Of a DNA stretch of 64,000 nt, positions 1-64,000 are shown piece after piece. Origin of the DNA: Bacteroidota bacterium (GTDB lineage Bacteria > Bacteroidota > Bacteroidia > B-17B0 > Aurantibacillaceae); contig JACCXH010000051.1 of the NCBI GenBank assembly GCA_013697245.1, positions 124,001 through 188,000 of the forward strand. The letters are read 5' to 3'. How positions within the stretch are numbered: position 1 is the stretch's first letter; every line of letters begins with the position of its first letter. Position numbers and translations under genes: made by a program. Under the pieces are notes generated by a model. The model did no database searches, was not told where the DNA came from, and saw nothing but the letters and a program-made list of their open reading frames with translations.

Positions 1-967
1 TTTTATTGAAGACCAAAATAACCGGTTTATCACCGGCGCCAATATCCTGTAAGGTTTGTTTCACCACATTTAAATGATCTTCAAAATTTTTATGCGAGAT
101 ATCAACAATATGTATCAAGATGTCTGCTTCGCGCACTTCATCTAATGTAGATTTAAAACTTTCAACTAGTTCAGTTGGTAATTTTCTAATAAATCCAACC
201 GTATCGCTTAAAAGAAAAAAAACATTATCAATGGTCACTTTTCTAACAGTAGTATCTAATGTGGCAAACAATTTATTTTCTGCAAAAACGGTGCTTTTGC
301 TTAATAAATTCATAATGGTGCTTTTGCCAACATTTGTATAACCCACTAACGCAACCCTGATTAATTCGCCGCGGTTCTTGCGCTGAGTGGCCATTTGTTT
401 ATCTATCTCTTTTAATCTTTCTTTTAATAAAGCGATCTTATCTCTTACGGTCCGCCTGTCTGTTTCAATTTCCTTTTCACCGGCACCACCGCGTGTTCCG
501 GTGCCCCCGCGCTGCCGTTCAAGATGCGTCCACATACCTGTTAGGCGTGGAAGCATATATTGATATTGCGCTAATTGCACCTGCGTTTTTGCATGCGCGG
601 TTTGTGCACGTTGTTCAAATATCTCAAGGATCAAAGTAGTGCGATCCAATATTTTTTTACCAAGTTCTTTCTCTAAATTTCGTTGTTGTGAAGGCGATAG
701 TTCATCATCAAATATCACCACATCAATTTTATTCTCTAGTATAAAACTTTTAATTTCTGCTACTTTGCCTTTACCAATAAAAGTGGCCTTGTCAGGCTTC
801 TCTAATTTTTGCGTGAAGATCTTTTTGGTTTCAAGGCCATAAGTTTCGGCTAAAAAGGCAAGTTCATCCAGATATTCTTTTGCGGCACCATCATCCTGTA
901 GCTTATTTATAAGGCCCATTAATACACAGGTATGGGTAGGTATGGAGGTAGAGGTTGTTTCTTTCAT
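1..967 (-). CDS. hflX: GTPase HflX (partial, C-terminus beyond left edge)
   Basis: HflX is a ribosome-associated GTPase implicated in splitting stalled or heat-damaged ribosomes in the cytoplasm. The 322 codons present cover the HflX N-terminal domain (an ATFIGKGK motif near residue 65), the Arg/Gly-rich RQRGGTGTRGGAGE stretch before the G domain, a G1 loop GYTNVGKS near residue 207 and a G3 DTVGF near residue 254. The reading frame stays open into the left edge, so about 70-100 C-terminal residues are missing. The start is the ATG at 967, 7 bp after the stop of the upstream SirB/cytochrome gene, so the two are probably cotranscribed. Family assignment is secure. Confidence 0.96.
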   Translation of the reverse strand, partial: MKETTSTSIPTHTCVLMGLINKLQDDGAAKEYLDELAFLAETYGLETKKIFTQKLEKPDKATFIGKGKVAEIKSFILENKIDVVIFDDELSPSQQRNLEKELGKKILDRTTLILEIFEQRAQTAHAKTQVQLAQYQYMLPRLTGMWTHLERQRGGTGTRGGAGEKEIETDRRTVRDKIALLKERLKEIDKQMATQRKNRGELIRVALVGYTNVGKSTIMNLLSKSTVFAENKLFATLDTTVRKVTIDNVFFLLSDTVGFIRKLPTELVESFKSTLDEVREADILIHIVDISHKNFEDHLNVVKQTLQDIGAGDKPVILVFNK

Positions 968-974
968 TAATTTT

Positions 975-1595
975 TTAGTGCCCTTTTATTTGAGTATTAA
1001 CGTATTCTGCAATTGCTCCGGCTTCTTCCGTATTCACCTGTGCGGCTGGCATAGCACCTTTTCCATGACTAATTATGTCTTTAATAGCTGCCACATCCAT
1101 AGTTGTTGCAGTAAGGTCTTTAGCGCCCGACATGCCCAGTTTTCCATTCGGGCCGTGACATAAATTACAATTGGCTTCGTATAAGGCTTTGCCATCATTA
1201 GCTGCTATATTCTCAGTTTGTTTTGCGATCCCTTTCTTTTTATGATACACTTCGCCTAAACCAAAACTACCCGTGATCATTAAAAGGCTTAAAGCAGCAA
1301 GGGTTTTGTTAAACCTTCTAAAACCTATTACAGCAATTGGAATTGAGCTAACGATCATTATCAGTTTTATCCAGAGCATATAATCGTATTTACTTCCATA
1401 CGGCAACTGAGTCATTAAATAAATACCGGTAAGTAAGAACATGAAGCTGATAACAATTTCAAAGACCCTTGTTTTTTTTGAGAAGGTTTTAAGAAGATCA
1501 GTTTTGTTACTAAGTAATAGAACAGTTTTTATTACATATAGCAATAGAAAAAGACTTACTACTAAATAATGGGTGTGCAAAAAACCTTTATACAT
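975..1595 (-). CDS. SirB-like membrane domain fused to a c-type cytochrome
   Basis: This protein of about 206 residues has four predicted membrane helices (about residues 10-29, 47-66, 73-92 and 98-113) that resemble the SirB family. They are followed by a c-type cytochrome domain with a CNLCHG heme site (Cys143, Cys146, His147) and a likely axial Met182 in HGKGAMPA. It should sit in the inner membrane with the heme domain in the periplasm and act in electron transfer; the partner is unknown. An ATG 51 bp further upstream is in frame, but MYKGFLHTHY at 1595 starts directly before the first helix and is preferred. hflX follows after 7 bp. The SirB label is a pattern judgement; the heme site is directly visible. 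Confidence 0.8.
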   Translation of the reverse strand: MYKGFLHTHYLVVSLFLLLYVIKTVLLLSNKTDLLKTFSKKTRVFEIVISFMFLLTGIYLMTQLPYGSKYDYMLWIKLIMIVSSIPIAVIGFRRFNKTLAALSLLMITGSFGLGEVYHKKKGIAKQTENIAANDGKALYEANCNLCHGPNGKLGMSGAKDLTATTMDVAAIKDIISHGKGAMPAAQVNTEEAGAIAEYVNTQIKGH

Positions 1596-1766
1596 ATTGT
1601 GGATATTTACCGTAAAAATAGCAATAAATGACAGAATAAAGTGCAAATAAGAGTTAGTAATTTTCGTAAATCTGTTTAAATTTGAGGGTTGTTGAAATAA
1701 AGGCTTTATTGGTATTAACCACCTTTAAAGTGAGAGCAAATAATTATTAAATAAATTAACCCTTTA

Positions 1767-4700
1767 ATGAAAAGAATAAGCTCACTTATAGTAGTTTTAA
1801 GTTTTTTAAATTTTAATTTTTTTGGGCAATCTACTTTCCCCACAAATGGTGCGCCATTTAATACACATAGTATTTATGCTTTTGTAAACGCCACAATTTA
1901 TGTAGACTTTGAAACGGTTATTAAAAAAGGAACTCTTTTAATACAGGATGGGAAAGTTTTAAATGCTGCCGAAAAATTAGAGATTCCCAAAAATGCTATT
2001 GTTTACGACTTGAATGGTAAATTTATTTATCCTTCGTTCATTGATCTGTATTCTGATTATGGTATGCAGGAAGTAAAAACATTTATTTCCGGAGTGGGTC
2101 ACCGCCCGGTTGGCACACCACAAACTGAAAGCAATGTTAAAGGTGCATACGGCTGGAACCAGGCAATAAAAGCCGATAACGAAGCTGTTAAAATTTTTAT
2201 TTCCAATAAAGATAAAGCTGAAGAGTTAAAGAAAACCGGTTTTGGTGTAGTGCTTTCTTGCCAAAAAGATGGTATTGTAAGAGGAAGCGGGGTATTAGTA
2301 AATTTAGGTAATAAGAATGAGAACGAAAGTATCATTCTTGATAAAGCTGCCGGATTCTATTCATTTTCAAAAGGCACTTCAGCACAGGAGTATCCAAGTT
2401 CTTTAACAGGAAGTATTGCTTTGCTGAGACAAACTTATTACGATGCTTTATGGTATTCGCAAAATAAAAATAAAACCGAATATAATATTTCACTGGAAGG
2501 ATTTAATAAAATAAAAGATTTACCTTCTATTTTTGAAGCTAATGATAAATACAATGCCTTAAGAGCTGCAAAGATAGGAAGCGAGTTTAATATTAAATAT
2601 ATTATTAAGGCCGGTGGTAACGAGTATCAGAGAATTAACGATATTCAAAACACGCATTTAAAATATATTGTGCCCTTAAATTTTCCAATCGCTTACGACG
2701 TAGAAGATCCATTTGATGCCGAAGCAGTTTCGTTGGCAGATCTAAAACACTGGGAACTTGCGCCTACAAATCCTGCAGCTTTTGAAAAAAATGACATCCA
2801 GTTTTGTTTAACCTCTGCCGATCTTAAAGATAAAGGCCAATTTTTAACTAACCTCAGAAAGGCTGTAAAATATGGCCTTTCAGAAAAAATGGCTTTAAAA
2901 GCGTTAACTGTTAACCCGGCCAAATTTATTAATGAGCAGGATAAAATGGGTGCGTTAAAGAAAGATTTTGCCGCGAATTTTTTTATCAGTAATAGATCAA
3001 TTTTTGATAATGATGCAAGTATCATGCAAAATTGGGTAGCAGGCGAACCAACTGTTTTTTCAGATATTAATACGCCGGATATTCGGGGTAATTACGTTTT
3101 AAATACGCCTGATAAGAACTTTAAAGTTAAATTCTCAGGCGATGTAAATGTGCCGCAGGCGAAGATTACTATTGATACGACCCGCAAAAATTTAAATTAT
3201 TCCTTCTCTAATAATCTATTGGCTTTTAGTTTTTCTTACGATTCAACCAAAGCAATACGTGGTACAGGAAATTATAACCTCGAAAATAAATTTTTTGAAG
3301 GTAAAGCTCAAGCTGCTAATGGCGAATGGTTTGATTTTAAATTAGTGTTTGAATCAACAGTAGATACAGCAACTAAAGCAAAACCGGCAGAAAAAAAAGC
3401 TGAGTTAGGAAAGGTGATCTATCCCTTTAACGCTTACGGTGAGCCATTGCCCGAAGAGCAAGGTTTGTTCAAAGATCAATGGAATAAATTCAAGAATCGT
3501 TACTCTGCAATTTTAATAAAAAACGCAACTGTTTGGACGAATAGTGGCGATAGCGTTTTAGAAGATCACGATGTATATATAGTAGAAGGAAAAATTGTTC
3601 GCATTGCAAAAAATATTGACGCACCAAAAATGGCATTTGCTAAAATTATTGATGCTAAAGGAAAGCATTTAACACCGGGAATTATTGATGAGCACAGTCA
3701 TATTGCTTTAACGGCTGGAGTTAATGAAGGAACACAAGCAAGTAGCGCTGAAGTTAGAATGGGAGATGTTTTAAATCCTGAGGACATTAATATTTACCGT
3801 CAACTTTCAGGAGGTGTTACAACTGCACAGCTATTGCATGGCTCGGCCAACCCTATTGGCGGGCAAAGTGCTATAATTAAATTAAGATGGGGCCATACCG
3901 CCGAAGATCTTAAATATGAAAAATCAGACGGCTTTATAAAATTTGCTTTGGGCGAAAATGTAAAGCAAAGTAATTGGGGTGATTTCAACTCTACTCGTTT
4001 TCCTCAAACAAGAATGGGCGTAGAGCAAGTGTACAATGATTATTTTACCCGCGCTAAAGAATACCATCTACAATGGCAAACTTTCTCAAAATTAAATCCA
4101 AAAGATATTGAGAAAAATAAAATCGTAACTCCTCGGAGAGACCTGGAGTTGGATGCAATGGCAGAGATCTTAAATAAAAAACGTTTTATAACCTGTCATA
4201 GTTATGTGCAAAGCGAAATTAATATGTTGATGCACGTAGCAGATAGTTTCGGATTTAAAGTAAATACATTCACACATATTTTGGAGGGCTACAAAGTAGC
4301 TGATAAAATGAAAGCACATGGTGTAAGTGCCTCTACTTTTTCAGACTGGTGGGCATATAAAAATGAGGTTGTTGAAGCAATCCCTTACAACGCAGCAATT
4401 CTAACAAGAATGGGAGTTAACACTTCTATGAATAGCGATGATGCCGAAATGGCCCGTCGCCTAAATCAGGAGGCTGCTAAGGCGATTAAGTATGGCGGAT
4501 TAACAGAAGCGGAGGCGCTGAAACTGGTAACCTTAAATCCTGCAAAAATGCTTCATATTGATGATAAGGTAGGCAGTATTAAAGTAGGTAAAGTGGCAGA
4601 TGTTGTGTTGTGGTCAGATAATCCACTTAGCGTTTATGCAATTGCAGACAAAACAATTATTGACGGGCAAATTTATTTTGACAGGGAAGAAGACGCGAAA

Positions 4701-4862
4701 CTAAAACAATATATTAAAACAGAACGTGCCAGGATAATTGCAAAATTATTATTAGAGAAACAAAAAGGTGGTAAAGTTGAAAAATTAAAAAGTAAGCATG
4801 AACGTTTGTATCACTGTAATACACTCGAAGGTATTGATGAGGAATTAACGGGACAAAGATAA
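1767..4862 (+). CDS. Secreted two-domain amidohydrolase (imidazolonepropionase-like)
   Basis: This 1031-residue protein has an N-terminal signal peptide (cleavage near FFGQS) and two amidohydrolase-like halves. The C-terminal half carries the metal ligands: DEHSH (His643, His645), CHSY (His811), THILEG (His837) and NSDDAE (Asp891). The N-terminal half (about residues 30-430) has the usual entry strands, but its equivalent of the HxH site reads PSFIDLYSD and lacks both histidines, so it is probably non-catalytic. The substrate is unknown; related enzymes hydrolyse cyclic amides or peptides. In Bacteroidota such genes often sit beside a shorter homologue, as here, but a DUF559 cassette now lies between the two. 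Confidence 0.85.
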   Translation: MKRISSLIVVLSFLNFNFFGQSTFPTNGAPFNTHSIYAFVNATIYVDFETVIKKGTLLIQDGKVLNAAEKLEIPKNAIVYDLNGKFIYPSFIDLYSDYGMQEVKTFISGVGHRPVGTPQTESNVKGAYGWNQAIKADNEAVKIFISNKDKAEELKKTGFGVVLSCQKDGIVRGSGVLVNLGNKNENESIILDKAAGFYSFSKGTSAQEYPSSLTGSIALLRQTYYDALWYSQNKNKTEYNISLEGFNKIKDLPSIFEANDKYNALRAAKIGSEFNIKYIIKAGGNEYQRINDIQNTHLKYIVPLNFPIAYDVEDPFDAEAVSLADLKHWELAPTNPAAFEKNDIQFCLTSADLKDKGQFLTNLRKAVKYGLSEKMALKALTVNPAKFINEQDKMGALKKDFAANFFISNRSIFDNDASIMQNWVAGEPTVFSDINTPDIRGNYVLNTPDKNFKVKFSGDVNVPQAKITIDTTRKNLNYSFSNNLLAFSFSYDSTKAIRGTGNYNLENKFFEGKAQAANGEWFDFKLVFESTVDTATKAKPAEKKAELGKVIYPFNAYGEPLPEEQGLFKDQWNKFKNRYSAILIKNATVWTNSGDSVLEDHDVYIVEGKIVRIAKNIDAPKMAFAKIIDAKGKHLTPGIIDEHSHIALTAGVNEGTQASSAEVRMGDVLNPEDINIYRQLSGGVTTAQLLHGSANPIGGQSAIIKLRWGHTAEDLKYEKSDGFIKFALGENVKQSNWGDFNSTRFPQTRMGVEQVYNDYFTRAKEYHLQWQTFSKLNPKDIEKNKIVTPRRDLELDAMAEILNKKRFITCHSYVQSEINMLMHVADSFGFKVNTFTHILEGYKVADKMKAHGVSASTFSDWWAYKNEVVEAIPYNAAILTRMGVNTSMNSDDAEMARRLNQEAAKAIKYGGLTEAEALKLVTLNPAKMLHIDDKVGSIKVGKVADVVLWSDNPLSVYAIADKTIIDGQIYFDREEDAKLKQYIKTERARIIAKLLLEKQKGGKVEKLKSKHERLYHCNTLEGIDEELTGQR

Positions 4863-4870
4863 AAAGTTCT

Positions 4871-4903
4871 ATTCCCCCTTTATAAAAGGGGGCTAGGGGG
4901 ATT
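4871..4903. repeat. Left inverted palindromic repeat of the DUF559 cassette
   Basis: This 33-bp block contains CCCCCTTT-ATA-AAAGGGGG, an 8-bp perfect stem with a 3-nt loop, followed by CTAGGGGGATT. Its reverse complement matches 5315-5347 closely at both ends (AATCCCCCTA and GGGGGAA), so the two blocks are inverted repeats around the DUF559 gene. Read in frame, such blocks encode peptides like IPLAPFYKGG or NPPNPLRPGG, which I recall from repeats in other genomes. The hairpin could also act as a weak terminator for the upstream amidohydrolase gene. Confidence 0.85.
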
Positions 4904-4905
4904 AA

Positions 4906-5286
4906 ATGGAAACAAAAAGTCACTATAATAAATCGCTTAAATATTTAGCGAGGGATAAAAGGAATGATTCATCTTTTGGAGAAGTTCTTTTGTGGAAGAA
5001 TTTATTAAGTAAATCGAGATTAGGATTTCAGTTTAATAGACAATTTCCTTTTGAAAATTATATTTTAGATTTTATTTGTAGCAAATTAAAATTGGTTATT
5101 GAGGTTGACGGTTATTCTCATAGTTTTAAACAAGATGAAGATAATTTAAGGGATGAGAATTTGAATCATTTAGGGTATGAAGTACTTAGATTTTCAGGGC
5201 ATGATATTAAATATAATTTTGAAAATGTTACAAGAGCTGTAGTTGCAAAAGTTGATAAGTTGAAAATTAAATATTCTTATGAATAA
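4906..5286 (+). CDS. DUF559 / Vsr-like endonuclease-domain protein
   Basis: This 126-residue protein has the DUF559 pattern: Glu26 in GEVLLW, FNRQFPFENYILDF with Asp55, then VIEVDGYSH with Glu66, Asp68 and His72, and LGYEVLRF near the end. The fold is related to very-short-patch-repair (Vsr-type) endonucleases, and all the acidic residues expected for a nuclease are intact. Biochemical function in this family is mostly untested. The ATG lies 3 bp after the left palindrome, and the gene ends by overlapping the next gene by 8 bp. It could be the mobility enzyme of the cassette or a passenger; the sequence does not decide this. Confidence 0.85.
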   Translation: METKSHYNKSLKYLARDKRNDSSFGEVLLWKNLLSKSRLGFQFNRQFPFENYILDFICSKLKLVIEVDGYSHSFKQDEDNLRDENLNHLGYEVLRFSGHDIKYNFENVTRAVVAKVDKLKIKYSYE

Positions 5287-6640
5287 AACGATGGAAAAAA
5301 TTAGTAAGATGGTCAATCCCCCTAACCCCCTTCGCCCAGGGGGAATTGCGGTATATTATAACTTTGTTTTAATTTTATTTATTTTAACATGCAAAGATGT
5401 CAACGCTCAAAGAACATATTCGCATATTGCATTAATTAATGCTACCGCTCATATTGGAAACGGAAAAGTAATTGAGAATAGTTTAGTTGTGATCAATAAA
5501 AACAAACTGGAAATTGTTAGCAGCATTACAGGTATCCGTTTAAATCCTTCTTCTTACGATACCATTATTGATCTTTCTGGAAAACACATTTATCCCGGCT
5601 TAATTAATACTGATAATATTCTTGGCCTGCATGATGCAGAAGCTGTAAGGGCTACCAAAGATTTTGCAGAGGTTGGAAATATCAACCCGCACATTAGAGC
5701 ATTAATTGCTTACAATACGGATAATATAATTGTGCCAACCGTAAAAACAAACGGCATTTTGTATACGCAAGTAACGCCACGCGAAGGCTTGATCAGCGGG
5801 TCATCTTCAATAATGGCTTTAGAAGGATGGAATTGGGAAGATGCAGTTTTTAAAGCCGATGACGGTATTCATTTAAATTTTCCAAAAGCCATTAAACGCA
5901 AATTTACCGAAGAAGAAGGGTTGTCGGTAGCAACAAATAAAAACTATACTACCGAGATTAATTATTTGTATAAATTTTTTGCTGATGCACAGGCCTATTG
6001 TTTAATGCCAACTCCTGCCGAAAAAAATATCCGATTTGAAGCTATGCGCGGTGTTTTTAATGGTACCGCTAATTTATACCTGCATACGGAAAAAGCAAAG
6101 GATATTTTAAGCGCAATTAATTTCGCAATAAAATACGCTATTAAAAAACCGGTAATTGTAGGGGGCAAAGAATCATACAAGATCACTTCTGTTTTAAAGA
6201 AAAATAATATTCCGGTTATGCTAAATCGTGTGAACGACCTTCCGGATAATGCTGACGATGATGTGGACATTGTTTTTCGTACACCTTATTTATTGCAAAA
6301 AGACAGTATTTTGTTTTGTCTTGAGTTGGAAGGGGATATGGAAGCCATGCAAAGCCGAAATCTGCCTTTTAATGCCGGGGCGGCCGCTGCTTATGGTCTC
6401 ACAAAAGAACAAGCCTTGGCAAGTATAACCTATAATGCCGCAAAAATTTTAGGCGTTGATAAAGAATTAGGAACTTTGGAAGAAGGAAAACTAGCTTCGC
6501 TGGTTGTAAGTGAAGGTGATATTTTAGATATGAAAACCAACAATATTATTTTGGCATATATTGCCGGAAAAAAAGTTAATCTTATAAATAAACAAACAGA
6601 ATTGTATTTAAAATACAAAACCAAATACGGAATTAAATAA
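5279..6640 (+). CDS. Amidohydrolase-like secreted protein lacking the HxH metal site
   Basis: This 453-residue protein resembles the amidohydrolase superfamily: an entry beta-sandwich (SHIALINATAHIGNGKVI), KHIYPGLINTDN where PGxIDxHxH would be expected, and a C-terminal TYNAAKILGVDKELGTLEEGKLASLVV that is typical of the family. Both histidines of the HxH motif are absent, so it is likely inactive as a metallohydrolase or a partner of the 1031-residue neighbour. A hydrophobic export segment (FVLILFILTC, then VNAQ) begins only after about 24 residues. All in-frame ATG codons (5279, 5291, 5309) lie upstream of or at the palindromic repeat, so translation must pass through it and adds NPPNPLRPGG to the N-terminus. 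Confidence 0.75.
   Translation: MNKTMEKISKMVNPPNPLRPGGIAVYYNFVLILFILTCKDVNAQRTYSHIALINATAHIGNGKVIENSLVVINKNKLEIVSSITGIRLNPSSYDTIIDLSGKHIYPGLINTDNILGLHDAEAVRATKDFAEVGNINPHIRALIAYNTDNIIVPTVKTNGILYTQVTPREGLISGSSSIMALEGWNWEDAVFKADDGIHLNFPKAIKRKFTEEEGLSVATNKNYTTEINYLYKFFADAQAYCLMPTPAEKNIRFEAMRGVFNGTANLYLHTEKAKDILSAINFAIKYAIKKPVIVGGKESYKITSVLKKNNIPVMLNRVNDLPDNADDDVDIVFRTPYLLQKDSILFCLELEGDMEAMQSRNLPFNAGAAAAYGLTKEQALASITYNAAKILGVDKELGTLEEGKLASLVVSEGDILDMKTNNIILAYIAGKKVNLINKQTELYLKYKTKYGIK
5315..5347. repeat. Right inverted palindromic repeat of the DUF559 cassette
   Basis: The block starts AATCCCCCTAACCCCC and ends AGGGGGAATT, and is close to the reverse complement of 4871-4903 apart from the loop region. 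It lies inside the coding sequence of the following amidohydrolase-like gene and encodes residues of the form NPPNPLRPGG. Confidence 0.85.
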
Positions 6641-6643
6641 ACT

Positions 6644-7696
6644 ATGATCGATAATAAAGTAATTGTTGGCATCTCCCAGGGAGATATAAATGGTATAGGA
6701 TTAGAGGTTGTATTAAAAACCTTATTAGAACCGGGTATTGCAGATATATGTGTACCTGTTCTATTCAGTTCACAAAAAACAGTTTCGTATTACCGAAAAG
6801 TTCTTGGATTGGAAGAATTTAGTTTTAATCCTATGCGCGAATTCTCGCAGATAAATTCAAAAAAGGTCAACGTTTTTATTTGCTACGAAGAAGAAATAAA
6901 TATCGAAATGGGAAAATCCACAGATGTTGGTGGAAAATATGCATTCATTTCTCTTGAAAAAGCCGCAATGGCCTTATTCGATAAAGATATTGACGTGCTT
7001 GTTACCGCGCCCATTAATAAAAGTAATATTCAAAGCGATAATTTTAATTTTATTGGTCATACCGAGTATTTAGGCTCAAAATTTTCCGGCGACCCCTTAA
7101 TGTTAATGTGTTGTGACAATGGCTTGCGAATTGCAGTTGTTACGGGTCATATGCCATTAAAAGACGTGGCTTCCAAATTGACTATTGAGGGCATTTCTGC
7201 CAAAATAAACCAACTGCACGAATCCTTAATTAAAGATTTTGCCGTTCGCAAACCAAAGATCGCGGTTTTGGGATTAAATCCACATGCCGGCGAGGATGGG
7301 GCAATTGGCAAAGAAGATAAAGAGATCATTATTCCTGCCATCGAAAAAACAAAAACTAATGGTTTGGTTTACGGACCTTATTCAGCAGATGGCTTTTTTG
7401 GAAACGGCACTTACAAACAATTTGATGCTGTTTTAGCAATGTACCACGACCAGGGTTTGATCCCTTTTAAAACAATTGCTTTTAACGAAGGTGTAAATTT
7501 TACTGCCGGCTTAAACGTAGTAAGAACAAGCCCTGACCACGGCACAGGCTATGATATTGCAGGGAGGAATAAAGCTAACGAACAGTCTTTTAAAAAGGCT
7601 TTATATGCGGCAATAGATATTTTTAAGAACCGCAAATTGTACGCGGAAATAACCGAAAACCCGTTGCATATTGGAACAATTAAGAAGGAACGTTAA
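6644..7696 (+). CDS. pdxA: 4-hydroxythreonine-4-phosphate dehydrogenase
   Basis: PdxA oxidises 4-phospho-hydroxy-L-threonine in the DXP-dependent pathway to pyridoxal phosphate. The 350 residues are a normal length and contain GISQGDINGIGLEV at the N-terminus, TAPINK, GHTEYL, GHMPLKDV, GLNPHAGEDG, and the C-terminal MYHDQGLIPFK and TSPDHGTGYDIAG blocks that carry the conserved metal and substrate histidines. The N-terminal motif has Asn-Gly in place of the more usual Pro-Xaa of GDPxGIGPE. The gene starts 4 bp after the preceding stop, which suggests cotranscription, although no metabolic link to the amidohydrolases is evident. Confidence 0.96.
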   Translation: MIDNKVIVGISQGDINGIGLEVVLKTLLEPGIADICVPVLFSSQKTVSYYRKVLGLEEFSFNPMREFSQINSKKVNVFICYEEEINIEMGKSTDVGGKYAFISLEKAAMALFDKDIDVLVTAPINKSNIQSDNFNFIGHTEYLGSKFSGDPLMLMCCDNGLRIAVVTGHMPLKDVASKLTIEGISAKINQLHESLIKDFAVRKPKIAVLGLNPHAGEDGAIGKEDKEIIIPAIEKTKTNGLVYGPYSADGFFGNGTYKQFDAVLAMYHDQGLIPFKTIAFNEGVNFTAGLNVVRTSPDHGTGYDIAGRNKANEQSFKKALYAAIDIFKNRKLYAEITENPLHIGTIKKER

Positions 7697-7798
7697 ACCA
7701 AAAAAATAAATTTCTTCACCTTTTTTATTTTATTTTTTTTAAGATTCTAGTTAACATATTTTAACTACAATAGAATCTGTGTAAACCCTTACCAATGT

Positions 7799-7806
7799 TA
7801 TCTTTA
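7799..7806 (+). promoter_or_regulatory. Possible -7 box for the bat operon
   Basis: TATCTTTA differs by one base from the Bacteroidota -7 consensus TAnnTTTG and lies 25 bp before the moxR ATG, inside the 135-bp gap after pdxA. No good -33 TTTG lies 19-21 bp upstream (the nearest sequence is TCTG), so this is a weak call. Confidence 0.28.
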
Positions 7807-7831
7807 CCCGTTATTCTAATAAAATAGATTT

Positions 7832-8821
7832 ATGGTAGATATTAAAGAAATTAACGAACGAATTCAACAGGAAAGTGCTTTTGTCGACATCCTTACTGTT
7901 GAAATGGACAAAGTTATTATTGGTCAAAAAAGTATGGTCGAGCGATTATTGATCGGCTTGTTAAGTAACGGACATATACTACTAGAAGGTGTTCCGGGAC
8001 TTGCAAAAACTTTAGCTATTAATACCCTGGCAAAGTGCGTGGATGGGCAGTTTAGCCGTATTCAGTTCACGCCGGATCTTTTGCCTGCCGACGTTATTGG
8101 TACTCAGATCTACAATCAAAAACAAGAAGCTTTCTCAATTCGTAAAGGACCAATTTTCGCCAATTTTGTTTTGGCAGATGAGATCAATCGTGCCCCGGCA
8201 AAAGTTCAGTCGGCACTTTTAGAAGCCATGCAGGAAAAACAAGTTACAATTGGTGACCAAACATTTAAATTACCAAACCCTTTCTTAGTGTTGGCAACGC
8301 AAAATCCAATTGAACAAGAAGGAACGTATCCTTTGCCTGAAGCGCAAATGGACCGCTTTATGCTAAAAGTGGTAATTGGTTATCCTACTAAAGAAGATGA
8401 ACGTAAAATTATTACATCTAATATTCAACCCGGCGGTATGCCACAAGTAAACTCTGTTCTTTCTCCGGAAGCCATTGTTAAAGCACGCGCAGTAGTTAAA
8501 GATGTTTACATGGATGAAAAGATCGAAAGATATATTGTTGATATTGTTTTTGCATCGCGTTACCCGAAAGATTATAAGCTTCAAAAATTTGAAGGCTTAA
8601 TTTCTTATGGCGGATCGCCACGTGCCAGCATAAATTTAGCATTAGCTGCAAAAGCCTATGCGTTTATTAAGCGTCGCGGTTATGTTATTCCTGAAGACGT
8701 TCGCGCTATCTGCACAGATGTCATGCGTCACCGTATTGGTTTAACTTACGAAGCCGAAGCAGAGAACATTACTTCAGAAAACATTATCACTGAAATTCTA
8801 AACACAGTTGAAGTACCTTAA
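7832..8821 (+). CDS. MoxR-family AAA+ ATPase
   Basis: MoxR ATPases act as chaperones that usually work with von Willebrand factor A (VWA) proteins encoded next to them. The 329 residues contain Walker A GVPGLAKT at residues 53-60, Walker B LADEINRAP near 114, and the family block ATQNPIEQEGTYPLPEAQMDRF. The C-terminal lid includes YGGSPRASI. It is the first gene of an eight-gene operon (MoxR, DUF58, a membrane protein, BatA-E) conserved in Bacteroidota and linked in Bacteroides and Francisella to aerotolerance or stress survival. It is cytoplasmic. Confidence 0.95.
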   Translation: MVDIKEINERIQQESAFVDILTVEMDKVIIGQKSMVERLLIGLLSNGHILLEGVPGLAKTLAINTLAKCVDGQFSRIQFTPDLLPADVIGTQIYNQKQEAFSIRKGPIFANFVLADEINRAPAKVQSALLEAMQEKQVTIGDQTFKLPNPFLVLATQNPIEQEGTYPLPEAQMDRFMLKVVIGYPTKEDERKIITSNIQPGGMPQVNSVLSPEAIVKARAVVKDVYMDEKIERYIVDIVFASRYPKDYKLQKFEGLISYGGSPRASINLALAAKAYAFIKRRGYVIPEDVRAICTDVMRHRIGLTYEAEAENITSENIITEILNTVEVP

Positions 8822-8822
8822 A

Positions 8823-8913
8823 AAGATTTACGATTTGGAAATTGACAATTGACGATTTTAAAAGTTGAAATAGTCCAAATTGTAAATTATAAATAAAATA
8901 AATTGTAAATCTT
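8823..8913. repeat. 91-bp inverted-repeat element between moxR and the DUF58 gene
   Basis: The interval starts with AAGATTTAC (8823-8831) and ends with GTAAATCTT (8905-8913), a perfect 9-bp terminal inverted repeat. A second inverted pair follows inward (GATTTGGA and TCCAAATT). The interior is AT-rich and repeats variants of GATTTAC and AATTGAC. It fills almost the whole gap between two operon genes and encodes nothing, so it looks like a small miniature inverted-repeat (MITE-like) element. Confidence 0.65.
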
Positions 8914-8919
8914 AGTCAA

Positions 8920-9786
8920 GTGGAAACCTCAGAACTTTTAAAAAAAGTACGCAAAATTGAAATTAAGACCCGTGGTTTGAGTAATCAAATCTTTTCGGGA
9001 GAATATCATAGTGCATTTAAAGGTCGAGGTATGGCTTTTTCTGAAGTTCGTGAATATACACCCGGCGATGATGTAAGAACAATTGACTGGAATGTTACGG
9101 CAAGATTCAGCACGCCTTTTGTGAAAGTTTTTGAGGAAGAAAGAGAATTAAGTGTTGTATTAATGGTTGACGTAAGTGCAAGCGGTGCATTTGGAACCAA
9201 TAAACAATTTAAACAAGAATTGATTACTGAGCTTTGTGCCGTAGTTGCATTTTCTGCAGCACAAAATAATGATAAGATTGGTGTGATATTTTTTAGTGAT
9301 AAGATCGAAAAATTCATTCCGCCTAAAAAAGGAAAATCACACGTTTTAAGAATTATAAGGGAACTTCTTGAGTTTAAACCTCAGAACAAGAAAACAAATT
9401 TAGAAGTAGCACTTAAATATTTAACCAATGTAATTAAGAAAAAAAGCATTGTGTTTTTGATCAGCGATTTTTTTGCGGATTCAGATTATAAAGACGCTTT
9501 AAAGATTGCCAATAAAAAACACGACATGGTGGCCTTACGTATTGTTGATAAAACAGAAACCGAGATACCAAATGTTGGTTTAATAAAATTAAAGGATAAT
9601 GAAAGCGGAAAGGTTATTTGGGTAAACACAAGTGATAAAGCATTCAGAAAACAATTTGCTGTTAATCACTTAAAATTTGAAGACGACCTTAAAGATATCT
9701 TTAATAGGAGCGGGGTAGATGCCACCAATATTTTTACGCATGAGAATTATGTTAAACCATTAATGAATTTATTTAAGAATAGATAA
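8920..9786 (+). CDS. DUF58 domain protein of the bat operon
   Basis: This 288-residue cytoplasmic protein carries the DUF58 signature: FSGEYHSAFKGRGMAFSEVREYTPGDDVRTIDWN followed after about 40 residues by a VWA-like segment beginning VVLMVDVSASGAFG. DxSxS is the metal-ion-dependent adhesion site form expected of a VWA fold. In this operon type it pairs with the MoxR ATPase. The start is a GTG at 8920, just behind the repeat element; no strong ribosome binding site is visible, as is common in this phylum. Confidence 0.92.
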   Translation: METSELLKKVRKIEIKTRGLSNQIFSGEYHSAFKGRGMAFSEVREYTPGDDVRTIDWNVTARFSTPFVKVFEEERELSVVLMVDVSASGAFGTNKQFKQELITELCAVVAFSAAQNNDKIGVIFFSDKIEKFIPPKKGKSHVLRIIRELLEFKPQNKKTNLEVALKYLTNVIKKKSIVFLISDFFADSDYKDALKIANKKHDMVALRIVDKTETEIPNVGLIKLKDNESGKVIWVNTSDKAFRKQFAVNHLKFEDDLKDIFNRSGVDATNIFTHENYVKPLMNLFKNR

Positions 9787-9790
9787 ACTC

Positions 9791-9815
9791 TCATCCTGAC
9801 CTTGTCAAAGGCAGG
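9791..9815. repeat. Degenerate CATCCTGA-type palindrome
   Basis: TCATCCTGACCTTGTCAAAGGCAGG forms an imperfect hairpin: CCTT-gtca-AAGG flanked by CCT/AGG. It resembles the abundant intergenic repeat CATCCTGAGCTTGTCGAAGG that I recall from many Bacteroidota genomes. It occupies the 56-bp gap between the DUF58 gene and the next gene of the bat operon. Confidence 0.5.
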
Positions 9816-9842
9816 AAAGGGTAAAATAGAACCAATAAAACA

Positions 9843-10832
9843 TTGAAAAACATAAAACACATATTATTCATTGCGATCTTAATTTTTTGTTCTAATATTT
9901 TTCTTGGACAGATAAGGGTTAGCGCTGTTTTAGATTCCTCCAAGATCAGGATAGGTGAACAGGTTAAGCTGGACCTGTATGTGAATTACGATGCCTCGCA
10001 ACGCGATCTTCGCATCGAGTGGCCTTCTATTGGCGATACCATTACGGGCAAAGTAGAAGTTGTTTCCATTACACCAATCGATACCACTATTCCCGATAAA
10101 AATAATCCTACTATTTACCAGCAACATCAGCAAATAATAATAAGTGCATACGATAGCGGTTATTTTGCAATGCCGGGTTTTAAATTTGTGGTGAATGGCG
10201 ATACCACGCAACCATTTTTTACTCAAACACTTTTGTTGGAAGTACATACAATTCCAACCGATACCAGTAGTACAAAATTGAAGGATATAAAACCACCATT
10301 TAAGGAAGTCTTTAATTGGAAATGGTATCTCGATTATATTTATTGGGGAATTGGGATCATTGTTTTTATTACTGCAATTATTTTATTGACACTTTATTTT
10401 GCAAGGAAGAAAAAACAGGTTGTTATTGAACCTGAAAAGCCTAAGGTCCCCGCTCATATAACCGCTCTTGCAACTTTAGAAAAAATAAAAGCTGAACAGG
10501 TTTGGAAAGAAGGCCTTACAAAAGAATATTATTCATCTATTTCGGATGCGGTGCGTTTATATATCGAAGAGCGTTTTGATGTGTATGCTTTAGAAAGCAC
10601 AACAGATGAGATCATGAAAGCTTTCCGCACACAGGTTGTGGATAAAACCAGTAAAGAAAAATTAGAACAGATCTTAACCTTGAGCGATTTTGTGAAGTTC
10701 GCAAAAATGTCACCAATTGAAGATGAGAATCGTTTTACTCTACAAAATGCTTTTGATTTTGTGAACGGAACCAAACGCGAAGAAGAAATTACAATACCCG
10801 AACCTCAAACAAATAATCAGCCAACGCAGTGA
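9843..10832 (+). CDS. Bat-operon membrane protein (BatD/DUF4381-like)
   Basis: This protein of about 329 residues has an N-terminal signal peptide (FLGQ), a periplasmic beta-rich domain beginning RVSAVLDSSKIRIGEQVKLDLYV, one membrane helix near residues 168-188 and a cytoplasmic C-terminal domain of about 120 residues with a helical VWKEGLTKEYYSSISDAVRLYIEERF segment. The layout is that of a short BatD-like protein, and genes at this position are usually annotated as hypothetical. Translation probably begins at TTG 9843. It overlaps batA by 4 bp, which suggests translational coupling. Its exact role in the complex is unknown. Confidence 0.8.
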   Translation: MKNIKHILFIAILIFCSNIFLGQIRVSAVLDSSKIRIGEQVKLDLYVNYDASQRDLRIEWPSIGDTITGKVEVVSITPIDTTIPDKNNPTIYQQHQQIIISAYDSGYFAMPGFKFVVNGDTTQPFFTQTLLLEVHTIPTDTSSTKLKDIKPPFKEVFNWKWYLDYIYWGIGIIVFITAIILLTLYFARKKKQVVIEPEKPKVPAHITALATLEKIKAEQVWKEGLTKEYYSSISDAVRLYIEERFDVYALESTTDEIMKAFRTQVVDKTSKEKLEQILTLSDFVKFAKMSPIEDENRFTLQNAFDFVNGTKREEEITIPEPQTNNQPTQ

Positions 10833-11839
10833 TAAATTATTTTAACGATATTCAGTTTGCAGAAAAGCATTGGTTTTGGCTACTGGCGCTTATACCATTA
10901 ATGGTCATTTGGTATTTGATCCGTTTGAAAAAGAACGAAGGCGAATTAAATTATTCTTCATTTACCTTACTTCATAAAATAAAATCTTCGGGCAAAGCAA
11001 AATTCCGTCACTCATTATTTGCGCTACGTTTGATAGCCTTTGCTTTGTTGATCGCTGCATTGGCAAGACCGCAATCACGTAGCAGTTGGAAAAATAGTAA
11101 AACTGAGGGTATTGATATTGTGATCTCCTTGGACGTTTCTTTATCTATGTTAGCTAAAGACTTTAAGCCAAACCGGATGGATGTGGCCAAAGATGTTATT
11201 GTTGATTTTGTGGATGCACGACCAAATGATAGAATAGGTTTGGTGATCTTTGGAGGAGTTGCTTTTACGCAATGCCCATTAACAAGCGATCACAAAGTTT
11301 TAAAAAACATGTTTGCGCAGGTTAAAGCCGGTTCTTTAGACCAGGGAACTGCTATTGGGTTGGGCTTGGCAACTGCGGTTGCACGTATCAAAGAAAGCAA
11401 AGCAAAAAGTAAAGTAATTGTTTTTGTAAGTGATGGTGTGAATAATGTGGGCGAGGTAGCCCCGCTTACTGCCGGTGAATTAGCTAAAACTTATGGCATC
11501 CGTGTTTATTGCATTGGTGTTGGTTCAAAAGGAAAAGCGCTTCAACCCGTTGCTATTTATGCGCCCGGCGAATATGAATACGATTATGTGGATGTGGATG
11601 TGGATGAAAAAGTGATGACAGAAATTTCTGACATGACCGGTGGAAAATATTTTAGAGCAACTAATAAAGAAAGTTTAGTAGAGATCTACAGGGAAATCGA
11701 TAAAATGGAAAAAACAATTGTAAGCGAGAAAAGCTTTACAAACAAAGCCGAACACTTTTTGCCGTTGGCATTAGGTGCGGCAATTTTATTATTATTAGAA
11801 TTTATATTACGTTTTACATTATTCAGAGCAGTACCATAA
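10829..11839 (+). CDS. batA: BatA, membrane-anchored VWA protein
   Basis: This 336-residue protein has two N-terminal membrane helices (FWLLALIPLMVIWYLI and LFALRLIAFALLIAAL), a periplasm-facing VWA domain and a C-terminal helix (LPLALGAAILLLLEFIL). The metal-ion site is complete: DVSLS starting at Asp102, a Thr loop near TSDHK and a later SDG. GTG at 10829 overlaps the preceding TGA by 4 bp. In Bacteroides the Bat proteins form complexes that support aerotolerance; here this is inferred from synteny. Confidence 0.94.
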   Translation: MINYFNDIQFAEKHWFWLLALIPLMVIWYLIRLKKNEGELNYSSFTLLHKIKSSGKAKFRHSLFALRLIAFALLIAALARPQSRSSWKNSKTEGIDIVISLDVSLSMLAKDFKPNRMDVAKDVIVDFVDARPNDRIGLVIFGGVAFTQCPLTSDHKVLKNMFAQVKAGSLDQGTAIGLGLATAVARIKESKAKSKVIVFVSDGVNNVGEVAPLTAGELAKTYGIRVYCIGVGSKGKALQPVAIYAPGEYEYDYVDVDVDEKVMTEISDMTGGKYFRATNKESLVEIYREIDKMEKTIVSEKSFTNKAEHFLPLALGAAILLLLEFILRFTLFRAVP

Positions 11840-12880
11840 ATGTTTAAGTTCGAACATACCATATATTTTTACGCGTTTGCTGCATTGCCGGTAATGCTGG
11901 TACTTGTGATATTGTATTTTATTTCACGCCGTAAAAAATTAAAACGTTTGGGCGAAGCAAATTTGATCAGCGAATTAATTCCATACTCCAGCAAACGCAA
12001 ACGCGTTATAAAAATTATTTTATTTATGTTAGGATTTAGTAGCCTTGTAATTGCATTATGTAATTTACAAACAGGTAGCAAACTAACAGAAGTAAAACGC
12101 GAAGGCGCAGATATTATCGTGTGTATAGATGTTAGTAATAGTATGCTGGCACAGGATCTTAGTCCTGATCGTTTAACGCGTGCTAAATACGCACTCGAAA
12201 AAATGATCGACGGTTTAGAAGGAGACAGGTTAGGTTTGGTGATCTTTGCCGGCGAAGCTTATGTTCAGTTACCGATCACGACAGATTATAGTGCTGCAAA
12301 ATTATTTTTAGAATCCATTAGCCCGGGAATGGTTCCGGTGCAGGGCACAAATATTTCGGATGCTATTATTAAAGCTTCAGAATCATTTAGTAATGATGAA
12401 GGAAAGAACAGGGCAATTATTTTAATTACCGATGGAGAGAATCATGATTCGGAAGCAATAAAAGCAGCCGAGGATGCCAACAAAAAAGGGATTATGATCA
12501 GTACTATTGGAATTGGCTCTGAAAAAGGGGTGCCAATTCCTTTGATCGAAAATGGTGTGATGAAAGGGTATAGAAAAGATAAGGATGGGCAAACCGTGAT
12601 CACAAAATTAAATTCAAACCTTTTAAAAACAATTGCCTCAAAAGCTAACGGTGTCTTTGTACAGGCCAGTCAGGCAGACGTTGGCTTAGGAGCTGTTTTG
12701 GATAAAATTGGTGAATTGGATAAAGCGCAAATTGAAAATAAAATGTATACCGATTACGAAGATCAGTTCCAATGGTTTTTGGGATTAGCTTTGATCTTAT
12801 TTTTTATAGAATTTTTAATAAGTGAAAGAGTAAGTGAGTGGTTTAAAAAAATTAATTTGTTTGAAAATGCAGTTAAATAG
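11840..12880 (+). CDS. batB: BatB, membrane-anchored VWA protein
   Basis: Paralogue of batA starting at the base after the batA stop. The 346 residues contain two N-terminal helices (TIYFYAFAALPVMLVLVILYF and IKIILFMLGFSSLVIALC), a VWA domain with DVSNS at Asp97, a later ITDGENHDSEA, and a C-terminal helix (FQWFLGLALILFFIEFL). It probably forms a membrane complex with BatA and the TPR proteins downstream. The last 14 bases overlap the start of batC. Confidence 0.94.
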   Translation: MFKFEHTIYFYAFAALPVMLVLVILYFISRRKKLKRLGEANLISELIPYSSKRKRVIKIILFMLGFSSLVIALCNLQTGSKLTEVKREGADIIVCIDVSNSMLAQDLSPDRLTRAKYALEKMIDGLEGDRLGLVIFAGEAYVQLPITTDYSAAKLFLESISPGMVPVQGTNISDAIIKASESFSNDEGKNRAIILITDGENHDSEAIKAAEDANKKGIMISTIGIGSEKGVPIPLIENGVMKGYRKDKDGQTVITKLNSNLLKTIASKANGVFVQASQADVGLGAVLDKIGELDKAQIENKMYTDYEDQFQWFLGLALILFFIEFLISERVSEWFKKINLFENAVK

Positions 12881-13586
12881 CGCCAGATATTTTTGTGTTA
12901 TGTTTTTGTTGTCTGTAACAGGCTATATGTTCGCGCAAAAAGATGCTATGAATGTTTATGACGGCAATAAAATGTATTATGAAGGCAAAACCATAGATGC
13001 AACAAGTAGATATAGAGAAGCATTAAAGATCAATCCTAATAATCAAAAAGCTAATTTTAATTTAGGAAATTCTTTATATAAAAATGCTTTGCAAATAAAA
13101 GCCAGCAAAGAAAATTTCATTCAGGGTGGAAAAAAAGTGACACCTGATTCATTAGCCGGTTTGGTTTTTGATGAAGCGGCCCAAAGTTTTGCACAAGTAG
13201 CCAATACGATCTCAAATAAAGATACCTTACACCAGGCTTGGCACAATATTGGCAACTGTTACTTACAAAAAAAGGATTACCAACAGGCCGTTGATGCTTA
13301 CAAGAAATCATTAAAGTATAACCCGAAAGATGAAGAAACGCGTTACAACCTTGCCTACGCTTTAAAACATATGCCTAAGGATAAAAAGGGTGGAGGAGGC
13401 GGTAGTCCAAAAGAAGAGGATAAAAAAGATAAAAATAAGAATGCGGCCCCACAACAAAATCAAATGAACAAAGATCAGGCGGAGCAGTTATTAAAAGCTT
13501 TAATGAACCAGGAGAAAAAATTGCAGGATAAACGCAAACAAAAACAAGAAGACGCTAGTAAGTCCTCGGTAGATAAGGATTGGTAG
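12867..13586 (+). CDS. batC: BatC, TPR protein
   Basis: Signal peptide (FLLSVTGYMFAQ) followed by tetratricopeptide repeats (NVYDGNKMYYEGKTIDATSRYREALKINPNNQKANFNLGN; then AWHNIGNCYLQKKDYQQAVDAYKKSLKYNPKDEETRYNLAYAL) and a Lys/Gln/Asp-rich low-complexity tail (KKGGGGGSPKEEDKK onward). The ATG at 12867 sits inside the batB end and gives a normal signal peptide; a longer in-frame start at 12834 would spoil it. It is a probable periplasmic scaffold for the Bat complex. Confidence 0.88.
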   Translation: MQLNSARYFCVMFLLSVTGYMFAQKDAMNVYDGNKMYYEGKTIDATSRYREALKINPNNQKANFNLGNSLYKNALQIKASKENFIQGGKKVTPDSLAGLVFDEAAQSFAQVANTISNKDTLHQAWHNIGNCYLQKKDYQQAVDAYKKSLKYNPKDEETRYNLAYALKHMPKDKKGGGGGSPKEEDKKDKNKNAAPQQNQMNKDQAEQLLKALMNQEKKLQDKRKQKQEDASKSSVDKDW

Positions 13587-13606
13587 TTATAAATAAAAAT
13601 TATAAA

Positions 13607-15406
13607 ATGATAATGAACAAAATAAAAAATAAATGGATACTCATGTTAGTGTCTTGCTTTTTTATTTTTACGGCAAAGTCACAAAGTTTTTATTCGCAGG
13701 TAAGTTCTAAGCGTGTTCAGGTGGGTGTTCCTTTCGAATTTGCAGTTGTATTAACCGTTAGTGGTACAAATTATGTTCCGCCAAGCTTTAAAGAGTTTGA
13801 TGTGGTTAGTGGACCAAATCAAAGTAATAGCGTGCAGTATACAAATGGTGTTATGAGCCAACAAATAGTTATCTCTTATGGTCTGGTAGCAAAAAAAGAA
13901 GGTAAAGTAACAATTGGTGCTGCAAGTGTTGTAGCCGGTGGACAAAAGTTAGAAACCTCACCGATAGTGCTTGAAGTTGTGAAAGGAGCTGCAGCCAACC
14001 AAACTAATAATAATACCACCGAGGATCCAAAATTTAGTAATAAGGTAAGCGGGGGGGATGTTTTTATAAGAACAGGTGTAAGTAAGACCAAATGTTTTGT
14101 TGGCGAGCAGGTAACTATTACACAAAAAGTATATTCACGTTTGCAAATGATCGGTTTCCAAAAATTTGCACAACCAACCTACGAAGGGTTTTATTCACAA
14201 GCACAGGAATCTACCAGCAAAGGACAAGCTATTGTTGAAAATGTTGATGGTGTAAATTATTATACTTACGAATTATTTCGTAGTTCGGCAATTGCGAATA
14301 AAACGGGGAAGATCAGCTTAAGCCCGATTGAAGGCGATGTGGTTGTTAGAAAGCAGACCAGCGCCAAACCAAAAAACATTTTCGAGCAATTCTTTGGAGC
14401 GGCTGGTTACGAAGATGTTCCTGTTACTGTAAAAAGTAAAGCGTTAGTAGTTGAAGTTTTAGATGTGCCACAGGAAGGGCGCCCGGCAAGTTATTATGGC
14501 GCTGTTGGCGATTTTTCATATAAAGTAACAACCACTCGCAACGAATTAAAAGCTAACGACGCCTTTAATTTAAAAATGACTATTAGTGGTAAAGGAAATA
14601 TAAAATTAATAGATGCCCCAAAATTAAATTTACCCGAGAGTTTTGAAACATATGATCCTAAAATTACTGAATCCGGAAATTCAAAAACATTTGATTATTT
14701 GATCATTGCAAGAAGCGAAGGAGAATATAAATTAGAGAACCTTGATTTTTCTTATTTTAGCCTTGAGCAAAAAAAATATATTACTATTCCTGCCCCCGAA
14801 ATTAAGATCAAGGTATTGCCCGCTGACCCTAACAGCAAGGGTGCGCAGGTATATATCCAGCAAAGCCAGGTAAAAGAAACAGAGAACGATATCCGTTATA
14901 TTAAAAAAGGTGATTTCGTTCTGTTAAAGTCCGAAACAGAGTTTTTTAATTCATCTAAGCACATTTTATTACTGATCTTGCCTTTATTGGCGTTAGGAAC
15001 CGGTTTATTCTTAAGAAGAAATTATATTAAGAATAACAGTAACATGGTTTTGGTCAAAGAACGCAAAGCTGCTAAAATGGCCAAAAAACAATTAACCAAT
15101 GCCGAAAAATTAATGCAGCAAAATAAAAAAGATGAATTTTATACCGAGATCTTAATGGCCTTAAATAGTTATATAGGTAATAAATTAAATATTCCGGTTG
15201 CTGATCTTTCGCGTGAGAAAATTACTGAAGTATTAAATAAAAAACAGGTAGATGCGCAAAGCACAGCTAAATTAGTATCAACTTTAGAAACAAGTGAGTA
15301 TGCCAAATATGCACCTGGAGCGGTGAGTGGCGACCTGCAGCAGGTTTATAAAAATACGGTTGAATTAATTGCAGACCTGGAGGAACAGCTAAATAAAAAA
15401 GTGTAA
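13607..15406 (+). CDS. batD: BatD, oxygen-tolerance family membrane protein
   Basis: About 599 residues with a signal peptide (ILMLVSCFFIFTAKSQ), several periplasmic beta-sandwich modules starting SFYSQVSSKRVQVGVPFEFAVVL, one C-terminal membrane helix near residue 460 (ILLLILPLLALGTGLFL) and a cytoplasmic helical domain. This is the BatD architecture at the usual place in the operon. ATG codons at 13607 and 13613 are both plausible starts; the in-frame GTG-type start further upstream overlaps batC and is not favoured. Confidence 0.9.
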   Translation: MIMNKIKNKWILMLVSCFFIFTAKSQSFYSQVSSKRVQVGVPFEFAVVLTVSGTNYVPPSFKEFDVVSGPNQSNSVQYTNGVMSQQIVISYGLVAKKEGKVTIGAASVVAGGQKLETSPIVLEVVKGAAANQTNNNTTEDPKFSNKVSGGDVFIRTGVSKTKCFVGEQVTITQKVYSRLQMIGFQKFAQPTYEGFYSQAQESTSKGQAIVENVDGVNYYTYELFRSSAIANKTGKISLSPIEGDVVVRKQTSAKPKNIFEQFFGAAGYEDVPVTVKSKALVVEVLDVPQEGRPASYYGAVGDFSYKVTTTRNELKANDAFNLKMTISGKGNIKLIDAPKLNLPESFETYDPKITESGNSKTFDYLIIARSEGEYKLENLDFSYFSLEQKKYITIPAPEIKIKVLPADPNSKGAQVYIQQSQVKETENDIRYIKKGDFVLLKSETEFFNSSKHILLLILPLLALGTGLFLRRNYIKNNSNMVLVKERKAAKMAKKQLTNAEKLMQQNKKDEFYTEILMALNSYIGNKLNIPVADLSREKITEVLNKKQVDAQSTAKLVSTLETSEYAKYAPGAVSGDLQQVYKNTVELIADLEEQLNKKV

Positions 15407-15410
15407 GCAA

Positions 15411-16169
15411 ATGAAAAATAATAATTACATATTAATTTTATTGGTTTGCCTTCTATCTTTTGCAACAAAAGGTTTTAGTAACGATCTCTTACAAAAAGCC
15501 GAAAAGGCTTATGATTCTAAAAATTATAAAGAAGCAATCGTTAATTATGAAAAGTTAGTGAATGATGGTTTTAGATCTTACCAATTGTATTTTAATCTTG
15601 GAAATGCCTATTACAGGAATAATGAATTAGGGAAAGCAATTTATTATTACGAATTAGCTAGGAAAGTAGATCCCAATGATGAAGACGTTAGAATTAATTT
15701 GGGTATTGCAGCCGCAAAAACCATTGATAAGATCGATTCGAAAGAAAATTTCTTTATTAGTGCGGTTAAAACCAATCTTTTATCTTCTTTCACAACCAAT
15801 GCCTGGGCCTGGCTTTCTATCGGATCTATTGCATTAGCAAGTATTCTCTTTTTTATTTTCGTTAATTCTTCAATATTAATTATTAAACGTATTTCGTTCC
15901 TACTAAGTTGTATTTTGCTTATATCATTTTTTATAACTTATTTTTTAGGTTATTCAGCCCTTCAGTCAAAAGTTGAAAATAAATTTGCTATTATAACGGC
16001 TAAAGAAGTTAAGATCATGAATGAGCCAACCGCCACGGCAAGTTCAAAATTTAGCCTGCACGAAGGAACTAAGATTCGCGTGGTTGAAAATAAAGGCAAC
16101 TGGCTGCTTATTAAACTTGATAATGGTAACGAAGGCTGGCTTAAGGTTAGCGATGTTGGAATTATTTAA
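15411..16169 (+). CDS. batE: BatE, TPR and SH3-like domain membrane protein
   Basis: A 252-residue protein with a signal peptide ending at KGFSN, TPR units (QKAEKAYDSKNYKEAIVNYEKL; LYFNLGNAYYRNNELGKAIYYYELARKVDP), two membrane helices (about residues 130-150 and 158-180) and a C-terminal bacterial SH3-like domain (ITAKEVKIMNEPT, then GTKIRVVENKGNWLLIKLDNGNEGWL). It is the last gene of the operon. Its end overlaps by 8 bp the end of a convergent gene, and no GC-rich terminator is visible there. Confidence 0.88.
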   Translation: MKNNNYILILLVCLLSFATKGFSNDLLQKAEKAYDSKNYKEAIVNYEKLVNDGFRSYQLYFNLGNAYYRNNELGKAIYYYELARKVDPNDEDVRINLGIAAAKTIDKIDSKENFFISAVKTNLLSSFTTNAWAWLSIGSIALASILFFIFVNSSILIIKRISFLLSCILLISFFITYFLGYSALQSKVENKFAIITAKEVKIMNEPTATASSKFSLHEGTKIRVVENKGNWLLIKLDNGNEGWLKVSDVGII

Positions 16170-17001
16170 TCTCTTTTTTTATTTTATTTTTCTTAAAGTG
16201 CTTTGCAAGATCGGTAGATATGGAAAGTAATACCGGCGAATAGAATTTAATACCATAGGCAGATGGTGGTAAGGGATTTAGCCAGGGATTATACATGATA
16301 CTAATATCAATTTTTTTTATATTTAGAATGACGCCAAGGCCGGAGTTAAAATATCCTTGGTTAAAGTCCAAAACATTGGCTCCGCTCGAATAGGAGGCCA
16401 TCAATATTATTCTATCAGTAATATTAAAATCAAGTTCAATCGAAACAGATTGTAATAATGAATCGGCATTATTCATGATTGAATAACCTCCAATCACATC
16501 AAAATATTTATTAAAATCATATCTTAATCGTGTAGAGAATAAATTATAAATAGAAGAATTGTATCCAAAATAATCGGTTAGAGTGTCTCTTTTATTAATA
16601 TAAGTGTATGCGTCAAAAATAAATAATAATTTTTTTGAAAATGCTTTTGAGAAAAATACATCTACACCGTTTGAATACAAACCTGAACCAAGAAGATCGG
16701 AGCCTGTAAAATTAAAACAGCCAAATGCACCAAACGTAGTATTGTTTTTATTGTACCAGGTGGATATTATCTGTAGCGAGGGATAATAGCCATAATTATC
16801 CCCTGTCCAGTTATTAAAATTTGCCGCGAAAACTTCCAAAGAATAATCTGTCGAATCCTGAGTTTGCATGTATTGTTTATTGCCAACTAATTTAGCCCTG
16901 TGCAATATATTTCTTCTCGCATGACCGCCTGATCGTTGCGCTAATATACTAGTACAAGAGCAAAACAATAAAAGAAAAAATATGGTCAGGTTTTTCAGCA
17001 T
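16162..17001 (-). CDS. Probable outer-membrane beta-barrel protein, function unknown
   Basis: A 279-residue protein with an N-terminal export signal (FFLLLFCSCTSILAQ). The remainder alternates aromatic and polar residues in short strands (for example YSLEVFAANFNNWTGDNYGYYPSLQI and VSIELDFNITDRIILMASYSSGAN), as in small outer-membrane barrels. I do not recognise a named family. It is convergent with batE and overlaps it by 8 bp. The basic C-terminus (KKNKIKKEIK) is unusual for a barrel, which normally ends in an aromatic residue. Confidence 0.65.
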   Translation of the reverse strand: MLKNLTIFFLLLFCSCTSILAQRSGGHARRNILHRAKLVGNKQYMQTQDSTDYSLEVFAANFNNWTGDNYGYYPSLQIISTWYNKNNTTFGAFGCFNFTGSDLLGSGLYSNGVDVFFSKAFSKKLLFIFDAYTYINKRDTLTDYFGYNSSIYNLFSTRLRYDFNKYFDVIGGYSIMNNADSLLQSVSIELDFNITDRIILMASYSSGANVLDFNQGYFNSGLGVILNIKKIDISIMYNPWLNPLPPSAYGIKFYSPVLLSISTDLAKHFKKNKIKKEIK

Positions 17002-17036
17002 TGTGAAAAAAAATGTGTCTTTAATATAAAATAATA

Positions 17037-17930
17037 TTAATTTTTCCGTATAAAATTTCCTAATACACTTAAATAAGTTGTAAAACCCATTTTTGCCGGA
17101 ACCTCGCTATGATCAGCACCGTCAACTAAAAATTTTTCTTTGTAGCTGCCGCTGTAATTGTTGTAAACTATCTGGCCATGTGTTTTATAATTTAAGAAAT
17201 TATCATTGGTGCCATGTATCCATAAAAAAGGTTGAGTTACTTTTTTGATTTCTTCAGCATTATCAATTTTTAGGTTAGTAAAATAATCTGCAGGCATGTT
17301 AAGTTGTGAAGCATCCTGTACCATTACTGCTGCGCTCCCAAAGGGCGCTTCTAAAATTATTTTTGAAGGCGTTAATGTTCGTGGATTAGCAGTTAATTCA
17401 GTGGCAGAAGCTGTGCCTAAACTAAAACCATAAATAATTAATCTTGTATTTGTTACTCCTTTTTCTTTTAACCATTTCATACAGGCATCTACATCCGCAT
17501 ACATACCTTCCTCTGTGGGCTTACCTTCGCTCAGGCCGTATCCGCGGTAATCCATCATTAAAACGCCATACCTGTTTTTTCCATTTACATGTGCTAATAG
17601 TTTTGCGCGTTGCCAATAAAAATCCATGTGCCCTTTGTTACCGTGACAGTATAATATAATGGTATCAGTTATTATTTTTAATGGATCGCCAATATAAATT
17701 GCTTTAATAGCGGTTGCGCTGGTTTCACCACTTGCTTGTGATGACAGCGAAAGCATGTTTATAAAAGCTGTAGGAATAGCATACGAGGCATCTAAAATAA
17801 AATCCTGCTCTCCGGTATAATCATCCAATTGATAATCTTTTATTTTATTAGTGTTGTTATACAAATTGCTATCCAACTTTAAGCAGGAAGAAATAAAAAT
17901 GGATAACAATATTAATAATGTGAACCTCAT
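17037..17930 (-). CDS. Alpha/beta-hydrolase lipoprotein
   Basis: The 297-residue protein has a lipobox ending at Cys16 (FISSC), an oxyanion-type CHGNKGH motif, nucleophile elbow GFSLG with Ser170, acid Asp243 in HGTNDN and His274 in GADHSEV, a complete serine-hydrolase triad. It is probably anchored in the envelope and acts on an ester or peptide; the substrate cannot be read from sequence. It begins one base after the stop of the upstream lipoprotein gene, so it belongs to the lipA-containing minus-strand unit. Confidence 0.85.
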   Translation of the reverse strand: MRFTLLILLSIFISSCLKLDSNLYNNTNKIKDYQLDDYTGEQDFILDASYAIPTAFINMLSLSSQASGETSATAIKAIYIGDPLKIITDTIILYCHGNKGHMDFYWQRAKLLAHVNGKNRYGVLMMDYRGYGLSEGKPTEEGMYADVDACMKWLKEKGVTNTRLIIYGFSLGTASATELTANPRTLTPSKIILEAPFGSAAVMVQDASQLNMPADYFTNLKIDNAEEIKKVTQPFLWIHGTNDNFLNYKTHGQIVYNNYSGSYKEKFLVDGADHSEVPAKMGFTTYLSVLGNFIRKN

Positions 17931-17931
17931 T

Positions 17932-18603
17932 TTAAAATTTTCGTATTAAACAATAATAAAAACCCAAAGTACCTTTCCCCGAAATACCTATATAATCTAC
18001 AACTCCTGGTTTATTTGGAATACCAAGTCCTAAATAACTTAATTCAAACTGATGCTGCCATTTTGGTTTTACGATCATATATCCTAAGTGTAAATTAGGT
18101 ATTACATGACGTTGCTGAATCTCATTATGCGCCTTATATTTTGAGAATTCAAACCACGAATTAGCTCCGGCATATATGTATGAAGGTTTTTCCATGATAT
18201 GGAAATAAGTATTTACATCTGCCGAAGGCCATACTCTAAAACCGGTAGTGTTTCTAATATTATAAGCTATCTGAAGTGCAGGCGATGCACTGAGCCCAAA
18301 TTTATTTTCTATTTCAAATAATTTTAGTGTTGTACCAATATCACTTTGTAAATTTCCAAATAATAAACTGGTTGTGTGTAAACTTCCAAATCCTGTAACC
18401 TTATTTGTTAATCCATAACCATAAGCTAATGTGGTAAAAGGGATGGGAATTGGCGCTCCTGCAAATTGTATCATAGGTCCGCCAAACGAAAAAGAAGCGG
18501 CCTGTTGTTTTTTTTCTAAAGGTTTTATAAAGCGGGAAGGAGCACAATTTTGAAAAAAATAAATACAAACAATAATAAATGTAGATTTTATTATTGCAGT
18601 CAT
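17932..18603 (-). CDS. Hypothetical lipoprotein with beta-rich body
   Basis: About 223 residues starting MTAIIKSTFIIVCIYFFQNCAPS, with a lipobox Cys near residue 20. The body is rich in Gly, Tyr and short amphipathic strands (YGYGLTNKVTGFGSLHTTSLLFGNL), consistent with an envelope beta-structure; I do not recognise a family. The start at 18603 is chosen because lipA ends at 18605; a longer frame would run back into lipA. The tail (GTLGFYYCLIRKF) ends in Phe, as barrels often do. Confidence 0.7.
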   Translation of the reverse strand: MTAIIKSTFIIVCIYFFQNCAPSRFIKPLEKKQQAASFSFGGPMIQFAGAPIPIPFTTLAYGYGLTNKVTGFGSLHTTSLLFGNLQSDIGTTLKLFEIENKFGLSASPALQIAYNIRNTTGFRVWPSADVNTYFHIMEKPSYIYAGANSWFEFSKYKAHNEIQQRHVIPNLHLGYMIVKPKWQHQFELSYLGLGIPNKPGVVDYIGISGKGTLGFYYCLIRKF

Positions 18604-18604
18604 T

Positions 18605-19468
18605 TTAAAAAATATGTTTTTCTGCGTGGTAAGAAGAGCGTACCAAAGGGCCACTTTCTACAAATCTAAAGCCTTTATTTAAAGCGTAATCTTTATATTT
18701 TTTGAAATCATCGGGGTGCACAAAACGCGCTACGGGTAAGTGTTTTGGGGTTGGCTGTAGATATTGACCAATTGTAACAACATCGCATTTTACATTGGCA
18801 AGATCGTCAATAGTTGCATAAACCTCTTCGTCTGTTTCTCCCAAGCCAACCATGATGCCGCTTTTTGTTTTAACACCCGCTTCATCCAAACGTTTTAATA
18901 CTTCCATGCTGCGGTCGTATTTGGCTTGTATCCGAACCTGCGCAGTTAAACGTCTAACTGTTTCAATGTTGTGCGACACAATATCGGGTTGTGCATCAAT
19001 AATGCGTTGTAAATTTTCCCATTTACCTGCAAAGTCAGGAATTAAACATTCAAATTTTGTTTCAGGACTAATAACACGAATTTCTTTAATGGTCTCTGCC
19101 CAGATAATTGATCCACCATCTTTCAGGTCATCCCTGTCAACACTTGTAATTACACAATGTTTAACGCCCATTAATTTTACAGAATCTGCAATACGTTTTG
19201 GTTCATCCCAATCTGCTGGTTTTGGTTTACCTGTTGCAACAGCACAGAAACCGCAACTGCGTGTACAGATATTCCCTAAGATCATAAATGTAGCAGTGCC
19301 TGCGCCCCAGCATTCGCCCATATTAGGACAATTTCCACTTTCGCAGATGGTGTGTAATTTGTGTTTACTTACAATGCCGCGTACTTTTACATACTCTTCG
19401 CCGGTAGGTAATTTTACGCGTAACCAATCAGGTTTTTTGATCTTTTGAATTTCTTGAGTGGGTTCCAT
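18605..19468 (-). CDS. lipA: Lipoyl synthase
   Basis: LipA is a radical-SAM enzyme that inserts two sulfurs into octanoyl groups on lipoyl domains such as those of the PDH E2 encoded further right in this window. The 287 residues contain the auxiliary cluster motif [12 protein letters not shown] (Cys42, 47, 53), the radical-SAM motif CTRSCGFC (Cys68, 72, 75) and the C-terminal RSSYHAE with the conserved serine ligand. The gene starts directly after the stop of the upstream hypothetical gene (19469). Confidence 0.98.
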
Positions 19469-20233
19469 CTAATACCATTTTGAGCCAAACACAAAACCTA
19501 CGTGAAAGGTTACAATTAAGTTTTCGGCCGGATTTCTTGCCATGATTGGCACTGCTTTCGGGAAAAAATCTAAAGAGATGCCCGTTTCTATAGCACGAAT
19601 AAGATTCGTATATGGTGAGTATTCAAAACTTAAATTAAATTTTGCGCTAGCCCCCGGATAAATTTTTGTTTCTGCCAGGCCGTCTGCAAATGCTCCACGG
19701 CCAACAACACTATCCTGTGTAAAGCTTTCTGAATCAAATTTTACAACATCCGGACTGGTTTGCCCTGTTGTACTAGTTTGTGACCTATAAACCTGAACAT
19801 AGTATGGCTTTGCAAATGCAAGAGTAGGACCAATCGAGTAACTGTATCTTACTTCAACAGCTTTGTTATCTGCCTTCGAAAATAAAACCTTTTGCATACC
19901 TACAGCACCGCGTAATAAAAAAACCTGATTTAATTTACCATACACAAATCTTTTTTTATCCTGCGCAGAACCACTAACTTTTACTTCTTTAGGATGTTTT
20001 AAAGATTGAAGATCGATCTCGTAATAAGAACGGGTTTTAGCAGTAATATGTTTGCCACGGCGATATAAAAAACCAAAACCTCTTGTGTTGGCATATATTT
20101 TACCCGAACCTTCATTCCTATACAATACATTAAGGGTAGTACCATCATCAGTATTTAATGCCGGCTTGGGTTGCGAATAAGTAAATTCGCAAAAAAAGAA
20201 GCAAATAATAAGGATATAAACAGTTCTAAACAT
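19469..20233 (-). CDS. Hypothetical exported beta-rich protein
   Basis: A 254-residue protein with a signal peptide (ILIICFFFCEFTYSQ) and an extended beta-strand body including YRNEGSGKIYANTRGFGFLYRRGKHITAKTRSYYEIDL and a C-terminal FHVGFVFGSKWY that ends in an aromatic residue, suggesting an outer-membrane barrel. Similar exported proteins often sit immediately upstream of lipA in Bacteroidota, but the function is unknown. It is the first gene of the minus-strand unit and diverges from the OsmC gene. Confidence 0.7.
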   Translation of the reverse strand: MFRTVYILIICFFFCEFTYSQPKPALNTDDGTTLNVLYRNEGSGKIYANTRGFGFLYRRGKHITAKTRSYYEIDLQSLKHPKEVKVSGSAQDKKRFVYGKLNQVFLLRGAVGMQKVLFSKADNKAVEVRYSYSIGPTLAFAKPYYVQVYRSQTSTTGQTSPDVVKFDSESFTQDSVVGRGAFADGLAETKIYPGASAKFNLSFEYSPYTNLIRAIETGISLDFFPKAVPIMARNPAENLIVTFHVGFVFGSKWY

Positions 20234-20267
20234 TATAACAAATTTAAAGAATTACGAGGTATTATCC

Positions 20268-20275
20268 TATTTTTG
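20268..20275 (+). promoter_or_regulatory. Possible -7 box for the OsmC gene
   Basis: TATTTTTG matches the Bacteroidota -7 consensus TAnnTTTG and lies 14 bp before the ATG at 20290. The expected -33 position reads TTTA rather than TTTG, so only half of the promoter is supported. Confidence 0.35.
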
Positions 20276-20289
20276 TATAAACAAAAGTT

Positions 20290-20697
20290 ATGGCAACAAG
20301 TTTAGTAAAATATGTTGGGCAATTAAGGACTGAAGCCACACACCTTCAATCGGGTACTGTTATCAATACCGATGCCCCAAAGGATAATCACGGTAAAGGC
20401 GAGGCCTTTTCTCCCACTGATCTTGTGGCAACAGCCTTGGCCAGTTGTATGATATCAATTATGGGCATAGTAGCCATGAAAGAAGGCTTTACCAGTATTG
20501 ACGGGACAACCGGGGAAGTTGTAAAAGTAATGTACCCCGATCCTCGCAGAATAGGTGAGATCCACATAAAGATCACGTTCCCTAAAAATAATTTTACAGA
20601 TAAAGAAAAAAGCATGTACGAACATGCAGCAAATACCTGTCCGGTTGCTAAAAGCATACACCCTGATATAAAACAGCTAATAGAATTTATATGGTAA
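20290..20697 (+). CDS. OsmC-family peroxiredoxin-like protein
   Basis: The 135-residue length is typical. The two redox cysteines of the OsmC/Ohr family are in place: Cys53 in ALASCMISI and Cys117 in ANTCPVAKS. The family reduces organic or fatty-acid hydroperoxides with thiol cofactors in the cytoplasm. The sequence fits the YhfA/OsmC branch better than Ohr, but this is a judgement by eye. The gene stands alone between a divergent envelope gene and a flippase gene. Confidence 0.92.
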   Translation: MATSLVKYVGQLRTEATHLQSGTVINTDAPKDNHGKGEAFSPTDLVATALASCMISIMGIVAMKEGFTSIDGTTGEVVKVMYPDPRRIGEIHIKITFPKNNFTDKEKSMYEHAANTCPVAKSIHPDIKQLIEFIW

Positions 20698-20736
20698 TTT
20701 TTAACTTATTTTCACGTTAATAATAAGCGGGCTTAT

Positions 20737-21984
20737 ATGTTTAAAAATATAATACACAGTTTATTTACCAAAGGGCTTGTTGCGGTTATTAATTTTTTTA
20801 TCCTAATTATTTCCTCAAGGTATTTAGGGGTTAGCTCGCGTGGCGAAATAAGTATTTTTATTTTAAATATTGCTATTATTCAAATTGTGAATGAAGTTTA
20901 TACCGGCTACAGCCTGGTTTATTTTATTCCAAAATTCGACCTTAAAAAAATGTATGTTTTTGGATTGGTGTACACGCTTATTTTTTGTTCTTTAAGTAAT
21001 GTGGTTGTGATTTTTTTTAATAAACAGGTGCCAGGTTATGGCTGGTTGGGTTATATAGTTTCCTTACTCATAATTATAAATACATTTAATTGCGTTTTAA
21101 TTTTAGGAAAAGAAAAAGTTAAGGTTTATAATTTTTTAAACCTTATTCAACCTTTACTGTTATTGATGGGCCTGGGTTTTGCGCTTTTGTTCTTAAAAGA
21201 GTTTACATTTAATGCATACATTTTTCCCTTATTAATTTCGTTTGTAGTTGCATTTATTTTTTCAACTGCAGTTGTATTAAAATTTGACCTTAAATTATCA
21301 GCGGGAAAAACCTTTGATATTAAACCAATAATCATTAATGGTTTAATTTGTCAGATGGCTGTGTTGATGCATATATTTTGCAACCGTTACAGTTATTATT
21401 TATTACCAAGTTCCGCAAAAGTAGGCCTATATTCTTCCGCTTCTTCTTTAATAGAATCTGTTCTCATTATTGCTAATGGTATATCACCGGTTTTATTGGC
21501 GAGAGTAGCAAATACAGGCAACACGCTTAGGTCTTCGGAAATGACATTAAGTTTAAGTAAAGCCAGCTTAATTTTTAGTTTTATAGCTGTGTTGGTTATT
21601 TTTTTATTACCTGAAGATTTTTTTATTTACCTGTTGGGAGATGGTTATGTGGGCATCAAACGTTTAATGATGTTGTACTCTCCGGGAATTTTAATGGTTA
21701 GTTTTTTTGGAATTATCAGCAATTATTTTTCGGCACTTGGAAAATTAAAACTGACCTTGGTTTGCAACAGTTTTGGTTTTATAATTTCGTTGTTGCTGGC
21801 ACCAATATTAATTAAAAAGTACGATGTGGATGGCGCTGCCTATACCGTTAACATTGCTTATCTGGCGGTAGCATTGGCCATTGGCGCTGCTTTTTTTATT
21901 AATAATAAAATGAAATTACAGCGCTTGTTCAGTGTTAAAAATGATCTTCAGAATTTAAAGGATCTTGTTGCATCAAAGAATTGA
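20737..21984 (+). CDS. Polysaccharide flippase-like membrane protein (Wzx/MATE type)
   Basis: A 415-residue, strongly hydrophobic protein with about 12 membrane helices, beginning HSLFTKGLVAVINFFILIISSRYLGVSSRGEIS, the usual start of lipopolysaccharide or O-antigen flippases. A conserved-type loop (LGDGYVGIKRLMMLYSPGILMVSF) lies near residue 300. It probably flips undecaprenyl-linked glycans across the inner membrane. The glycan cluster starting at 23.8 kb lies just beyond a convergent L,D-transpeptidase and may supply the substrate. Confidence 0.88.
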   Translation: MFKNIIHSLFTKGLVAVINFFILIISSRYLGVSSRGEISIFILNIAIIQIVNEVYTGYSLVYFIPKFDLKKMYVFGLVYTLIFCSLSNVVVIFFNKQVPGYGWLGYIVSLLIIINTFNCVLILGKEKVKVYNFLNLIQPLLLLMGLGFALLFLKEFTFNAYIFPLLISFVVAFIFSTAVVLKFDLKLSAGKTFDIKPIIINGLICQMAVLMHIFCNRYSYYLLPSSAKVGLYSSASSLIESVLIIANGISPVLLARVANTGNTLRSSEMTLSLSKASLIFSFIAVLVIFLLPEDFFIYLLGDGYVGIKRLMMLYSPGILMVSFFGIISNYFSALGKLKLTLVCNSFGFIISLLLAPILIKKYDVDGAAYTVNIAYLAVALAIGAAFFINNKMKLQRLFSVKNDLQNLKDLVASKN

Positions 21985-22002
21985 TCTATCTGTAGATCAA
22001 TT
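21979..22002. terminator. Bidirectional hairpin spanning both stop codons
   Basis: AATTGATCTA-TCTG-TAGATCAATT is a perfect 10-bp stem with a 4-nt loop. It contains the stop of the flippase gene (21982-21984) and the stop of the convergent L,D-transpeptidase gene (21986-21988). A short T run follows on the plus strand. The stem is AT-rich, so its strength as an intrinsic terminator is uncertain. Confidence 0.6.
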
Positions 22003-23695
22003 TTATCATCTGCTCATCTTTCTTGTAAATATCAATGAATAAATTAAATTTCTTATCCTCGCTTTGCGGATTTTTTTTCGTTTTACCTTTCTTATCCTTC
22101 GCGATTTCAACATTTGCTGTATAATACCGCACGTAAATTGGTAAAGGCTTTCTAAGGTTGATCTGCTTCTGTTCAGGTCGCGCAAAATAGGCCCTCAAGG
22201 TATCGTAAGGTAATTTTAAGGTATCGTCGCGAATTAAAAAACGGGCCAGCTCCACAAATTTTTCTAATCGCATGCAACCATGACTTTGATAACGGTAAAA
22301 AGTTTTAAAATAACGTTTGCTGTTTGTATCGTGCAAATAAACTCCGTATTTATTATTGAAGTTGAATTTACAAATACCCAAACTATTATCATCGCCAATA
22401 CGCTGCCTGAATTTTACCGGTAAATATTCTTTACTAAAGCGTTTCCAATTTAATTTACTTGGTGGAACTACTTCGCCTTTATAATTAATGCACTCAAAAT
22501 TATGTTTGTGTAAATAATTGGTATCGTGTTTTACCATTGGCAAGATCTCTTTCCAGGCAATGGTGTAGGGCACGCTCCAGTATGGGTAAACAAGCATGTA
22601 GGTTATTTTACTTTTTAAAGTAGGTGTTTGTGTTTCGGGTTTACCAACAACAATGCGGCTATTTAAAACGAGTGTATCTTCTTTGTGTTTCTTATCCCAT
22701 TCATAAACATTAATTTCGGCAGAAGGAATATTTACAATCGCATATCTTTCCGGATATTTGGTTGGTTCCCAACGCCAGCGTTCCAAGGCCATTTCCATTT
22801 GGCGAATGGTTTGTTCTTTTGATAAACTTAAGGTCTGACGGGTTAACTTTCCTAATTTTCCATCAGTTTCAAGATTGAATTTTTTCTGATAGTTTTTAAT
22901 GGCTGTTGCTAATTTTAAACTATCATTCAAATTTAAAGTATCGTTATAATCTCCGGTTTTAATTAATTTTTGTTTAAGATCTTCTTTAAATTTTATTGTG
23001 TCAGTAATATTTTTAAAAGAAATTGTATCCCAGTTCAGTTTTTCATTTTCAATAACATAATTTCTTATCGCTTGTTTTAAAAAGTGATAACCCGCATGTT
23101 TTGGCTCTAATGAATCAAACGCTAGGCGCATTTTACCGGGCTCCAAGCCCATCTTTAAGATCTCTACCCAATTGGTATCCAGTTTTTTTGGTTTCCATTC
23201 CAATAAAATTGTATCGGTGCTAAAACGACCTTTATTTAAATGGGCGCCAAATTTTAAATAGGCATCTGTAAATAATACTTCGGCTTCGGCAACTGCTGTA
23301 ACATTATAGGCATCTTCTTTTTTATCATAAAATTCTGAACTAAGTTGTTCTAGTTTTTTAAAATGATAGTCGTTGGGGTACAAACCGTACATACGTGCAT
23401 TTTTTATGATCGTATAAACAGAATCTCCTAATTTTGTGAGTTTTCCTTTATCAGAAAAAATAAGTTGTTTAGTATCTCTTAATCTTTTAAAGAAAGAAAA
23501 AGTAATAACTGTGTCTTTATTTATTGCAAGAAGTGTGTCTCCGATAGAGTTATTATAAAATCCCTCAATGATCTTTAATGTTTCTGCATTTACATTTTGC
23601 GGTTGTTTTACTTCAACTTTTTGAGTGGTATCGTTCGATCCATTTTTGCAAGCCGTAAAATAAAGTAGTGTGAATATTAAAGAGATTTTTTTCAA
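21986..23695 (-). CDS. L,D-transpeptidase (YcbB-like) lipoprotein
   Basis: A 569-residue lipoprotein (LLYFTACKNG lipobox) with a helical YcbB-type N-terminal scaffold, a peptidoglycan-binding segment (LATAIKNYQKKFNLETDGKLGKLTRQTL) and a C-terminal YkuD catalytic domain whose active site reads SHGCMRL with Cys474. Such enzymes make 3-3 cross-links in peptidoglycan or attach proteins to it. Length and order match the YcbB family (about 600 residues). It is convergent with the flippase gene and shares a hairpin with it at the 3' end. Confidence 0.93.
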   Translation of the reverse strand: MKKISLIFTLLYFTACKNGSNDTTQKVEVKQPQNVNAETLKIIEGFYNNSIGDTLLAINKDTVITFSFFKRLRDTKQLIFSDKGKLTKLGDSVYTIIKNARMYGLYPNDYHFKKLEQLSSEFYDKKEDAYNVTAVAEAEVLFTDAYLKFGAHLNKGRFSTDTILLEWKPKKLDTNWVEILKMGLEPGKMRLAFDSLEPKHAGYHFLKQAIRNYVIENEKLNWDTISFKNITDTIKFKEDLKQKLIKTGDYNDTLNLNDSLKLATAIKNYQKKFNLETDGKLGKLTRQTLSLSKEQTIRQMEMALERWRWEPTKYPERYAIVNIPSAEINVYEWDKKHKEDTLVLNSRIVVGKPETQTPTLKSKITYMLVYPYWSVPYTIAWKEILPMVKHDTNYLHKHNFECINYKGEVVPPSKLNWKRFSKEYLPVKFRQRIGDDNSLGICKFNFNNKYGVYLHDTNSKRYFKTFYRYQSHGCMRLEKFVELARFLIRDDTLKLPYDTLRAYFARPEQKQINLRKPLPIYVRYYTANVEIAKDKKGKTKKNPQSEDKKFNLFIDIYKKDEQMIKLIYR

Positions 23696-23839
23696 GGATT
23701 AAAGGTATAAAAAATAGAATTGTATGGTAAAATTAATAATAAAACTTTTATTTCATTTTAAATGATCAAAGGCACAGAACTATTGAGTGTAGGGCATTTC
23801 TAAGGGGTTAAAAAATTTTTTCAATTGCTAAGAAAATTA

Positions 23840-23847
23840 TATCTTTG
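23840..23847 (+). promoter_or_regulatory. Probable -7 box of the glycan cluster
   Basis: TATCTTTG is a full match to the Bacteroidota -7 consensus TAnnTTTG, 24 bp before the ATG at 23871 and downstream of an AT-rich gap. The -33 region is a T run rather than TTTG. It would drive the ten co-directional genes from 23.87 to 31.55 kb. Confidence 0.42.
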
Positions 23848-23870
23848 GTAAAATCTTATAATTGTCCCAA

Positions 23871-24269
23871 ATGCCCGTAAAGATCATCGATTTTCCTAAA
23901 ATACTCGATCCGAGAGGGAACTTAACGTTTATCCAAAATCCTACTCACATTCCTTTCGAGATAAAACGTGTTTTTTGGTTATACGATGTGCCGGGCGGCG
24001 AAATAAGGGGCGGACATGCCTACAAAAAGCAAGATGAAGTAATAATTGCACTTAGTGGAAGCTTTGATGTGGTTATAACCGAAGCTGATGGTACTACCAA
24101 AAAGTTCTCTCTAAACCGCTCGTACTATGGGTTATATGTTCCGGCTCAAACATGGCGACATATCGAGAACTTCTCTACCAATTCGGTTGGTTTTCACTTG
24201 TCAAGTCTTGAATACAATGCCAACGACTACATTCGCAGTTTTGAAACTTTTAAGAACGGGGGCAAATAA
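23871..24269 (+). CDS. FdtA/WxcM-like sugar 3,4-ketoisomerase homologue (His-to-Tyr variant)
   Basis: A 132-residue single-domain cupin. FdtA and QdtA enzymes convert dTDP-4-keto-6-deoxyglucose to the 3-keto isomer. The diagnostic stretch here is VPGGEIRGGHAYKKQDE: His49 is kept, but the second active-site position, His in the RGxHAHK form, is Tyr51. The protein may therefore have altered or lost activity, or belong to a Tyr-containing subfamily. ATG 23871 is preferred over an in-frame TTG at 23862. The stop overlaps the ATG of the next cupin gene by one base. Confidence 0.85.
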   Translation: MPVKIIDFPKILDPRGNLTFIQNPTHIPFEIKRVFWLYDVPGGEIRGGHAYKKQDEVIIALSGSFDVVITEADGTTKKFSLNRSYYGLYVPAQTWRHIENFSTNSVGFHLSSLEYNANDYIRSFETFKNGGK

Positions 24270-24685
24270 TGGCTATTAAAGCTACTGTAAACGATTGCAC
24301 ACTTATTAATTTGCCTCAAATAGGCGATAGAAGTGGCCATATAACTGCCTTAAATAACAATTCTGAGATACCTTTTGCAGTTAAAAGGATCTTTTATTTA
24401 TACGATATTCCGGGTGGCGAATCGCGTGGAGCCCACGCCCATAAGGAATGTCACCAATTTTTGGTAGCTGTTAGCGGATCTTTCGAGATATTGTTGGATG
24501 ATGGCAAAACACAACGAACCGTTATGTTAAGAAGCCCAAATGTTGGTCTGCACATTGCCCCGGGCATCTGGGCCTCCGAAATAAATTTTTCATCCGGTTC
24601 AATATGTCTTGTGTTGGCTTCGCAGGAATACCGGGAAGAGGATTATATCCGCAATTACAAGGATTATTTAGCCTATAATAGCTAA
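24269..24685 (+). CDS. FdtA-like sugar 3,4-ketoisomerase
   Basis: A 138-residue cupin paralogous to its upstream neighbour, with the full signature GGESRGAHAHKECHQ including His56 and His58. It is the better candidate for an active dTDP-4-keto-6-deoxyhexose 3,4-ketoisomerase, which would feed a 3-amino or 3-keto sugar pathway. No PLP aminotransferase (FdtB-like) or rmlA/rmlB gene is present in the window, so the pathway must be completed elsewhere or differ. Confidence 0.88.
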   Translation: MAIKATVNDCTLINLPQIGDRSGHITALNNNSEIPFAVKRIFYLYDIPGGESRGAHAHKECHQFLVAVSGSFEILLDDGKTQRTVMLRSPNVGLHIAPGIWASEINFSSGSICLVLASQEYREEDYIRNYKDYLAYNS

Positions 24686-24722
24686 AGATTTATAGTTATA
24701 TTTAAATAAAGAAAATTGTATA

Positions 24723-25454
24723 ATGAGTTCGAATAAAGAATTAAATTTTGATGATTTTAAGAAAATGGCTTCCGATAAAAGCCTTTCCGCTTCGGAAAAG
24801 ATCGGTTTTCCCGATTCTTACCGTAAAGGATTTTCTACAAGAATATTAAACGATATAAATTTAAAATTACCTATTTATAACACCACCAATAAAGTAATTA
24901 TAGATATTGGTTGTGGTTGCGATGAACTTACTTTTGAATTAATTGAAGTGTGCAAAAAAAATAACCACACTTTGATTTTGATCGATTCTGAAGAAATGAT
25001 CCAGGATCTGCCATCAAGCGATAAAATAATTAAGCTGGCAGGTAAATTTCCTTTTAATGATACGCGGTTAGATAAATACATTGGAAAAACTGATTATATC
25101 TTGTGTTATAGTGTAATTTTTTATGTGTTTGCTAATGATAATCTGTACGATTTTATTCATCAATCGGTTAATCTTGTAAAAGCCAACGGACGTTTATTGA
25201 TCGGCGATATTCCTAACATTGATAAGCGAGATAGATTTCTTGCATCAGAAGAAGGACAACAATTTTTAAAGAACAGCAACCAGGTAAAAGGTTCAACAGC
25301 GCACGAGAATCGTGATCAGAAAATGGATGACAGCATTGTCTTGGCAATGGTTACACGTTTACGTCGTTTCGGTTGCGAAGCTTATGTAATGCCGCAATCT
25401 GACGATCTGCCAATGGCTAATCGTCGCGAAGATATTTTAGTTATAAGGAGATAA
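24723..25454 (+). CDS. Class I SAM-dependent methyltransferase-like protein
   Basis: A 243-residue protein with motif I VIIDIGCGCDELTFELIEVC near residue 60, an acidic strand-2 motif LILIDSEE and a later VNLVKANGRLLIGDIP strand, the usual Rossmann methyltransferase layout. The substrate is probably a sugar nucleotide or glycan intermediate because all neighbours are sugar-modifying genes. It could also act on a lipid carrier or another small molecule. Start ATG 24723. Confidence 0.8.
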   Translation: MSSNKELNFDDFKKMASDKSLSASEKIGFPDSYRKGFSTRILNDINLKLPIYNTTNKVIIDIGCGCDELTFELIEVCKKNNHTLILIDSEEMIQDLPSSDKIIKLAGKFPFNDTRLDKYIGKTDYILCYSVIFYVFANDNLYDFIHQSVNLVKANGRLLIGDIPNIDKRDRFLASEEGQQFLKNSNQVKGSTAHENRDQKMDDSIVLAMVTRLRRFGCEAYVMPQSDDLPMANRREDILVIRR

Positions 25455-25460
25455 TTGGTT

Positions 25461-26135
25461 ATGAATAAAACAAAAAAATTAATTTTATTTGGCGACAGTG
25501 CTTTTGCGGAAGTGGCTTTCGAACTTTTTTCACATGATTCTGAATATGAAGTTGTGGCTTTTACCGTTAATAAAGAGTTCCTTAAAAAAGATAAATTATT
25601 TGGATTACCGGTTGTGCCTTACGAAGAAATTGAAAAATTGTATCCGCCTAAACAATACGACATGCATATTGCTTTAGTGTATAACACTTTGAACCGTACA
25701 CGTGAGAAATTTTATTCAGATGCAAAACAAAAAGGATATAGACTTGCCAATTATGTTAGCTCACGCGCTTTTGTGTGGCGGAATGTAACGATGGGCGATA
25801 ACGTTTTTATTTTTGAAGATAACACGGTGCAACCATTTGTAAAAATGGGATCTAATATTGTTTTATGGAGCGGTAATCACATCGGGCACCATTCTGTTTT
25901 AGGGGATCATTTATTTATTTCGTCACATGTTGTTATTAGCGGCTTTTGTACCGTTGGCGATTATACATTTATGGGTGTTAACTCAACGGTTGGCAATAAT
26001 ATTAATATTGGCAAAGATTGTTTGATAGGCTCTGGTTGTTTGATAGTAAAGGATACGGGCGAAGGAAAACTATTTAAAGGCTATGCATCGAAGCCAGACG
26101 AATTAAGTATTTATGATAAGTTCGGAATAAAATAA
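25461..26135 (+). CDS. PglD/NeuD-like sugar O- or N-acyltransferase
   Basis: About 225 residues: an N-terminal Rossmann-like segment (LILFGDSAFAEVAFELF) followed by a left-handed beta-helix of hexapeptide repeats. The repeats contain the catalytic-type histidines His140 and His143 in SGNHIGHHS and end with GSGCLIVKDTGEGKLFKGYASKP. The family acetylates amino-sugar nucleotides or sialic acids. The start at ATG 25461 is supported by AAGGAG at 25445-25450, one of the few clear Shine-Dalgarno sites in the window; an in-frame TTG at 25455 is too close to it. Confidence 0.88.
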   Translation: MNKTKKLILFGDSAFAEVAFELFSHDSEYEVVAFTVNKEFLKKDKLFGLPVVPYEEIEKLYPPKQYDMHIALVYNTLNRTREKFYSDAKQKGYRLANYVSSRAFVWRNVTMGDNVFIFEDNTVQPFVKMGSNIVLWSGNHIGHHSVLGDHLFISSHVVISGFCTVGDYTFMGVNSTVGNNINIGKDCLIGSGCLIVKDTGEGKLFKGYASKPDELSIYDKFGIK

Positions 26136-26152
26136 ATTTAAAAAAAGAACCC

Positions 26153-26968
26153 ATGAGTCAGATACAACACTACGGTGTAAACGAATTTACAAAGACTGAT
26201 ACCGATACTGCGCTTCACGCAGAGAATATTATAATAAGAGGTTATACGGTGATACCAAATGTTCTTTCGGCTGAAGAAGTTGAGATTGCTAAAACTAAAA
26301 TGAACGAGGTTTATGCAAAACAATTAAAAGAATTAGACAATGGTGTTATTGAAAAAATAAATGATACAGATATTGCCCGTGCATTATTGGTGTACGACGA
26401 TTTCTTTTTACATAAAGTGGCACTAAATAAAAAAGTGACAGATGTAATTAATGTAGTTCTTGGAAAATATTTTATCATCCGCGAACAAAACGGAATTATC
26501 AACCGCGCTAACTCGCCTAATTACCAGTTAAAATGGCACCGCGACCTTTTATTCCAGCATTTTACATCATCAAGGCCATTTGCTATAAGCGCATTATTTT
26601 GTTTGCAGGATTTTAATGAAATAAATGGCGGTACTTATCTTTTACCCGCCAGTCAAAAAATAGAGGCTTTTCCTTCAGAAGAATATATTTTGCAGAACGA
26701 AATTTGCGCGAATGCACCAATTGGTTCGGCAATTGTATTTGATTCGATGTTATACCATCGTGCAGGGCATAACAAATCGCAGAACGATAGAATTGGAATA
26801 AATAATATGTACGTGCAACCATACATTAAACAAGCTATCAGTTTTCCAAGTATGTTAAAGGGTAAATATAGCGATGATCCTTATTTAAATTTATTCCTTG
26901 GTTACGATAGCGAAACAGATTCGGATGTAAAATCTTGGAGAATGAAACGCTTCAACCGTAAAAAATAA
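26153..26968 (+). CDS. Phytanoyl-CoA dioxygenase (PhyH)-like Fe(II)/2-oxoglutarate oxygenase
   Basis: A 271-residue protein with the iron-binding HxD in WHRD (His129, Asp131), a distal His202 in YHRAGH, and Arg213 placed as expected for 2-oxoglutarate binding. The jelly-roll context is visible (FAISALFCLQDFNEINGGTYLLPASQ). PhyH enzymes hydroxylate diverse small molecules; in this cluster the substrate may be a sugar, lipid or nucleotide-sugar intermediate. ATG 26153 lies 17 bp after the acetyltransferase stop. Confidence 0.88.
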   Translation: MSQIQHYGVNEFTKTDTDTALHAENIIIRGYTVIPNVLSAEEVEIAKTKMNEVYAKQLKELDNGVIEKINDTDIARALLVYDDFFLHKVALNKKVTDVINVVLGKYFIIREQNGIINRANSPNYQLKWHRDLLFQHFTSSRPFAISALFCLQDFNEINGGTYLLPASQKIEAFPSEEYILQNEICANAPIGSAIVFDSMLYHRAGHNKSQNDRIGINNMYVQPYIKQAISFPSMLKGKYSDDPYLNLFLGYDSETDSDVKSWRMKRFNRKK

Positions 26969-26977
26969 TTCCCAACA

Positions 26978-27892
26978 GTGGAGATCAAACGAAAAAAAAG
27001 AATTTTTGTACCCGACGGAACCCTTTGGTGGGCTAAGACACACGCCATGACACCAACCATTGATGTGATGGAAGATCGCATCCGGGTTTATTTCTCGTCA
27101 TTAGATGAAAAAAATATTGGGAGAATAGGGTATGTTGATCTTGATAAAAACGATCCTGAAAAGATAATTCACGTTTCAAAAGAGCCGGTGCTGGATCTTG
27201 GTATGGATGGTACTTTTGACGATAACGGTTTGATCCCGTCGAGCATCATCAACCACAACAACAAAAAATATTTATACTATCACGGTTTCCAGATCCAAAA
27301 AAAAGTTAGGTTCTCTTTGTTTACCGGTGTTGCAATAAGCAGTGATAACGGTAAAACTTTTAAACGCCATTCTAAAGCGCCTTTGCTCGATCGTTGCGAT
27401 GAAGATATTTTTATCCGTTCTTTATCTTGTGTGATGAAAGAAAATAATTTATTCAAGATCTGGTATAATGGGGTAAATGAGTGGACAGATGTAAAAGGCA
27501 AACAACTTCCTGTGGGAAATATCCGTTACATAGAATCTGCTTCTGAAATTAATTTTTCTGAAAGTAAAATTCACCATTGTTTCGCGCCGCAAGCTCATGA
27601 ATTTTCTTTATCACGGCCGTTTGTTTTTAAGCACGATAACCTCTATAAAATGTTGTTTTCAATAAGGTTAAGGGAAACTGACAGCTATATCCAGGGTTAT
27701 GCCGAGTCAAAAGATGGCAAAGAATGGCTAAGGAACGATAAAATGTTAAAGATCTCTGAAAGCCAAGAGGAGTGGGACAAAGATATGATCTGTTACACCA
27801 GTTTAGTGACCATAAACGACAAAAATTACCTGTTTTATAATGGTAATGGCTTTGGCGCCACGGGATTTGGCTATGCTGAAATTAATTTTTAA
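26978..27892 (+). CDS. Cytosolic beta-propeller glycosidase-like protein, copy 1
   Basis: A 304-residue protein without a signal peptide. Repeated motifs such as RIGYVDLDKNDP, LDLGMDGTFDDNGLIPSSII, LYYHGFQ and GYAESKDGKEW look like the blades of GH32/43/130-type five-bladed propellers. It is clearly related to the gene at 28694 (shared PDGxLWWxK start, DLGxxGTFDD, CYxxxxxxxxKxxxFYNGN and GATGFGxAE). No established enzyme name can be given. GTG at 26978 is the likely start. Its location suggests a role in glycan synthesis or editing rather than in extracellular digestion. Confidence 0.7.
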   Translation: MEIKRKKRIFVPDGTLWWAKTHAMTPTIDVMEDRIRVYFSSLDEKNIGRIGYVDLDKNDPEKIIHVSKEPVLDLGMDGTFDDNGLIPSSIINHNNKKYLYYHGFQIQKKVRFSLFTGVAISSDNGKTFKRHSKAPLLDRCDEDIFIRSLSCVMKENNLFKIWYNGVNEWTDVKGKQLPVGNIRYIESASEINFSESKIHHCFAPQAHEFSLSRPFVFKHDNLYKMLFSIRLRETDSYIQGYAESKDGKEWLRNDKMLKISESQEEWDKDMICYTSLVTINDKNYLFYNGNGFGATGFGYAEINF

Positions 27893-27928
27893 ATTTGAGA
27901 AACGTATAAAAAACAATAAAGATAGATT

Positions 27929-28681
27929 ATGGCACAAATTGAATGGACGAGAGCATCGCAGGACCAGTTAGAAGCACGTAAAGCATTTAGAGAAATGTAT
28001 GTACACAGCCCAATTCCTATTGAGGATATATTTGTAAATTTTGGCTTATACATGCGCAGCTCATACTTAGCAAACGTATTGTGCATGGACGAGATCTATA
28101 AAAAAATATTACCTATACCGGGAGTTATTATGGAGTTTGGTACATGGTGGGGCAGTAACCTAACAATTTTCAATAACCTTCGCGGTGTTTATGAGCCGTA
28201 TAACTATAGCCGTAAAGTAATTGGCTTTGATACTTTTACAGGTTATCCGGATATCTTAAAAGAAGAAGACAAAGGGTCTCCATGGTTAAAGCAAGGTAAT
28301 TATGCTGTTCCTAAAGATTACAAAACATATTTAGAGCAAGTGTTAGGTTATCACGAAAAAGAAAACCCGCTTCCTCACAAAAAGAAATTTGACCTGGTAC
28401 AAGGCGATGTAACAAAAACATTACCTCAGTATTTTATTGATCATCCTGAAACTATTGTTTCTATGGCATTTTTAGATCTAGGTATTTACGAAGCAACTAA
28501 AAAAACATTAGAAGCTTTAAAACCACGTTTAGTAAAAGGATCTGTTTTAGTATTTGACGAAATTAATTGTCCTGAAATGCCGGGCGAAACTACTGCTTTA
28601 ATGGAAGTGTTTGGCTTGAGTAAATACAAGATCGAACGTTCGCAATACACTCCTGACAGAAATTTTCTTATCATTGAATAA
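27929..28681 (+). CDS. TylF/MycF-like methyltransferase
   Basis: A 250-residue protein with motif I GVIMEFGTWWGSNLTIFNNL, KVIGFDTFTGYPD and a late VKGSVLVFDEINCPEMPGETTA block resembling TylF/MycF macrolide-sugar O-methyltransferases, including the Asp-rich metal site region (AFLDLGIYEATKKTL, VFDEINCP). These enzymes methylate sugar hydroxyls using SAM and Mg2+. It lies between the two beta-propeller genes. A glycan sugar as substrate is inferred from context. Confidence 0.8.
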   Translation: MAQIEWTRASQDQLEARKAFREMYVHSPIPIEDIFVNFGLYMRSSYLANVLCMDEIYKKILPIPGVIMEFGTWWGSNLTIFNNLRGVYEPYNYSRKVIGFDTFTGYPDILKEEDKGSPWLKQGNYAVPKDYKTYLEQVLGYHEKENPLPHKKKFDLVQGDVTKTLPQYFIDHPETIVSMAFLDLGIYEATKKTLEALKPRLVKGSVLVFDEINCPEMPGETTALMEVFGLSKYKIERSQYTPDRNFLIIE

Positions 28682-28693
28682 GAACTAAATTTT

Positions 28694-29623
28694 ATGAAAT
28701 GGATAAAAAAGGGACAGCTTTTTAACCCCGACGGAAGTCTATGGTGGAGCAAAAAGTACGCACTTTATCCAAGTCCATATTATATTCCTGAAAAAAATAT
28801 CATCCGCGTGTTCTACGGAACGGTGGATGATAATTTTTATGGACGTACCGCTTATCTTGATCTTGATGCGGACGATCCAATGAAAATAAAACACGATCCG
28901 AAAGAATTTGTAATTGATCTTGGCATTAAAGGCACCTTTGATGATTGCGGCGCAACACCTGCCTGTGCCATTAAAATTAACGGAAAAGATTTTTTGTATT
29001 ACAGTGGTTTTTGCCGCTCGCATCAATCGCCTTATCATATTTTTTCAGGACTTTCTATTTTGAACGATAAAGGTGTTTATGAAAAATATTCTAAAGTACC
29101 TGTGTTAGAGAGGACAGACCTTGAGTATTTTGACAGGGCGGGTCAAAGTGTTATTGAAGATAAAGGTATTTACAAAAGCTGGTACGTTTCGGGTGTAACA
29201 TGGGAAACCTTGAACACAAAATTATTTAACAATAAACAAATGCCGGTGCATACTATTCGTTATGCCACTTCAATAGATGGGATTAATTGGCAGGCATTTG
29301 AAAAACCAAGTATTGAATTTGAGGGAGACGAAGAATTTGGATTTGGAAGACCCTGGGTGTATTATGATGGAAAGCTATACCGCATGTGGTATTCTATCCG
29401 TAAAAAGAATTTACCATACAGTATGGGATATGCCGAATCGACAGATGGTGTAAACTGGACAAGGAAAGATAATGAAGTTGGTATTTATGTTTCAGAAAGC
29501 GGTTGGGATAGTGAAATGGTTTGTTATGGTGCTGTTTTAAAAGTAAAAGACAAGACCTTTATGTTTTATAATGGCAATAACCAGGGTGCAACCGGCTTTG
29601 GTTTAGCCGAACTAGAAAATTAA
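28694..29623 (+). CDS. Cytosolic beta-propeller glycosidase-like protein, copy 2
   Basis: A 309-residue paralogue of the gene at 26978. It starts MKWIKKGQLFNPDGSLWWSKKYALYPS, contains VIDLGIKGTFDDCGATPAC, YYSGFCRSHQSPYHIFSGL and GRPWVYYDGKLYRMWYSIR, and ends CYGAVLKVKDKTFMFYNGNNQGATGFGLAELEN. There is no signal peptide. The blades carry acidic residues at positions where GH43-like folds keep catalysis, but I cannot assign a nucleophile or acid with confidence. The two copies flank a methyltransferase gene, which suggests paired or sequential roles. Confidence 0.7.
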   Translation: MKWIKKGQLFNPDGSLWWSKKYALYPSPYYIPEKNIIRVFYGTVDDNFYGRTAYLDLDADDPMKIKHDPKEFVIDLGIKGTFDDCGATPACAIKINGKDFLYYSGFCRSHQSPYHIFSGLSILNDKGVYEKYSKVPVLERTDLEYFDRAGQSVIEDKGIYKSWYVSGVTWETLNTKLFNNKQMPVHTIRYATSIDGINWQAFEKPSIEFEGDEEFGFGRPWVYYDGKLYRMWYSIRKKNLPYSMGYAESTDGVNWTRKDNEVGIYVSESGWDSEMVCYGAVLKVKDKTFMFYNGNNQGATGFGLAELEN

Positions 29624-29625
29624 TT

Positions 29626-30594
29626 GTGATAGAAATAATACCATATAGCGCAGAACAAAAAGACAAGTGGAACGACTTTGTAAAGAACGCAGACAATAGT
29701 AATTTTTTGTTCGACCGTAATTTTATGGAGTACCATAGCGATCGTTTTACAGATGGGTCAGTCATATTAATGGATGAGAATGTGATATGTGGTGTTTTTC
29801 CGGCAAACAAAAAAGGAAATAACATCTACTCGCATCAGGGTTTAACTTATGGTGGATTGATACTGAACGAACGGAAAAATGTAAAAAAGTTGATAAACTA
29901 TTTTCATTCTTTATTTGCCTACTTTCAAACGCAAGGAATTGCTGAAGTTTTTTACAAACCAATACCTTCTTACGTATCAAAAACGGTTAATGATATAGAG
30001 CATTTTGTGTTTGCAGAATTAAAAGCGGAGCTTGTTAAAGTAGATACATCCTTTGTTGTTGACCTGAAGCAAGAATTAAAATTCCAGGAAAGAAGAAGAA
30101 GGAGCATTAAAAAAGGAGAAAAAGTTAATACACGCGTTGAGATCGATAATAATTTTGAAAAATTCTGGAACTCGGTTCTTATTCCTAACTTAAGAGATAA
30201 ATTCGGTACAAAACCGGTGCATTCTTTGGAAGAAATAAATTTATTGCACTCGCGCTTTCCAACTCAAATATTACAAGCCAATGCTTATGTGAACGATGAG
30301 ATCGCAGCCGGCGTAACGTTAATGGATTTTGACGGTGCTATTCATTGTCAGTACATTTCATCTACCGATCATGGCCGGGATTGCGGAGCAATTGATTTCC
30401 TTTTTAATAATGTAATCAATCTATATCAACCGGTTAAAAAATATTTCAGCCTTGGCACAGCCAATAATGAAGGAAATGATATTAACTTTGGTTTAACGGA
30501 GTGGAAAGAAGGTTGGGGCGGAAAGATACACGCGCATTTTTATTATAAAGTCAAAACAGAAAATAGTAGTAACTTAGTAAGATTTATTCAGTAA
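29626..30594 (+). CDS. FemAB/GNAT-like acyltransferase
   Basis: A 322-residue protein with a FemAB-type pattern: FLFDRNFMEYHSDRFTD near the N-terminus, ANKKGNNIYSHQGLTYGGLIL, then a second GNAT-like half with DEIAAGVTLMDFDGAIHCQYISST and a C-terminal YFSLGTANNEGNDINFGLTEWKEGWGG. Such proteins transfer amino acids or acyl groups to sugars or peptidoglycan in polysaccharide clusters. It starts with GTG at 29626, 2 bp after the preceding stop, and is followed 1 bp later by the glycosyltransferase gene. Confidence 0.8.
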   Translation: MIEIIPYSAEQKDKWNDFVKNADNSNFLFDRNFMEYHSDRFTDGSVILMDENVICGVFPANKKGNNIYSHQGLTYGGLILNERKNVKKLINYFHSLFAYFQTQGIAEVFYKPIPSYVSKTVNDIEHFVFAELKAELVKVDTSFVVDLKQELKFQERRRRSIKKGEKVNTRVEIDNNFEKFWNSVLIPNLRDKFGTKPVHSLEEINLLHSRFPTQILQANAYVNDEIAAGVTLMDFDGAIHCQYISSTDHGRDCGAIDFLFNNVINLYQPVKKYFSLGTANNEGNDINFGLTEWKEGWGGKIHAHFYYKVKTENSSNLVRFIQ

Positions 30595-30595
30595 G

Positions 30596-31549
30596 ATGCC
30601 GAAGATAAGTATCATAACACCATGCTATTTTAACGGAGATAATATTCCGGTAACTTTTCCTGTATTGTTAGAGAACGAAAAAAACTTCCCGGTAGGCACA
30701 CAAATAGAATATATTTTTGTAGACGATGGATCGAAAGATAATACCTTCGAACAATTAAAAAAAGTTCAGAAAGCGTATCCCGATAAAGTAAAAGTAATTA
30801 AGTTGTCGCGTAATTTTGGTGCCAACAACGCCAGCTATGCCGGTATTTGTAATGCAACCGGAGATTGCTGCGTTATTTTATCTGCCGATCTGCAAGATCC
30901 GCCGGAGTTGATCCCGCAATTATATTCGCATTGGCAAAAGGGTTATAAATTAGTGTTAGCGCAAAAAACAAATCGCGAAGATTCTTTCATCACCAAAATG
31001 TTCTCGAATACTTATCACAATCTTGTTCGTAAAATCATCTTAAAAAATTCACCAAAAGGCGGTTTCGATCTTTGGCTTTTTGATAGATCGTTGCGCGATG
31101 AGATCGTAAAAATGAATGAAAAGAATTTTCATTTACCAACTTTGTTTATGTGGCTTGGTCCTGAATATGTAAGTATTCCTTACACTCGCCGCAAAAGAGA
31201 AATTGGTAAATCGGGTTGGACGTTCTCAAAAAAATTAAAGACCTTCATAGATAGTTTTGTGGCCTTTACTTATTTGCCATTACGTATGATAAGTGTAATG
31301 GGAATTACATTAGGTTTTTTATCCATTATTTATGCCATCAGCATTTTAATAAATAAATTTTATTCTGGTGTGCAGGTAGAAGGTTGGTCATCTTTAATGA
31401 TCGTATTATTATTTACCTCATCCTTTATTATGATCTCTTTAGGAATAATTGGCGAATACTTGTACCGTACATTAGATGCGGCACGCAACCGACCTAATTA
31501 TGTCATCGATCAAAAGATAGATGAGACGCTAGGAAGTAAAAATCAATAA
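30596..31549 (+). CDS. Polyprenyl-phosphate glycosyltransferase (GT2, GtrB/DPM1-like)
   Basis: A 317-residue protein with a GT-A domain (ISIITPCYFNGDNIP, FVDDGSKDNT, LSADLQDPPELIPQ as the metal-binding acid motif, and RKREIGKSGWTFSKKLK) and two C-terminal membrane helices (ISVMGITLGFLSIIYAISIL and SLMIVLLFTSSFIMISLGIIGEYLYR). The family loads a sugar onto undecaprenyl phosphate at the inner membrane, for later transfer to a glycan. As last gene of the cluster it provides the membrane step. dnaB converges after 13 bp. Confidence 0.92.
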   Translation: MPKISIITPCYFNGDNIPVTFPVLLENEKNFPVGTQIEYIFVDDGSKDNTFEQLKKVQKAYPDKVKVIKLSRNFGANNASYAGICNATGDCCVILSADLQDPPELIPQLYSHWQKGYKLVLAQKTNREDSFITKMFSNTYHNLVRKIILKNSPKGGFDLWLFDRSLRDEIVKMNEKNFHLPTLFMWLGPEYVSIPYTRRKREIGKSGWTFSKKLKTFIDSFVAFTYLPLRMISVMGITLGFLSIIYAISILINKFYSGVQVEGWSSLMIVLLFTSSFIMISLGIIGEYLYRTLDAARNRPNYVIDQKIDETLGSKNQ

Positions 31550-31562
31550 TTAGTTTTAAATC

Positions 31563-33143
31563 TTAAAACGGCGGCTCAAAATCTTCAATATCGTTTCGTT
31601 TTACGATGTCGGTAGTGTTCTCATCCGTTTTATCCCAATTTTTTGAAGCAACGGTTTTAGTTCCTGAGCTCAAAAAATCTGTGTTTTGTTGTAAAGGCCC
31701 CGGGTTATTTTGATTGTAAATAATATCCTGCCCTTCGCTATAATCCAGGTCGGCAAACTTGGCGTATTGCCCAATAAAACGCAGTTTAACGGTCTCTAAA
31801 GCACCATGCCTGTTCTTGGCTATAATAACTTCAGCGCGGCCGCGTGTAGGCTCATTATTCTCATCTACTTCCAAACCATAATATTCGGGCCTGTAAATAA
31901 ACATTACCATGTCCGCATCTTGCTCAATAGCTCCCGATTCGCGTAGATCGCTTAACTGAGGGCGTTTACTGCCACCAGGTCTGTTCTCTACCTGCCTGCT
32001 TAATTGAGAAAGTGCTATGATCGGAATTTCAAGCTCTTTTGCAAGACTTTTTAAACCCCGCGAAATATAACTGATCTCTTGTTCACGGTTTCCTTTTCCA
32101 TCCGGCCCACCACTCATTAATTGCAAATAATCAATAATGATCAATTCTACTTTTTGGTTCTCTTTTAAACGACGTGCTTTGGCGCGCAATTCAAAGATAG
32201 AAAGGGCAGGCGTATCATCAATGTACAATGGCGCAACTGCTAATTTTTTGATGCGTTCATTTAACTGAACAAATTCGTGGTTATCTAAATTTCCTTTTAA
32301 GATCTTATCTTGTGGTATTTCTGTTTCGCTTGAGATCAAACGTTTTACTAATTGTAAACTACTCATCTCTAAAGAAAAAATAGCAACCGGTTTATTAAAA
32401 TCAACCGCTGCATTCTTAGCCATAGAAACTACGAAAGCCGTTTTACCCATACCCGGTCTTGCAGCTAAAATTAAAAGATCCGATTTTTGCCAGCCACCGG
32501 TAATCCTGTCCATAGCACTAAAGCCACTTGGCACACCGGAGAGGCCGTCTGTTTGGTTGGCTGCAGCTTCAATTTCAGTAATAGCTTTTGCAATTAACGT
32601 GCTCATTTTATCGTGCTGTTTACGCACATTTGAATCTAAGATCTCAAAAATATTTTTGGTGGTCTCGTCCAATAATTCAAAAACATCGGTACTGTCTTCG
32701 TAAGCCACTTTAATAGTTTCTGTACTTAGGCGAATTAATTCGCGCTGTAAATATTTTTGCGCAACAATACGTGCGTGAAATTCGATGTTTGCAGACGAAG
32801 CAATACGATTAGTTAAAGCAGAAACATAATAAGCGCCGCCCACTACTTCCAATTCACCGGTACGTTTTAATTCTTGTGTTACAGTTAAAATATCAACCGG
32901 TTCAGAGCGGTTAAACAAAGACATCATAGCTGCAAATACACGGCCATTTTGTTCTTTATAAAAAGCTTCGGGACTTAAAATATCAATAACGGTGCTTAAT
33001 GCTTCTCTCTCTAAAAGCATAGCGCCAAGCACAGCCTCTTCTAATTCTACAGCCTGGGGCGGAAGTTTTCCTATCTCGCTCGCACCGGTAGTAGGGTTTG
33101 TAAATATTCGTTTACGGGTTTTATTTTGATTATCTTGATTCAT
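31563..33143 (-). CDS. dnaB: Replicative DNA helicase DnaB
   Basis: The 526-residue helicase unwinds DNA at the replication fork. The N-terminal domain begins GKLPPQAVELEEAVLGAMLLEREAL. The RecA-like motor has Walker A AARPGMGKTAF, FSLEMSSLQLVKRL, Walker B IIIDYLQLMSGG, and LSQLSRQVENRPGGSKRPQLSDLRESGAIEQDAD. There is no intein, which is worth noting because dnaB is a frequent intein site. The start at 33143 (MNQDNQNK) is preferred over an ATG seven codons upstream. It stands alone. Confidence 0.97.
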   Translation of the reverse strand: MNQDNQNKTRKRIFTNPTTGASEIGKLPPQAVELEEAVLGAMLLEREALSTVIDILSPEAFYKEQNGRVFAAMMSLFNRSEPVDILTVTQELKRTGELEVVGGAYYVSALTNRIASSANIEFHARIVAQKYLQRELIRLSTETIKVAYEDSTDVFELLDETTKNIFEILDSNVRKQHDKMSTLIAKAITEIEAAANQTDGLSGVPSGFSAMDRITGGWQKSDLLILAARPGMGKTAFVVSMAKNAAVDFNKPVAIFSLEMSSLQLVKRLISSETEIPQDKILKGNLDNHEFVQLNERIKKLAVAPLYIDDTPALSIFELRAKARRLKENQKVELIIIDYLQLMSGGPDGKGNREQEISYISRGLKSLAKELEIPIIALSQLSRQVENRPGGSKRPQLSDLRESGAIEQDADMVMFIYRPEYYGLEVDENNEPTRGRAEVIIAKNRHGALETVKLRFIGQYAKFADLDYSEGQDIIYNQNNPGPLQQNTDFLSSGTKTVASKNWDKTDENTTDIVKRNDIEDFEPPF

Positions 33144-33492
33144 AAAAGTAACTTGTTTTAACACCCATATGCTATAACTTTATGCCTTTGCGGTTCTTTT
33201 AAAGAAACAAAGCTAAAGTATATGGGGGAGGCAAATGTGCGAATAATTGCCTCATAATAAATTTACAAAACCAGCAACAATATTCATAACTTGTGTATAA
33301 ATTTAGTTTCCATGTGTGAGCCCAATAAAATCAATACTTTCAGCCCATCAACTTTGTTCATAATTCCAAAAATCAATTCTTAACAAGGGTTATGTTAGAG
33401 AATTGTTAATTGTTTAATAGGGTTCATCTTCAATTAATTAAACTTTTTTAGAAAAATTTTGTTTGATTTTTGATTAATTTTAGTATTTAAAT
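33144..33492. other. Divergent intergenic region between dnaB and a dehydrogenase gene
   Basis: These 349 bp are AT-rich and contain no credible reading frame and no tRNA or hairpin with a T run. They must hold the promoters for dnaB (leftward) and the dehydrogenase gene (rightward). One DnaA-box-like 9-mer is visible near 33296. No other structure stands out. Confidence 0.6.
33292..33300 (-). promoter_or_regulatory. Single DnaA-box-like 9-mer upstream of dnaB
   Basis: On the minus strand the sequence reads TTATACACA, a perfect match to the TTATNCACA DnaA consensus known from E. coli. It is 149 bp upstream of the dnaB start. Only one copy is seen, so it may be chance; it does not by itself suggest an origin. 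Confidence 0.3.
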
Positions 33493-34434
33493 ATGAAAAT
33501 TTTATTGGCGGATTCAAATCATGCTATCCTTCACGAAACGCTTGTCAATTCAGGTTTTGAATGTGATCTGTTCTGGAATAAAAGTTCCAAAGAATTGATC
33601 TCTATTTTGCCAAATTACGATGCGCTTGTCATAAGAAGTAAGTTTAAGGTCACTAAAGAAATAATTGATAACTGCCCTAAATTAAAATGTATTGGCAGGG
33701 TAGGGGCAGGTATGGAAAATATTGATGTGGAATATGCCAGTTCAAAAAAAATAAAATGCCTTAATGCCCCCGAGGGTAATAGAGATGCGCTTGGCGAGCA
33801 TACGCTTGCTATGTTGCTGATGTTATTTACGAATTTAAAAAAAGCCGATGCGGAAGTTAGAAAAGGAATTTGGTTACGTGCCGAGAATAGAGGCTTTGAA
33901 ATAAAGGACAAAACAATTGGCATAATTGGTTTCGGTAATATGGGTAGTAGTTTTGCAAAAAAAATAAGTGGATTTGATTGTACTGTTTTAGTATACGATA
34001 AATACAAAACAGGTTTCGGTAATAAATATGTTATTGAAACCGCCATGGAAAGGATCTTTGAAGAGTGTGATATCATTAGTCTTCACGTACCGTTAACTAA
34101 GGAAACGGAGTTTATGATAAACACGGCCTTTATAAATAAATTTAAAAAAGGGATATATATTATTAATACGGCTCGTGGTAACTGTTTAAGAACGGCAGAC
34201 CTTGTTTCTGCAATTGAAAGCGGAAAAGTGAAAGGCGCCTGCCTGGATGTTTTGGAATATGAAAGTGTATCGTTCGAGCAAATTGATAACAAAGAGATTC
34301 CTGAACCCTTAAACTATTTAATTCATTCTGATAAAGTTGTCTTAAGTCCGCATATTGGAGGCTGGACGCACGAAAGCAATTATAAAATGAGTAAGATAAT
34401 TGCCGAGAAAATGATTGCTGTATTGAGGTCTTAG
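33493..34434 (+). CDS. D-2-hydroxyacid dehydrogenase (SerA-like)
   Basis: A 313-residue NAD-dependent dehydrogenase: IGRVGAGMENIDVEYAS, nucleotide-binding GIIGFGNMGSSFAKKI, ISLHVPLTKET, INTARGNCLRTADLVSAIESGKVKGACLDVLE and catalytic His in LSPHIGGWTHES. It resembles the short (no ACT domain) phosphoglycerate dehydrogenases that give 3-phosphohydroxypyruvate for serine synthesis, but other 2-hydroxyacids are possible. No serB or serC gene is adjacent. The end overlaps by 4 bp the convergent lipoprotein gene. Confidence 0.9.
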   Translation: MKILLADSNHAILHETLVNSGFECDLFWNKSSKELISILPNYDALVIRSKFKVTKEIIDNCPKLKCIGRVGAGMENIDVEYASSKKIKCLNAPEGNRDALGEHTLAMLLMLFTNLKKADAEVRKGIWLRAENRGFEIKDKTIGIIGFGNMGSSFAKKISGFDCTVLVYDKYKTGFGNKYVIETAMERIFEECDIISLHVPLTKETEFMINTAFINKFKKGIYIINTARGNCLRTADLVSAIESGKVKGACLDVLEYESVSFEQIDNKEIPEPLNYLIHSDKVVLSPHIGGWTHESNYKMSKIIAEKMIAVLRS

Positions 34435-34913
34435 TAATTAACAGTAAATTGAGGCGTAGTAAGTATGTTAGAGTTATGGCCGGCCTCATCAACTGCAAAA
34501 ACAACGTACTTAAATATTTTGATCGAATCGGCAGGTCTAAACTCATTCATTGGTATATAGATATTGCCTTGAATTGATTTTCCTTTAAAACCATCACCGG
34601 GTTGCAGTATCATTTTGGCAATATTAAACGTATCAGAAATGTTGGTATCAAAAAAACCGGTGAATTTGTGGGTACCATTATTGTAATAATAAAATTTCAT
34701 GATGAGGTTAGGAGAGGGCGGTGTAGTTTTTTCTCTGAAAATATCTCCGTCACCATCCTCATATCCTAATATCATTGAACCTGCATCAATACCATTTGGT
34801 TTGGAAGAAGTAAAATCGATGAATTCAATTGTTGGTACCGGCGATTTAGTTGGCCTTTTAACGCAAGCAAAGCCAACTATACAGATTAAAAATATTATAA
34901 CAATAAAACGCAT
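34431..34913 (-). CDS. Small hypothetical lipoprotein
   Basis: About 160 residues starting MRFIVIIFLICIVGFACVKRPTKS, with a lipobox Cys near residue 17. The body has a calcium-like acidic loop (LGYEDGDGDIFRE) and reads as a beta-sandwich. I do not recognise a named family; similar small lipoproteins beginning with a PTIEF strand and a GDGDG loop are common in Bacteroidota. The start at 34913 is chosen because a longer frame lacks a signal sequence at its N-terminus. Confidence 0.72.
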   Translation of the reverse strand: MRFIVIIFLICIVGFACVKRPTKSPVPTIEFIDFTSSKPNGIDAGSMILGYEDGDGDIFREKTTPPSPNLIMKFYYYNNGTHKFTGFFDTNISDTFNIAKMILQPGDGFKGKSIQGNIYIPMNEFRPADSIKIFKYVVFAVDEAGHNSNILTTPQFTVNY

Positions 34914-34967
34914 CTTTCTAAAATCTATCCATAAATTTACAAAATTATTACCTTTCAACCAAACGGC

Positions 34968-35957
34968 TTGTTTAATAACGAAGAAGAAATATTTAATATT
35001 GCCTCGCAAAGCCGGTTTTTAGAACTTTGTTTAAGTATTTTTAACTTTCAGGTGACAAATAACTTAGTGTATGTCCAATGGGTAAAGCTTTTAGGGCTAA
35101 ACCCTGCCAACGTTAAAACTATTGAACAAATACCATTTTTACCAATAGAATTCTTTAAAACGCATCAGGTGGTTGCTTCACCAATAAGCCAAAATACCAT
35201 TCAGTTTACTAGTAGTTCTACTACATCACAAATTCCAGCCACACATTTTGTGAATGATATTTTAATTTATGAGAAAAGTTTTTTGCAAGGCTTCAAATTA
35301 TTTTATGGTAAACCTTCAGACTATTGTGTTTTGGCATTACTGCCAAATTATTTGAAGCGCAAAGGTTCGTCACTGGTTTATATGTGCGATAGATTAATAA
35401 AAGAATCGACACATCCTTTTAGTGGATTTTTTTTAGATAACATCCATGAACTTATTTTAAAGATTTTGGAATTGAAACAAACCAAACAAAAAACAATTTT
35501 AATTGGTGTTTCGTATGCTTTAATCGACCTCTGTGATAAAATTGAATTAAGCGAAAATTTTATTGTAATGGAAACCGGCGGTATGAAAGGAACCCGTCGA
35601 GAGATGTTGAAATCGGAGCTACACACTTATTTAAAAAATGGTTTTAAGATAAACAACATTCACAGCGAGTATGGTATGACAGAATTATTAAGCCAAGCTT
35701 ATAGTTTAGGCAATGAAGAATTTTCTTCGCCACCCTGGATGAAATTTTTAATAAGAGAAATTGAAGATCCCTTAAAAATCAGAACAGATCATAAAACCGG
35801 CGGCATAAATGTAATCGATCTTGCTAATGTAAACTCCTGTTCGTTCATTGCCACAAAAGATCTTGGTAAAATAAATAGCAATGGAAAACTAGAATTAATG
35901 GGGCGCTATGATAACAGTGATGTGCGAGGTTGTAATTTGATGTTTGGAAATTTTTAA
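34968..35957 (+). CDS. LuxE-like acyl-protein synthetase
   Basis: A 329-residue adenylate-forming enzyme of the LuxE/PaaK type: IPFLPIEFFKTHQVV, the TSSSTTSQIPATHF phosphate-loop-like segment, METGGMKGTRREM, HSEYGMTELLSQAYS and a C-terminal LGRYDNSDVRGCNLM. LuxE activates fatty acids and passes them to a protein thiol. Here no luxC/luxD reductase genes are near, so a bioluminescence role is not suggested; an envelope or natural-product acylation is more likely. The start is TTG 34968. A hairpin follows directly after the stop. Confidence 0.82.
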   Translation: MFNNEEEIFNIASQSRFLELCLSIFNFQVTNNLVYVQWVKLLGLNPANVKTIEQIPFLPIEFFKTHQVVASPISQNTIQFTSSSTTSQIPATHFVNDILIYEKSFLQGFKLFYGKPSDYCVLALLPNYLKRKGSSLVYMCDRLIKESTHPFSGFFLDNIHELILKILELKQTKQKTILIGVSYALIDLCDKIELSENFIVMETGGMKGTRREMLKSELHTYLKNGFKINNIHSEYGMTELLSQAYSLGNEEFSSPPWMKFLIREIEDPLKIRTDHKTGGINVIDLANVNSCSFIATKDLGKINSNGKLELMGRYDNSDVRGCNLMFGNF

Positions 35958-35960
35958 TGC

Positions 35961-35997
35961 AAAAAGGTCATTAAGATTAATCTTTAATGACCTTTTT
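35961..35997. terminator. Bidirectional terminator shared by convergent genes
   Basis: AAAAAGGTCATTAA (35961-35974) pairs with TTAATGACCTTTTT (35984-35997), a 14-bp stem around a loop that itself reads GATTAATC. A-tract and T-tract on the two sides give terminator form in both directions. The minus-strand gene's stop codon (35977-35979) and last codons lie within the hairpin. Confidence 0.85.
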
Positions 35998-38900
35998 GGT
36001 AGTTAAGATCATATTTTTATTCTTAATTTTTACAATATAAAAACCTTTAGCAAATTCATGAATATTTATTTTTTGTAATTGCGTTTCAATTTTAGTGTAT
36101 TTTATTAATTGATTTACGGAATTGAAAATTTCAACACTACCTCCAACAGAATTTTGTGGCAGGTCAATATAAAACTCTCCATTATTTGGATTGGGATAAA
36201 TCTCTATTGTCGAAAAGAGTGAGTTTTTTTCAATATCAACACAAACTGTCACATTTTGTAAATAATTTGCATAATTTATACATCCATTATTGTCTACGCC
36301 GGTGAGATTATAGATCCAGTTCATTGTTGGCGAGACCGTGATCTGTGAATTGTAAGATCCTGTACTCCATGTGTAATTTACAGCTCCACTCGCTGTTAAT
36401 ACTGCATTGCTTCCAATGCAAATAAGACTGTTTGAACTCGTAATTGAAATAGTAGGTAAAGGAATGGTTGTTATTACCTGGGTCGTGTTGCTTATACAAC
36501 CACTTAAGGATGTGCCAATAAGAGTATATGTCGTATTTACTAATGGATTAACTATTATTTGGGAATTATTTGATCCTGTACTCCAGGTATAGTTTGCAGC
36601 ACCAGTGGCATTTAATGTGACATTATTTCCAGAACAAATTGTGTTACTTGAACTAATAATTGAAATAGTTGGAGATGTTCCAACACTTATTAGCTGAGGT
36701 ATGGTTGTATTACAGCCAATTGTAGAAGTGCCTGTTACAGAATATGTGGAAGTAAGAGTAGGAGTTAGAATAACAGATGAATTGTTAGATCCATTGCTCC
36801 AGGTGTAAGTGACTGCACCCTGCGCTGTTAAAGTTACATTTTGACCTGCGCAGATAAAATTACTTGAGGTATTAATTGTTACCAGTGGTCCGGGATTGAT
36901 GATGACCGAAAAAGTTGAAGTGGCAGAAGAACAGTTATTAGCATCTATCAAAATTAATGAATATATACCGGTTGCACTTGCAGGCACGTTTGCAATGGTT
37001 GGGCTTTGTAAGCTACTGTAAAAAGAATTAGCACCATTCCACGAAAAATATAAATTACTGTTTCCATTACTGTTTAAAATTAAATTACTTCCGACACACA
37101 GCGGGCCGTTATAATTTATAGTAGGAGCTGATGGAGCATTATTAACTGATATATTTGTGGTTGCGGTAGCTATACATGCGCCGAGATTTGCAATAAGTGT
37201 ATAGGTTCCCGATATATTCGTTGTAGCGGCATTGATAATAGGGTTTTGTAAATTACTTGTAAAACTTAAGGGTCCTGTCCAGCTATATCCCATAGCAGTG
37301 TACGTATTCAATTGTATATTATTTCCAACGCAATACGGTCCGGCGTTAGTAGCTGCAATTGTTGGTGTAGTTAAAACAATGTTTACTGTAGAAGAGTTTG
37401 TGCAAGAATTTTGTGATACTGATAGCGTATAAATGCCTGCATTTAATGCAGCAACGGAATTTATAGTTGGATTTTGAACCGATGCGCTAAAACTATTTGG
37501 GCCAATCCAATTGAATTGTGTTGCAATATTTGAATTTCCATTTAAAATTAAATTCTGTCCAACACACACGGGTGTATTATTTGTAAGGGAAACAGTAGGA
37601 ATTGGATTTATTGTAAGTGTTGACTCGTTTGAAATAGAACTTAATGAAGAAATAGCGCATGTTGTTTTTAAAACAAAATAATAATTTCCAGTGTTTAGCA
37701 ATCCAGTGGTATAACTGGAGGTTGTTGCTCCCTGGCCACCAGAAACGTTCGTATATGGCCCACCCGGACTTGTAGAAACCTGCCACTGGTAAACAATTCC
37801 ATTTCCAGCACCACCGGTTGCACTAAGAGCTGCGGTTTGTCCATTACATAAATTGTATGCAGTAATATTTTGTGTAGCACTTACAACCGAACTACAAGCG
37901 AAATTAAAAAACTCATCGGCCCCTATATCAGGTGTTGTAATACTCCTTGGTTGATTATCAATGTCAGTAATAACACTGGTAGATGGCGTTCCTGAATTAT
38001 CAAGTGAAGGGTTACTTGTTGCTACAAGATGAAGATCAACCGAAGAGGTAAAAACGGGAAGAACATTTTTTGAGTTTAAATTACTACCAAAACTACTTTG
38101 AAATGCACTTAAATTTGTTTGATTTGCAGAATTGATATAACCTAAAACTAAAGTACTTGTTGGGCCTCCAACATAATAGTTGTTATTATCTATCGCTGTA
38201 AAGCAGGTTGCAGGGGCGTCCGAATAAATTGAATAAGCAACATCCAGCGGAGAGTTATTATTATCATAGGTGTTTGATAAAATATTATTTCTAAGTCGAA
38301 TATTAGTTGTATTCGCATTTATATATAAAGCACTTGATTCCATAGGGCCTACATAACCGTAATAAGTACTTGCAAGATTTATCGTATTATTATCAATATC
38401 ATAACCGTAACAATTTTCAATACCCATGCCCGCAGGCATTAATTGTCCGCCAAGACCGCCACCTGAAAATATATTTGAAATAAAATTATTCTTTATTCTA
38501 TTTCCTGTGCCACCTCCGTCAATAGTAATGCCTCTTGCGCTGTAATCTCCAAATGTAGAATTGTTAGATATTCCAGTAATATTATTCTTTTCTATAAGAA
38601 CATTATTATTTGTGCCTTCTAATTTTATTCCCGCAATTGATTGAATTCCTGAAGACATTGCAGATGATGAAATAGAAGAAATCGTATTATTAATAACAGA
38701 TAAGTTATTACCTGTTGAAAAATAAATTGCATACACATCTGCTAAGGTTGTGTGAATATTTCTGATATTATTTTTGCTTATTGTAAAATTTGAGAATCCG
38801 GCTATGAAAATTGCATGGCCCCCTATATCGTTAGGCCCGCTAAATGCTGGGCCTATTGTATTTTCGGATATAGACCATTCCTTTAAAGAAATCCCGTTGC

Positions 38901-41900
38901 CTTGTGCACGAATCGCATTAAAAGCTTTTTCCAAAGTATTATTTTGTATCGTTATACTATCCTGAAAAGCAGGATAGAAAAAATTTTCAGATGAAAAAAT
39001 GCAATAATTATTCGTAGTGCTGCTAGCACTTTCAACACGGCAATTTTTAATAGCAATTCTCTTGCAGCCAACTGTAAGAGAACTTGTATTCGCAAGCCAT
39101 ATGCCCATAGATATATTGAAATAGCTATTAATTATATTTAATGAACTACCATTTACATTTAAACCATCCAAATCAATGTAATTGGCATCTAAAAATTTTA
39201 AGGTTGCGGTAGTTGTTGAAGTAACAATAGTAACGTTATTTCCTGTGCTTGGTTTTATGAGCAATGAATTTGTATTACTCGCGTCAGGATTTTTTTTGAA
39301 AGTAACAGGAAATGTTTCACTGGTTGAATAATTAGCATCAGTAAGTATAAAAGTTGCCGGCCCTGTAATGCACCATGTATTGTATGCCTGTGCAGCATCA
39401 GTTAATGTAGTAAAATTGCCGGCAGCTCCTACAAGATAAGTACCATTAAGAACACCGGTTATATTTAAGGTATATTCTGACGCAGGCGCTGTTATTACCG
39501 AATTTACATTTGCCGCAGTAAAACTAACTGAGGGAGAAGCGCCAACATTTTGTAATAAAGAAATATCCTGTGCAACAAAATAATAAGTTAATAGATCTCC
39601 AGGATTTGCTGTGTATGAAATTAAAAATTGCCAATTACCATTATTGCCGGTTCCGGAAATCAAAGTTCCAGGGTTACTTAAATATGGTCCCGAATTTATT
39701 TTATAATAACAGCGAGGGCTAACACTGCCACTTGCCACTCCGGAAGCGTCAATAATATTTGCAGTTAAAGTAATGCTGCTTAAATTACATGAACCGCTTG
39801 TAATATTAATGTTAGAAATGCTTGGTGCAACAGAATCGGCCAATGGATAATTTCCTTCCCAGGCACCAATATCAGGTGTTGAAGTATTTCTTATTGTACC
39901 GCCATGATCATCTGTTACCCAAGGTATAACTGCACCACCGCTTTCCGCTTGTGTAGGAATAGAATTACTTAGCTGTAAAAAAGCAGGATGTAAGCCATTT
40001 AAATTCGCAAATGTAGGAAGCTCTTCTGCTGATGATGATTCTCTTGGCCATAATGCGTTTTGCGCAGCAGCTAATGTAGCAAAGCCATTCATTATTTCAT
40101 TATTAGTGCTTGTTAGACCCGCGTATAAAAGATTATTATTGGATAAAACACCTGTATTGGATGAAGAAAAAGGAGTGGTATCTTCAAGCCCCAAATTTTT
40201 TTGAAATGGCCCGGGTACTGTAGAATTATTTACAACTATATTATTATGTAATTTTATAAGAGGTGCATTAGGATTGCTAATAGGCGTTGATGCATATTTT
40301 ATGCCTGTAGCGCTAAAATTAGAGCTAGTAGAAATTGCATTAAGATAAATTGTATTATAACATGCGGTTAAAGTTGAGCTGAAAAAAGCTGTGCCAAGCA
40401 CAAAGCCACATACTCCACCTCCTGTAGCTGAAGGTGTTCTAAGATCTGCCACTAGATTATTGTGTACATTTGTTACACCGGTTCCGGATGAAACCGATAA
40501 ACCATAAACAAAACCATTATTTCCTGCTTCAAGATCAAAAATCCTGTTTTTATAAACATTTACATCTTTAGCATATAGTATTACAATGCCTTGTGCCTGA
40601 TTGGTTTGTTTAAAAGCATGTATTGTATTAGAATGAACAGATATATTCGTACCATTAAATCCAAGCACAATACCTTGAGAACTACAACCAGTGAAATTAA
40701 AAATGTGATTATCGTGTATTGAAGATCCTGCACCTGAAACACTGCCATTTATTCCAACTGAACTACTAATTGTATCACCAGTTATATTGTTTATATTATT
40801 CCCATTAATGATATATTTTCTCGAATTAATAGTACTTGCATTCCCATTTAAAACCTGTATAGCATTAAAAATTGTATTGTTTTTTGTATGCACACCACTA
40901 ATAGTGTTATTAGAAACTGTTACTATTCCCGGTGCATTCGGGCTTAATGCATAAATCCCATATAAATAATTCCCGGCAACAGCTTTTGAGAAATTAGAAA
41001 TAATATTTCCATTGACAGTTACCGTTGCACCAGTCCCGTTAATATACATACAATTAACAAGGCTGTTTGTGTGCACGGTTACATTAGAACAATTATTATT
41101 ATTAAAAAAAGAAACCGTTGGTGAACAGTTCGTGTGAATAAAATGAAATTCTCCTGAGCCTGTTCCTGAATAGTTAACAGAGTGGAGGGAATTTCCACTA
41201 ATGCTTAACGTGGAAAGTGTTCCTGTTTGATTTGAGATAGCTTGAAAATCAGATGAAGTTACACTGGCTGTTAAATTTATGTTAGAAATAGTGTTATTAT
41301 TTATATTTAAATTATTTGAAATATTACCTGTATTAATTATCATGGCATTACCTATACTATAATTAGAAGCCATACTTATATTATTAAAAAGGTTATTGTT
41401 TATAGTTAGATTACTTGCAGAACCCAAATTTGCTACTCCTCTAAAAAGGTTTGAATTAGTATTGGATTGCGTGCAGTTAATTATACTGTTACCATTTATT
41501 ATAATTGAGCCAGCACCATTAAAAGTAGAGCCTTGAGCATTTTCAATAGCTGTGGGAGCGGAAAAAAAGTTGCCATTATCTTTTAGCGAAACGGTGTTGC
41601 TGTTAATAGAAGTATTTGCATCACTGTAATTAAAAGAATAAATGCCCCTTAAAACCGCAGGGTGATCAGCCCCTGAGCCATTGTTATTATTAATAATATT
41701 GTTGGATATATTTGTTTCCCAGATATTTTCTACACGTATACCTACAGCTTCCGTTGTTGCAGTTGTAACCCCGCCAAAATTTATTATTGTATTTCCTGTT
41801 GCGGTGGTAAGCCCACCAATATCATTAAACTGGCAGGCGTTTGAAATCGTATTTGTCCATGCACCTTTAAAAGAAATACCAACGTTACAGTTTTCTATAA

Positions 41901-42552
41901 TATTATTATAAAATTTATTATAAGAATGTGTTTCAGAGAATGTGCTTGGATTCGAACTCCATAAATGACTATTATACCAGGCATTGGTTATTTCGATCCC
42001 ACGTGATCCATCTCCGGCCATGCCGGACCCTAATACATTATTGATCGTTTTTAAATTAATATGACAATTTTTTATCGTGTTATACTGGCAACCACTTGGT
42101 GCGTTAAAAAATCCAAATCCAAACTCCATAGTGGCAGGATTTGTTGTATTCTGATCTACAAGATCTATACCATCAATAGTTACATAATCACAACCCATTA
42201 GTCGCCAAATACCATCCTGGGTCATTGTTGTTGGCGTACCAATGCCTGTTGTATGAGAGGTTATAATTGGATTATTACCAATACCACTTTTTTGAATAAT
42301 AACAGGAGTAACACTTGTTCCTGATACGTATAATTGAAATCCTCCGGGAGGTGCAGTTTCAGTGTATCCTGCTGCTATGTTTACAGTTACCGGACCGCTT
42401 ACTCCTAAATTATTAAGGTCAATAATAGCATTTAAAATTGAGGGGTATGAGCCGGGAATATTATATACACCTGACATTTGAGCCTTTCCAAAATTAAGAA
42501 GGCATAAAAAAAAGCTTAATAAAGTTATTCGAAGTAATTTATGTGCGAACAT
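35977..42552 (-). CDS. Giant beta-helix/Ig-like surface protein with T9SS sorting domain
   Basis: A 2191-residue protein. It has a signal peptide (LLSFFLCLLNFGKAQ), an N-terminal right-handed parallel beta-helix (about residues 40-900, rich in NxxxNNTISN rungs), an Ig-like joint, a second beta-helix (about 1060-1560), and about seven Ig/PKD-like modules that each start with a variant of CVGQNLILN or CSGNNVTLNATGA. It ends in a type A T9SS sorting domain (IEIYPNPNNGEFYIDL, then KGFYIVKI). It should be secreted to or across the outer membrane. The modular build suggests adhesion or polysaccharide binding; no catalytic motif was identified. It lies downstream of pyrB. Confidence 0.9.
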   Translation of the reverse strand: MFAHKLLRITLLSFFLCLLNFGKAQMSGVYNIPGSYPSILNAIIDLNNLGVSGPVTVNIAAGYTETAPPGGFQLYVSGTSVTPVIIQKSGIGNNPIITSHTTGIGTPTTMTQDGIWRLMGCDYVTIDGIDLVDQNTTNPATMEFGFGFFNAPSGCQYNTIKNCHINLKTINNVLGSGMAGDGSRGIEITNAWYNSHLWSSNPSTFSETHSYNKFYNNIIENCNVGISFKGAWTNTISNACQFNDIGGLTTATGNTIINFGGVTTATTEAVGIRVENIWETNISNNIINNNNGSGADHPAVLRGIYSFNYSDANTSINSNTVSLKDNGNFFSAPTAIENAQGSTFNGAGSIIINGNSIINCTQSNTNSNLFRGVANLGSASNLTINNNLFNNISMASNYSIGNAMIINTGNISNNLNINNNTISNINLTASVTSSDFQAISNQTGTLSTLSISGNSLHSVNYSGTGSGEFHFIHTNCSPTVSFFNNNNCSNVTVHTNSLVNCMYINGTGATVTVNGNIISNFSKAVAGNYLYGIYALSPNAPGIVTVSNNTISGVHTKNNTIFNAIQVLNGNASTINSRKYIINGNNINNITGDTISSSVGINGSVSGAGSSIHDNHIFNFTGCSSQGIVLGFNGTNISVHSNTIHAFKQTNQAQGIVILYAKDVNVYKNRIFDLEAGNNGFVYGLSVSSGTGVTNVHNNLVADLRTPSATGGGVCGFVLGTAFFSSTLTACYNTIYLNAISTSSNFSATGIKYASTPISNPNAPLIKLHNNIVVNNSTVPGPFQKNLGLEDTTPFSSSNTGVLSNNNLLYAGLTSTNNEIMNGFATLAAAQNALWPRESSSAEELPTFANLNGLHPAFLQLSNSIPTQAESGGAVIPWVTDDHGGTIRNTSTPDIGAWEGNYPLADSVAPSISNINITSGSCNLSSITLTANIIDASGVASGSVSPRCYYKINSGPYLSNPGTLISGTGNNGNWQFLISYTANPGDLLTYYFVAQDISLLQNVGASPSVSFTAANVNSVITAPASEYTLNITGVLNGTYLVGAAGNFTTLTDAAQAYNTWCITGPATFILTDANYSTSETFPVTFKKNPDASNTNSLLIKPSTGNNVTIVTSTTTATLKFLDANYIDLDGLNVNGSSLNIINSYFNISMGIWLANTSSLTVGCKRIAIKNCRVESASSTTNNYCIFSSENFFYPAFQDSITIQNNTLEKAFNAIRAQGNGISLKEWSISENTIGPAFSGPNDIGGHAIFIAGFSNFTISKNNIRNIHTTLADVYAIYFSTGNNLSVINNTISSISSSAMSSGIQSIAGIKLEGTNNNVLIEKNNITGISNNSTFGDYSARGITIDGGGTGNRIKNNFISNIFSGGGLGGQLMPAGMGIENCYGYDIDNNTINLASTYYGYVGPMESSALYINANTTNIRLRNNILSNTYDNNNSPLDVAYSIYSDAPATCFTAIDNNNYYVGGPTSTLVLGYINSANQTNLSAFQSSFGSNLNSKNVLPVFTSSVDLHLVATSNPSLDNSGTPSTSVITDIDNQPRSITTPDIGADEFFNFACSSVVSATQNITAYNLCNGQTAALSATGGAGNGIVYQWQVSTSPGGPYTNVSGGQGATTSSYTTGLLNTGNYYFVLKTTCAISSLSSISNESTLTINPIPTVSLTNNTPVCVGQNLILNGNSNIATQFNWIGPNSFSASVQNPTINSVAALNAGIYTLSVSQNSCTNSSTVNIVLTTPTIAATNAGPYCVGNNIQLNTYTAMGYSWTGPLSFTSNLQNPIINAATTNISGTYTLIANLGACIATATTNISVNNAPSAPTINYNGPLCVGSNLILNSNGNSNLYFSWNGANSFYSSLQSPTIANVPASATGIYSLILIDANNCSSATSTFSVIINPGPLVTINTSSNFICAGQNVTLTAQGAVTYTWSNGSNNSSVILTPTLTSTYSVTGTSTIGCNTTIPQLISVGTSPTISIISSSNTICSGNNVTLNATGAANYTWSTGSNNSQIIVNPLVNTTYTLIGTSLSGCISNTTQVITTIPLPTISITSSNSLICIGSNAVLTASGAVNYTWSTGSYNSQITVSPTMNWIYNLTGVDNNGCINYANYLQNVTVCVDIEKNSLFSTIEIYPNPNNGEFYIDLPQNSVGGSVEIFNSVNQLIKYTKIETQLQKINIHEFAKGFYIVKIKNKNMILTTKKVIKD

Positions 42553-42583
42553 TATCTAGTAAAGATAAGTAAAATAATTGTTC

Positions 42584-43510
42584 TTACCCTTGTCTTCCTG
42601 CCAATAAGAACATTACCGCCATTCTTACTGCAACACCATTCTCAACCTGTTCTAAAATAATAGATTGTTTGCTATCGGCCACATCGCTGGTTATTTCTAC
42701 CCCACGATTGATAGGGCCCGGATGCATAATAAGTATTTTTTTAGAAACGCTGTCTAACAATTCTTTATCTAAACCATACATCATCGAGTATTCTCTAAGT
42801 GATGGAAAATATTTTATGTCCTGGCGTTCTAGTTGTATGCGCAACATATTGGCTACATCGCACCACTCTAAAGCTTTTTTAAGATCTAACTCTACTTCAA
42901 CGCCTAAGGATCTGATGTGTTTTGGAATAAGGGTTAACGGGCCGCATACTTTAACAATGGCGCCTAATTTTTGAAGACAAAAAATGTTTGAGAGTGCAAC
43001 ACGCGAATGTAAAATATCTCCAACTATCACAATTTTTTTGCCTTTAAGATCGCCTAACTTTTCTTTTATCGAGAAAGCATCAAGCAAAGCTTGTGTTGGA
43101 TGTTCGTGTGCGCCATCGCCGGCATTTATAATTTTTGCGTTTACTTTTTTAGATAAGAACACAGCAGCCCCTGCACTGGCATGGCGCATAACGATCATGT
43201 CCACTTTCATAGCCAGGATATTATTTACCGTATCAACCAGGGTCTCTCCTTTTTTTACCGAAGAGTTAGAAGCTGAAAAATTAATGGTGTCGGCGCTTAA
43301 TCTTTTTTGAGCCAGCTCAAAGGATAAGCGGGTGCGGGTAGAGTTCTCGAAAAATAAGTTGGCAATGGTAATGTCGCGAAGTGATGGAACTTTTTTGATG
43401 GGACGATTAATAACTTCTTTAAAATTTTGAGCGGTGGTTAAAATAAGGTCAATGTCGTTTTTTGTGAGGTTTTTTATGCCGAGAAGATGGTTGACGCTTA
43501 AGTGGCTCAT
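42584..43510 (-). CDS. pyrB: Aspartate carbamoyltransferase catalytic subunit
   Basis: PyrB makes N-carbamoyl-aspartate in pyrimidine synthesis. The 308 residues include the carbamoyl-phosphate loop NSTRTRLSFE (Ser57-Thr58-Arg59-Thr60), HPTQALLD, GDILHSRVA, and the C-terminal HPGPINRGVEI. Length is normal for the family. It lies downstream of pyrR with a DinB-like gene between, and its ATG at 43510 is preceded by two overlapping hairpins that may control expression. Confidence 0.97.
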   Translation of the reverse strand: MSHLSVNHLLGIKNLTKNDIDLILTTAQNFKEVINRPIKKVPSLRDITIANLFFENSTRTRLSFELAQKRLSADTINFSASNSSVKKGETLVDTVNNILAMKVDMIVMRHASAGAAVFLSKKVNAKIINAGDGAHEHPTQALLDAFSIKEKLGDLKGKKIVIVGDILHSRVALSNIFCLQKLGAIVKVCGPLTLIPKHIRSLGVEVELDLKKALEWCDVANMLRIQLERQDIKYFPSLREYSMMYGLDKELLDSVSKKILIMHPGPINRGVEITSDVADSKQSIILEQVENGVAVRMAVMFLLAGRQG

Positions 43511-43514
43511 TTAT

Positions 43515-43552
43515 TTTTGAAAATGTATTTTCAAAAGCTAAAGTTAGCTTTT
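43515..43552 (-). promoter_or_regulatory. Two overlapping hairpins in the pyrB leader
   Basis: On the minus-strand transcript AAAAGCTAA-CT-TTAGCTTTT (43552 to 43533) is followed by TTTTGAAAAT-AC-ATTTTCAAAA (43536 to 43515), both perfect inverted repeats. They share the four bases TTTT (43533-43536), so the full forms cannot coexist. The second ends 4 bp before the pyrB ATG and could cover the ribosome site. A regulatory role is inferred; they may also be a weak terminator after the DinB-like gene. Confidence 0.45.
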
Positions 43553-43569
43553 ATTTTTTAATAGAGAAA

Positions 43570-44091
43570 TTATTTTTTTATAGTTTGTAAATAACGCTCT
43601 TTTATAATACCAAGATGATGCACCGTATGCCCGCAAATAGTGAATCCTATTGCATTAACAGCAGCCGGTCCTGAAGGCGTTTGCCCCGATATATTTAAAA
43701 CTTCAGTAGAGAATGATCGGTATAAGCAAATCACCCCTATTCTAACCGCTTCAAATTCTTCAAGTATATCTTTTAAGGTACGTGAAGCCGCGTGGCTATT
43801 GGTACCATAAATATTCTCGTCGTAAGAATGTGGTATTTGTTTATCGCCTCTGGCAAAACTCAATGCCCGTGTGCTAAAGATACGTTCAGTATCTATACAA
43901 TGGATCAAAACTTCTTTAACGGTCCATTTTTTATCCGCATACGCATAGTTTTCAAGAGCTGACGGAATACTTTTAATAAAATCTAAAGTTTCTTTTTTGG
44001 TTTCGGTTAAAGCGCTCACAACATCTTGTTGCTTGATAAGCCCGATATAATAATTATAATATTCGGGACAATCTTCTTTTTTTGGCCTCAT
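43570..44091 (-). CDS. DinB-fold protein
   Basis: A 173-residue four-helix protein with the DinB/YfiT metal pattern: WTVKEVLIHCIDTERIF carries the first His and GHTVHHLGII carries the other two. DinB-superfamily enzymes often use thiol cofactors to transfer or detoxify small molecules; the exact reaction cannot be read here. It starts one base after the pyrR stop and lies upstream of pyrB, so it is probably cotranscribed with them. Confidence 0.85.
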   Translation of the reverse strand: MRPKKEDCPEYYNYYIGLIKQQDVVSALTETKKETLDFIKSIPSALENYAYADKKWTVKEVLIHCIDTERIFSTRALSFARGDKQIPHSYDENIYGTNSHAASRTLKDILEEFEAVRIGVICLYRSFSTEVLNISGQTPSGPAAVNAIGFTICGHTVHHLGIIKERYLQTIKK

Positions 44092-44092
44092 G

Positions 44093-44626
44093 TTATTTGC
44101 TTAAAAGTGTGATGCGATCTTTACCATCGGTCTCAAACCATTCTACTTTTACATTTTGTGTTTCAATAGAATCAATGGTGATGCCAATATATTTTGCCTG
44201 AATAGGCACATGGCGCGCCAATCTTCTATCTACCAACACCAAAAGTTCAACATCTTTTGGGCGGCCAAAATCAAGCATGGCATCTAAGCCGGCTCTTATA
44301 GTTCTGCCGGTAAACAATACATCATCAACCAAAATAACATTTTTATCTTCTATCGTAAAATTAATATTGGTTGGATTTGGAATTAGTTCTTTTTTTCTAA
44401 AATCATCGCGGTGAAATGTAATATCTAACTCACCACAATTAATTTTTTTACTCTTAAGGATGCTCTGAAGTTCTTTTTGAATGCGTTTGGCCAGAAATAT
44501 GCCGCGTGGCTGTAAACCAATTATAACCGTCTCTGCAAAATCATTATGTACTTCGATTAACTCATGGCACAAACGTTTTATCTTAACATCGAACTGATCT
44601 TTTTCTAATAAAATTTTTGGCTGCAC
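44093..44626 (-). CDS. pyrR: PyrR-type uracil phosphoribosyltransferase/regulator
   Basis: A 177-residue type I phosphoribosyltransferase with the PRPP loop NVILVDDVLFTGRTIRAGLDA, an early IGLQPRGIFLAKRI and the late LVDRRLARHVPIQAKYIG; length and order match PyrR. In Firmicutes PyrR binds pyr mRNA leaders to attenuate transcription, and some PyrR proteins only keep the enzyme activity. The start is GTG 44626. A good promoter candidate lies just upstream. Confidence 0.93.
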   Translation of the reverse strand: MQPKILLEKDQFDVKIKRLCHELIEVHNDFAETVIIGLQPRGIFLAKRIQKELQSILKSKKINCGELDITFHRDDFRKKELIPNPTNINFTIEDKNVILVDDVLFTGRTIRAGLDAMLDFGRPKDVELLVLVDRRLARHVPIQAKYIGITIDSIETQNVKVEWFETDGKDRITLLSK

Positions 44627-44645
44627 GGTTAATTTTTTGCTGTAG

Positions 44646-44677
44646 TAAAAATAGGGTTAACAAAGTTTAAAAGCAAA
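44646..44677 (-). promoter_or_regulatory. Probable promoter of the pyrR-pyrB unit
   Basis: On the minus strand TTTG (44677-44674) and TATTTTTA (44653-44646) are separated by 20 bp, close to the Bacteroidota pattern TTTG-N19-21-TAnnTTTG with one mismatch. The -7 box ends 19 bp before the pyrR GTG. Confidence 0.45.
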
Positions 44678-44729
44678 TACGTGGATATTTTTATTTAGGG
44701 AAATAATTTGTTACGCGCGCAAGATTATC

Positions 44730-45182
44730 TTATTCCTTGTTCTTGCTATCCAGTAGAATAGTTACGGGGCCGTCGTTAATTAATTCAATTTGCATATCGG
44801 CGCCAAACTGCCCTGTTTTAACTGGTTTACCAAGTAGTTTTTCGATCACGGAAATAAATTGCTCATACAATGGTATAGCAACTTCCGGTTGCGCAGCTTT
44901 AATAAATGAGGGGCGGTTGCCTTTTTTTGTAGAAGCGTATAATGTAAACTGGCTCACAATTAACAGCTCGCCGTTTATTTGTTTTATATCAAGGTTTAAT
45001 TTTCCTTCAGCATCGGCAAAAACACGCATGTTGCAAACTTTAGAGCAAAGCCATTCTATGTCGTTGTTAGTATCGTCACTCTCAATTCCAACAAGGATCA
45101 AAAAACCCGCATTAATAGAGGAGTATAACGCATCATGAATAGAAACATTTGCTTTTTTAACTCTTTGTAAAACCAAACGCAT
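44730..45182 (-). CDS. dtd: D-aminoacyl-tRNA deacylase
   Basis: Dtd removes D-amino acids and glycine mischarged on tRNAs. The 150 residues have both signature motifs: SQFTLYASTKKGNRPSF and the C-terminal NDGPVTILLDS (the NxGPxT form that carries the cross-subunit Gly-cisPro-like motif region). Length is typical. It is divergent from the lipoprotein gene at 45216, with only 33 bp between the starts. Confidence 0.96.
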   Translation of the reverse strand: MRLVLQRVKKANVSIHDALYSSINAGFLILVGIESDDTNNDIEWLCSKVCNMRVFADAEGKLNLDIKQINGELLIVSQFTLYASTKKGNRPSFIKAAQPEVAIPLYEQFISVIEKLLGKPVKTGQFGADMQIELINDGPVTILLDSKNKE

Positions 45183-45215
45183 AATTTTTTATCTTTAACA
45201 CAAAAATAAACTAAA

Positions 45216-46190
45216 ATGAAGAATGTTTTAATTGCCTCCTTATTTTTATTGCTATTTATTTCCTGTAAAAAGAAAGAGACTGTAACAGAAGACCCTACAC
45301 CAGAGCCTACACCTGTGGTTAGTTGCCCTACCTGTAATTTTCCGGATACTATATGGACCAGCGCTGCCACTGGCCCAAAACTTATTTTTAAATTTAAATT
45401 CGACAGTACACAAGTAAGGTTAAATAACTTTGGCTTACCAAGTACTATTCCTGTTGCGAATGCAGGACAATCGCCCGTTTTTAATGGTATGAGTGCTCAT
45501 TATATCGAAATGGCGAAATATGATACAACGCAAGTTGGACACGGTGTTATTTTATACCGAGCAGAAGAAACTAATTGTAGTGGTAATAATGCCATCGTAT
45601 TTTGTAAATCTGTTGTAGCTAAAGAAGGCGATGTATTTTTTTCTGTGCCTATCAACAATATTGCACCAGGCAGTTACAAATGGTTAAGGGTTTCTCTGGC
45701 CTATCAAAATTATGATATAAAAGTAAGGGTTAACACCAATAATTTAACCGGTACGGTAGCTTCGTTTGTTGGGTTTAATACTTATGTTTCGAAATTTAAA
45801 ATGCATAACGCAGTAATGACCCCAACAATAAATGGAGCGGGCAACAAATTACAAGGTTATTGGGGCTTTTACACAAACTATTTAAGTACAGATGTGCGGA
45901 TAGAAGGCCAGGCAGCCCAAACCACCGTGGTTAACCCAAACAGCACCAATTCGCCAATACCCGCCGGTAGTTGTTTGGTTACCGGGCAATTTTATAGTAA
46001 CAGTGCTTCTTCAGTTCAACCTTTAGTAATTACAGGCACTGAAACAAACGATATTATTATAACGGTTTCACTTTCTACCAATAAAAGTTTTGAATGGAAA
46101 GAAACTACCTTTGATGGTCGTTACCAACCGGATGCTAACGAAACGGTTGTAGACATGGGCTTAAGAGGAATGATACCAAAGTTTAATTAA
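45216..46190 (+). CDS. Hypothetical lipoprotein
   Basis: A 324-residue lipoprotein (lipobox FLLLFISC, Cys17) with a PTPEPTP spacer and a beta-sandwich-like body (IIFKFKFDSTQVRLNNFGLPS; RVSLAYQNYDIKVRV). Similar proteins are common and unnamed in Bacteroidota. It has no recognised catalytic motif. It is convergent with the crotonase gene at 46208. No further function can be supported. Confidence 0.8.
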   Translation: MKNVLIASLFLLLFISCKKKETVTEDPTPEPTPVVSCPTCNFPDTIWTSAATGPKLIFKFKFDSTQVRLNNFGLPSTIPVANAGQSPVFNGMSAHYIEMAKYDTTQVGHGVILYRAEETNCSGNNAIVFCKSVVAKEGDVFFSVPINNIAPGSYKWLRVSLAYQNYDIKVRVNTNNLTGTVASFVGFNTYVSKFKMHNAVMTPTINGAGNKLQGYWGFYTNYLSTDVRIEGQAAQTTVVNPNSTNSPIPAGSCLVTGQFYSNSASSVQPLVITGTETNDIIITVSLSTNKSFEWKETTFDGRYQPDANETVVDMGLRGMIPKFN

Positions 46191-46207
46191 TTTTAATTAA
46201 AGCCGGT

Positions 46208-46966
46208 TTAAGTTTTTTGTTTAAATTTATTTATTGCGTTAACAGTAAAATCGCTTAACACCAATTTGCCACTCATTCCGGCACGCTCTATTAATAATGT
46301 ATCCCAGTTCTCTGTACCTTCCCACATTATTTTTTTAAGCATTAACATGGCTTCGGGATTACTTGTTGCTAATTTTGCCGCAAGTGTTTCAACACCTTTA
46401 TCCATTTCTTCTGTTGAAGAAAATAATTCTGCATACAAACCTTTTTCTTTTGCCCATTGCGCAGTTTGCCATTCAGTTGCGTTAATTGTTAACTGACAAA
46501 AAGCAGAAGTGCCAATTTTGCGTTCTACCGCAGGGCCAACCACAAAGGGACCAATGCCAACAGCCAATTCGCTTAATTTTATAGCAGCGGCATCAGTTGC
46601 AAAAGTATAATCGGCACTGGAGGCAATGCCAACACCACCACCAACAGCTTTGGCCTGTACGCGTGCAATTATAAATTTAGGAGCTTTTCGCATAGCATTA
46701 ATAACTGCCGCAAAACCCGAGAAAAATTTTAAACCTGTATCAATATCTTTTATTGCAATTAATTCGTCAAAACTGGCACCGGCACAAAAAGCTTTATCGC
46801 CTTCGCTTTTAAGAACAATAACTTTTGCGTTGCCATCTTTACCAAGCTTTTCTATTTCGGCAGCAAGGCTTCGTAATTGAGTACCCGGCATAGAATTACT
46901 TTGAGGGTGAAAAAAAGTAATTGTTCCAATTCCGTTCTTAATGTCTGATCTTACGAATGCTTCCAT
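46208..46966 (-). CDS. Enoyl-CoA hydratase/isomerase family (crotonase) protein
   Basis: A 252-residue crotonase: the oxyanion-hole motifs CAGASFDELIA and ARVQAKAVGGGVGIASSADYTFA are present, followed by LSELAVGIGPFVVGPAVERKIG. This segment resembles methylglutaconyl-CoA or similar hydratases, but the catalytic glutamates cannot be placed with certainty by eye. It probably acts in acyl-CoA or branched-chain amino acid breakdown. It stands alone between a convergent lipoprotein gene and a terminator. Confidence 0.9.
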   Translation of the reverse strand: MEAFVRSDIKNGIGTITFFHPQSNSMPGTQLRSLAAEIEKLGKDGNAKVIVLKSEGDKAFCAGASFDELIAIKDIDTGLKFFSGFAAVINAMRKAPKFIIARVQAKAVGGGVGIASSADYTFATDAAAIKLSELAVGIGPFVVGPAVERKIGTSAFCQLTINATEWQTAQWAKEKGLYAELFSSTEEMDKGVETLAAKLATSNPEAMLMLKKIMWEGTENWDTLLIERAGMSGKLVLSDFTVNAINKFKQKT

Positions 46967-47007
46967 AGTTAAATATTTGGATACAAATTTATGTAAATAA
47001 CTAACTT

Positions 47008-47043
47008 AAAAAAATCCCCGACTTTTTAGCCGGGGATTTTTTT
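47008..47043 (-). terminator. Strong hairpin terminator after the LamG gene
   Basis: AAAAAAATCCCCG pairs with CGGGGATTTTTTT around a loop ACTTTTTAGC; the stem is GC-rich with A and T tracts on both sides. It lies 51 bp after the end of the minus-strand LamG gene and before the crotonase start, so it separates these two units. Confidence 0.9.
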
Positions 47044-47093
47044 AAGAATAGTAGTCTAGAAACTATAAAATAGTCTTGTTTCTCTCTAACTCG

Positions 47094-49295
47094 TTAGTTC
47101 TTAACAATACGCACTGTTTTTACAACACCATTACTCTCTGCTTTTAAAATGTATAAGCCATTATTAAAGTTGCTTAAGTTAATAGTATGTTTACCATCTG
47201 CTAAATTTTGTATGTAAATTACTTTACCTAAAACATCTACAATAGTAATATCTGTAGTTCCTACTAAATCAAGCGTAAATAAGCCAGTTGAAGGATTAGG
47301 ATAAACACTAATTGCAGAAACAGAGTTGTTGTTAGCTTGTAAGCCTGTACAAGGCGAAACCGCTTGCGAAATAGTAGTTGTGCCAACACAACCATTAGTA
47401 GTACCGGTTACAGTATAAGTAGTGCTTAGGGTTGGCGATACTGCAATAGCTGTTGTTGTTGCACTTGTATTCCAAAGATAAGAAGCTGCTCCGTTTGCAG
47501 TTAATGTTGCAGTTTGACCTGCACAAATTAAAGTTGAGTTACTTACAGCAGATACAGTTGGCGTTGTATTTACGGTTACGTTTGAAATTGCACTATTGCT
47601 ACAAGTTGTAATAGTATTAGTACCACTTAAAGTATAAGTATTACTTGCGGTAGGAGTAAATGCAGTTCCGTTTGTAATACCACCTGTCCAAGTGTAAGTA
47701 TTTGCACCAGTTCCAGTTAACGAAAGTGAATTGGTAGAACAAACTGCAAGCGAAGGGTTAGCATTAACTGTTAATGATACTGGTGCTAAGGCTGTTGTAA
47801 AACCCGAAACAACGCCGCCTGGAGAAACCCAGTTTGAAGTAGCGCCGGCTAAAGCAAAGGTATTTAAAGTGCCATTAAAAGCATTGCTAGTAGCATCATT
47901 TAAAGTTGTTACTGCCGCATTACTTCCAGCCGAAATTCCTTGATTAAAATGATAATTTGCAACCAAATTTGTAGCATTTGCTGGGATTTCACAATTCATA
48001 AATGTGTTAATCTCACATTTAGATCTGTTTGTATTCCAAATTCTAATTTCATCAATGTCTCCATTATAGTTTTCATTTATTCCATTTGCTCCTATAATAA
48101 TTGAATTAGTGGTTGTTGCAAAGGTGTAATTTGATATTGCATTTACACTGGCTGAAAACGCTCCATTAATATATACCGAAATAACCGTGCCGTCAAATAC
48201 CCCAGCTACATGCTGCCATACATTGATTGTAGCCGTAGCAACAGCCGTAGTAACCGCATTGTATAATGCAGTAACCCCTGTGCCAACACCAAATGAATAA
48301 GCATTGTTATCCCTTCTTAATAAAAATTGCAATTGATTGGTTGGTGTATTATAGTTCCCCACAATTACACCTAAACCTGTTAATGAAGTGGGTCTTACCC
48401 ATGCTTCAACTGTTACTTTAGTTTTACCTACTAATGAGTTGGTACTAATTGCTTGTGGTAAAACAACATTGTCGGCCGGTCCTGCATTCGAGAGGTTAAG
48501 TGCTGCACCATTGCAACTTACACCTGAGGTTACACCTCCCGGAGAAACCCAGTTAGATGTTGCTCCCGTTAAAGCCATAGTAGTAAGTGTTCCGGTGTTA
48601 CTATTTCCAGAATCATCTATTGCACTTGTAACAGATGTGTTAACTCCAGCAGCAATGCCTTGGTTAAAATGGTAGTTGGCAAGCAAATTGGGAGCTGAAC
48701 CATTAATTTCACAATTCCTAGTATTTTGTATATCTGCTTGACTTCTCGCAACATTCCAAATACGTACCTCATCAATATCACCTGCAAAAAACTCTGATGC
48801 TGATTCTCCACCAATCATTAGAGAGTTTGTTGCTGTGGCAAACGTATTAGAAGTAACGGCTGTAGCAGAAGCGACACCATTAATATACAAAGTCATAACT
48901 GTACCATTAAATACGCCTGCAACGTGTTGCCAAACATTTATTGTAGCCGAACCAGCTGTTAGTGGTGTGTTAGAATAAGTAGTATTATTGCCTGGGCCAG
49001 CCCAAAATACCCAAGAGTCGTTTTGGCGTCGAATCATAAATTGCATACTATTACCTGGACTGTTATAGTTACCAACTACCATACCTAAACCAACGGTACT
49101 TGTTGGCCTAACCCATGCCTCAACTGTAACTTTGTTGTTTCCAACTAAACTACTTGTAGCAGATGTTCCAATAACAACCTTGTCATTAACGCCATCAAAA
49201 TTAAGAGCTGCGCCGGTTTGTGCCTCTACGCTAACTCCAAAGCCTAATGCTAAAGTAAGGCATAGTGTTTTAATCATTTGTTTTGTTTTTTTCAT
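47094..49295 (-). CDS. Duplicated LamG-domain surface protein with T9SS sorting domain
   Basis: A 733-residue secreted protein with two LamG/concanavalin-like domains (about residues 28-250 and 265-500). They share nearly the same motifs: GAALNFDGVNDKVVIG against GAALNLSNAGPADNVVLP, KVTVEAWVRPTS, INVWQHVAGVF and GDIDEVRIWN, with the end NYHFNQGI then TSNWVSPGG. Two Ig-like modules follow (CSTNSLSLTG and CAGQTATLTANGA), then a type A T9SS domain (AISVYPNPSTGLFTLDL). It probably binds carbohydrate or acts in adhesion at the cell surface. The gene is divergent from an AraC regulator. Confidence 0.9.
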   Translation of the reverse strand: MKKTKQMIKTLCLTLALGFGVSVEAQTGAALNFDGVNDKVVIGTSATSSLVGNNKVTVEAWVRPTSTVGLGMVVGNYNSPGNSMQFMIRRQNDSWVFWAGPGNNTTYSNTPLTAGSATINVWQHVAGVFNGTVMTLYINGVASATAVTSNTFATATNSLMIGGESASEFFAGDIDEVRIWNVARSQADIQNTRNCEINGSAPNLLANYHFNQGIAAGVNTSVTSAIDDSGNSNTGTLTTMALTGATSNWVSPGGVTSGVSCNGAALNLSNAGPADNVVLPQAISTNSLVGKTKVTVEAWVRPTSLTGLGVIVGNYNTPTNQLQFLLRRDNNAYSFGVGTGVTALYNAVTTAVATATINVWQHVAGVFDGTVISVYINGAFSASVNAISNYTFATTTNSIIIGANGINENYNGDIDEIRIWNTNRSKCEINTFMNCEIPANATNLVANYHFNQGISAGSNAAVTTLNDATSNAFNGTLNTFALAGATSNWVSPGGVVSGFTTALAPVSLTVNANPSLAVCSTNSLSLTGTGANTYTWTGGITNGTAFTPTASNTYTLSGTNTITTCSNSAISNVTVNTTPTVSAVSNSTLICAGQTATLTANGAASYLWNTSATTTAIAVSPTLSTTYTVTGTTNGCVGTTTISQAVSPCTGLQANNNSVSAISVYPNPSTGLFTLDLVGTTDITIVDVLGKVIYIQNLADGKHTINLSNFNNGLYILKAESNGVVKTVRIVKN

Positions 49296-49344
49296 AATTA
49301 TTAGTTGAGATTTATATTAGTAATTGTTGATTTTAAGTGCGATC

Positions 49345-49366
49345 ATGTTAATATTACAATGTTAAT
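49345..49366. promoter_or_regulatory. Direct repeat ATGTTAAT in a divergent promoter region
   Basis: Two exact copies of ATGTTAAT (49345-49352 and 49359-49366, 14 bp start to start) lie between the divergent LamG gene and AraC-type gene. Regulator binding is possible, but the spacing does not fit a typical AraC pair, and the region is very AT-rich. Confidence 0.2.
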
Positions 49367-49470
49367 AAAATGAAGCAAACAAAAATTATCATTAAAGACA
49401 AAAATATTTTAATTTTAAAATATATCTACACTTACATTTATAGTTGAATAAATTGCAATATTACCTTTTT

Positions 49471-50547
49471 ATGAAATTTACAATAAACAATTTTTTGAGC
49501 AAAATAAACAAGTACTCTTTTAAAATTAAAGACGGTGTGTGTGTATTACCTTTTTTGGCAAACTCACCCAAGTTAATTTTTGACAGTATGATCGGCTTGC
49601 CTTTTACTAAGTATAATGATAGTATGAAATGCCATTCGGTTAAAAACATATTTGTAACCGGAGACTCTTATTTTTATGAATTAGAAGAAGGGCTTTGGGT
49701 TTATTATGCAAAACTAAATAACAAAGTAAGTTTTGAACATAAGTTGTTTTATGATGATAAGCTGCCTGCTGAGTATTATGTGCTGAGTTATAACATTGTT
49801 ACACGCGAGGATAATAAAAATTTTGCCTTAGTAAATGGCATTTCATTTAATAATTATTCGTGGAATGTATTAAAGCCAAAAAGTGTATCGAGTGTTATTT
49901 ATTTTAAAGGAACTAAAATTAAAACCATGGGGCTTTATATTAGCGAAACATGGATTAAAAAGAAACTTGTGCGTCAAAATGGCTATGCTAACAGTTATTT
50001 TGAAACGTTTATTAATGGTTTAGTTAAAAAAAATATTTGGCAAGAGTACCAGCATGGAGCTCATCAAATAAATAAGGATATTGAAAAAATAGTACAATTG
50101 CAGGAACTGAATGAACGTAAACTAGCATTGCATGAGTGGGCCAATAATTTTATAAATTTATTGATTACGAACTACCCTACCAATCATCATTTGCAAGAGG
50201 CTTCTAACTATGATGCCGATGTACATCGTAAAATGGCAAAGGTAGAAAATAGTTTAATGAAAAATTTATTAGGTGTTTTTCCGGGTATTGATGTATTAGC
50301 TGAAGATGTAAGCATATCACCAACAAAATTAAAAACCGATTTTAAAAATTTTTATGGCGAGCCTGTTTATCAATACTACCTAAACAAAAAACTCGATTAT
50401 GCCACTACCTTACTTAAAGCCAAGCAATTTAAAATAAAAGAAATAGCTATAATTTTGAATTATGGAAATGAAGGAAATTTTACAAGAGCCTTTAAAACAC
50501 GTTTTAACAAATTGCCATCGGATGTTAGAGAACATAAAAGTTCTTAA
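49471..50547 (+). CDS. AraC-family transcriptional regulator
   Basis: About 358 residues. The C-terminal 100 residues form an AraC-type double helix-turn-helix: IDVLAEDVSISPTKLKTDFKNFYGEPVYQYYLNKKLDYATTLLKAKQFKIKEIAIILNYGNEGNFTRAFKTRFNKLPSDVREH. The N-terminal part has no recognised cupin motif. Translation is placed at ATG 49471, a TTG nine codons upstream being less likely. It diverges from the LamG surface-protein gene and may control it, which is inferred from position only. Confidence 0.9.
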   Translation: MKFTINNFLSKINKYSFKIKDGVCVLPFLANSPKLIFDSMIGLPFTKYNDSMKCHSVKNIFVTGDSYFYELEEGLWVYYAKLNNKVSFEHKLFYDDKLPAEYYVLSYNIVTREDNKNFALVNGISFNNYSWNVLKPKSVSSVIYFKGTKIKTMGLYISETWIKKKLVRQNGYANSYFETFINGLVKKNIWQEYQHGAHQINKDIEKIVQLQELNERKLALHEWANNFINLLITNYPTNHHLQEASNYDADVHRKMAKVENSLMKNLLGVFPGIDVLAEDVSISPTKLKTDFKNFYGEPVYQYYLNKKLDYATTLLKAKQFKIKEIAIILNYGNEGNFTRAFKTRFNKLPSDVREHKSS

Positions 50548-50620
50548 AATTTTTAAGAGTATTAGAACCTAACCTAAATAAAAAAACTACCTTTTTTATG
50601 GGTATTTTTTTCCTTGTAAC

Positions 50621-52246
50621 CTAGATGAACATCATTAAGGGGTTCTCAATAAATGTTTTTAAGGTTTGCAAAAACGCTGCTCCTGTTGCGCCATCTACTG
50701 TTCTATGATCGCAGGCAAGTGTTAGCATCATTGTATTTCCGGGCACAACCAAATTATTTTTTACAACAGGCACTTGCCTGATGGCGCCAACAGAAAGTAT
50801 ACACGATTCAGGTGTGTTGATAATGGATGTAAATGATTCTATACCAAACATACCTAAATTAGAAACTGTAAATGTATTTCCTTCCCAATCGGATGGTTGT
50901 AATTTTTTATCTTTTGCACGTTTACCAAGATCTTTTACTTCCGAAGAAATTTGTGATAAAGATTTTTGATCGGCAAAACGAACTACCGGAACCAACAAGC
51001 CATCTTCTACTGCAACTGCCACACCAATATGAATGTGAGAGTAGGTGCGGATCTTATCGCCCAACCAGGAAGTGTTTACTTTTGGATGTTTGCGTAACGC
51101 TGCAGCGCATGCTTTTATAACAAGATCGTTAAAAGATATTTTTGTATCGGGAACAGCATTGATAGAATTACGGGCAGCAATGGCATTATCCATATCCACT
51201 TCAATATTTAAAACAAAAGATGGCGCGCCATTTGTACTTTCTAATAAACGCTTAGCGATAACCTTGCGCATTTGAGAAGCAGGCTCATCTGTAAAACTTT
51301 CAGTTCCTAATTGAACAGAAGATGATTTTCCACCACCAACAGTAGCACCGCCTCCGCCGCCTTTATAATTTTCAATATCTGCTTTGGTAATTCTGCCATT
51401 ATCTGCGGTACCTTTTACTTTGCTTAGGTCAATCCCTTTTTCTTTAGCTAAAACTTTTGCAAGGGGAGATGCTTTTATTCTTCCGCCATCGGCAGTTATA
51501 TTGTTAGATGTTTCTTGTTTTGTGTTTGTTGTTTCTTGTTTATTCCCGGTTTCTTGTTTCTTGTTCTCTGTTTCTTGTTTAGTGTTTCCTGAAGACTGTT
51601 GACTAACAGAAGCAATTACAGCTTTCATATCTTCATCGCCTTTACCAAGAATAGCTAAAACACTATCAACCGGTACACTTTTTCCTTCTTCAACACCAAT
51701 GTGCATTAATACACCATCCTGAAAGGATTCAAATTCCATAGTCGCTTTATCGGTTTCAATATCTGCTAAAAGATCGCCGCTCTTTACTTTATCACCAACT
51801 TTTTTATGCCATTTAGCAACAACACCATCTGTCATTGTATCGCTTAGTTTTGGCATGCGCACAACTTGTATGGTTGTGGGTAAAGCTGTTTCTTGTTTTT
51901 TTGTTTCGGGTTTCGAGTTGGCAGAACTGTCTTGTGTTTTGTTTTCTTGTTTTTTTTCTTCCACTTTTCCGCCGGAACTTCCGTTCAATAAACCGCTAAT
52001 ATCTTCTCCTTCTTTACCAAGAATAGCAATAACGCTATCAACAGGTACGGGTTGTTTTTCCTGAACCCCTATGTGTAATAACACACCATCCTGGAAAGAT
52101 TCAAATTCCATTGTAGCTTTATCGGTTTCAATATCAGCTAATAGCTCACCGCTTTTAACTTTATCGCCAACTTTTTTATGCCATTTTGCAATTACACCAT
52201 CTGTCATGGTATCACTCAATTTGGGCATCCTAACAACTTCTGCCAT
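50621..52246 (-). CDS. pdhC: Dihydrolipoamide acetyltransferase, pyruvate dehydrogenase E2
   Basis: E2 moves the acetyl group to CoA in the PDH complex. The 541 residues contain two lipoyl domains with the lysine in IETDKATMEFESF (the copies are nearly identical), a peripheral subunit-binding domain (IKASPLAKVLAKEKGIDLSKVKGTADNGRITKADIENY) and the catalytic domain ending HRTVDGATGAAFL. The linkers are unusual: one is built of KQET units encoded by a DNA repeat. The pdhA gene lies upstream. lipA in this window would lipoylate it. Confidence 0.96.
   Translation of the reverse strand: MAEVVRMPKLSDTMTDGVIAKWHKKVGDKVKSGELLADIETDKATMEFESFQDGVLLHIGVQEKQPVPVDSVIAILGKEGEDISGLLNGSSGGKVEEKKQENKTQDSSANSKPETKKQETALPTTIQVVRMPKLSDTMTDGVVAKWHKKVGDKVKSGDLLADIETDKATMEFESFQDGVLMHIGVEEGKSVPVDSVLAILGKGDEDMKAVIASVSQQSSGNTKQETENKKQETGNKQETTNTKQETSNNITADGGRIKASPLAKVLAKEKGIDLSKVKGTADNGRITKADIENYKGGGGGATVGGGKSSSVQLGTESFTDEPASQMRKVIAKRLLESTNGAPSFVLNIEVDMDNAIAARNSINAVPDTKISFNDLVIKACAAALRKHPKVNTSWLGDKIRTYSHIHIGVAVAVEDGLLVPVVRFADQKSLSQISSEVKDLGKRAKDKKLQPSDWEGNTFTVSNLGMFGIESFTSIINTPESCILSVGAIRQVPVVKNNLVVPGNTMMLTLACDHRTVDGATGAAFLQTLKTFIENPLMMFI
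51510..51579 (-). repeat. GTTTCTTGTT repeats encoding the E2 linker
   Basis: Five exact copies of GTTTCTTGTT (starts 51510, 51531, 51549, 51556, 51570; two overlap) lie inside pdhC, and a sixth is at 51888 in the first linker. Translated on the minus strand they give KQETENKKQETGNKQETTN-type peptide between the second lipoyl domain and the subunit-binding domain. Confidence 0.8.
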
Positions 52247-52300
52247 ACTTTATGAAATTAAAATTTTTAGATTCTATATTTTATTATAAAAATTTATTTA

Positions 52301-53314
52301 TTATTCAATGATAAACGGATAGTTTGGTTCCGCATATACATCTTTAAAAAGCTCTTCCGGTTCAGGATATGGACTATCTTCTGCAAATTGAACGGACTCA
52401 TCCACTAAAGCTTTTACTTTTGCATCAATAGCTTCAATGGCTGCATCATCTATCCATTTATTTTCCTTTAAAGTAGCAAGTACTTTTAAAATAGGATCTT
52501 GTTGCTGGTACTCTTTTACTTCGTCTTTTGTGCGGTAAGATTGCGCATCGCTCATGCTATGACCTTTGTAGCGATATGTTTTCATCTCTAAAAAGGTTGG
52601 TCCGTCACCCCTGCGGGCACGCGCCACAGCTTCTTCCATGGCTTCATGTACCGCTTCAACCGTTAAACCGTCAACCGGTTTTGCAGGCATATCATAAGCT
52701 AAACCTAATTTCCATAACTCGTGAACGTTGCTGGTGCGCTCTACAGATGTACCCATGGCGTATTGATTATTTTCAACTATAAAAACTACGGGTAATTTCC
52801 AGGTCATTGCCATATTAAATGCCTCGTGTAAGGCACCTTGTCTAACAGCGCCGTCACCCATTGAGCATACGCAAACGTTATCGGTACCTAAATATTTTTC
52901 AGCAAATGCAATTCCTGCTCCAAGAGGTATCTGTCCGCCAACAATACCGTGGCCGCCAACAAAACCATGTTCTTTACTAAAAATATGCATACTACCACCT
53001 TTGCCTTTACTGCAACCGGTTATTTTGGCATACATCTCCGCCATTACATACTTGGGGTGTAAGCCAAGGCCAATTGGGTGCGCGTGATCGCGGTAGGCCG
53101 TAATATGTTTATCTCCTTTTTTTGTAGCGCTTACTGTACCCGCCACTATGGCTTCCTGGCCAATGTAGAGGTGACAAAAACCTTTTATCTTTTGTTGCAC
53201 GTAAACCTGTCCGGTTTTTTCTTCGAACTTGCGCATTAACAACATTGATTCGTACCAGGTTAAATAATGTTCTTTGGTGAACTTCAATTTTTTTTCAGTC
53301 AACGTTTTAGCCAT
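52301..53314 (-). CDS. pdhA: Pyruvate dehydrogenase E1 component, alpha subunit
   Basis: The E1-alpha subunit binds thiamine diphosphate and decarboxylates pyruvate. The 337 residues have FCHLYIGQEAI, the ThDP motif GDGAVRQGALHEAFNMAMTWKLPVVFIVENNQYAMGT, and ERTSNVHELWKLGLAYDMPAKPVDGL followed by RYKGHSMSDAQSYRTKDEVKEY with the phosphorylation-loop region. Translation begins at ATG 53314 (MAKTLTEKKL), not at an ATG 17 codons upstream. pdhB is absent here, as commonly seen in Bacteroidota where it is encoded elsewhere. Confidence 0.95.
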   Translation of the reverse strand: MAKTLTEKKLKFTKEHYLTWYESMLLMRKFEEKTGQVYVQQKIKGFCHLYIGQEAIVAGTVSATKKGDKHITAYRDHAHPIGLGLHPKYVMAEMYAKITGCSKGKGGSMHIFSKEHGFVGGHGIVGGQIPLGAGIAFAEKYLGTDNVCVCSMGDGAVRQGALHEAFNMAMTWKLPVVFIVENNQYAMGTSVERTSNVHELWKLGLAYDMPAKPVDGLTVEAVHEAMEEAVARARRGDGPTFLEMKTYRYKGHSMSDAQSYRTKDEVKEYQQQDPILKVLATLKENKWIDDAAIEAIDAKVKALVDESVQFAEDSPYPEPEELFKDVYAEPNYPFIIE

Positions 53315-53445
53315 ATGCCAGAATTTGTATGTCACAAAAATAGCAGAAAAATGCACAAAAAGCACTTAAAATTCACAATCGTTCAAATAGATTGGGCAAA
53401 GTTTTATTCTTTGTATATTTTTACAGGATTTGCCATTAAAAACAG

Positions 53446-54477
53446 ATGATTTTAACCTACAAAACCTATGTTTTAGAATATAAACACCCCTTTGGAGTTT
53501 CCTCAAATACAAGAAGTTCTACCACTTCGGTATTTATTAAACTCGAATATGAGGGAAAAATGGGCTATGGCGAAGCTTGTTTACCCGCTTATTTAGGCGA
53601 AACGGTGGAGGGAACAATTGCTTTTTTTGAAAAGGCAAAACCTGTTTTAATTAAACATAAATTCCCTTTTTCTGCCACACAGATCGTTGAGGAAATTGAT
53701 AAACTTTCTAACGCAAATAATCCTGCAAAGGCGGCAATTAATATTGCATTACATGATCTTTTAGGAAAGTTAGCCGGAAAACCTTTTTATGAGGTAATGG
53801 GTTTTAGCAGATCAGAGCCAATGGCAACTTCTTATACGATTGGCATTGATCATGAAAATGTGATCGAACAAAAGATAAACGAAGCAGCAGAGTTTTCTAT
53901 TTTAAAAATAAAAGCGGGAACAAAAGATGATAAGGCTTTAATAAATTTAATTCGAAAATATACAGATAAACCTTTATACGTTGATGTGAATCAGGGCTGG
54001 AAAAATAAAGAAGAAGTTTTAGACATGTTGTTTTGGTTAAAAGAAAAAAATGTGATCTTAATTGAACAGCCAATGTCAACAAACATGTTAAACGAGATGG
54101 CCTGGGTTACTGAACGAAGCCCAATACCAACCATTGCCGACGAAAGTGTGAAACGTTTAAAAGATCTTGACCAAATAAAAAATTGTTTTTCGGGAATAAA
54201 TATTAAGCTGATGAAAAGTAGCGGTTTAACCGAAGCATTGGAAATGATCAATTATGCAAAGAAAAATAATTTAAAAATATTATTAGGTTGTATGGCTGAA
54301 AGCTCCTGTGCTACCTCTGCCATGGCGCAATTAATGAAATTTGCAGATTATATAGATCTTGATGCGCCTCAATTATTAAAGAACGATCCATTCAAAGGTA
54401 TTGAATATAAAAACGGAAATGTGTATTTAAATGATCTGGCGGGAATAGGAGTAGAGCCGATTGATACACTCTTTTAA
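53446..54477 (+). CDS. Dipeptide epimerase (enolase superfamily, MLE subgroup)
   Basis: A 343-residue enolase-superfamily enzyme: the KxK lysine in ILKIKAGTKDD, Mg ligands in DVNQGW, IEQP and ADES, and the second lysine in IKLMKSSG. The pattern fits L-Ala-D/L-Glu epimerases, which act in recycling of murein peptides, though other dipeptide specificities exist in this subgroup. It is divergent from pdhA and followed by an inverted-repeat element. An orphan gene with no peptidoglycan-recycling partner nearby. Confidence 0.9.
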   Translation: MILTYKTYVLEYKHPFGVSSNTRSSTTSVFIKLEYEGKMGYGEACLPAYLGETVEGTIAFFEKAKPVLIKHKFPFSATQIVEEIDKLSNANNPAKAAINIALHDLLGKLAGKPFYEVMGFSRSEPMATSYTIGIDHENVIEQKINEAAEFSILKIKAGTKDDKALINLIRKYTDKPLYVDVNQGWKNKEEVLDMLFWLKEKNVILIEQPMSTNMLNEMAWVTERSPIPTIADESVKRLKDLDQIKNCFSGINIKLMKSSGLTEALEMINYAKKNNLKILLGCMAESSCATSAMAQLMKFADYIDLDAPQLLKNDPFKGIEYKNGNVYLNDLAGIGVEPIDTLF

Positions 54478-54503
54478 TCGACTAAGAATTGCTTTAGTTT
54501 TTT

Positions 54504-54670
54504 AGCCACGAATTTCACAAATGTCACTAATTATTTTAGTATAATACAAAGTTTGTTTAGTGGAATTAATTTTCATAGCAATGAATCGCTATGAAAATCT
54601 GAATTACACAAATAATGCTTATAGATTTTAACCAAACGAAAATTTGAGAAATTAGTGCAATTAGTGGCTA
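54504..54670. repeat. AGCCACGAATT inverted-repeat element, copy 1 (167 bp)
   Basis: AGCCACGAATTTCACAAATG at the left end is inversely repeated by GAGAAATTAGTGCAATTAGTGGCT at the right end. Inside, TTTTCATAGC (54570-54579) and GCTATGAAAA (54588-54597) form a perfect 10-bp stem with an 8-nt loop. No coding capacity. The element fills the gap between convergent genes for the epimerase and FolC and shares its ends with the element at 62886. Confidence 0.75.
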
Positions 54671-54700
54671 CATCTCAATTAATATATATTGATTGATTTT

Positions 54701-55996
54701 TTAATCTTCAGCTAAGGCATCGCCAACCACAAAAGTACTTCCGCAAATTAAGATGAGATCATTTTTCTTTGCTGCTTTTTTTGCAGCATCAATGGCGGTT
54801 TTTACAGTGCTATATGTTTTACCTTTTAATTTTATTTTTTGTGCTTGTTCAAACAATTCATTTTCATCCAAGGCCCGCGGAATATTTGCTTTTGTAAAAT
54901 AATAAATAGCTTCTTTTGGAAGCAAGGCTAATATTTTTGAGACATCTTTATCGTTCACAGTTCCAAAAACAAAATGCAATTGTGTGTGGCTAATTGTTTT
55001 TAAATTGGCAATTACATTTTTAATACCATCTTCATTATGTCCTGTATCGGCTATTATTAAAGGCTTTTCGCTGATCGTTTGCCAGCGGCCTTCAAGTCCG
55101 GTTGTTTTTACAACTTGTTTTAAACCCTTTACAATATCATTCTGCTCAATAATAAAACCTGCTTTTTCAATTTCATTTATTGTATTTAAAACACCCAAAA
55201 CATTTTTTAACTGGTAAACCCCTGTCAGATCGAGGTCTAAATTTAAAGTGCTGTTTGTTATTTTATTTAAGATGGTTGTATTTAAAAATCCATTCGCAAT
55301 TTTATGATCAATTATTTTATAATTTTTGTCGGCAAATTGTATGGGCGATCTTAATTCTTTTGCAATGGCATTAAATAAAGGGCCTGTTTCGCTTTGGTAT
55401 TGACTAACCACTACAGGCACGCGGGCTTTAATGATACCTGCTTTTTCAGCGCCTATCTTTTCCAATGTATCTCCCAAAATATTCATGTGATCAAAACTAA
55501 TGTTGGTAATAAGCGATACTTTGGGCGTAATAACATTGGTAGAATCTAATCTGCCACCAAGCCCAACTTCAATGATAGCAACATCCACTTCTTCTTTTGC
55601 AAAATAATCAAAAGCCAATCCAACTGTCCATTCAAAAAAACTAGGTTCAATTTTTTCAAATTCTTCTTTATATTTTTCTACAAATTCAATAATGTAATTT
55701 TTCGGGATCATTTTTCCGTTAATTTTTATCCGTTCCCTAAAATCAATTAAATGTGGCGAAGTATAAAGACCTGTTTTATAGCCGGCATGCTGCAAAACAG
55801 AAGCGATCATGTGGCTGCTGGAACCCTTACCATTAGTGCCTGCTACATGTACAAATTTTATTTTTTGATGCGGCTTGCCAAGCAACTCGATGATCTTATT
55901 TGTATTATCTAAATTGGCTTTGTAAGCGGCGGCGCCAATACGCTGAAACATGGGTAAACGCGCGAATAAATAATCAAGCGTTTGTTGATAGGTCAT
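54701..55996 (-). CDS. folC: Folylpolyglutamate synthase / dihydrofolate synthase
   Basis: FolC adds glutamates to folates and, in bifunctional forms, makes dihydrofolate. The 431 residues contain the P-loop GTNGKGSSSHMIASVLQ, TSPHLIDFRERI, IIEVGLGGRLDSTNVI, and ADTGHNEDG near residue 312. Length and motif order are normal. Its ATG is 1 bp after the stop of the TonB-like gene, so it is probably cotranscribed with the exbB-exbD-tonB unit upstream. Confidence 0.96.
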   Translation of the reverse strand: MTYQQTLDYLFARLPMFQRIGAAAYKANLDNTNKIIELLGKPHQKIKFVHVAGTNGKGSSSHMIASVLQHAGYKTGLYTSPHLIDFRERIKINGKMIPKNYIIEFVEKYKEEFEKIEPSFFEWTVGLAFDYFAKEEVDVAIIEVGLGGRLDSTNVITPKVSLITNISFDHMNILGDTLEKIGAEKAGIIKARVPVVVSQYQSETGPLFNAIAKELRSPIQFADKNYKIIDHKIANGFLNTTILNKITNSTLNLDLDLTGVYQLKNVLGVLNTINEIEKAGFIIEQNDIVKGLKQVVKTTGLEGRWQTISEKPLIIADTGHNEDGIKNVIANLKTISHTQLHFVFGTVNDKDVSKILALLPKEAIYYFTKANIPRALDENELFEQAQKIKLKGKTYSTVKTAIDAAKKAAKKNDLILICGSTFVVGDALAED

Positions 55997-55997
55997 T

Positions 55998-56858
55998 TTA
56001 ATTGAATGAAAAAATAATGGTTATTGTTCCGCGTTGCTCTTCGAACTTACCCTCTACATTAAATTTGGTAGCTAATGCAGCTTGCTTTGCTTTTGCCTTT
56101 AATAATGCGCTGCTTGTTGTCGTGCCGCGACCGTTAGGACTTGCTTCTATCACATTTCCTTCGCTATCTACCGTAATTTCAACTACCACCTTTCCTTCTT
56201 CTTTTGTATCGCTCGGTAATTTTGGCGGTTTTACAACCGCTCTTCCTTTAAGATCAATGCCATATTTACTACCGGGGCCATTACCATTAGGCCCACCATC
56301 ACCGGGACCTTTGTTATCCCCATTGCCGCCATTACTGCCGTTTCCGTGTCCACCATTTCCGTTTTTATTTGGATCGCCATCCGGATTGCCATTTTCTCCC
56401 GGGGTACCGGTATTACCATGTCCATCGCCATTTTTACCGGTATTCTTTTTAAATTTTTCTGCTAATTTTTCTGCTGCGGTTTTTTCTTTAACTACTACAA
56501 CTACTTTTTCTTTTACCGGGGTAATAACTGTTGTGTTGTTTTTTATTTCAGGTTTGGTTTCGTTTAACTGAACATTCTCACCGTTTTCATCCGTCACAAT
56601 ATTTTCTTTTGGCGTTTCTTTTTCTACAACCACATCTGTAACATTTCCAATCGAACCGTAATCAATATCACCGTTGCCAACACTCATCATACCTAACGCA
56701 AACTCTTGTCCGCCGCCACCGCCCAATTCAGGGAACGCGGGGTTAGGCGTGATAAGATTATATAAAATTAAGAACAACAGCAATAATCCAAAAATAGTTG
56801 CAGTAATTATTCCTGAAATTGCCCTGTTTTTATTTTCTTCTTGTTTTGTTAATTCCAT
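55998..56858 (-). CDS. TonB-like energy transducer with Gly/Asn-rich linker
   Basis: A 286-residue protein with a short cytoplasmic N-terminus (MELTKQEENKNRAISG), one membrane helix (IITATIFGLLLLFLILYNLI), a charged spacer, and a long low-complexity linker rich in Gly, Asn, Asp and Pro (GNGGHGNGSNGGNGDNKG). It ends in a TonB-type C-terminal fold (KVVVEITVDSEGNVIEASPNGRG, then RGTITIIFSFN). The linker replaces the Pro/Lys-rich spacer of classic TonB. It directly follows exbD and probably couples the proton-motive force to outer-membrane receptors such as that at 60403. Confidence 0.82.
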   Translation of the reverse strand: MELTKQEENKNRAISGIITATIFGLLLLFLILYNLITPNPAFPELGGGGGQEFALGMMSVGNGDIDYGSIGNVTDVVVEKETPKENIVTDENGENVQLNETKPEIKNNTTVITPVKEKVVVVVKEKTAAEKLAEKFKKNTGKNGDGHGNTGTPGENGNPDGDPNKNGNGGHGNGSNGGNGDNKGPGDGGPNGNGPGSKYGIDLKGRAVVKPPKLPSDTKEEGKVVVEITVDSEGNVIEASPNGRGTTTSSALLKAKAKQAALATKFNVEGKFEEQRGTITIIFSFN

Positions 56859-56859
56859 T

Positions 56860-57264
56860 TTATTTATTTGTAGCAGCAGTTGCCAGAACTGTTTTACATT
56901 TTAATTTGTAGCAAATGGTCATTATATCTATTTCATCTTGTATAGACAGTTCTTTATCCAGATGCATAATAACCGTAGGCTCTAATCTGGTGCTTGATAG
57001 GGCGGAAATTTCTGACTCAAGCGTTGGGAAAGAAACCTCTTTACTATTCACGAAATATTTTTTATCTTTTGTAATGGCTAAATGGATAGGCTTAACATCG
57101 TTGTTAACTGTCGTTTTTACATCCGATTTTGGTAAAGCCACTTTAATAGCATTCGGACTTACCATGGTCGATAAGATCAAAAAGAAAAGCATTAAAAAGA
57201 ACATGATATCACTCAAAGAATCTGTACTAACTTCTGCTTCTCTATGTTTTTTGCGTAAAGCCAT
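56860..57264 (-). CDS. exbD: ExbD/TolR-family biopolymer transport protein
   Basis: A 134-residue protein with a single N-terminal membrane helix (LSDIMFFLMLFFLILSTMV) containing the Asp (in SLSDIMFF) that is needed for proton coupling in this family, followed by a periplasmic ExbD domain (KDKKYFVNSKEVSFPTLES). It lies between exbB and the TonB-like gene and overlaps neither. The two smaller genes and TonB likely form the energy-transducing complex. Confidence 0.93.
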   Translation of the reverse strand: MALRKKHREAEVSTDSLSDIMFFLMLFFLILSTMVSPNAIKVALPKSDVKTTVNNDVKPIHLAITKDKKYFVNSKEVSFPTLESEISALSSTRLEPTVIMHLDKELSIQDEIDIMTICYKLKCKTVLATAATNK

Positions 57265-57270
57265 TTTTAA

Positions 57271-58008
57271 TTATTTAGTTGGTTCGTTAAGCATGTCTAA
57301 AAATTTGATCTGCGTATCTTCCATTCTATGTGCTAATTTATCGACACGCGCATTTAACCAATAATAGAAAATAAATGCAATAACACCAACAACCAAACCG
57401 CCGGCAGAAGAAACCATTTTTTGATATAGACCATCGGATATTTGCACAATTTCAACAGTACCACTTTGGCTTATTTTTCTAAAAATGGTAATAACACCAA
57501 TAATAGTACCAACGAAACCGAACATTGGAGCAATACGGCCAATAATGCTTAATACATTTAAATTCTTTTCGAGTTTTGCAATTTCGTTTGAGCCGCTTTT
57601 ATTCATCGCTTCTCTTATTTCTTCAACAGGCTGACCGATACGCGAAACACCTTGTTCGATCATTGAGCTTTCCGGTGTATTCATGTTTTTGCACATGCTG
57701 CGTGCATTTGAAATGTTGCCGCTATGGATCATTTCTTTTAAACTTAAAACCAGATTTTCATTTTTCTTTGAAGCTTTCGCAATTACTAATAAACGCTCTA
57801 CGACAATGTATATGCTTATTAATAATAATAAAGCAATTGGATACATAATAAACCCGCCTTTAGCGATCATTTCAAGTAAAGAAATTTTCGTTTCAGTAAT
57901 TTCGGGTGTTGCGGCTGCTGTTTGAATGCCGGTAATTACTTTTGAGGAATCTGTTGAAGCTGCAAGTGTTGCCACGGATGCGCCGGTTTGTAAAATGAAA
58001 TTTAACAT
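57271..58008 (-). CDS. exbB: ExbB/TolQ-family proton channel protein
   Basis: About 245 residues with three membrane helices; the first is near KGGFIMYPIALLLLISIYIVVERLL and the conserved pair of helices includes LNVLSIIGRIAPMFGFVGTIIGVITIF and VGVIAFIFYYWLN. These match ExbB/TolQ. The start at 58008 (MLNFILQTG) is preferred to an ATG 14 codons upstream. A further N-terminal segment may be a signal-like region before the first helix. It is the first gene of exbB-exbD-tonB-folC. Confidence 0.92.
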   Translation of the reverse strand: MLNFILQTGASVATLAASTDSSKVITGIQTAAATPEITETKISLLEMIAKGGFIMYPIALLLLISIYIVVERLLVIAKASKKNENLVLSLKEMIHSGNISNARSMCKNMNTPESSMIEQGVSRIGQPVEEIREAMNKSGSNEIAKLEKNLNVLSIIGRIAPMFGFVGTIIGVITIFRKISQSGTVEIVQISDGLYQKMVSSAGGLVVGVIAFIFYYWLNARVDKLAHRMEDTQIKFLDMLNEPTK

Positions 58009-58127
58009 TGCTAAATAGTTTAGGTATAAAAATAAGTTTAATAGAAACAAGTAATTATGCCCAAATAAATGATTTTAAACAGTGTTATGTTTATTATAAC
58101 AGTAAACGGAAGAAAGGATACAGGGAA

Positions 58128-58565
58128 TTAGGGCCTTTTGTTAAGTGTTAGAGTAACATGCTTCTCTAATTCGGACCTTAGAATATTTACCTGAGATGTT
58201 TTTATGCCAAACAGGCTTATCTTTGCTACTTCATCATCGTTATAAGAAATAAAAAGACTACCTTTTTTAACGTTACCAACCTTTTTAACATCTGCAAAAA
58301 ACAACATTTTATTACTGAAAAGTGTGCGTTTTATCTCTAATTTATCATCAAAAAGCATGGCGTAAGGTGTTAAAAGTAGCCAAATTGTCTGAAACGACAG
58401 AAAAACAGCTGGTATCAATAAAACAAACCCCCATGGAATAAGGTCTAAAATAAAGCTGTACGCTAAATAATCTAAAAGCGTACTCAGTCCAATGGAAAGT
58501 ATTAATACCAGAGGATTACGGTCTATATTAATAAGTGCTATTTCTTCTTTTTCTTTGTTTCTCAC
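58128..58565 (-). CDS. Small membrane protein with a PH-like C-terminal domain
   Basis: A 145-residue protein with two membrane helices (LVLILSIGLSTLLDYLAYSFIL and WGFVLLIPAVFLSFQTIWLLL) followed by about 65 residues of alternating strands (YAMLFDDKLEIKRTLFSNKMLFFADVKKVGNVKKG), as in membrane-anchored PH-like domains. No named family is recognised. It lies upstream of exbB with a gap of about 119 bp, so it may have its own promoter. Confidence 0.7.
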   Translation of the reverse strand: MRNKEKEEIALINIDRNPLVLILSIGLSTLLDYLAYSFILDLIPWGFVLLIPAVFLSFQTIWLLLTPYAMLFDDKLEIKRTLFSNKMLFFADVKKVGNVKKGSLFISYNDDEVAKISLFGIKTSQVNILRSELEKHVTLTLNKRP

Positions 58566-58731
58566 AGCGCAAAGTTAAAAATTAAAAAACCTTTAACGTC
58601 TATTAATTTTAAATAATAATTATACTTGTATAGATTAGAATATTGCTTTTTTAAAATATTAATTTTAAATTGTAACGTTTTTAAGAATTTACCGTTTAAT
58701 AATTATATATAAGCTTTTAATTACTACAAAC

Positions 58732-60216
58732 ATGGTTTCACTAAAAAAATATTATGTTTTAGCATTCCTTTTAATCAGCGCTTTTACAAAAGCGCAAACA
58801 TTTGGTGTGGATGATCCTATTGCAGCTATGCTGGATAGTTTAGCATCTCAAAAAATGTTTGAGACTGCATTTTCAAAGCCCGTTTTTCCTAAGAACAATA
58901 AATACAAATTTGGAGTAGATAGTGTACCTAAATATGACGATTATACTTACCAGGCGCGTTTAGCCAAGTTGGATGCTAATTCGCCATTCGATCTTGTATA
59001 TAACGAACATGTAAAAGGCTTCATTAATATGTATGCTTTTCGTAAACGCGAAAGTGTTAGCCGTATGATGGGCGTTGCACAATTGTATTACCCCATGTTT
59101 GAAGAAGTTTTTGACCGCTATAATATTCCTTTAGAATTAAAACATTTAGCGGTAATTGAAAGTGCTTTGATCCCTTATGCCAAATCAAGAGCAGGCGCTA
59201 CAGGTCTTTGGCAATTCATGTACCCAACGGGTAAAATGTATGGTTTAAATGTTACCTCTTATATCGATCAGCGTTGCGACCCATACAAGGCAACAGTTGC
59301 AGCCGCAGAATATTTAAAATCGCTTTATGGTATGTTTGGCGATTGGCAAATGGTGCTGGCAGCATATAACGCCGGACCCGGAACGATAAGCAAAGCTATT
59401 AGAAGAAGTGGCGGTAAAAAAACATATTGGGAGATACGCCCATATTTACCTACAGAAACGCAAGGATATGTACCTGCATTTATTGCGGCTAATTATGTAA
59501 TGAGTTATGGACCTGAGCATAATATCTATCCTGCAGTGCCACGCAAAACTTATTTTGAAGTGGATACAGTTGTGGTAAAAGAACAAATGAATTTTGAACA
59601 GCTTTCACAGGCTTTGGATATTACAACTGAAGAGATCTTGTACTTTAATCCTCAATACCGAAAAAATATTATTCCTGCAGGTGGTAACGCTATGTGTTTA
59701 CCAAAAAATAAAATAGGGATCTTTTTAAATAACGAACAGGATATTTATGCTGCTATTCACGCACAGCAAAAAGAAGGCTTGATTGTTGAATCGTTAGTTG
59801 AAGTAAAAAAAGTACATACAGTTAGATCTGGAGAAAAATTAAGCACCATTGCCAGAAAATATGGCGTTACAGTTTCAGATTTAAGAAGTTGGAATTATGT
59901 TGGAAAAAAAGGTGTAAAACCCGGAAAGAAAATAATTGTGTATGTAAGAGAACAACCAAAGTCTAAAGAACTTGAAATTAAAGTTGATGGAAAGAACGAC
60001 CAGAACTTAGCAGCAAATAAAGACAAAGACGGAAAACTTGTTGCTGAAAATGCTTCCTCTAAGAGTGAATTCATTTGGCATAAAGTAAAAAAGGGCGAAT
60101 CGTTGTTTAGTATTGCTCAAAAACATGGCGTTGAAGTTGCAGATATTAAATCAATGAACAATTTAAAATCAAACAGTCTTACCTTCGGACAATTACTGAA
60201 AGTTAAAAGTAAATAA
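58732..60216 (+). CDS. Membrane-bound lytic transglycosylase (MltD-like) with two LysM domains
   Basis: A 494-residue exported protein (YVLAFLLISAFTKAQ). The transglycosylase domain carries catalytic Glu143 in LAVIESALIPYAKSRAGATGLWQFM and the GDWQMVLAAYNAGPGTI motif. Two LysM peptidoglycan-binding domains follow (about residues 361-402, HTVRSGEKLSTIARKYGV, and 447-492, HKVKKGESLFSIAQKHGV). It cleaves glycan strands during wall turnover. It is followed by a strong hairpin terminator. Confidence 0.95.
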   Translation: MVSLKKYYVLAFLLISAFTKAQTFGVDDPIAAMLDSLASQKMFETAFSKPVFPKNNKYKFGVDSVPKYDDYTYQARLAKLDANSPFDLVYNEHVKGFINMYAFRKRESVSRMMGVAQLYYPMFEEVFDRYNIPLELKHLAVIESALIPYAKSRAGATGLWQFMYPTGKMYGLNVTSYIDQRCDPYKATVAAAEYLKSLYGMFGDWQMVLAAYNAGPGTISKAIRRSGGKKTYWEIRPYLPTETQGYVPAFIAANYVMSYGPEHNIYPAVPRKTYFEVDTVVVKEQMNFEQLSQALDITTEEILYFNPQYRKNIIPAGGNAMCLPKNKIGIFLNNEQDIYAAIHAQQKEGLIVESLVEVKKVHTVRSGEKLSTIARKYGVTVSDLRSWNYVGKKGVKPGKKIIVYVREQPKSKELEIKVDGKNDQNLAANKDKDGKLVAENASSKSEFIWHKVKKGESLFSIAQKHGVEVADIKSMNNLKSNSLTFGQLLKVKSK

Positions 60217-60240
60217 TCTCTATAAATTACCTTATTGTAT

Positions 60241-60265
60241 AAAATGCCCGTAAACCGGGCATTTT
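60241..60265 (+). terminator. Intrinsic terminator after the MltD-like gene
   Basis: AAAATGCCCG-TAAAC-CGGGCATTTT is a perfect 10-bp stem with a 5-nt loop, followed by a short T tract. It begins 25 bp after the transglycosylase stop and precedes the receptor gene. Confidence 0.88.
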
Positions 60266-60306
60266 TCGTTTATGAAAAGAATGGACTGTGTAAATTTTTA
60301 TTTCTT

Positions 60307-60335
60307 TTTGCGATAAATGCGAAAAAATATATTTT
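60307..60335 (+). promoter_or_regulatory. Possible promoter for the TonB-dependent receptor gene
   Basis: TTTG at 60307-60310 and TATATTTT at 60328-60335, separated by 17 bp, resemble the Bacteroidota -33 and -7 elements with imperfect match and short spacing. The region is AT-rich, so chance is a real possibility. Confidence 0.3.
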
Positions 60336-60402
60336 ATTTACATTTTATACTACAAACCTTTAAAGCTAAAAAAATACTTTTGATAAAAATTATTAACCAG
60401 CT

Positions 60403-62871
60403 ATGAAAATTAAACTATTAGTATTAAGCTTTATTTGTTTATCGAATGTTATTTTTTCGCAGATGACACAAACCGTAAAAGGTAAAGTAGTAGATAAGGT
60501 TACGGGTATTGGTTTGCCGGGTGCTATTGTTCAATTAAGATCTTCTGCACTTAATTTAGTTGTAACTGCCAATAACGACGGTTACTTTAAACTACAAAAT
60601 GTTCCTGTTGGCCGTCAATCATTTTTATTTTCTTACACAGGATACAAACCGGTGCCGGTGAGTGATGTGATCATTACTTCCGGAAAAGAAATGGTATTAA
60701 ATATAGAGTTGGAAGAAAGTACCATTAATATTTCAGAAGTAGAAGTAAAAGCATCAAATGATACGGATGTTGTAAATAATATGCAATCGGTCAACATGAA
60801 ATCTTTTAGTATAGAAGAAACCGAGCGTTATGCCGGATCACGCCAGGATCCTGCGCGTATGGCAGCAAATTTTGCAGGCGTGCAGGGTACAAATGACTCA
60901 AGAAATGATATTGTGGTACGCGGTAACAGTCCTGCAGGTTTGCTTTGGCGTTTAGAGGACATTGATATTCCAAACCCAAATCACTTTGCAGTAGCAGGTT
61001 CTGCCGGCGGGCCGCAAAGTATCATCAATAATAAATATTTATCTAACAGCGAATTTTATACAGGCGCATTTCCCGCCAATTATGGTAATGCGCTTGGAGG
61101 TGTTTTCGATCTTAAAATGCGAAACGGTAATAACGAAAAACACGAACGCACTTTTCAGTTTGGTGTTTTGGGTACCGAACTTACAATGGAAGGCCCAATA
61201 AATAAAAAAACAGGCGCCAGTTATTTGGTAACCTACCGTTATTCTACCTTAGCCATATTTAGCAGTGTAAATTTTAAAATAGGAACTAGTGCTGTGCCAA
61301 GTTACCAGGATATGGGCGTAAGGCTTAGTTTTCCTACAAAAAAAGCAGGCGTGTTTACGTTTAATAGCATTGGCGGCTTAAGTAATATTAAAATAATTTT
61401 AAGTAAAACTTACGAAAGACCAAAAGAACTTTATGGCGATCTGAATCGCGATCAGTATTTTGCTTCTAATATGGGCGTTGGAATTTTAAATAATGTGTAC
61501 GCGTTAAATAGTCGCACCGTTATGAAAACCAGCCTGGCATATGGTGTGCAGACATTAGACGTAAATCATTACTTGATCTTAAGAGACGATAATTTTAAGC
61601 CTAACGATACATTGCCACATATTTTAGGATACAATTTTTACGAAGGTAAAACAACATTGGCCTGGTATGTAAAAAGTAAATTAAACCCTAAGAACAGTAT
61701 TAAAGCGGGTTTCTTTGCCAATCGTATTGATGTAAATTTTCACGATGAGGTAAAAATAAATTCTTTGTATGATACAATTGCACAAACAATAAATAATAAA
61801 CCATTTAAAACAAGAATAGATACCAAGACCAATTTTTATTTATTGCAACCGTATGTAAGTTTTGTACACAAGTTCAACGAAAAATTAAGTTTAAACACAG
61901 GAGTGTTCACACAATACCTAACGCTTAATAATAAATATAGTGTAGAACCCCGCGCGAGTTTGCGTTACCAGTTCAAACCTAATCAGGTATTTAGTTTGGC
62001 ATATGGCTTACATAGTCAAATGCAATCAACCTACTTGTACTTTGCAGTACCGGATAGTATTGTAAATCCGGGTACAAGCCCAAACACCGGTGTTTTAGTG
62101 GCGAATAAAGACCGTGTATTGAGTAACAAAGATCTTGGTTTTACAAAAAGTCAGCATTTTGTTTTAGGGTATGATTATTTTGTAACGAAGCATTTAAAAT
62201 TTAAAACCGAAGTGTATTACCAATATATCTGGAATGCCCCGGTATATGTTGTTCCTTCTAGTGTTTCAACGCTTAATAGTGGCGCTACATTTAACCGCTT
62301 CTTTCCAATTTACACGATGGTTAATAACGGAAGCGGTTATAATTATGGTTTAGAATTTACTGTAGAAAAATTATTCCACAAACATTATTTTTTTATGTTT
62401 AGTGGTAGTTTATTCGAAAGTAAGTATACACCAAGCAATGGTAAAACTTCCAACACCAATTTTAACGGTAATTATATGACCAATTTATTAGGCGGTTATG
62501 AATTTAATGTAGGAAAAAATAAAAAAGATATTTTAAGCCTGGGTGGTAAAATAACTTATGGTGGAGGTAAGCGTTATTCGCCCGTTAATATTGCCGCCAG
62601 CAATGCCGTAATGGATGTTGTGGCGCAGGATGATAAAGTAAATACTTTACAGTTTCCGGCATATAACAGACTTGACCTTAGAGTCTCTTATAAAATAAAC
62701 GGTAAAAAAGTAGCTACCGAAATAGCTTTAGACCTTGTAAATGTTTTAAGTACCAAAAATATTTTAGCTTTAAGTTATGCGCCCGATCCGTCTAATATCA
62801 ATGCCAACCCGCTGGTGCAAAATTATCAATTGGGCTTTTTGCCATTGTTTTATGTAAAGTTTGATTTTTAG
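60403..62871 (+). CDS. TonB-dependent outer-membrane receptor
   Basis: An 822-residue protein with a signal peptide (LSFICLSNVIFSQ), a carboxypeptidase-like regulatory domain (VKGKVVDKVTGIGLPGAIVQLRSS), a plug domain (SRNDIVVRGNSPAGLLWRLEDIDIPNPNHFA, then GAFPANYGNALGGVFDLKMRNG) and a beta-barrel ending YQLGFLPLFYVKFDF with a terminal Phe. No SusD-like partner gene is adjacent, so a specific substrate cannot be named. The exbB-exbD-TonB proteins encoded just upstream could energise it. Confidence 0.94.
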   Translation: MKIKLLVLSFICLSNVIFSQMTQTVKGKVVDKVTGIGLPGAIVQLRSSALNLVVTANNDGYFKLQNVPVGRQSFLFSYTGYKPVPVSDVIITSGKEMVLNIELEESTINISEVEVKASNDTDVVNNMQSVNMKSFSIEETERYAGSRQDPARMAANFAGVQGTNDSRNDIVVRGNSPAGLLWRLEDIDIPNPNHFAVAGSAGGPQSIINNKYLSNSEFYTGAFPANYGNALGGVFDLKMRNGNNEKHERTFQFGVLGTELTMEGPINKKTGASYLVTYRYSTLAIFSSVNFKIGTSAVPSYQDMGVRLSFPTKKAGVFTFNSIGGLSNIKIILSKTYERPKELYGDLNRDQYFASNMGVGILNNVYALNSRTVMKTSLAYGVQTLDVNHYLILRDDNFKPNDTLPHILGYNFYEGKTTLAWYVKSKLNPKNSIKAGFFANRIDVNFHDEVKINSLYDTIAQTINNKPFKTRIDTKTNFYLLQPYVSFVHKFNEKLSLNTGVFTQYLTLNNKYSVEPRASLRYQFKPNQVFSLAYGLHSQMQSTYLYFAVPDSIVNPGTSPNTGVLVANKDRVLSNKDLGFTKSQHFVLGYDYFVTKHLKFKTEVYYQYIWNAPVYVVPSSVSTLNSGATFNRFFPIYTMVNNGSGYNYGLEFTVEKLFHKHYFFMFSGSLFESKYTPSNGKTSNTNFNGNYMTNLLGGYEFNVGKNKKDILSLGGKITYGGGKRYSPVNIAASNAVMDVVAQDDKVNTLQFPAYNRLDLRVSYKINGKKVATEIALDLVNVLSTKNILALSYAPDPSNINANPLVQNYQLGFLPLFYVKFDF

Positions 62872-62885
62872 AAAACCATATTTTT

Positions 62886-62994
62886 TAGCCGTTATTTTCA
62901 CGAATTAACGCTAAATCGCGATTTACACTAATACTATATGAATTCAATTGGCTTTAAAATTTTTGTTAGTGAAAATTCGTGTAATTAGTGGCTA
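62886..62994. repeat. AGCCACGAATT-type inverted-repeat element, copy 2 (109 bp)
   Basis: The left end TAGCCGTTATTTTCACGAATT and the right end AAAATTCGTGTAATTAGTGGCTA are inverted repeats of one another and match the ends at 54504-54670. The interior contains the 14-bp perfect palindrome TAAATCGCGATTTA. No coding capacity. It follows the receptor gene by 14 bp and precedes the saccharopine dehydrogenase-like gene. Confidence 0.75.
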
Positions 62995-63027
62995 TTATCT
63001 TTTCTAAAATTGTAATTTTGTGCCTGT

Positions 63028-64000
63028 ATGACAAAAATTTTAATAATCGGGGCCGGGCGCTCTACTGTTTCATTGATAGATTATTTGCTAAAGAACTCTT
63101 TGGTTTATGATTGGAAAATAACTGTAGCAGACGTTGATATAAAATTAGCACAAGAAAAAATTGCCAATCACCCAAATGGAAAAGCCATTAGTTTTGATAT
63201 TAAGAACGAAGAAAAACGCCGTTTAATTATTATTGAACATGATTTTATAATATCCATGTTACCTGCCTTTATGCATGCCGATGTTGCAAGGGATTGTGTG
63301 GAGTTTGGCAAACATATGGCCACAGCCAGTTATGTGAGTGCCGATATGAAAGCCTTGGATAATGAAGCAAAGAAAAAAAATACCATCTTATTAAATGAGT
63401 GCGGCCTTGATCCGGGAATTGATCATGCCAGCGCTATGAAATTAATTGATGAGATAAAACACCAGGGAGGTGAAGTATTGTCTTTCAAATCGTACTGCGG
63501 TGGTTTAGTAGCGCCGGAAAGTAACGATAATCCCTGGGGATATAAATTTAGCTGGAACCCGCGCAACGTTGTTTTAGCAGGGCAAGGCACCGCACAATAT
63601 TTGCACGAAGGCCAATTAAAATTCATTCCTTACAATCGTTTATATACACAAAGCGATATTGTTGAAATGGATGGATATGGAAAATTTGATGCGTATGCTA
63701 ACCGCGATAGTATAAGTTATATAGAGGCGTACGGTTTGGAGAATATTAAAACAATGGTAAGAGGCACACTGCGTCAGTATGGTTATTGTAAAGCATGGAA
63801 TGTATTTGTGAAGTTGGGATTAACAGATGATTCTTCAAAAATAACACATGCCAATAAATTAACATATACATCATTACTTGGTTCATTTCTTCCTCCCGCA
63901 AGTGGGAACTTAAAAGAGCGACTAAAAAATTTTATGGGCGATGCCTGGGATGCGGAGATCGAAAAACAAATGGAGTATTTGGAATTATTCTCTGATAAAA
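63028..64000 (+). CDS. Saccharopine dehydrogenase-like protein (partial, C-terminus beyond right edge)
   Basis: The 324 codons visible begin MTKILIIGAGRSTVSLIDYLL, a Rossmann NAD(P) site, followed by ADVDIKLAQEKIANHPNGKAISFDI and NTILLNECGLDPGIDHASAMKLIDEIKHQGGEVLSFKSYCGGLVAPESNDNPWGYKFSWNPRNVVLAGQG. This is the saccharopine dehydrogenase family pattern, used in lysine or related amino acid metabolism. A TAATTTTG box (63013-63020) lies a few bases before the ATG, so leaderless or very short-leader transcription is possible. The C-terminus lies outside the window. Confidence 0.9.
   Translation, partial: MTKILIIGAGRSTVSLIDYLLKNSLVYDWKITVADVDIKLAQEKIANHPNGKAISFDIKNEEKRRLIIIEHDFIISMLPAFMHADVARDCVEFGKHMATASYVSADMKALDNEAKKKNTILLNECGLDPGIDHASAMKLIDEIKHQGGEVLSFKSYCGGLVAPESNDNPWGYKFSWNPRNVVLAGQGTAQYLHEGQLKFIPYNRLYTQSDIVEMDGYGKFDAYANRDSISYIEAYGLENIKTMVRGTLRQYGYCKAWNVFVKLGLTDDSSKITHANKLTYTSLLGSFLPPASGNLKERLKNFMGDAWDAEIEKQMEYLELFSDK

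Follow-up and report, generated by a model that had tools for sequence, protein, structure and literature searches.

The DUF559 cassette lies within the window, that is, the whole 64-kb stretch of DNA analysed, between two amidohydrolase-like genes. Its gene (4906-5286, forward strand) encodes a 126-aa nuclease of the DUF559 family (PF04480) and PD-(D/E)XK/EDxHD type, and its ATG is located immediately 3' of the left end repeat (4874-4904, forward strand). This repeat is an intrastrand-triplex motif of eight triplets (4874-4903), comprising a first arm (CCCCCTTT), a second arm (AAAGGGGG), the loop CTA and a mirror tag (GGGGGATT). The right end repeat (5315-5346, reverse strand) presents the left-type motif on the opposite strand, with six triplets (5317-5343), and in both repeats the tag faces the DUF559 gene. 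The arms at 4886-4903 and 5315-5332 are inverted repeats with 94% complementarity. Upstream, the insertion site has a two-module amidohydrolase gene (1767-4862, forward strand) as its ancestral neighbour, and an amidohydrolase-like gene (5279-6640, forward strand) follows downstream. Since the right repeat is situated within the 5' end of this downstream ORF, which reads it as NPPNPLRPGG, the cassette also replaces or extends the N-terminus of the encoded protein.

Each repeat consists of three blocks, a pyrimidine arm, a purine arm and a mirror-image purine tag, and is therefore more than a palindrome. Both meet the three-block triplex-forming criterion with a stem of at least 6 (8 and 6 triplets), under criteria that resemble, without being identical to, those of PMC4666352; triplex folding itself is inferred from the sequence. 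Only two intrastrand-triplex motifs of at least 6 triplets were found by our criteria in the 64-kb window, both at the cassette ends, and none in the reversed-sequence control of the window. The tags are of the GGGGGATT / GGGGTGGGG type, not GTAG or CGTC. The region 4700-5500 gave no Rfam RNA family match up to an E-value of 1; matches to PADLOC defence families were uniformly weak (18.8 and 13.7 bits), and those to phage were weak and limited to three records, so that none of these identities was retained.

A preliminary description of the locus had reported a 126-codon nuclease gene carrying E26, D55, E66, D68 and H72, bracketed by two near-inverted palindromic repeats in a cassette devoid of transposase. 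These claims held: the ORF matches PF04480, DUF559 is the sole gene between the repeats, and the repeats additionally carry the mirror-image tag. Its statement that repeats bordering DUF559 genes often encode PLxPLxxGG peptides was likewise borne out, with NPPNPLxxGG at this site. The position of the right repeat, inside the downstream ORF, had to be corrected.

Nuclease fold and occupancy of the insertion site

The window ORF scored 102.6 bits against the PF04480 profile (cut-off 20.6), and the five residues named above are invariant in the DUF559 alignment. Fold comparison identified the homing endonuclease I-Bth0305I (PDB 3r3p) as the top match (Z 12.3, rmsd 2.2, 94 aligned residues, 18% identity) after 3hrl, a gonococcal protein that is itself matched by the DUF559 profile; the similarity to the Vsr fold was lower (Z 9.7). 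Furthermore, profile comparison of DUF559 with the EDxHD homing endonuclease yielded an E-value of 1.5e-5, and E66, D68, H72 and D79 are invariant in DUF559, although no residue-by-residue alignment to I-Bth0305I was made. The matching domain of 3r3p spans residues 167-263 of a longer protein, whereas the window protein is almost entirely nuclease domain and lacks the extended DNA-binding region. Fold and profile comparisons thus demonstrate that the window protein shares the catalytic-domain fold of EDxHD homing endonucleases; cleavage and homing are inferred. Each catalytic residue was intact in all 69 in-frame copies (ORFs of at least 260 aa) and in 163-167 of the 167 standalone copies, and dN/dS values of 0.02-0.24 across 16 DUF559 pairs indicated strong purifying selection.

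The preliminary description had also taken the two split amidohydrolase-type genes to be ancestral neighbours and had named, as a check set beforehand, the search for empty sites between them. Both genes proved amidohydrolase-like and directly adjacent in relatives. Among the loci of 30 relatives (the 30 best among 85 matching genomes), 21 were empty, the amidohydrolase genes abutting (from overlapping to 26 bp apart) and the downstream gene beginning at or just past the end of the upstream one. A DUF559 unit was present in three, a decayed copy in one, and a repeat pair with short gene remnants in another (G025); the remaining four could not be scored. An internal deletion in a full unit gave rise to the G025 pair, since the first codons of DUF559 are retained there. 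Neither a target-site duplication nor the exact junction could be read, since the signal-peptide region at the window site is too diverged and the loops of the leucyl-tRNA synthetase (LeuRS) sites considered below are variable. The proposal was not refuted by the empty sites, nor by the second check, whether such palindromes accompany DUF559 genes elsewhere, which revealed an association across phyla.

Association of triplex motifs with DUF559 genes

A triplex motif was located within 200 bp on either side of 208 of 244 DUF559 genes, and on both sides of 141. By comparison, neighbouring ORFs carried it on either side in 19/364 cases and on both sides in 1/364, and random stretches in 17/732. 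The 244 genes are not independent: they derive from one GTDB family (either side 77, both sides 50, of 91), named relatives (63 and 47 of 70, the best of at least 529), a phylum table (26 and 17 of 28), phylum-table copies in large ORFs, chosen for that property (19 and 14 of 20), six DUF559-rich genomes (21 and 13 of 31) and plasmid-collection records (2 and 0 of 4). Five loci duplicating other records were excluded from the motif-association, random-stretch, orientation and co-variation, and nuclease-clade analyses; domains shorter than 95 aa were also left out of the last, and flanks shorter than 120 nt out of the random-stretch comparison. The association is not universal. No motif was found within 200 bp of 36 of the 244 genes, 9 of 14 sphingomonad sufB-sufC copies lacked it at a stricter setting (loci chosen by similarity to an occupied query; 6/30, without both genes, were set aside), and a DUF559 match at 1e-15 was absent from 5 of 27 genomes whose net number of C5/G5/G5 repeats, each overlapping pattern match being counted, was at least 5.

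The two ends of a unit also resemble each other. In the GTDB family of the window, where 102 DUF559 matches were reduced to 93 domains (weak or fragmentary matches were not fetched or not re-found, and duplicates, three loci, were removed), a left/right inverted match score of at least 17 was reached by 59/93 domains versus 23/1860 control intervals from the same loci. The mean inverted-repeat score was 20.4 for own pairs and 11.8 for mismatched pairs; in the across-phyla repeat control, from which loci near contig ends were dropped, 75/80 named and 28/29 phylum loci were kept. Moreover, similarity between proteins co-varied with similarity between repeats (rho 0.37, against a highest value of 0.07 in 300 permutations; host phylogeny uncorrected). 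Of 153 units with both motifs, a number exceeding the 141 above because the orientation analysis allowed a longer second loop, 127 were symmetric, with tags pointing inward in 79 and outward in 48. Standalone units had inward tags in 73 cases versus outward in 4, whereas in-frame units had outward tags in 44 versus inward in 6. The second-loop asymmetry of E. coli pairs (TTA vs CCG) was not a general rule, TTA occurring at exactly one end in 18/153 units.

GC-rich hairpins are frequent terminators, and one could argue that a small gene and a common hairpin came together here by coincidence, or that the assembly is at fault. Neighbouring genes seldom carry the motif, which is consequently not a general terminator, and the association controls rule out both an ordinary terminator and a chance hairpin. 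Gene-repeat units also occur on complete replicons, in E. coli K-12, Deinococcus, Pseudanabaena and Sphingomonas, and the window contains no further such motif. This explanation is all but excluded.

A second alternative holds that DUF559 is a passenger or parasite, inserting into or captured between inverted pairs that are spread by another enzyme, such as a Y1/RAYT transposase, or by host recombination. In its favour, the genome of the window has four Y1 transposase matches, palindromes are more abundant where Y1 counts are higher (Spearman 0.41; partial correlation 0.26 once DUF559 is accounted for), repeat pairs without a DUF559 gene exist, and three repeated Legionella segments that contain a DUF559 gene together with a transposase are hotspots of recombination (PMC12308824). 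Against it, the motif lay within 300 nt of 81/93 DUF559 genes but 0/40 Y1 transposase genes in one GTDB family, on which basis RAYT was rejected as the partner of the triplex repeats. In addition, the partial correlation between palindromes and DUF559 remains 0.51, the gene-less G025 pair derives from a full unit, and the protein and repeat sequences co-vary. We regard the passenger explanation as unlikely.

In-frame and gene-less relatives

Related nuclease units were found in frame within about a dozen unrelated host genes, among them those for LeuRS, ValRS, MetH, RecG, HsdR, IcmF and urocanase, and one nuclease clade is common to many of these hosts. In such insertions the repeats encode SPSPxERG, LPSGEDLGG and similar peptides. 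Several of the host genes are restriction-modification genes. At the window site itself, unlike in these in-frame relatives, the element merely extends an N-terminus. LeuRS is a recurrent target, and one LeuRS holds two copies. Among the 76 genomes with enough LeuRS, site 1 was occupied in 15, requiring 14 parsimony changes, a number equal to that obtained with shuffled labels; the DUF559 sequences at this site were partly congruent with the LeuRS tree (rho 0.38, p 0.01).

Gene-less copies of the ends were also detected. A search of Sphingomonas parapaucimobilis with its unit returned 59 places across 8 records, a count that includes the unit; of five matches fetched, four were pairs of about 98 bp with identical or near-identical ends and one was a longer array. 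At locus L003, an own-genome repeat has a degenerate inverted partner, as judged by eye. Near-identical copies were also screened for recent movement: of 14 high-identity pairs compared, most were at orthologous sites; the few apparently displaced pairs were L037/L040, L085/L087 and L325/L330, the last within one genome. The E. coli DUF559 gene, ycjD, is accompanied by a BoxC/PIT-type repeat on its 3' side only. Strains lacking ycjD have the eefRABCD operon at that place (PMC12817139) and hence do not represent simple empty sites.

These copies bear on a third explanation, which takes DUF559 for a resident Vsr-like enzyme of repair or restriction and the repeats for its regulatory elements, terminators or processed sites; the unit would be inherited mostly vertically and often lost, and the in-frame copies would be domesticated domains. 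The strong purifying selection, the partial congruence at LeuRS site 1 and the restriction-modification genes among the hosts speak for it. However, presence and absence at LeuRS sites are scattered like random labels, a single nuclease clade spans many unrelated host genes, the ends recur at dispersed places without the gene, and the motif is rare at neighbouring genes. This explanation, too, appears improbable.

Mobility model and comparison with known systems

The recurrence of the unit beyond chance, the likeness of its own ends, its presence or absence between close relatives, the existence of gene-less units with the same ends and the conservation of the nuclease residues are demonstrated. 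The likely interpretation of the cassette is that of a minimal mobile element consisting of a small nuclease and matched inverted triplex-type ends; mobility and cleavage are inferred, as neither transposition, excision nor cleavage was observed in the sequence comparisons. The preliminary interpretation of a mobile cassette is supported; that the DUF559 protein itself drives mobility remains unproven. According to this model, the nuclease would be of the Vsr/EDxHD homing-endonuclease type and the matched inverted BoxC/PIT-type repeats would be the element ends. The DUF559 protein, probably as a dimer, would recognise both ends as a folded single strand or as a cruciform or triplex, and would then cut at or near them, or at the target. 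A point against the model is that a nuclease acting by hydrolysis does not rejoin strands by itself; this step has to be assigned to host repair, which would copy or paste the unit to another place. Gene-less repeat pairs, REPIN- or MITE-like, may be mobilised in trans and so become the BoxC/PIT-type repeats that are scattered through many genomes, and some lineages may tolerate or exploit in-frame insertion in essential proteins, where the nuclease would persist as an extra domain.

A bolder reading, towards which we lean only slightly, is that the units represent a new and very widespread class of transposase-free mobile DNA in which EDxHD/PD-(D/E)XK DUF559 nucleases mobilise triplex-forming ends. 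The BoxC/PIT repeats known from E. coli, Haemophilus, Synechocystis, Bacteroidota and others would stem from such elements, one branch of which, free of inteins and introns, would have specialised in in-frame residence in core genes (LeuRS, ValRS, MetH, RecG, IcmF, urocanase), hopping between hosts with its active nuclease domain kept; here again, activity is inferred. BoxC/PIT-type repeats were described in the 1990s, and DUF559, represented by ycjD in E. coli K-12, offers a concrete and testable mobility candidate for them. If this holds true, a family of "unknown function" would drive a class of REP-like elements across many phyla. The in-frame units, nuclease genes residing in core proteins without splicing, bear on insertion tolerance, on the origin of aminoacyl-tRNA synthetase insertion domains and on the annotation of leuS, metH, recG and hsdR in Bacteroidota.

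Compared with an insertion sequence or DNA transposon, the window unit has no transposase gene, and its junctions are too diverged for a duplication to be read. DUF559 is the YcjD family, with PD-(D/E)XK relatives in Vsr and VsrA, of which Vsr acts in T:G mismatch repair and is linked to a cytosine methylase (PMC1189080, PMC12907096); nothing was found tying the window gene to such a methylase. With the EDxHD homing endonuclease I-Bth0305I (PMC3943268) the protein shares the catalytic fold, and the invariant E-D-H-D set of DUF559 (E66, D68, H72, D79) may correspond to the EDxHD motif; one paper, when discussing inteins, has already assigned a cyanobacterial DUF559 gene to the EDxHD family (PMC9403480). 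In contrast to these endonucleases, the DUF559 units examined have repeat ends and no intron or intein splicing domain, and the 126-aa window protein has no long DNA-binding arm. The relatives of the window cassette resemble Rickettsia palindromic elements (PMC3733652) in placing palindromic repeats in frame in protein-coding genes (sequences not compared), but a nuclease gene is not described for the latter in the literature examined.

The repeats themselves are closest to the E. coli BoxC/PIT/TM_ECO motif, reported to form a triplex in vitro and near which mobility functions were not found (PMC4666352). Both have a hairpin, a mirror-image purine tag and a 3-nt second loop, e.g. TTA (the 37-nt consensus was not compared), and in E. 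coli K-12 the motif occurs as inverted pairs, like the cassette ends; the E. coli repeats are intergenic, whereas the DUF559-linked motif is also found in frame inside proteins. In its organisation the cassette resembles the REPIN-RAYT system (PMC3733652), with a gene between inverted palindromic repeats, dispersed gene-less pairs and a tag at one end of the repeat. The two differ in that REPIN-RAYT relies on an HUH (Y1) transposase and GTAG/CGTC tags, whereas the DUF559 units carry a PD-(D/E)XK/EDxHD nuclease and a mirror purine block, and it is to the latter that the recurrent in-frame insertions in core genes belong.

Structure of the cassette and occupancy of its site

The DUF559 (PF04480) gene (positions 4906–5286, + strand), an ORF encoding a protein of 126 aa, occupies a gap bordered on the left by an upstream amidohydrolase-like gene (1767–4862, +) and on the right by a downstream one (5279–6640, +). 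The preliminary description had placed the gene between two inverted GC-rich repeats and two amidohydrolase-like genes, and this arrangement held, being seen in the window sequence. The left end repeat (4874–4903, +) carries a triplex motif of 8 triplets, and the right end repeat, on the opposite strand, one of 6 triplets. At both ends, three blocks are recognizable, i.e., a pyrimidine arm, the purine arm complementary to it and a purine tag that follows a 3-nt loop and mirrors the second arm; from sequence alone, this layout is inferred to be an intrastrand (C.G*G) triplex motif. At its start, the downstream ORF reads the right repeat as the peptide NPPNPLRPGG. A scan of the whole 64 kb with our own criteria returned only the two cassette ends, and the reversed 64-kb sequence, used as a control, returned none under the same criteria.

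Two checks had been named beforehand, the first being the existence of empty sites between the amidohydrolase genes. Of the 87 genomes of the same GTDB family, 85 have a match to the downstream gene; the 30 best loci were compared, four of which were not scorable. Empty sites were found in 21/30 loci, where the two genes overlap or lie ≤26 bp apart without the unit. The DUF559 unit was present in three loci (the window's own genome G000, G033 and G011), while genome G025 has the repeat pair alone, enclosing the initial codons of the nuclease gene, and G028 a unit copy with stop codons and eroded repeats. On the downstream-gene tree, the carriers enclose the empty genomes G034, G014, G005 and G015; thus, more than one gain or loss of the unit, or exchange of the region, has occurred. 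Purifying selection acts on the intact DUF559 copies of this site (dN/dS 0.08–0.12).

Association of DUF559 genes with inverted triplex motifs

The second check, whether the palindromes accompany DUF559 genes elsewhere, held across phyla, well above controls. PF04480 was present in 58 of the 87 family genomes. Comparison of the left flank with the reverse complement of the domain's own right flank gave a mean score of 20.4 over 93 domains, versus 11.8 with the flanks of other units and 10.05 with shuffled ones; scores ≥17 were reached by 59/93 units and 23/1860 control intervals in the same loci. By flank match, 54/75 units versus 18/1500 controls were positive in named relatives from many phyla, as were 19/31 units in six DUF559-rich genomes. 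In a pool of 244 DUF559 genes, which come from several sources and are not independent samples, 208 had a triplex motif within 200 bp of one or both ends and 141 of both; the corresponding values for neighbouring ORFs were 19/364 and 1/364, and 17/732 random stretches carried a motif.

A rival explanation holds that DUF559 genes are merely passengers of another system. Under an identical rule, triplex motifs accompanied none of the 40 genes of the same family for the Y1 transposase, the usual partner of REP repeats, versus 81/93 DUF559 genes, and we regard the passenger reading as unlikely. In G000, none of four Y1 (RAYT-like) matches (contig position C41:42618 and three other places) had a triplex motif within 300 nt.

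Nine named records were inspected singly for motifs of 6 or more triplets. Motifs flanked the gene on both sides in Deinococcus, Pseudanabaena, Sphingomonas and one Synechocystis copy, on one side in a second Synechocystis copy, Picosynechococcus, Azospirillum and Neisseria gonorrhoeae, and on neither side in Pseudomonas aeruginosa. In E. coli K-12, ycjD has a motif on one side only, of 10 triplets, beginning 167 nt after the stop codon. On a Synechocystis plasmid (locus L347), a DUF559 gene flanked on either side by a motif lies immediately ahead of a BREX pglX gene, an arrangement that recalls the DUF559 inserts within R-M genes of Bacteroidota. Genome G046, which contains 19 CCTCTCC palindromes, has two oppositely oriented DUF559 genes a few kb apart (locus L041).

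Symmetric tags were found in 127 of the 153 units having both motifs. The tags pointed inward in 73 standalone units and outward in four; in units within ORFs of 260 aa or more, 44 pointed outward and six inward. Protein similarity correlated with repeat similarity (rho 0.37; permutation maximum 0.07), a correlation to which shared ancestry of the hosts may contribute.

In-frame insertions and gene-less copies

Large ORFs contain many of the top-scoring DUF559 matches as in-frame inserts, and family models identify these hosts as LeuRS, MetH, urocanase, HsdR, ValRS, HsdM, RecG and IcmF, as well as a PurL-type amidotransferase end, UvrD-type helicases, R-M methylases and an M14 peptidase; for HsdM and MetH, where the ORFs are partial or split, model scores stayed below cut-off. 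All five catalytic residues are retained in 69/69 copies located in ORFs ≥260 aa. A tree of 236 DUF559 domains groups 49 of these 69 copies, plus four standalone ones, in one 53-leaf clade (support 0.95), with LeuRS, MetH, urocanase, RecG, ValRS, IcmF and PurL copies intermingled. Two smaller clades have R-M hosts (7/8 leaves HsdM, PglX-like or other; 4/4 HsdR). The in-frame versus standalone state required 14 changes on this tree, compared with 60 when shuffled.

The LeuRS insertions use two loops. Of 76 genomes, 15 have an insert at site 1 and five at site 2; parsimony requires 14 changes for site 1 (shuffled mean 13.9) and five for site 2. The DUF559 domains at site 1 are partly congruent with LeuRS phylogeny (rho 0.38, p 0.01), and therefore some vertical inheritance is likely. 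By eye, site 2 holds a solo in-frame repeat in some genomes, among them G050 and G057 with full motifs, and G005, G014, G028, G067 and G077 with related repeat forms without DUF559. A single LeuRS ORF of 1286 aa (L093) bears two DUF559 domains in two different loops. At site 1 of loci L133, L125, L126, L145 and L130, the in-frame peptides HPELVSGSQEMLKQVQHD and FDSAQGD belong to other repeat families; site 1 is thus a general landing place for coding repeats, beyond triplex units.

Gene-less copies were encountered in Sphingomonas parapaucimobilis YK209, whose DUF559 unit sits between sufB and sufC. Megablast with this unit retrieved 59 places in 8 records, itself included. Among five places examined in sequence, four contained ~98-bp inverted pairs of the two ends separated by 31 bp without a gene, and the fifth a longer array including such a pair; an additional gene-less pair occurs in locus L358. 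The mini-elements at L354, L355 and L357 (3/5 places) share outer flanks, and may thus have spread within a larger, nested or composite repeat. A second DUF559 gene of S. parapaucimobilis (L358:6050–7924) splits the pnt operon, separating the gene for transhydrogenase subunit alpha from the transhydrogenase gene that follows. Among 24 scorable sphingomonad sufB-sufC junctions, DUF559 was present in 14, nine of which showed no motif at a stricter setting, and absent from 10, one of which has a lone repeat.

At genome scale, CCTCTCC palindromes averaged 3.97 in the 58 DUF559-bearing genomes versus 0.21 in the 29 others, without phylogenetic correction and with part of the excess supplied by the units' own ends. 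For the C5/G5/G5 pattern, the mean was 5.02 among 126 genomes having DUF559 at E ≤1e-15, versus 0.67 among 170 others, its reversed control running in the opposite direction (0.22 and 1.14, respectively). At this threshold, DUF559 was missing from five genomes that have ≥5 net hits.

The nuclease, its proposed role and known systems

For the window protein, the structure model (mean pLDDT 89) most closely resembled 3hrl (Z 15.4), a gonococcal endonuclease-like protein that the DUF559 profile also hits (1.4e-29). Next came I-Bth0305I, a homing endonuclease, through its catalytic domain (3r3p, Z 12.3); Vsr scored Z 9.7. Domains of similar fold occur in Toxoplasma and Tetrahymena mitochondrial ribosome subunits (Z 8.5–9.9). 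The EDxHD homing family includes I-Bth0305I (PMC3943268), and the set E66, D68, H72 and D79 is invariant in DUF559. This link is not new here, as one paper, where it deals with inteins, has already placed a cyanobacterial DUF559 gene among the EDxHD enzymes (PMC9403480); YcjD was placed earlier in the PD-(D/E)XK superfamily (PMC1189080). A Caulobacter DUF559 protein is needed for the DNA-damage response in cells without a cytosine methylase (PMC12907096), which is compatible with DUF559 acting as a nuclease in vivo. A second rival, that DUF559 is a domesticated repair or restriction enzyme whose repeats are regulatory, appears unlikely to us, slightly more so than the passenger reading.

The overall pattern, comprising an autonomous unit, gene-less derivatives, solo scars and empty sites, makes a mobile element consisting of DUF559 and triplex ends the likely reading, with mobility itself unproven: no exact junction, duplication or fresh insertion was caught in the loci compared. 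Most economically, the nuclease would move or copy units bounded by cognate triplex ends, which it is inferred to recognize, cutting at ends or targets; host repair would supply strand joining, and gene-less pairs may be mobilized in trans. If the nuclease is indeed the mobilizer, this class of element would be categorically new.

The likeness to REP-like elements lies in a dedicated gene accompanied by repeats, the mobility of the present unit being unproven. Recombination hotspots reported in Legionella include three repeated segments, each holding a DUF559 gene together with a transposase (PMC12308824). The open-licence literature searched yielded no description of in-frame DUF559 inserts and no report linking DUF559/YcjD to triplex/BoxC repeats. 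BoxC/PIT repeats have been described as intrastrand triplex motifs present in >260 genomes; E. coli K-12 has 23 copies of TM_ECO, five inverted pairs among them, and mobility functions near these repeats were, according to the authors, never found (PMC4666352). A motif of this same type lies 3' of the DUF559 gene ycjD in K-12, a gene carried by 3365 of 5426 genomes.
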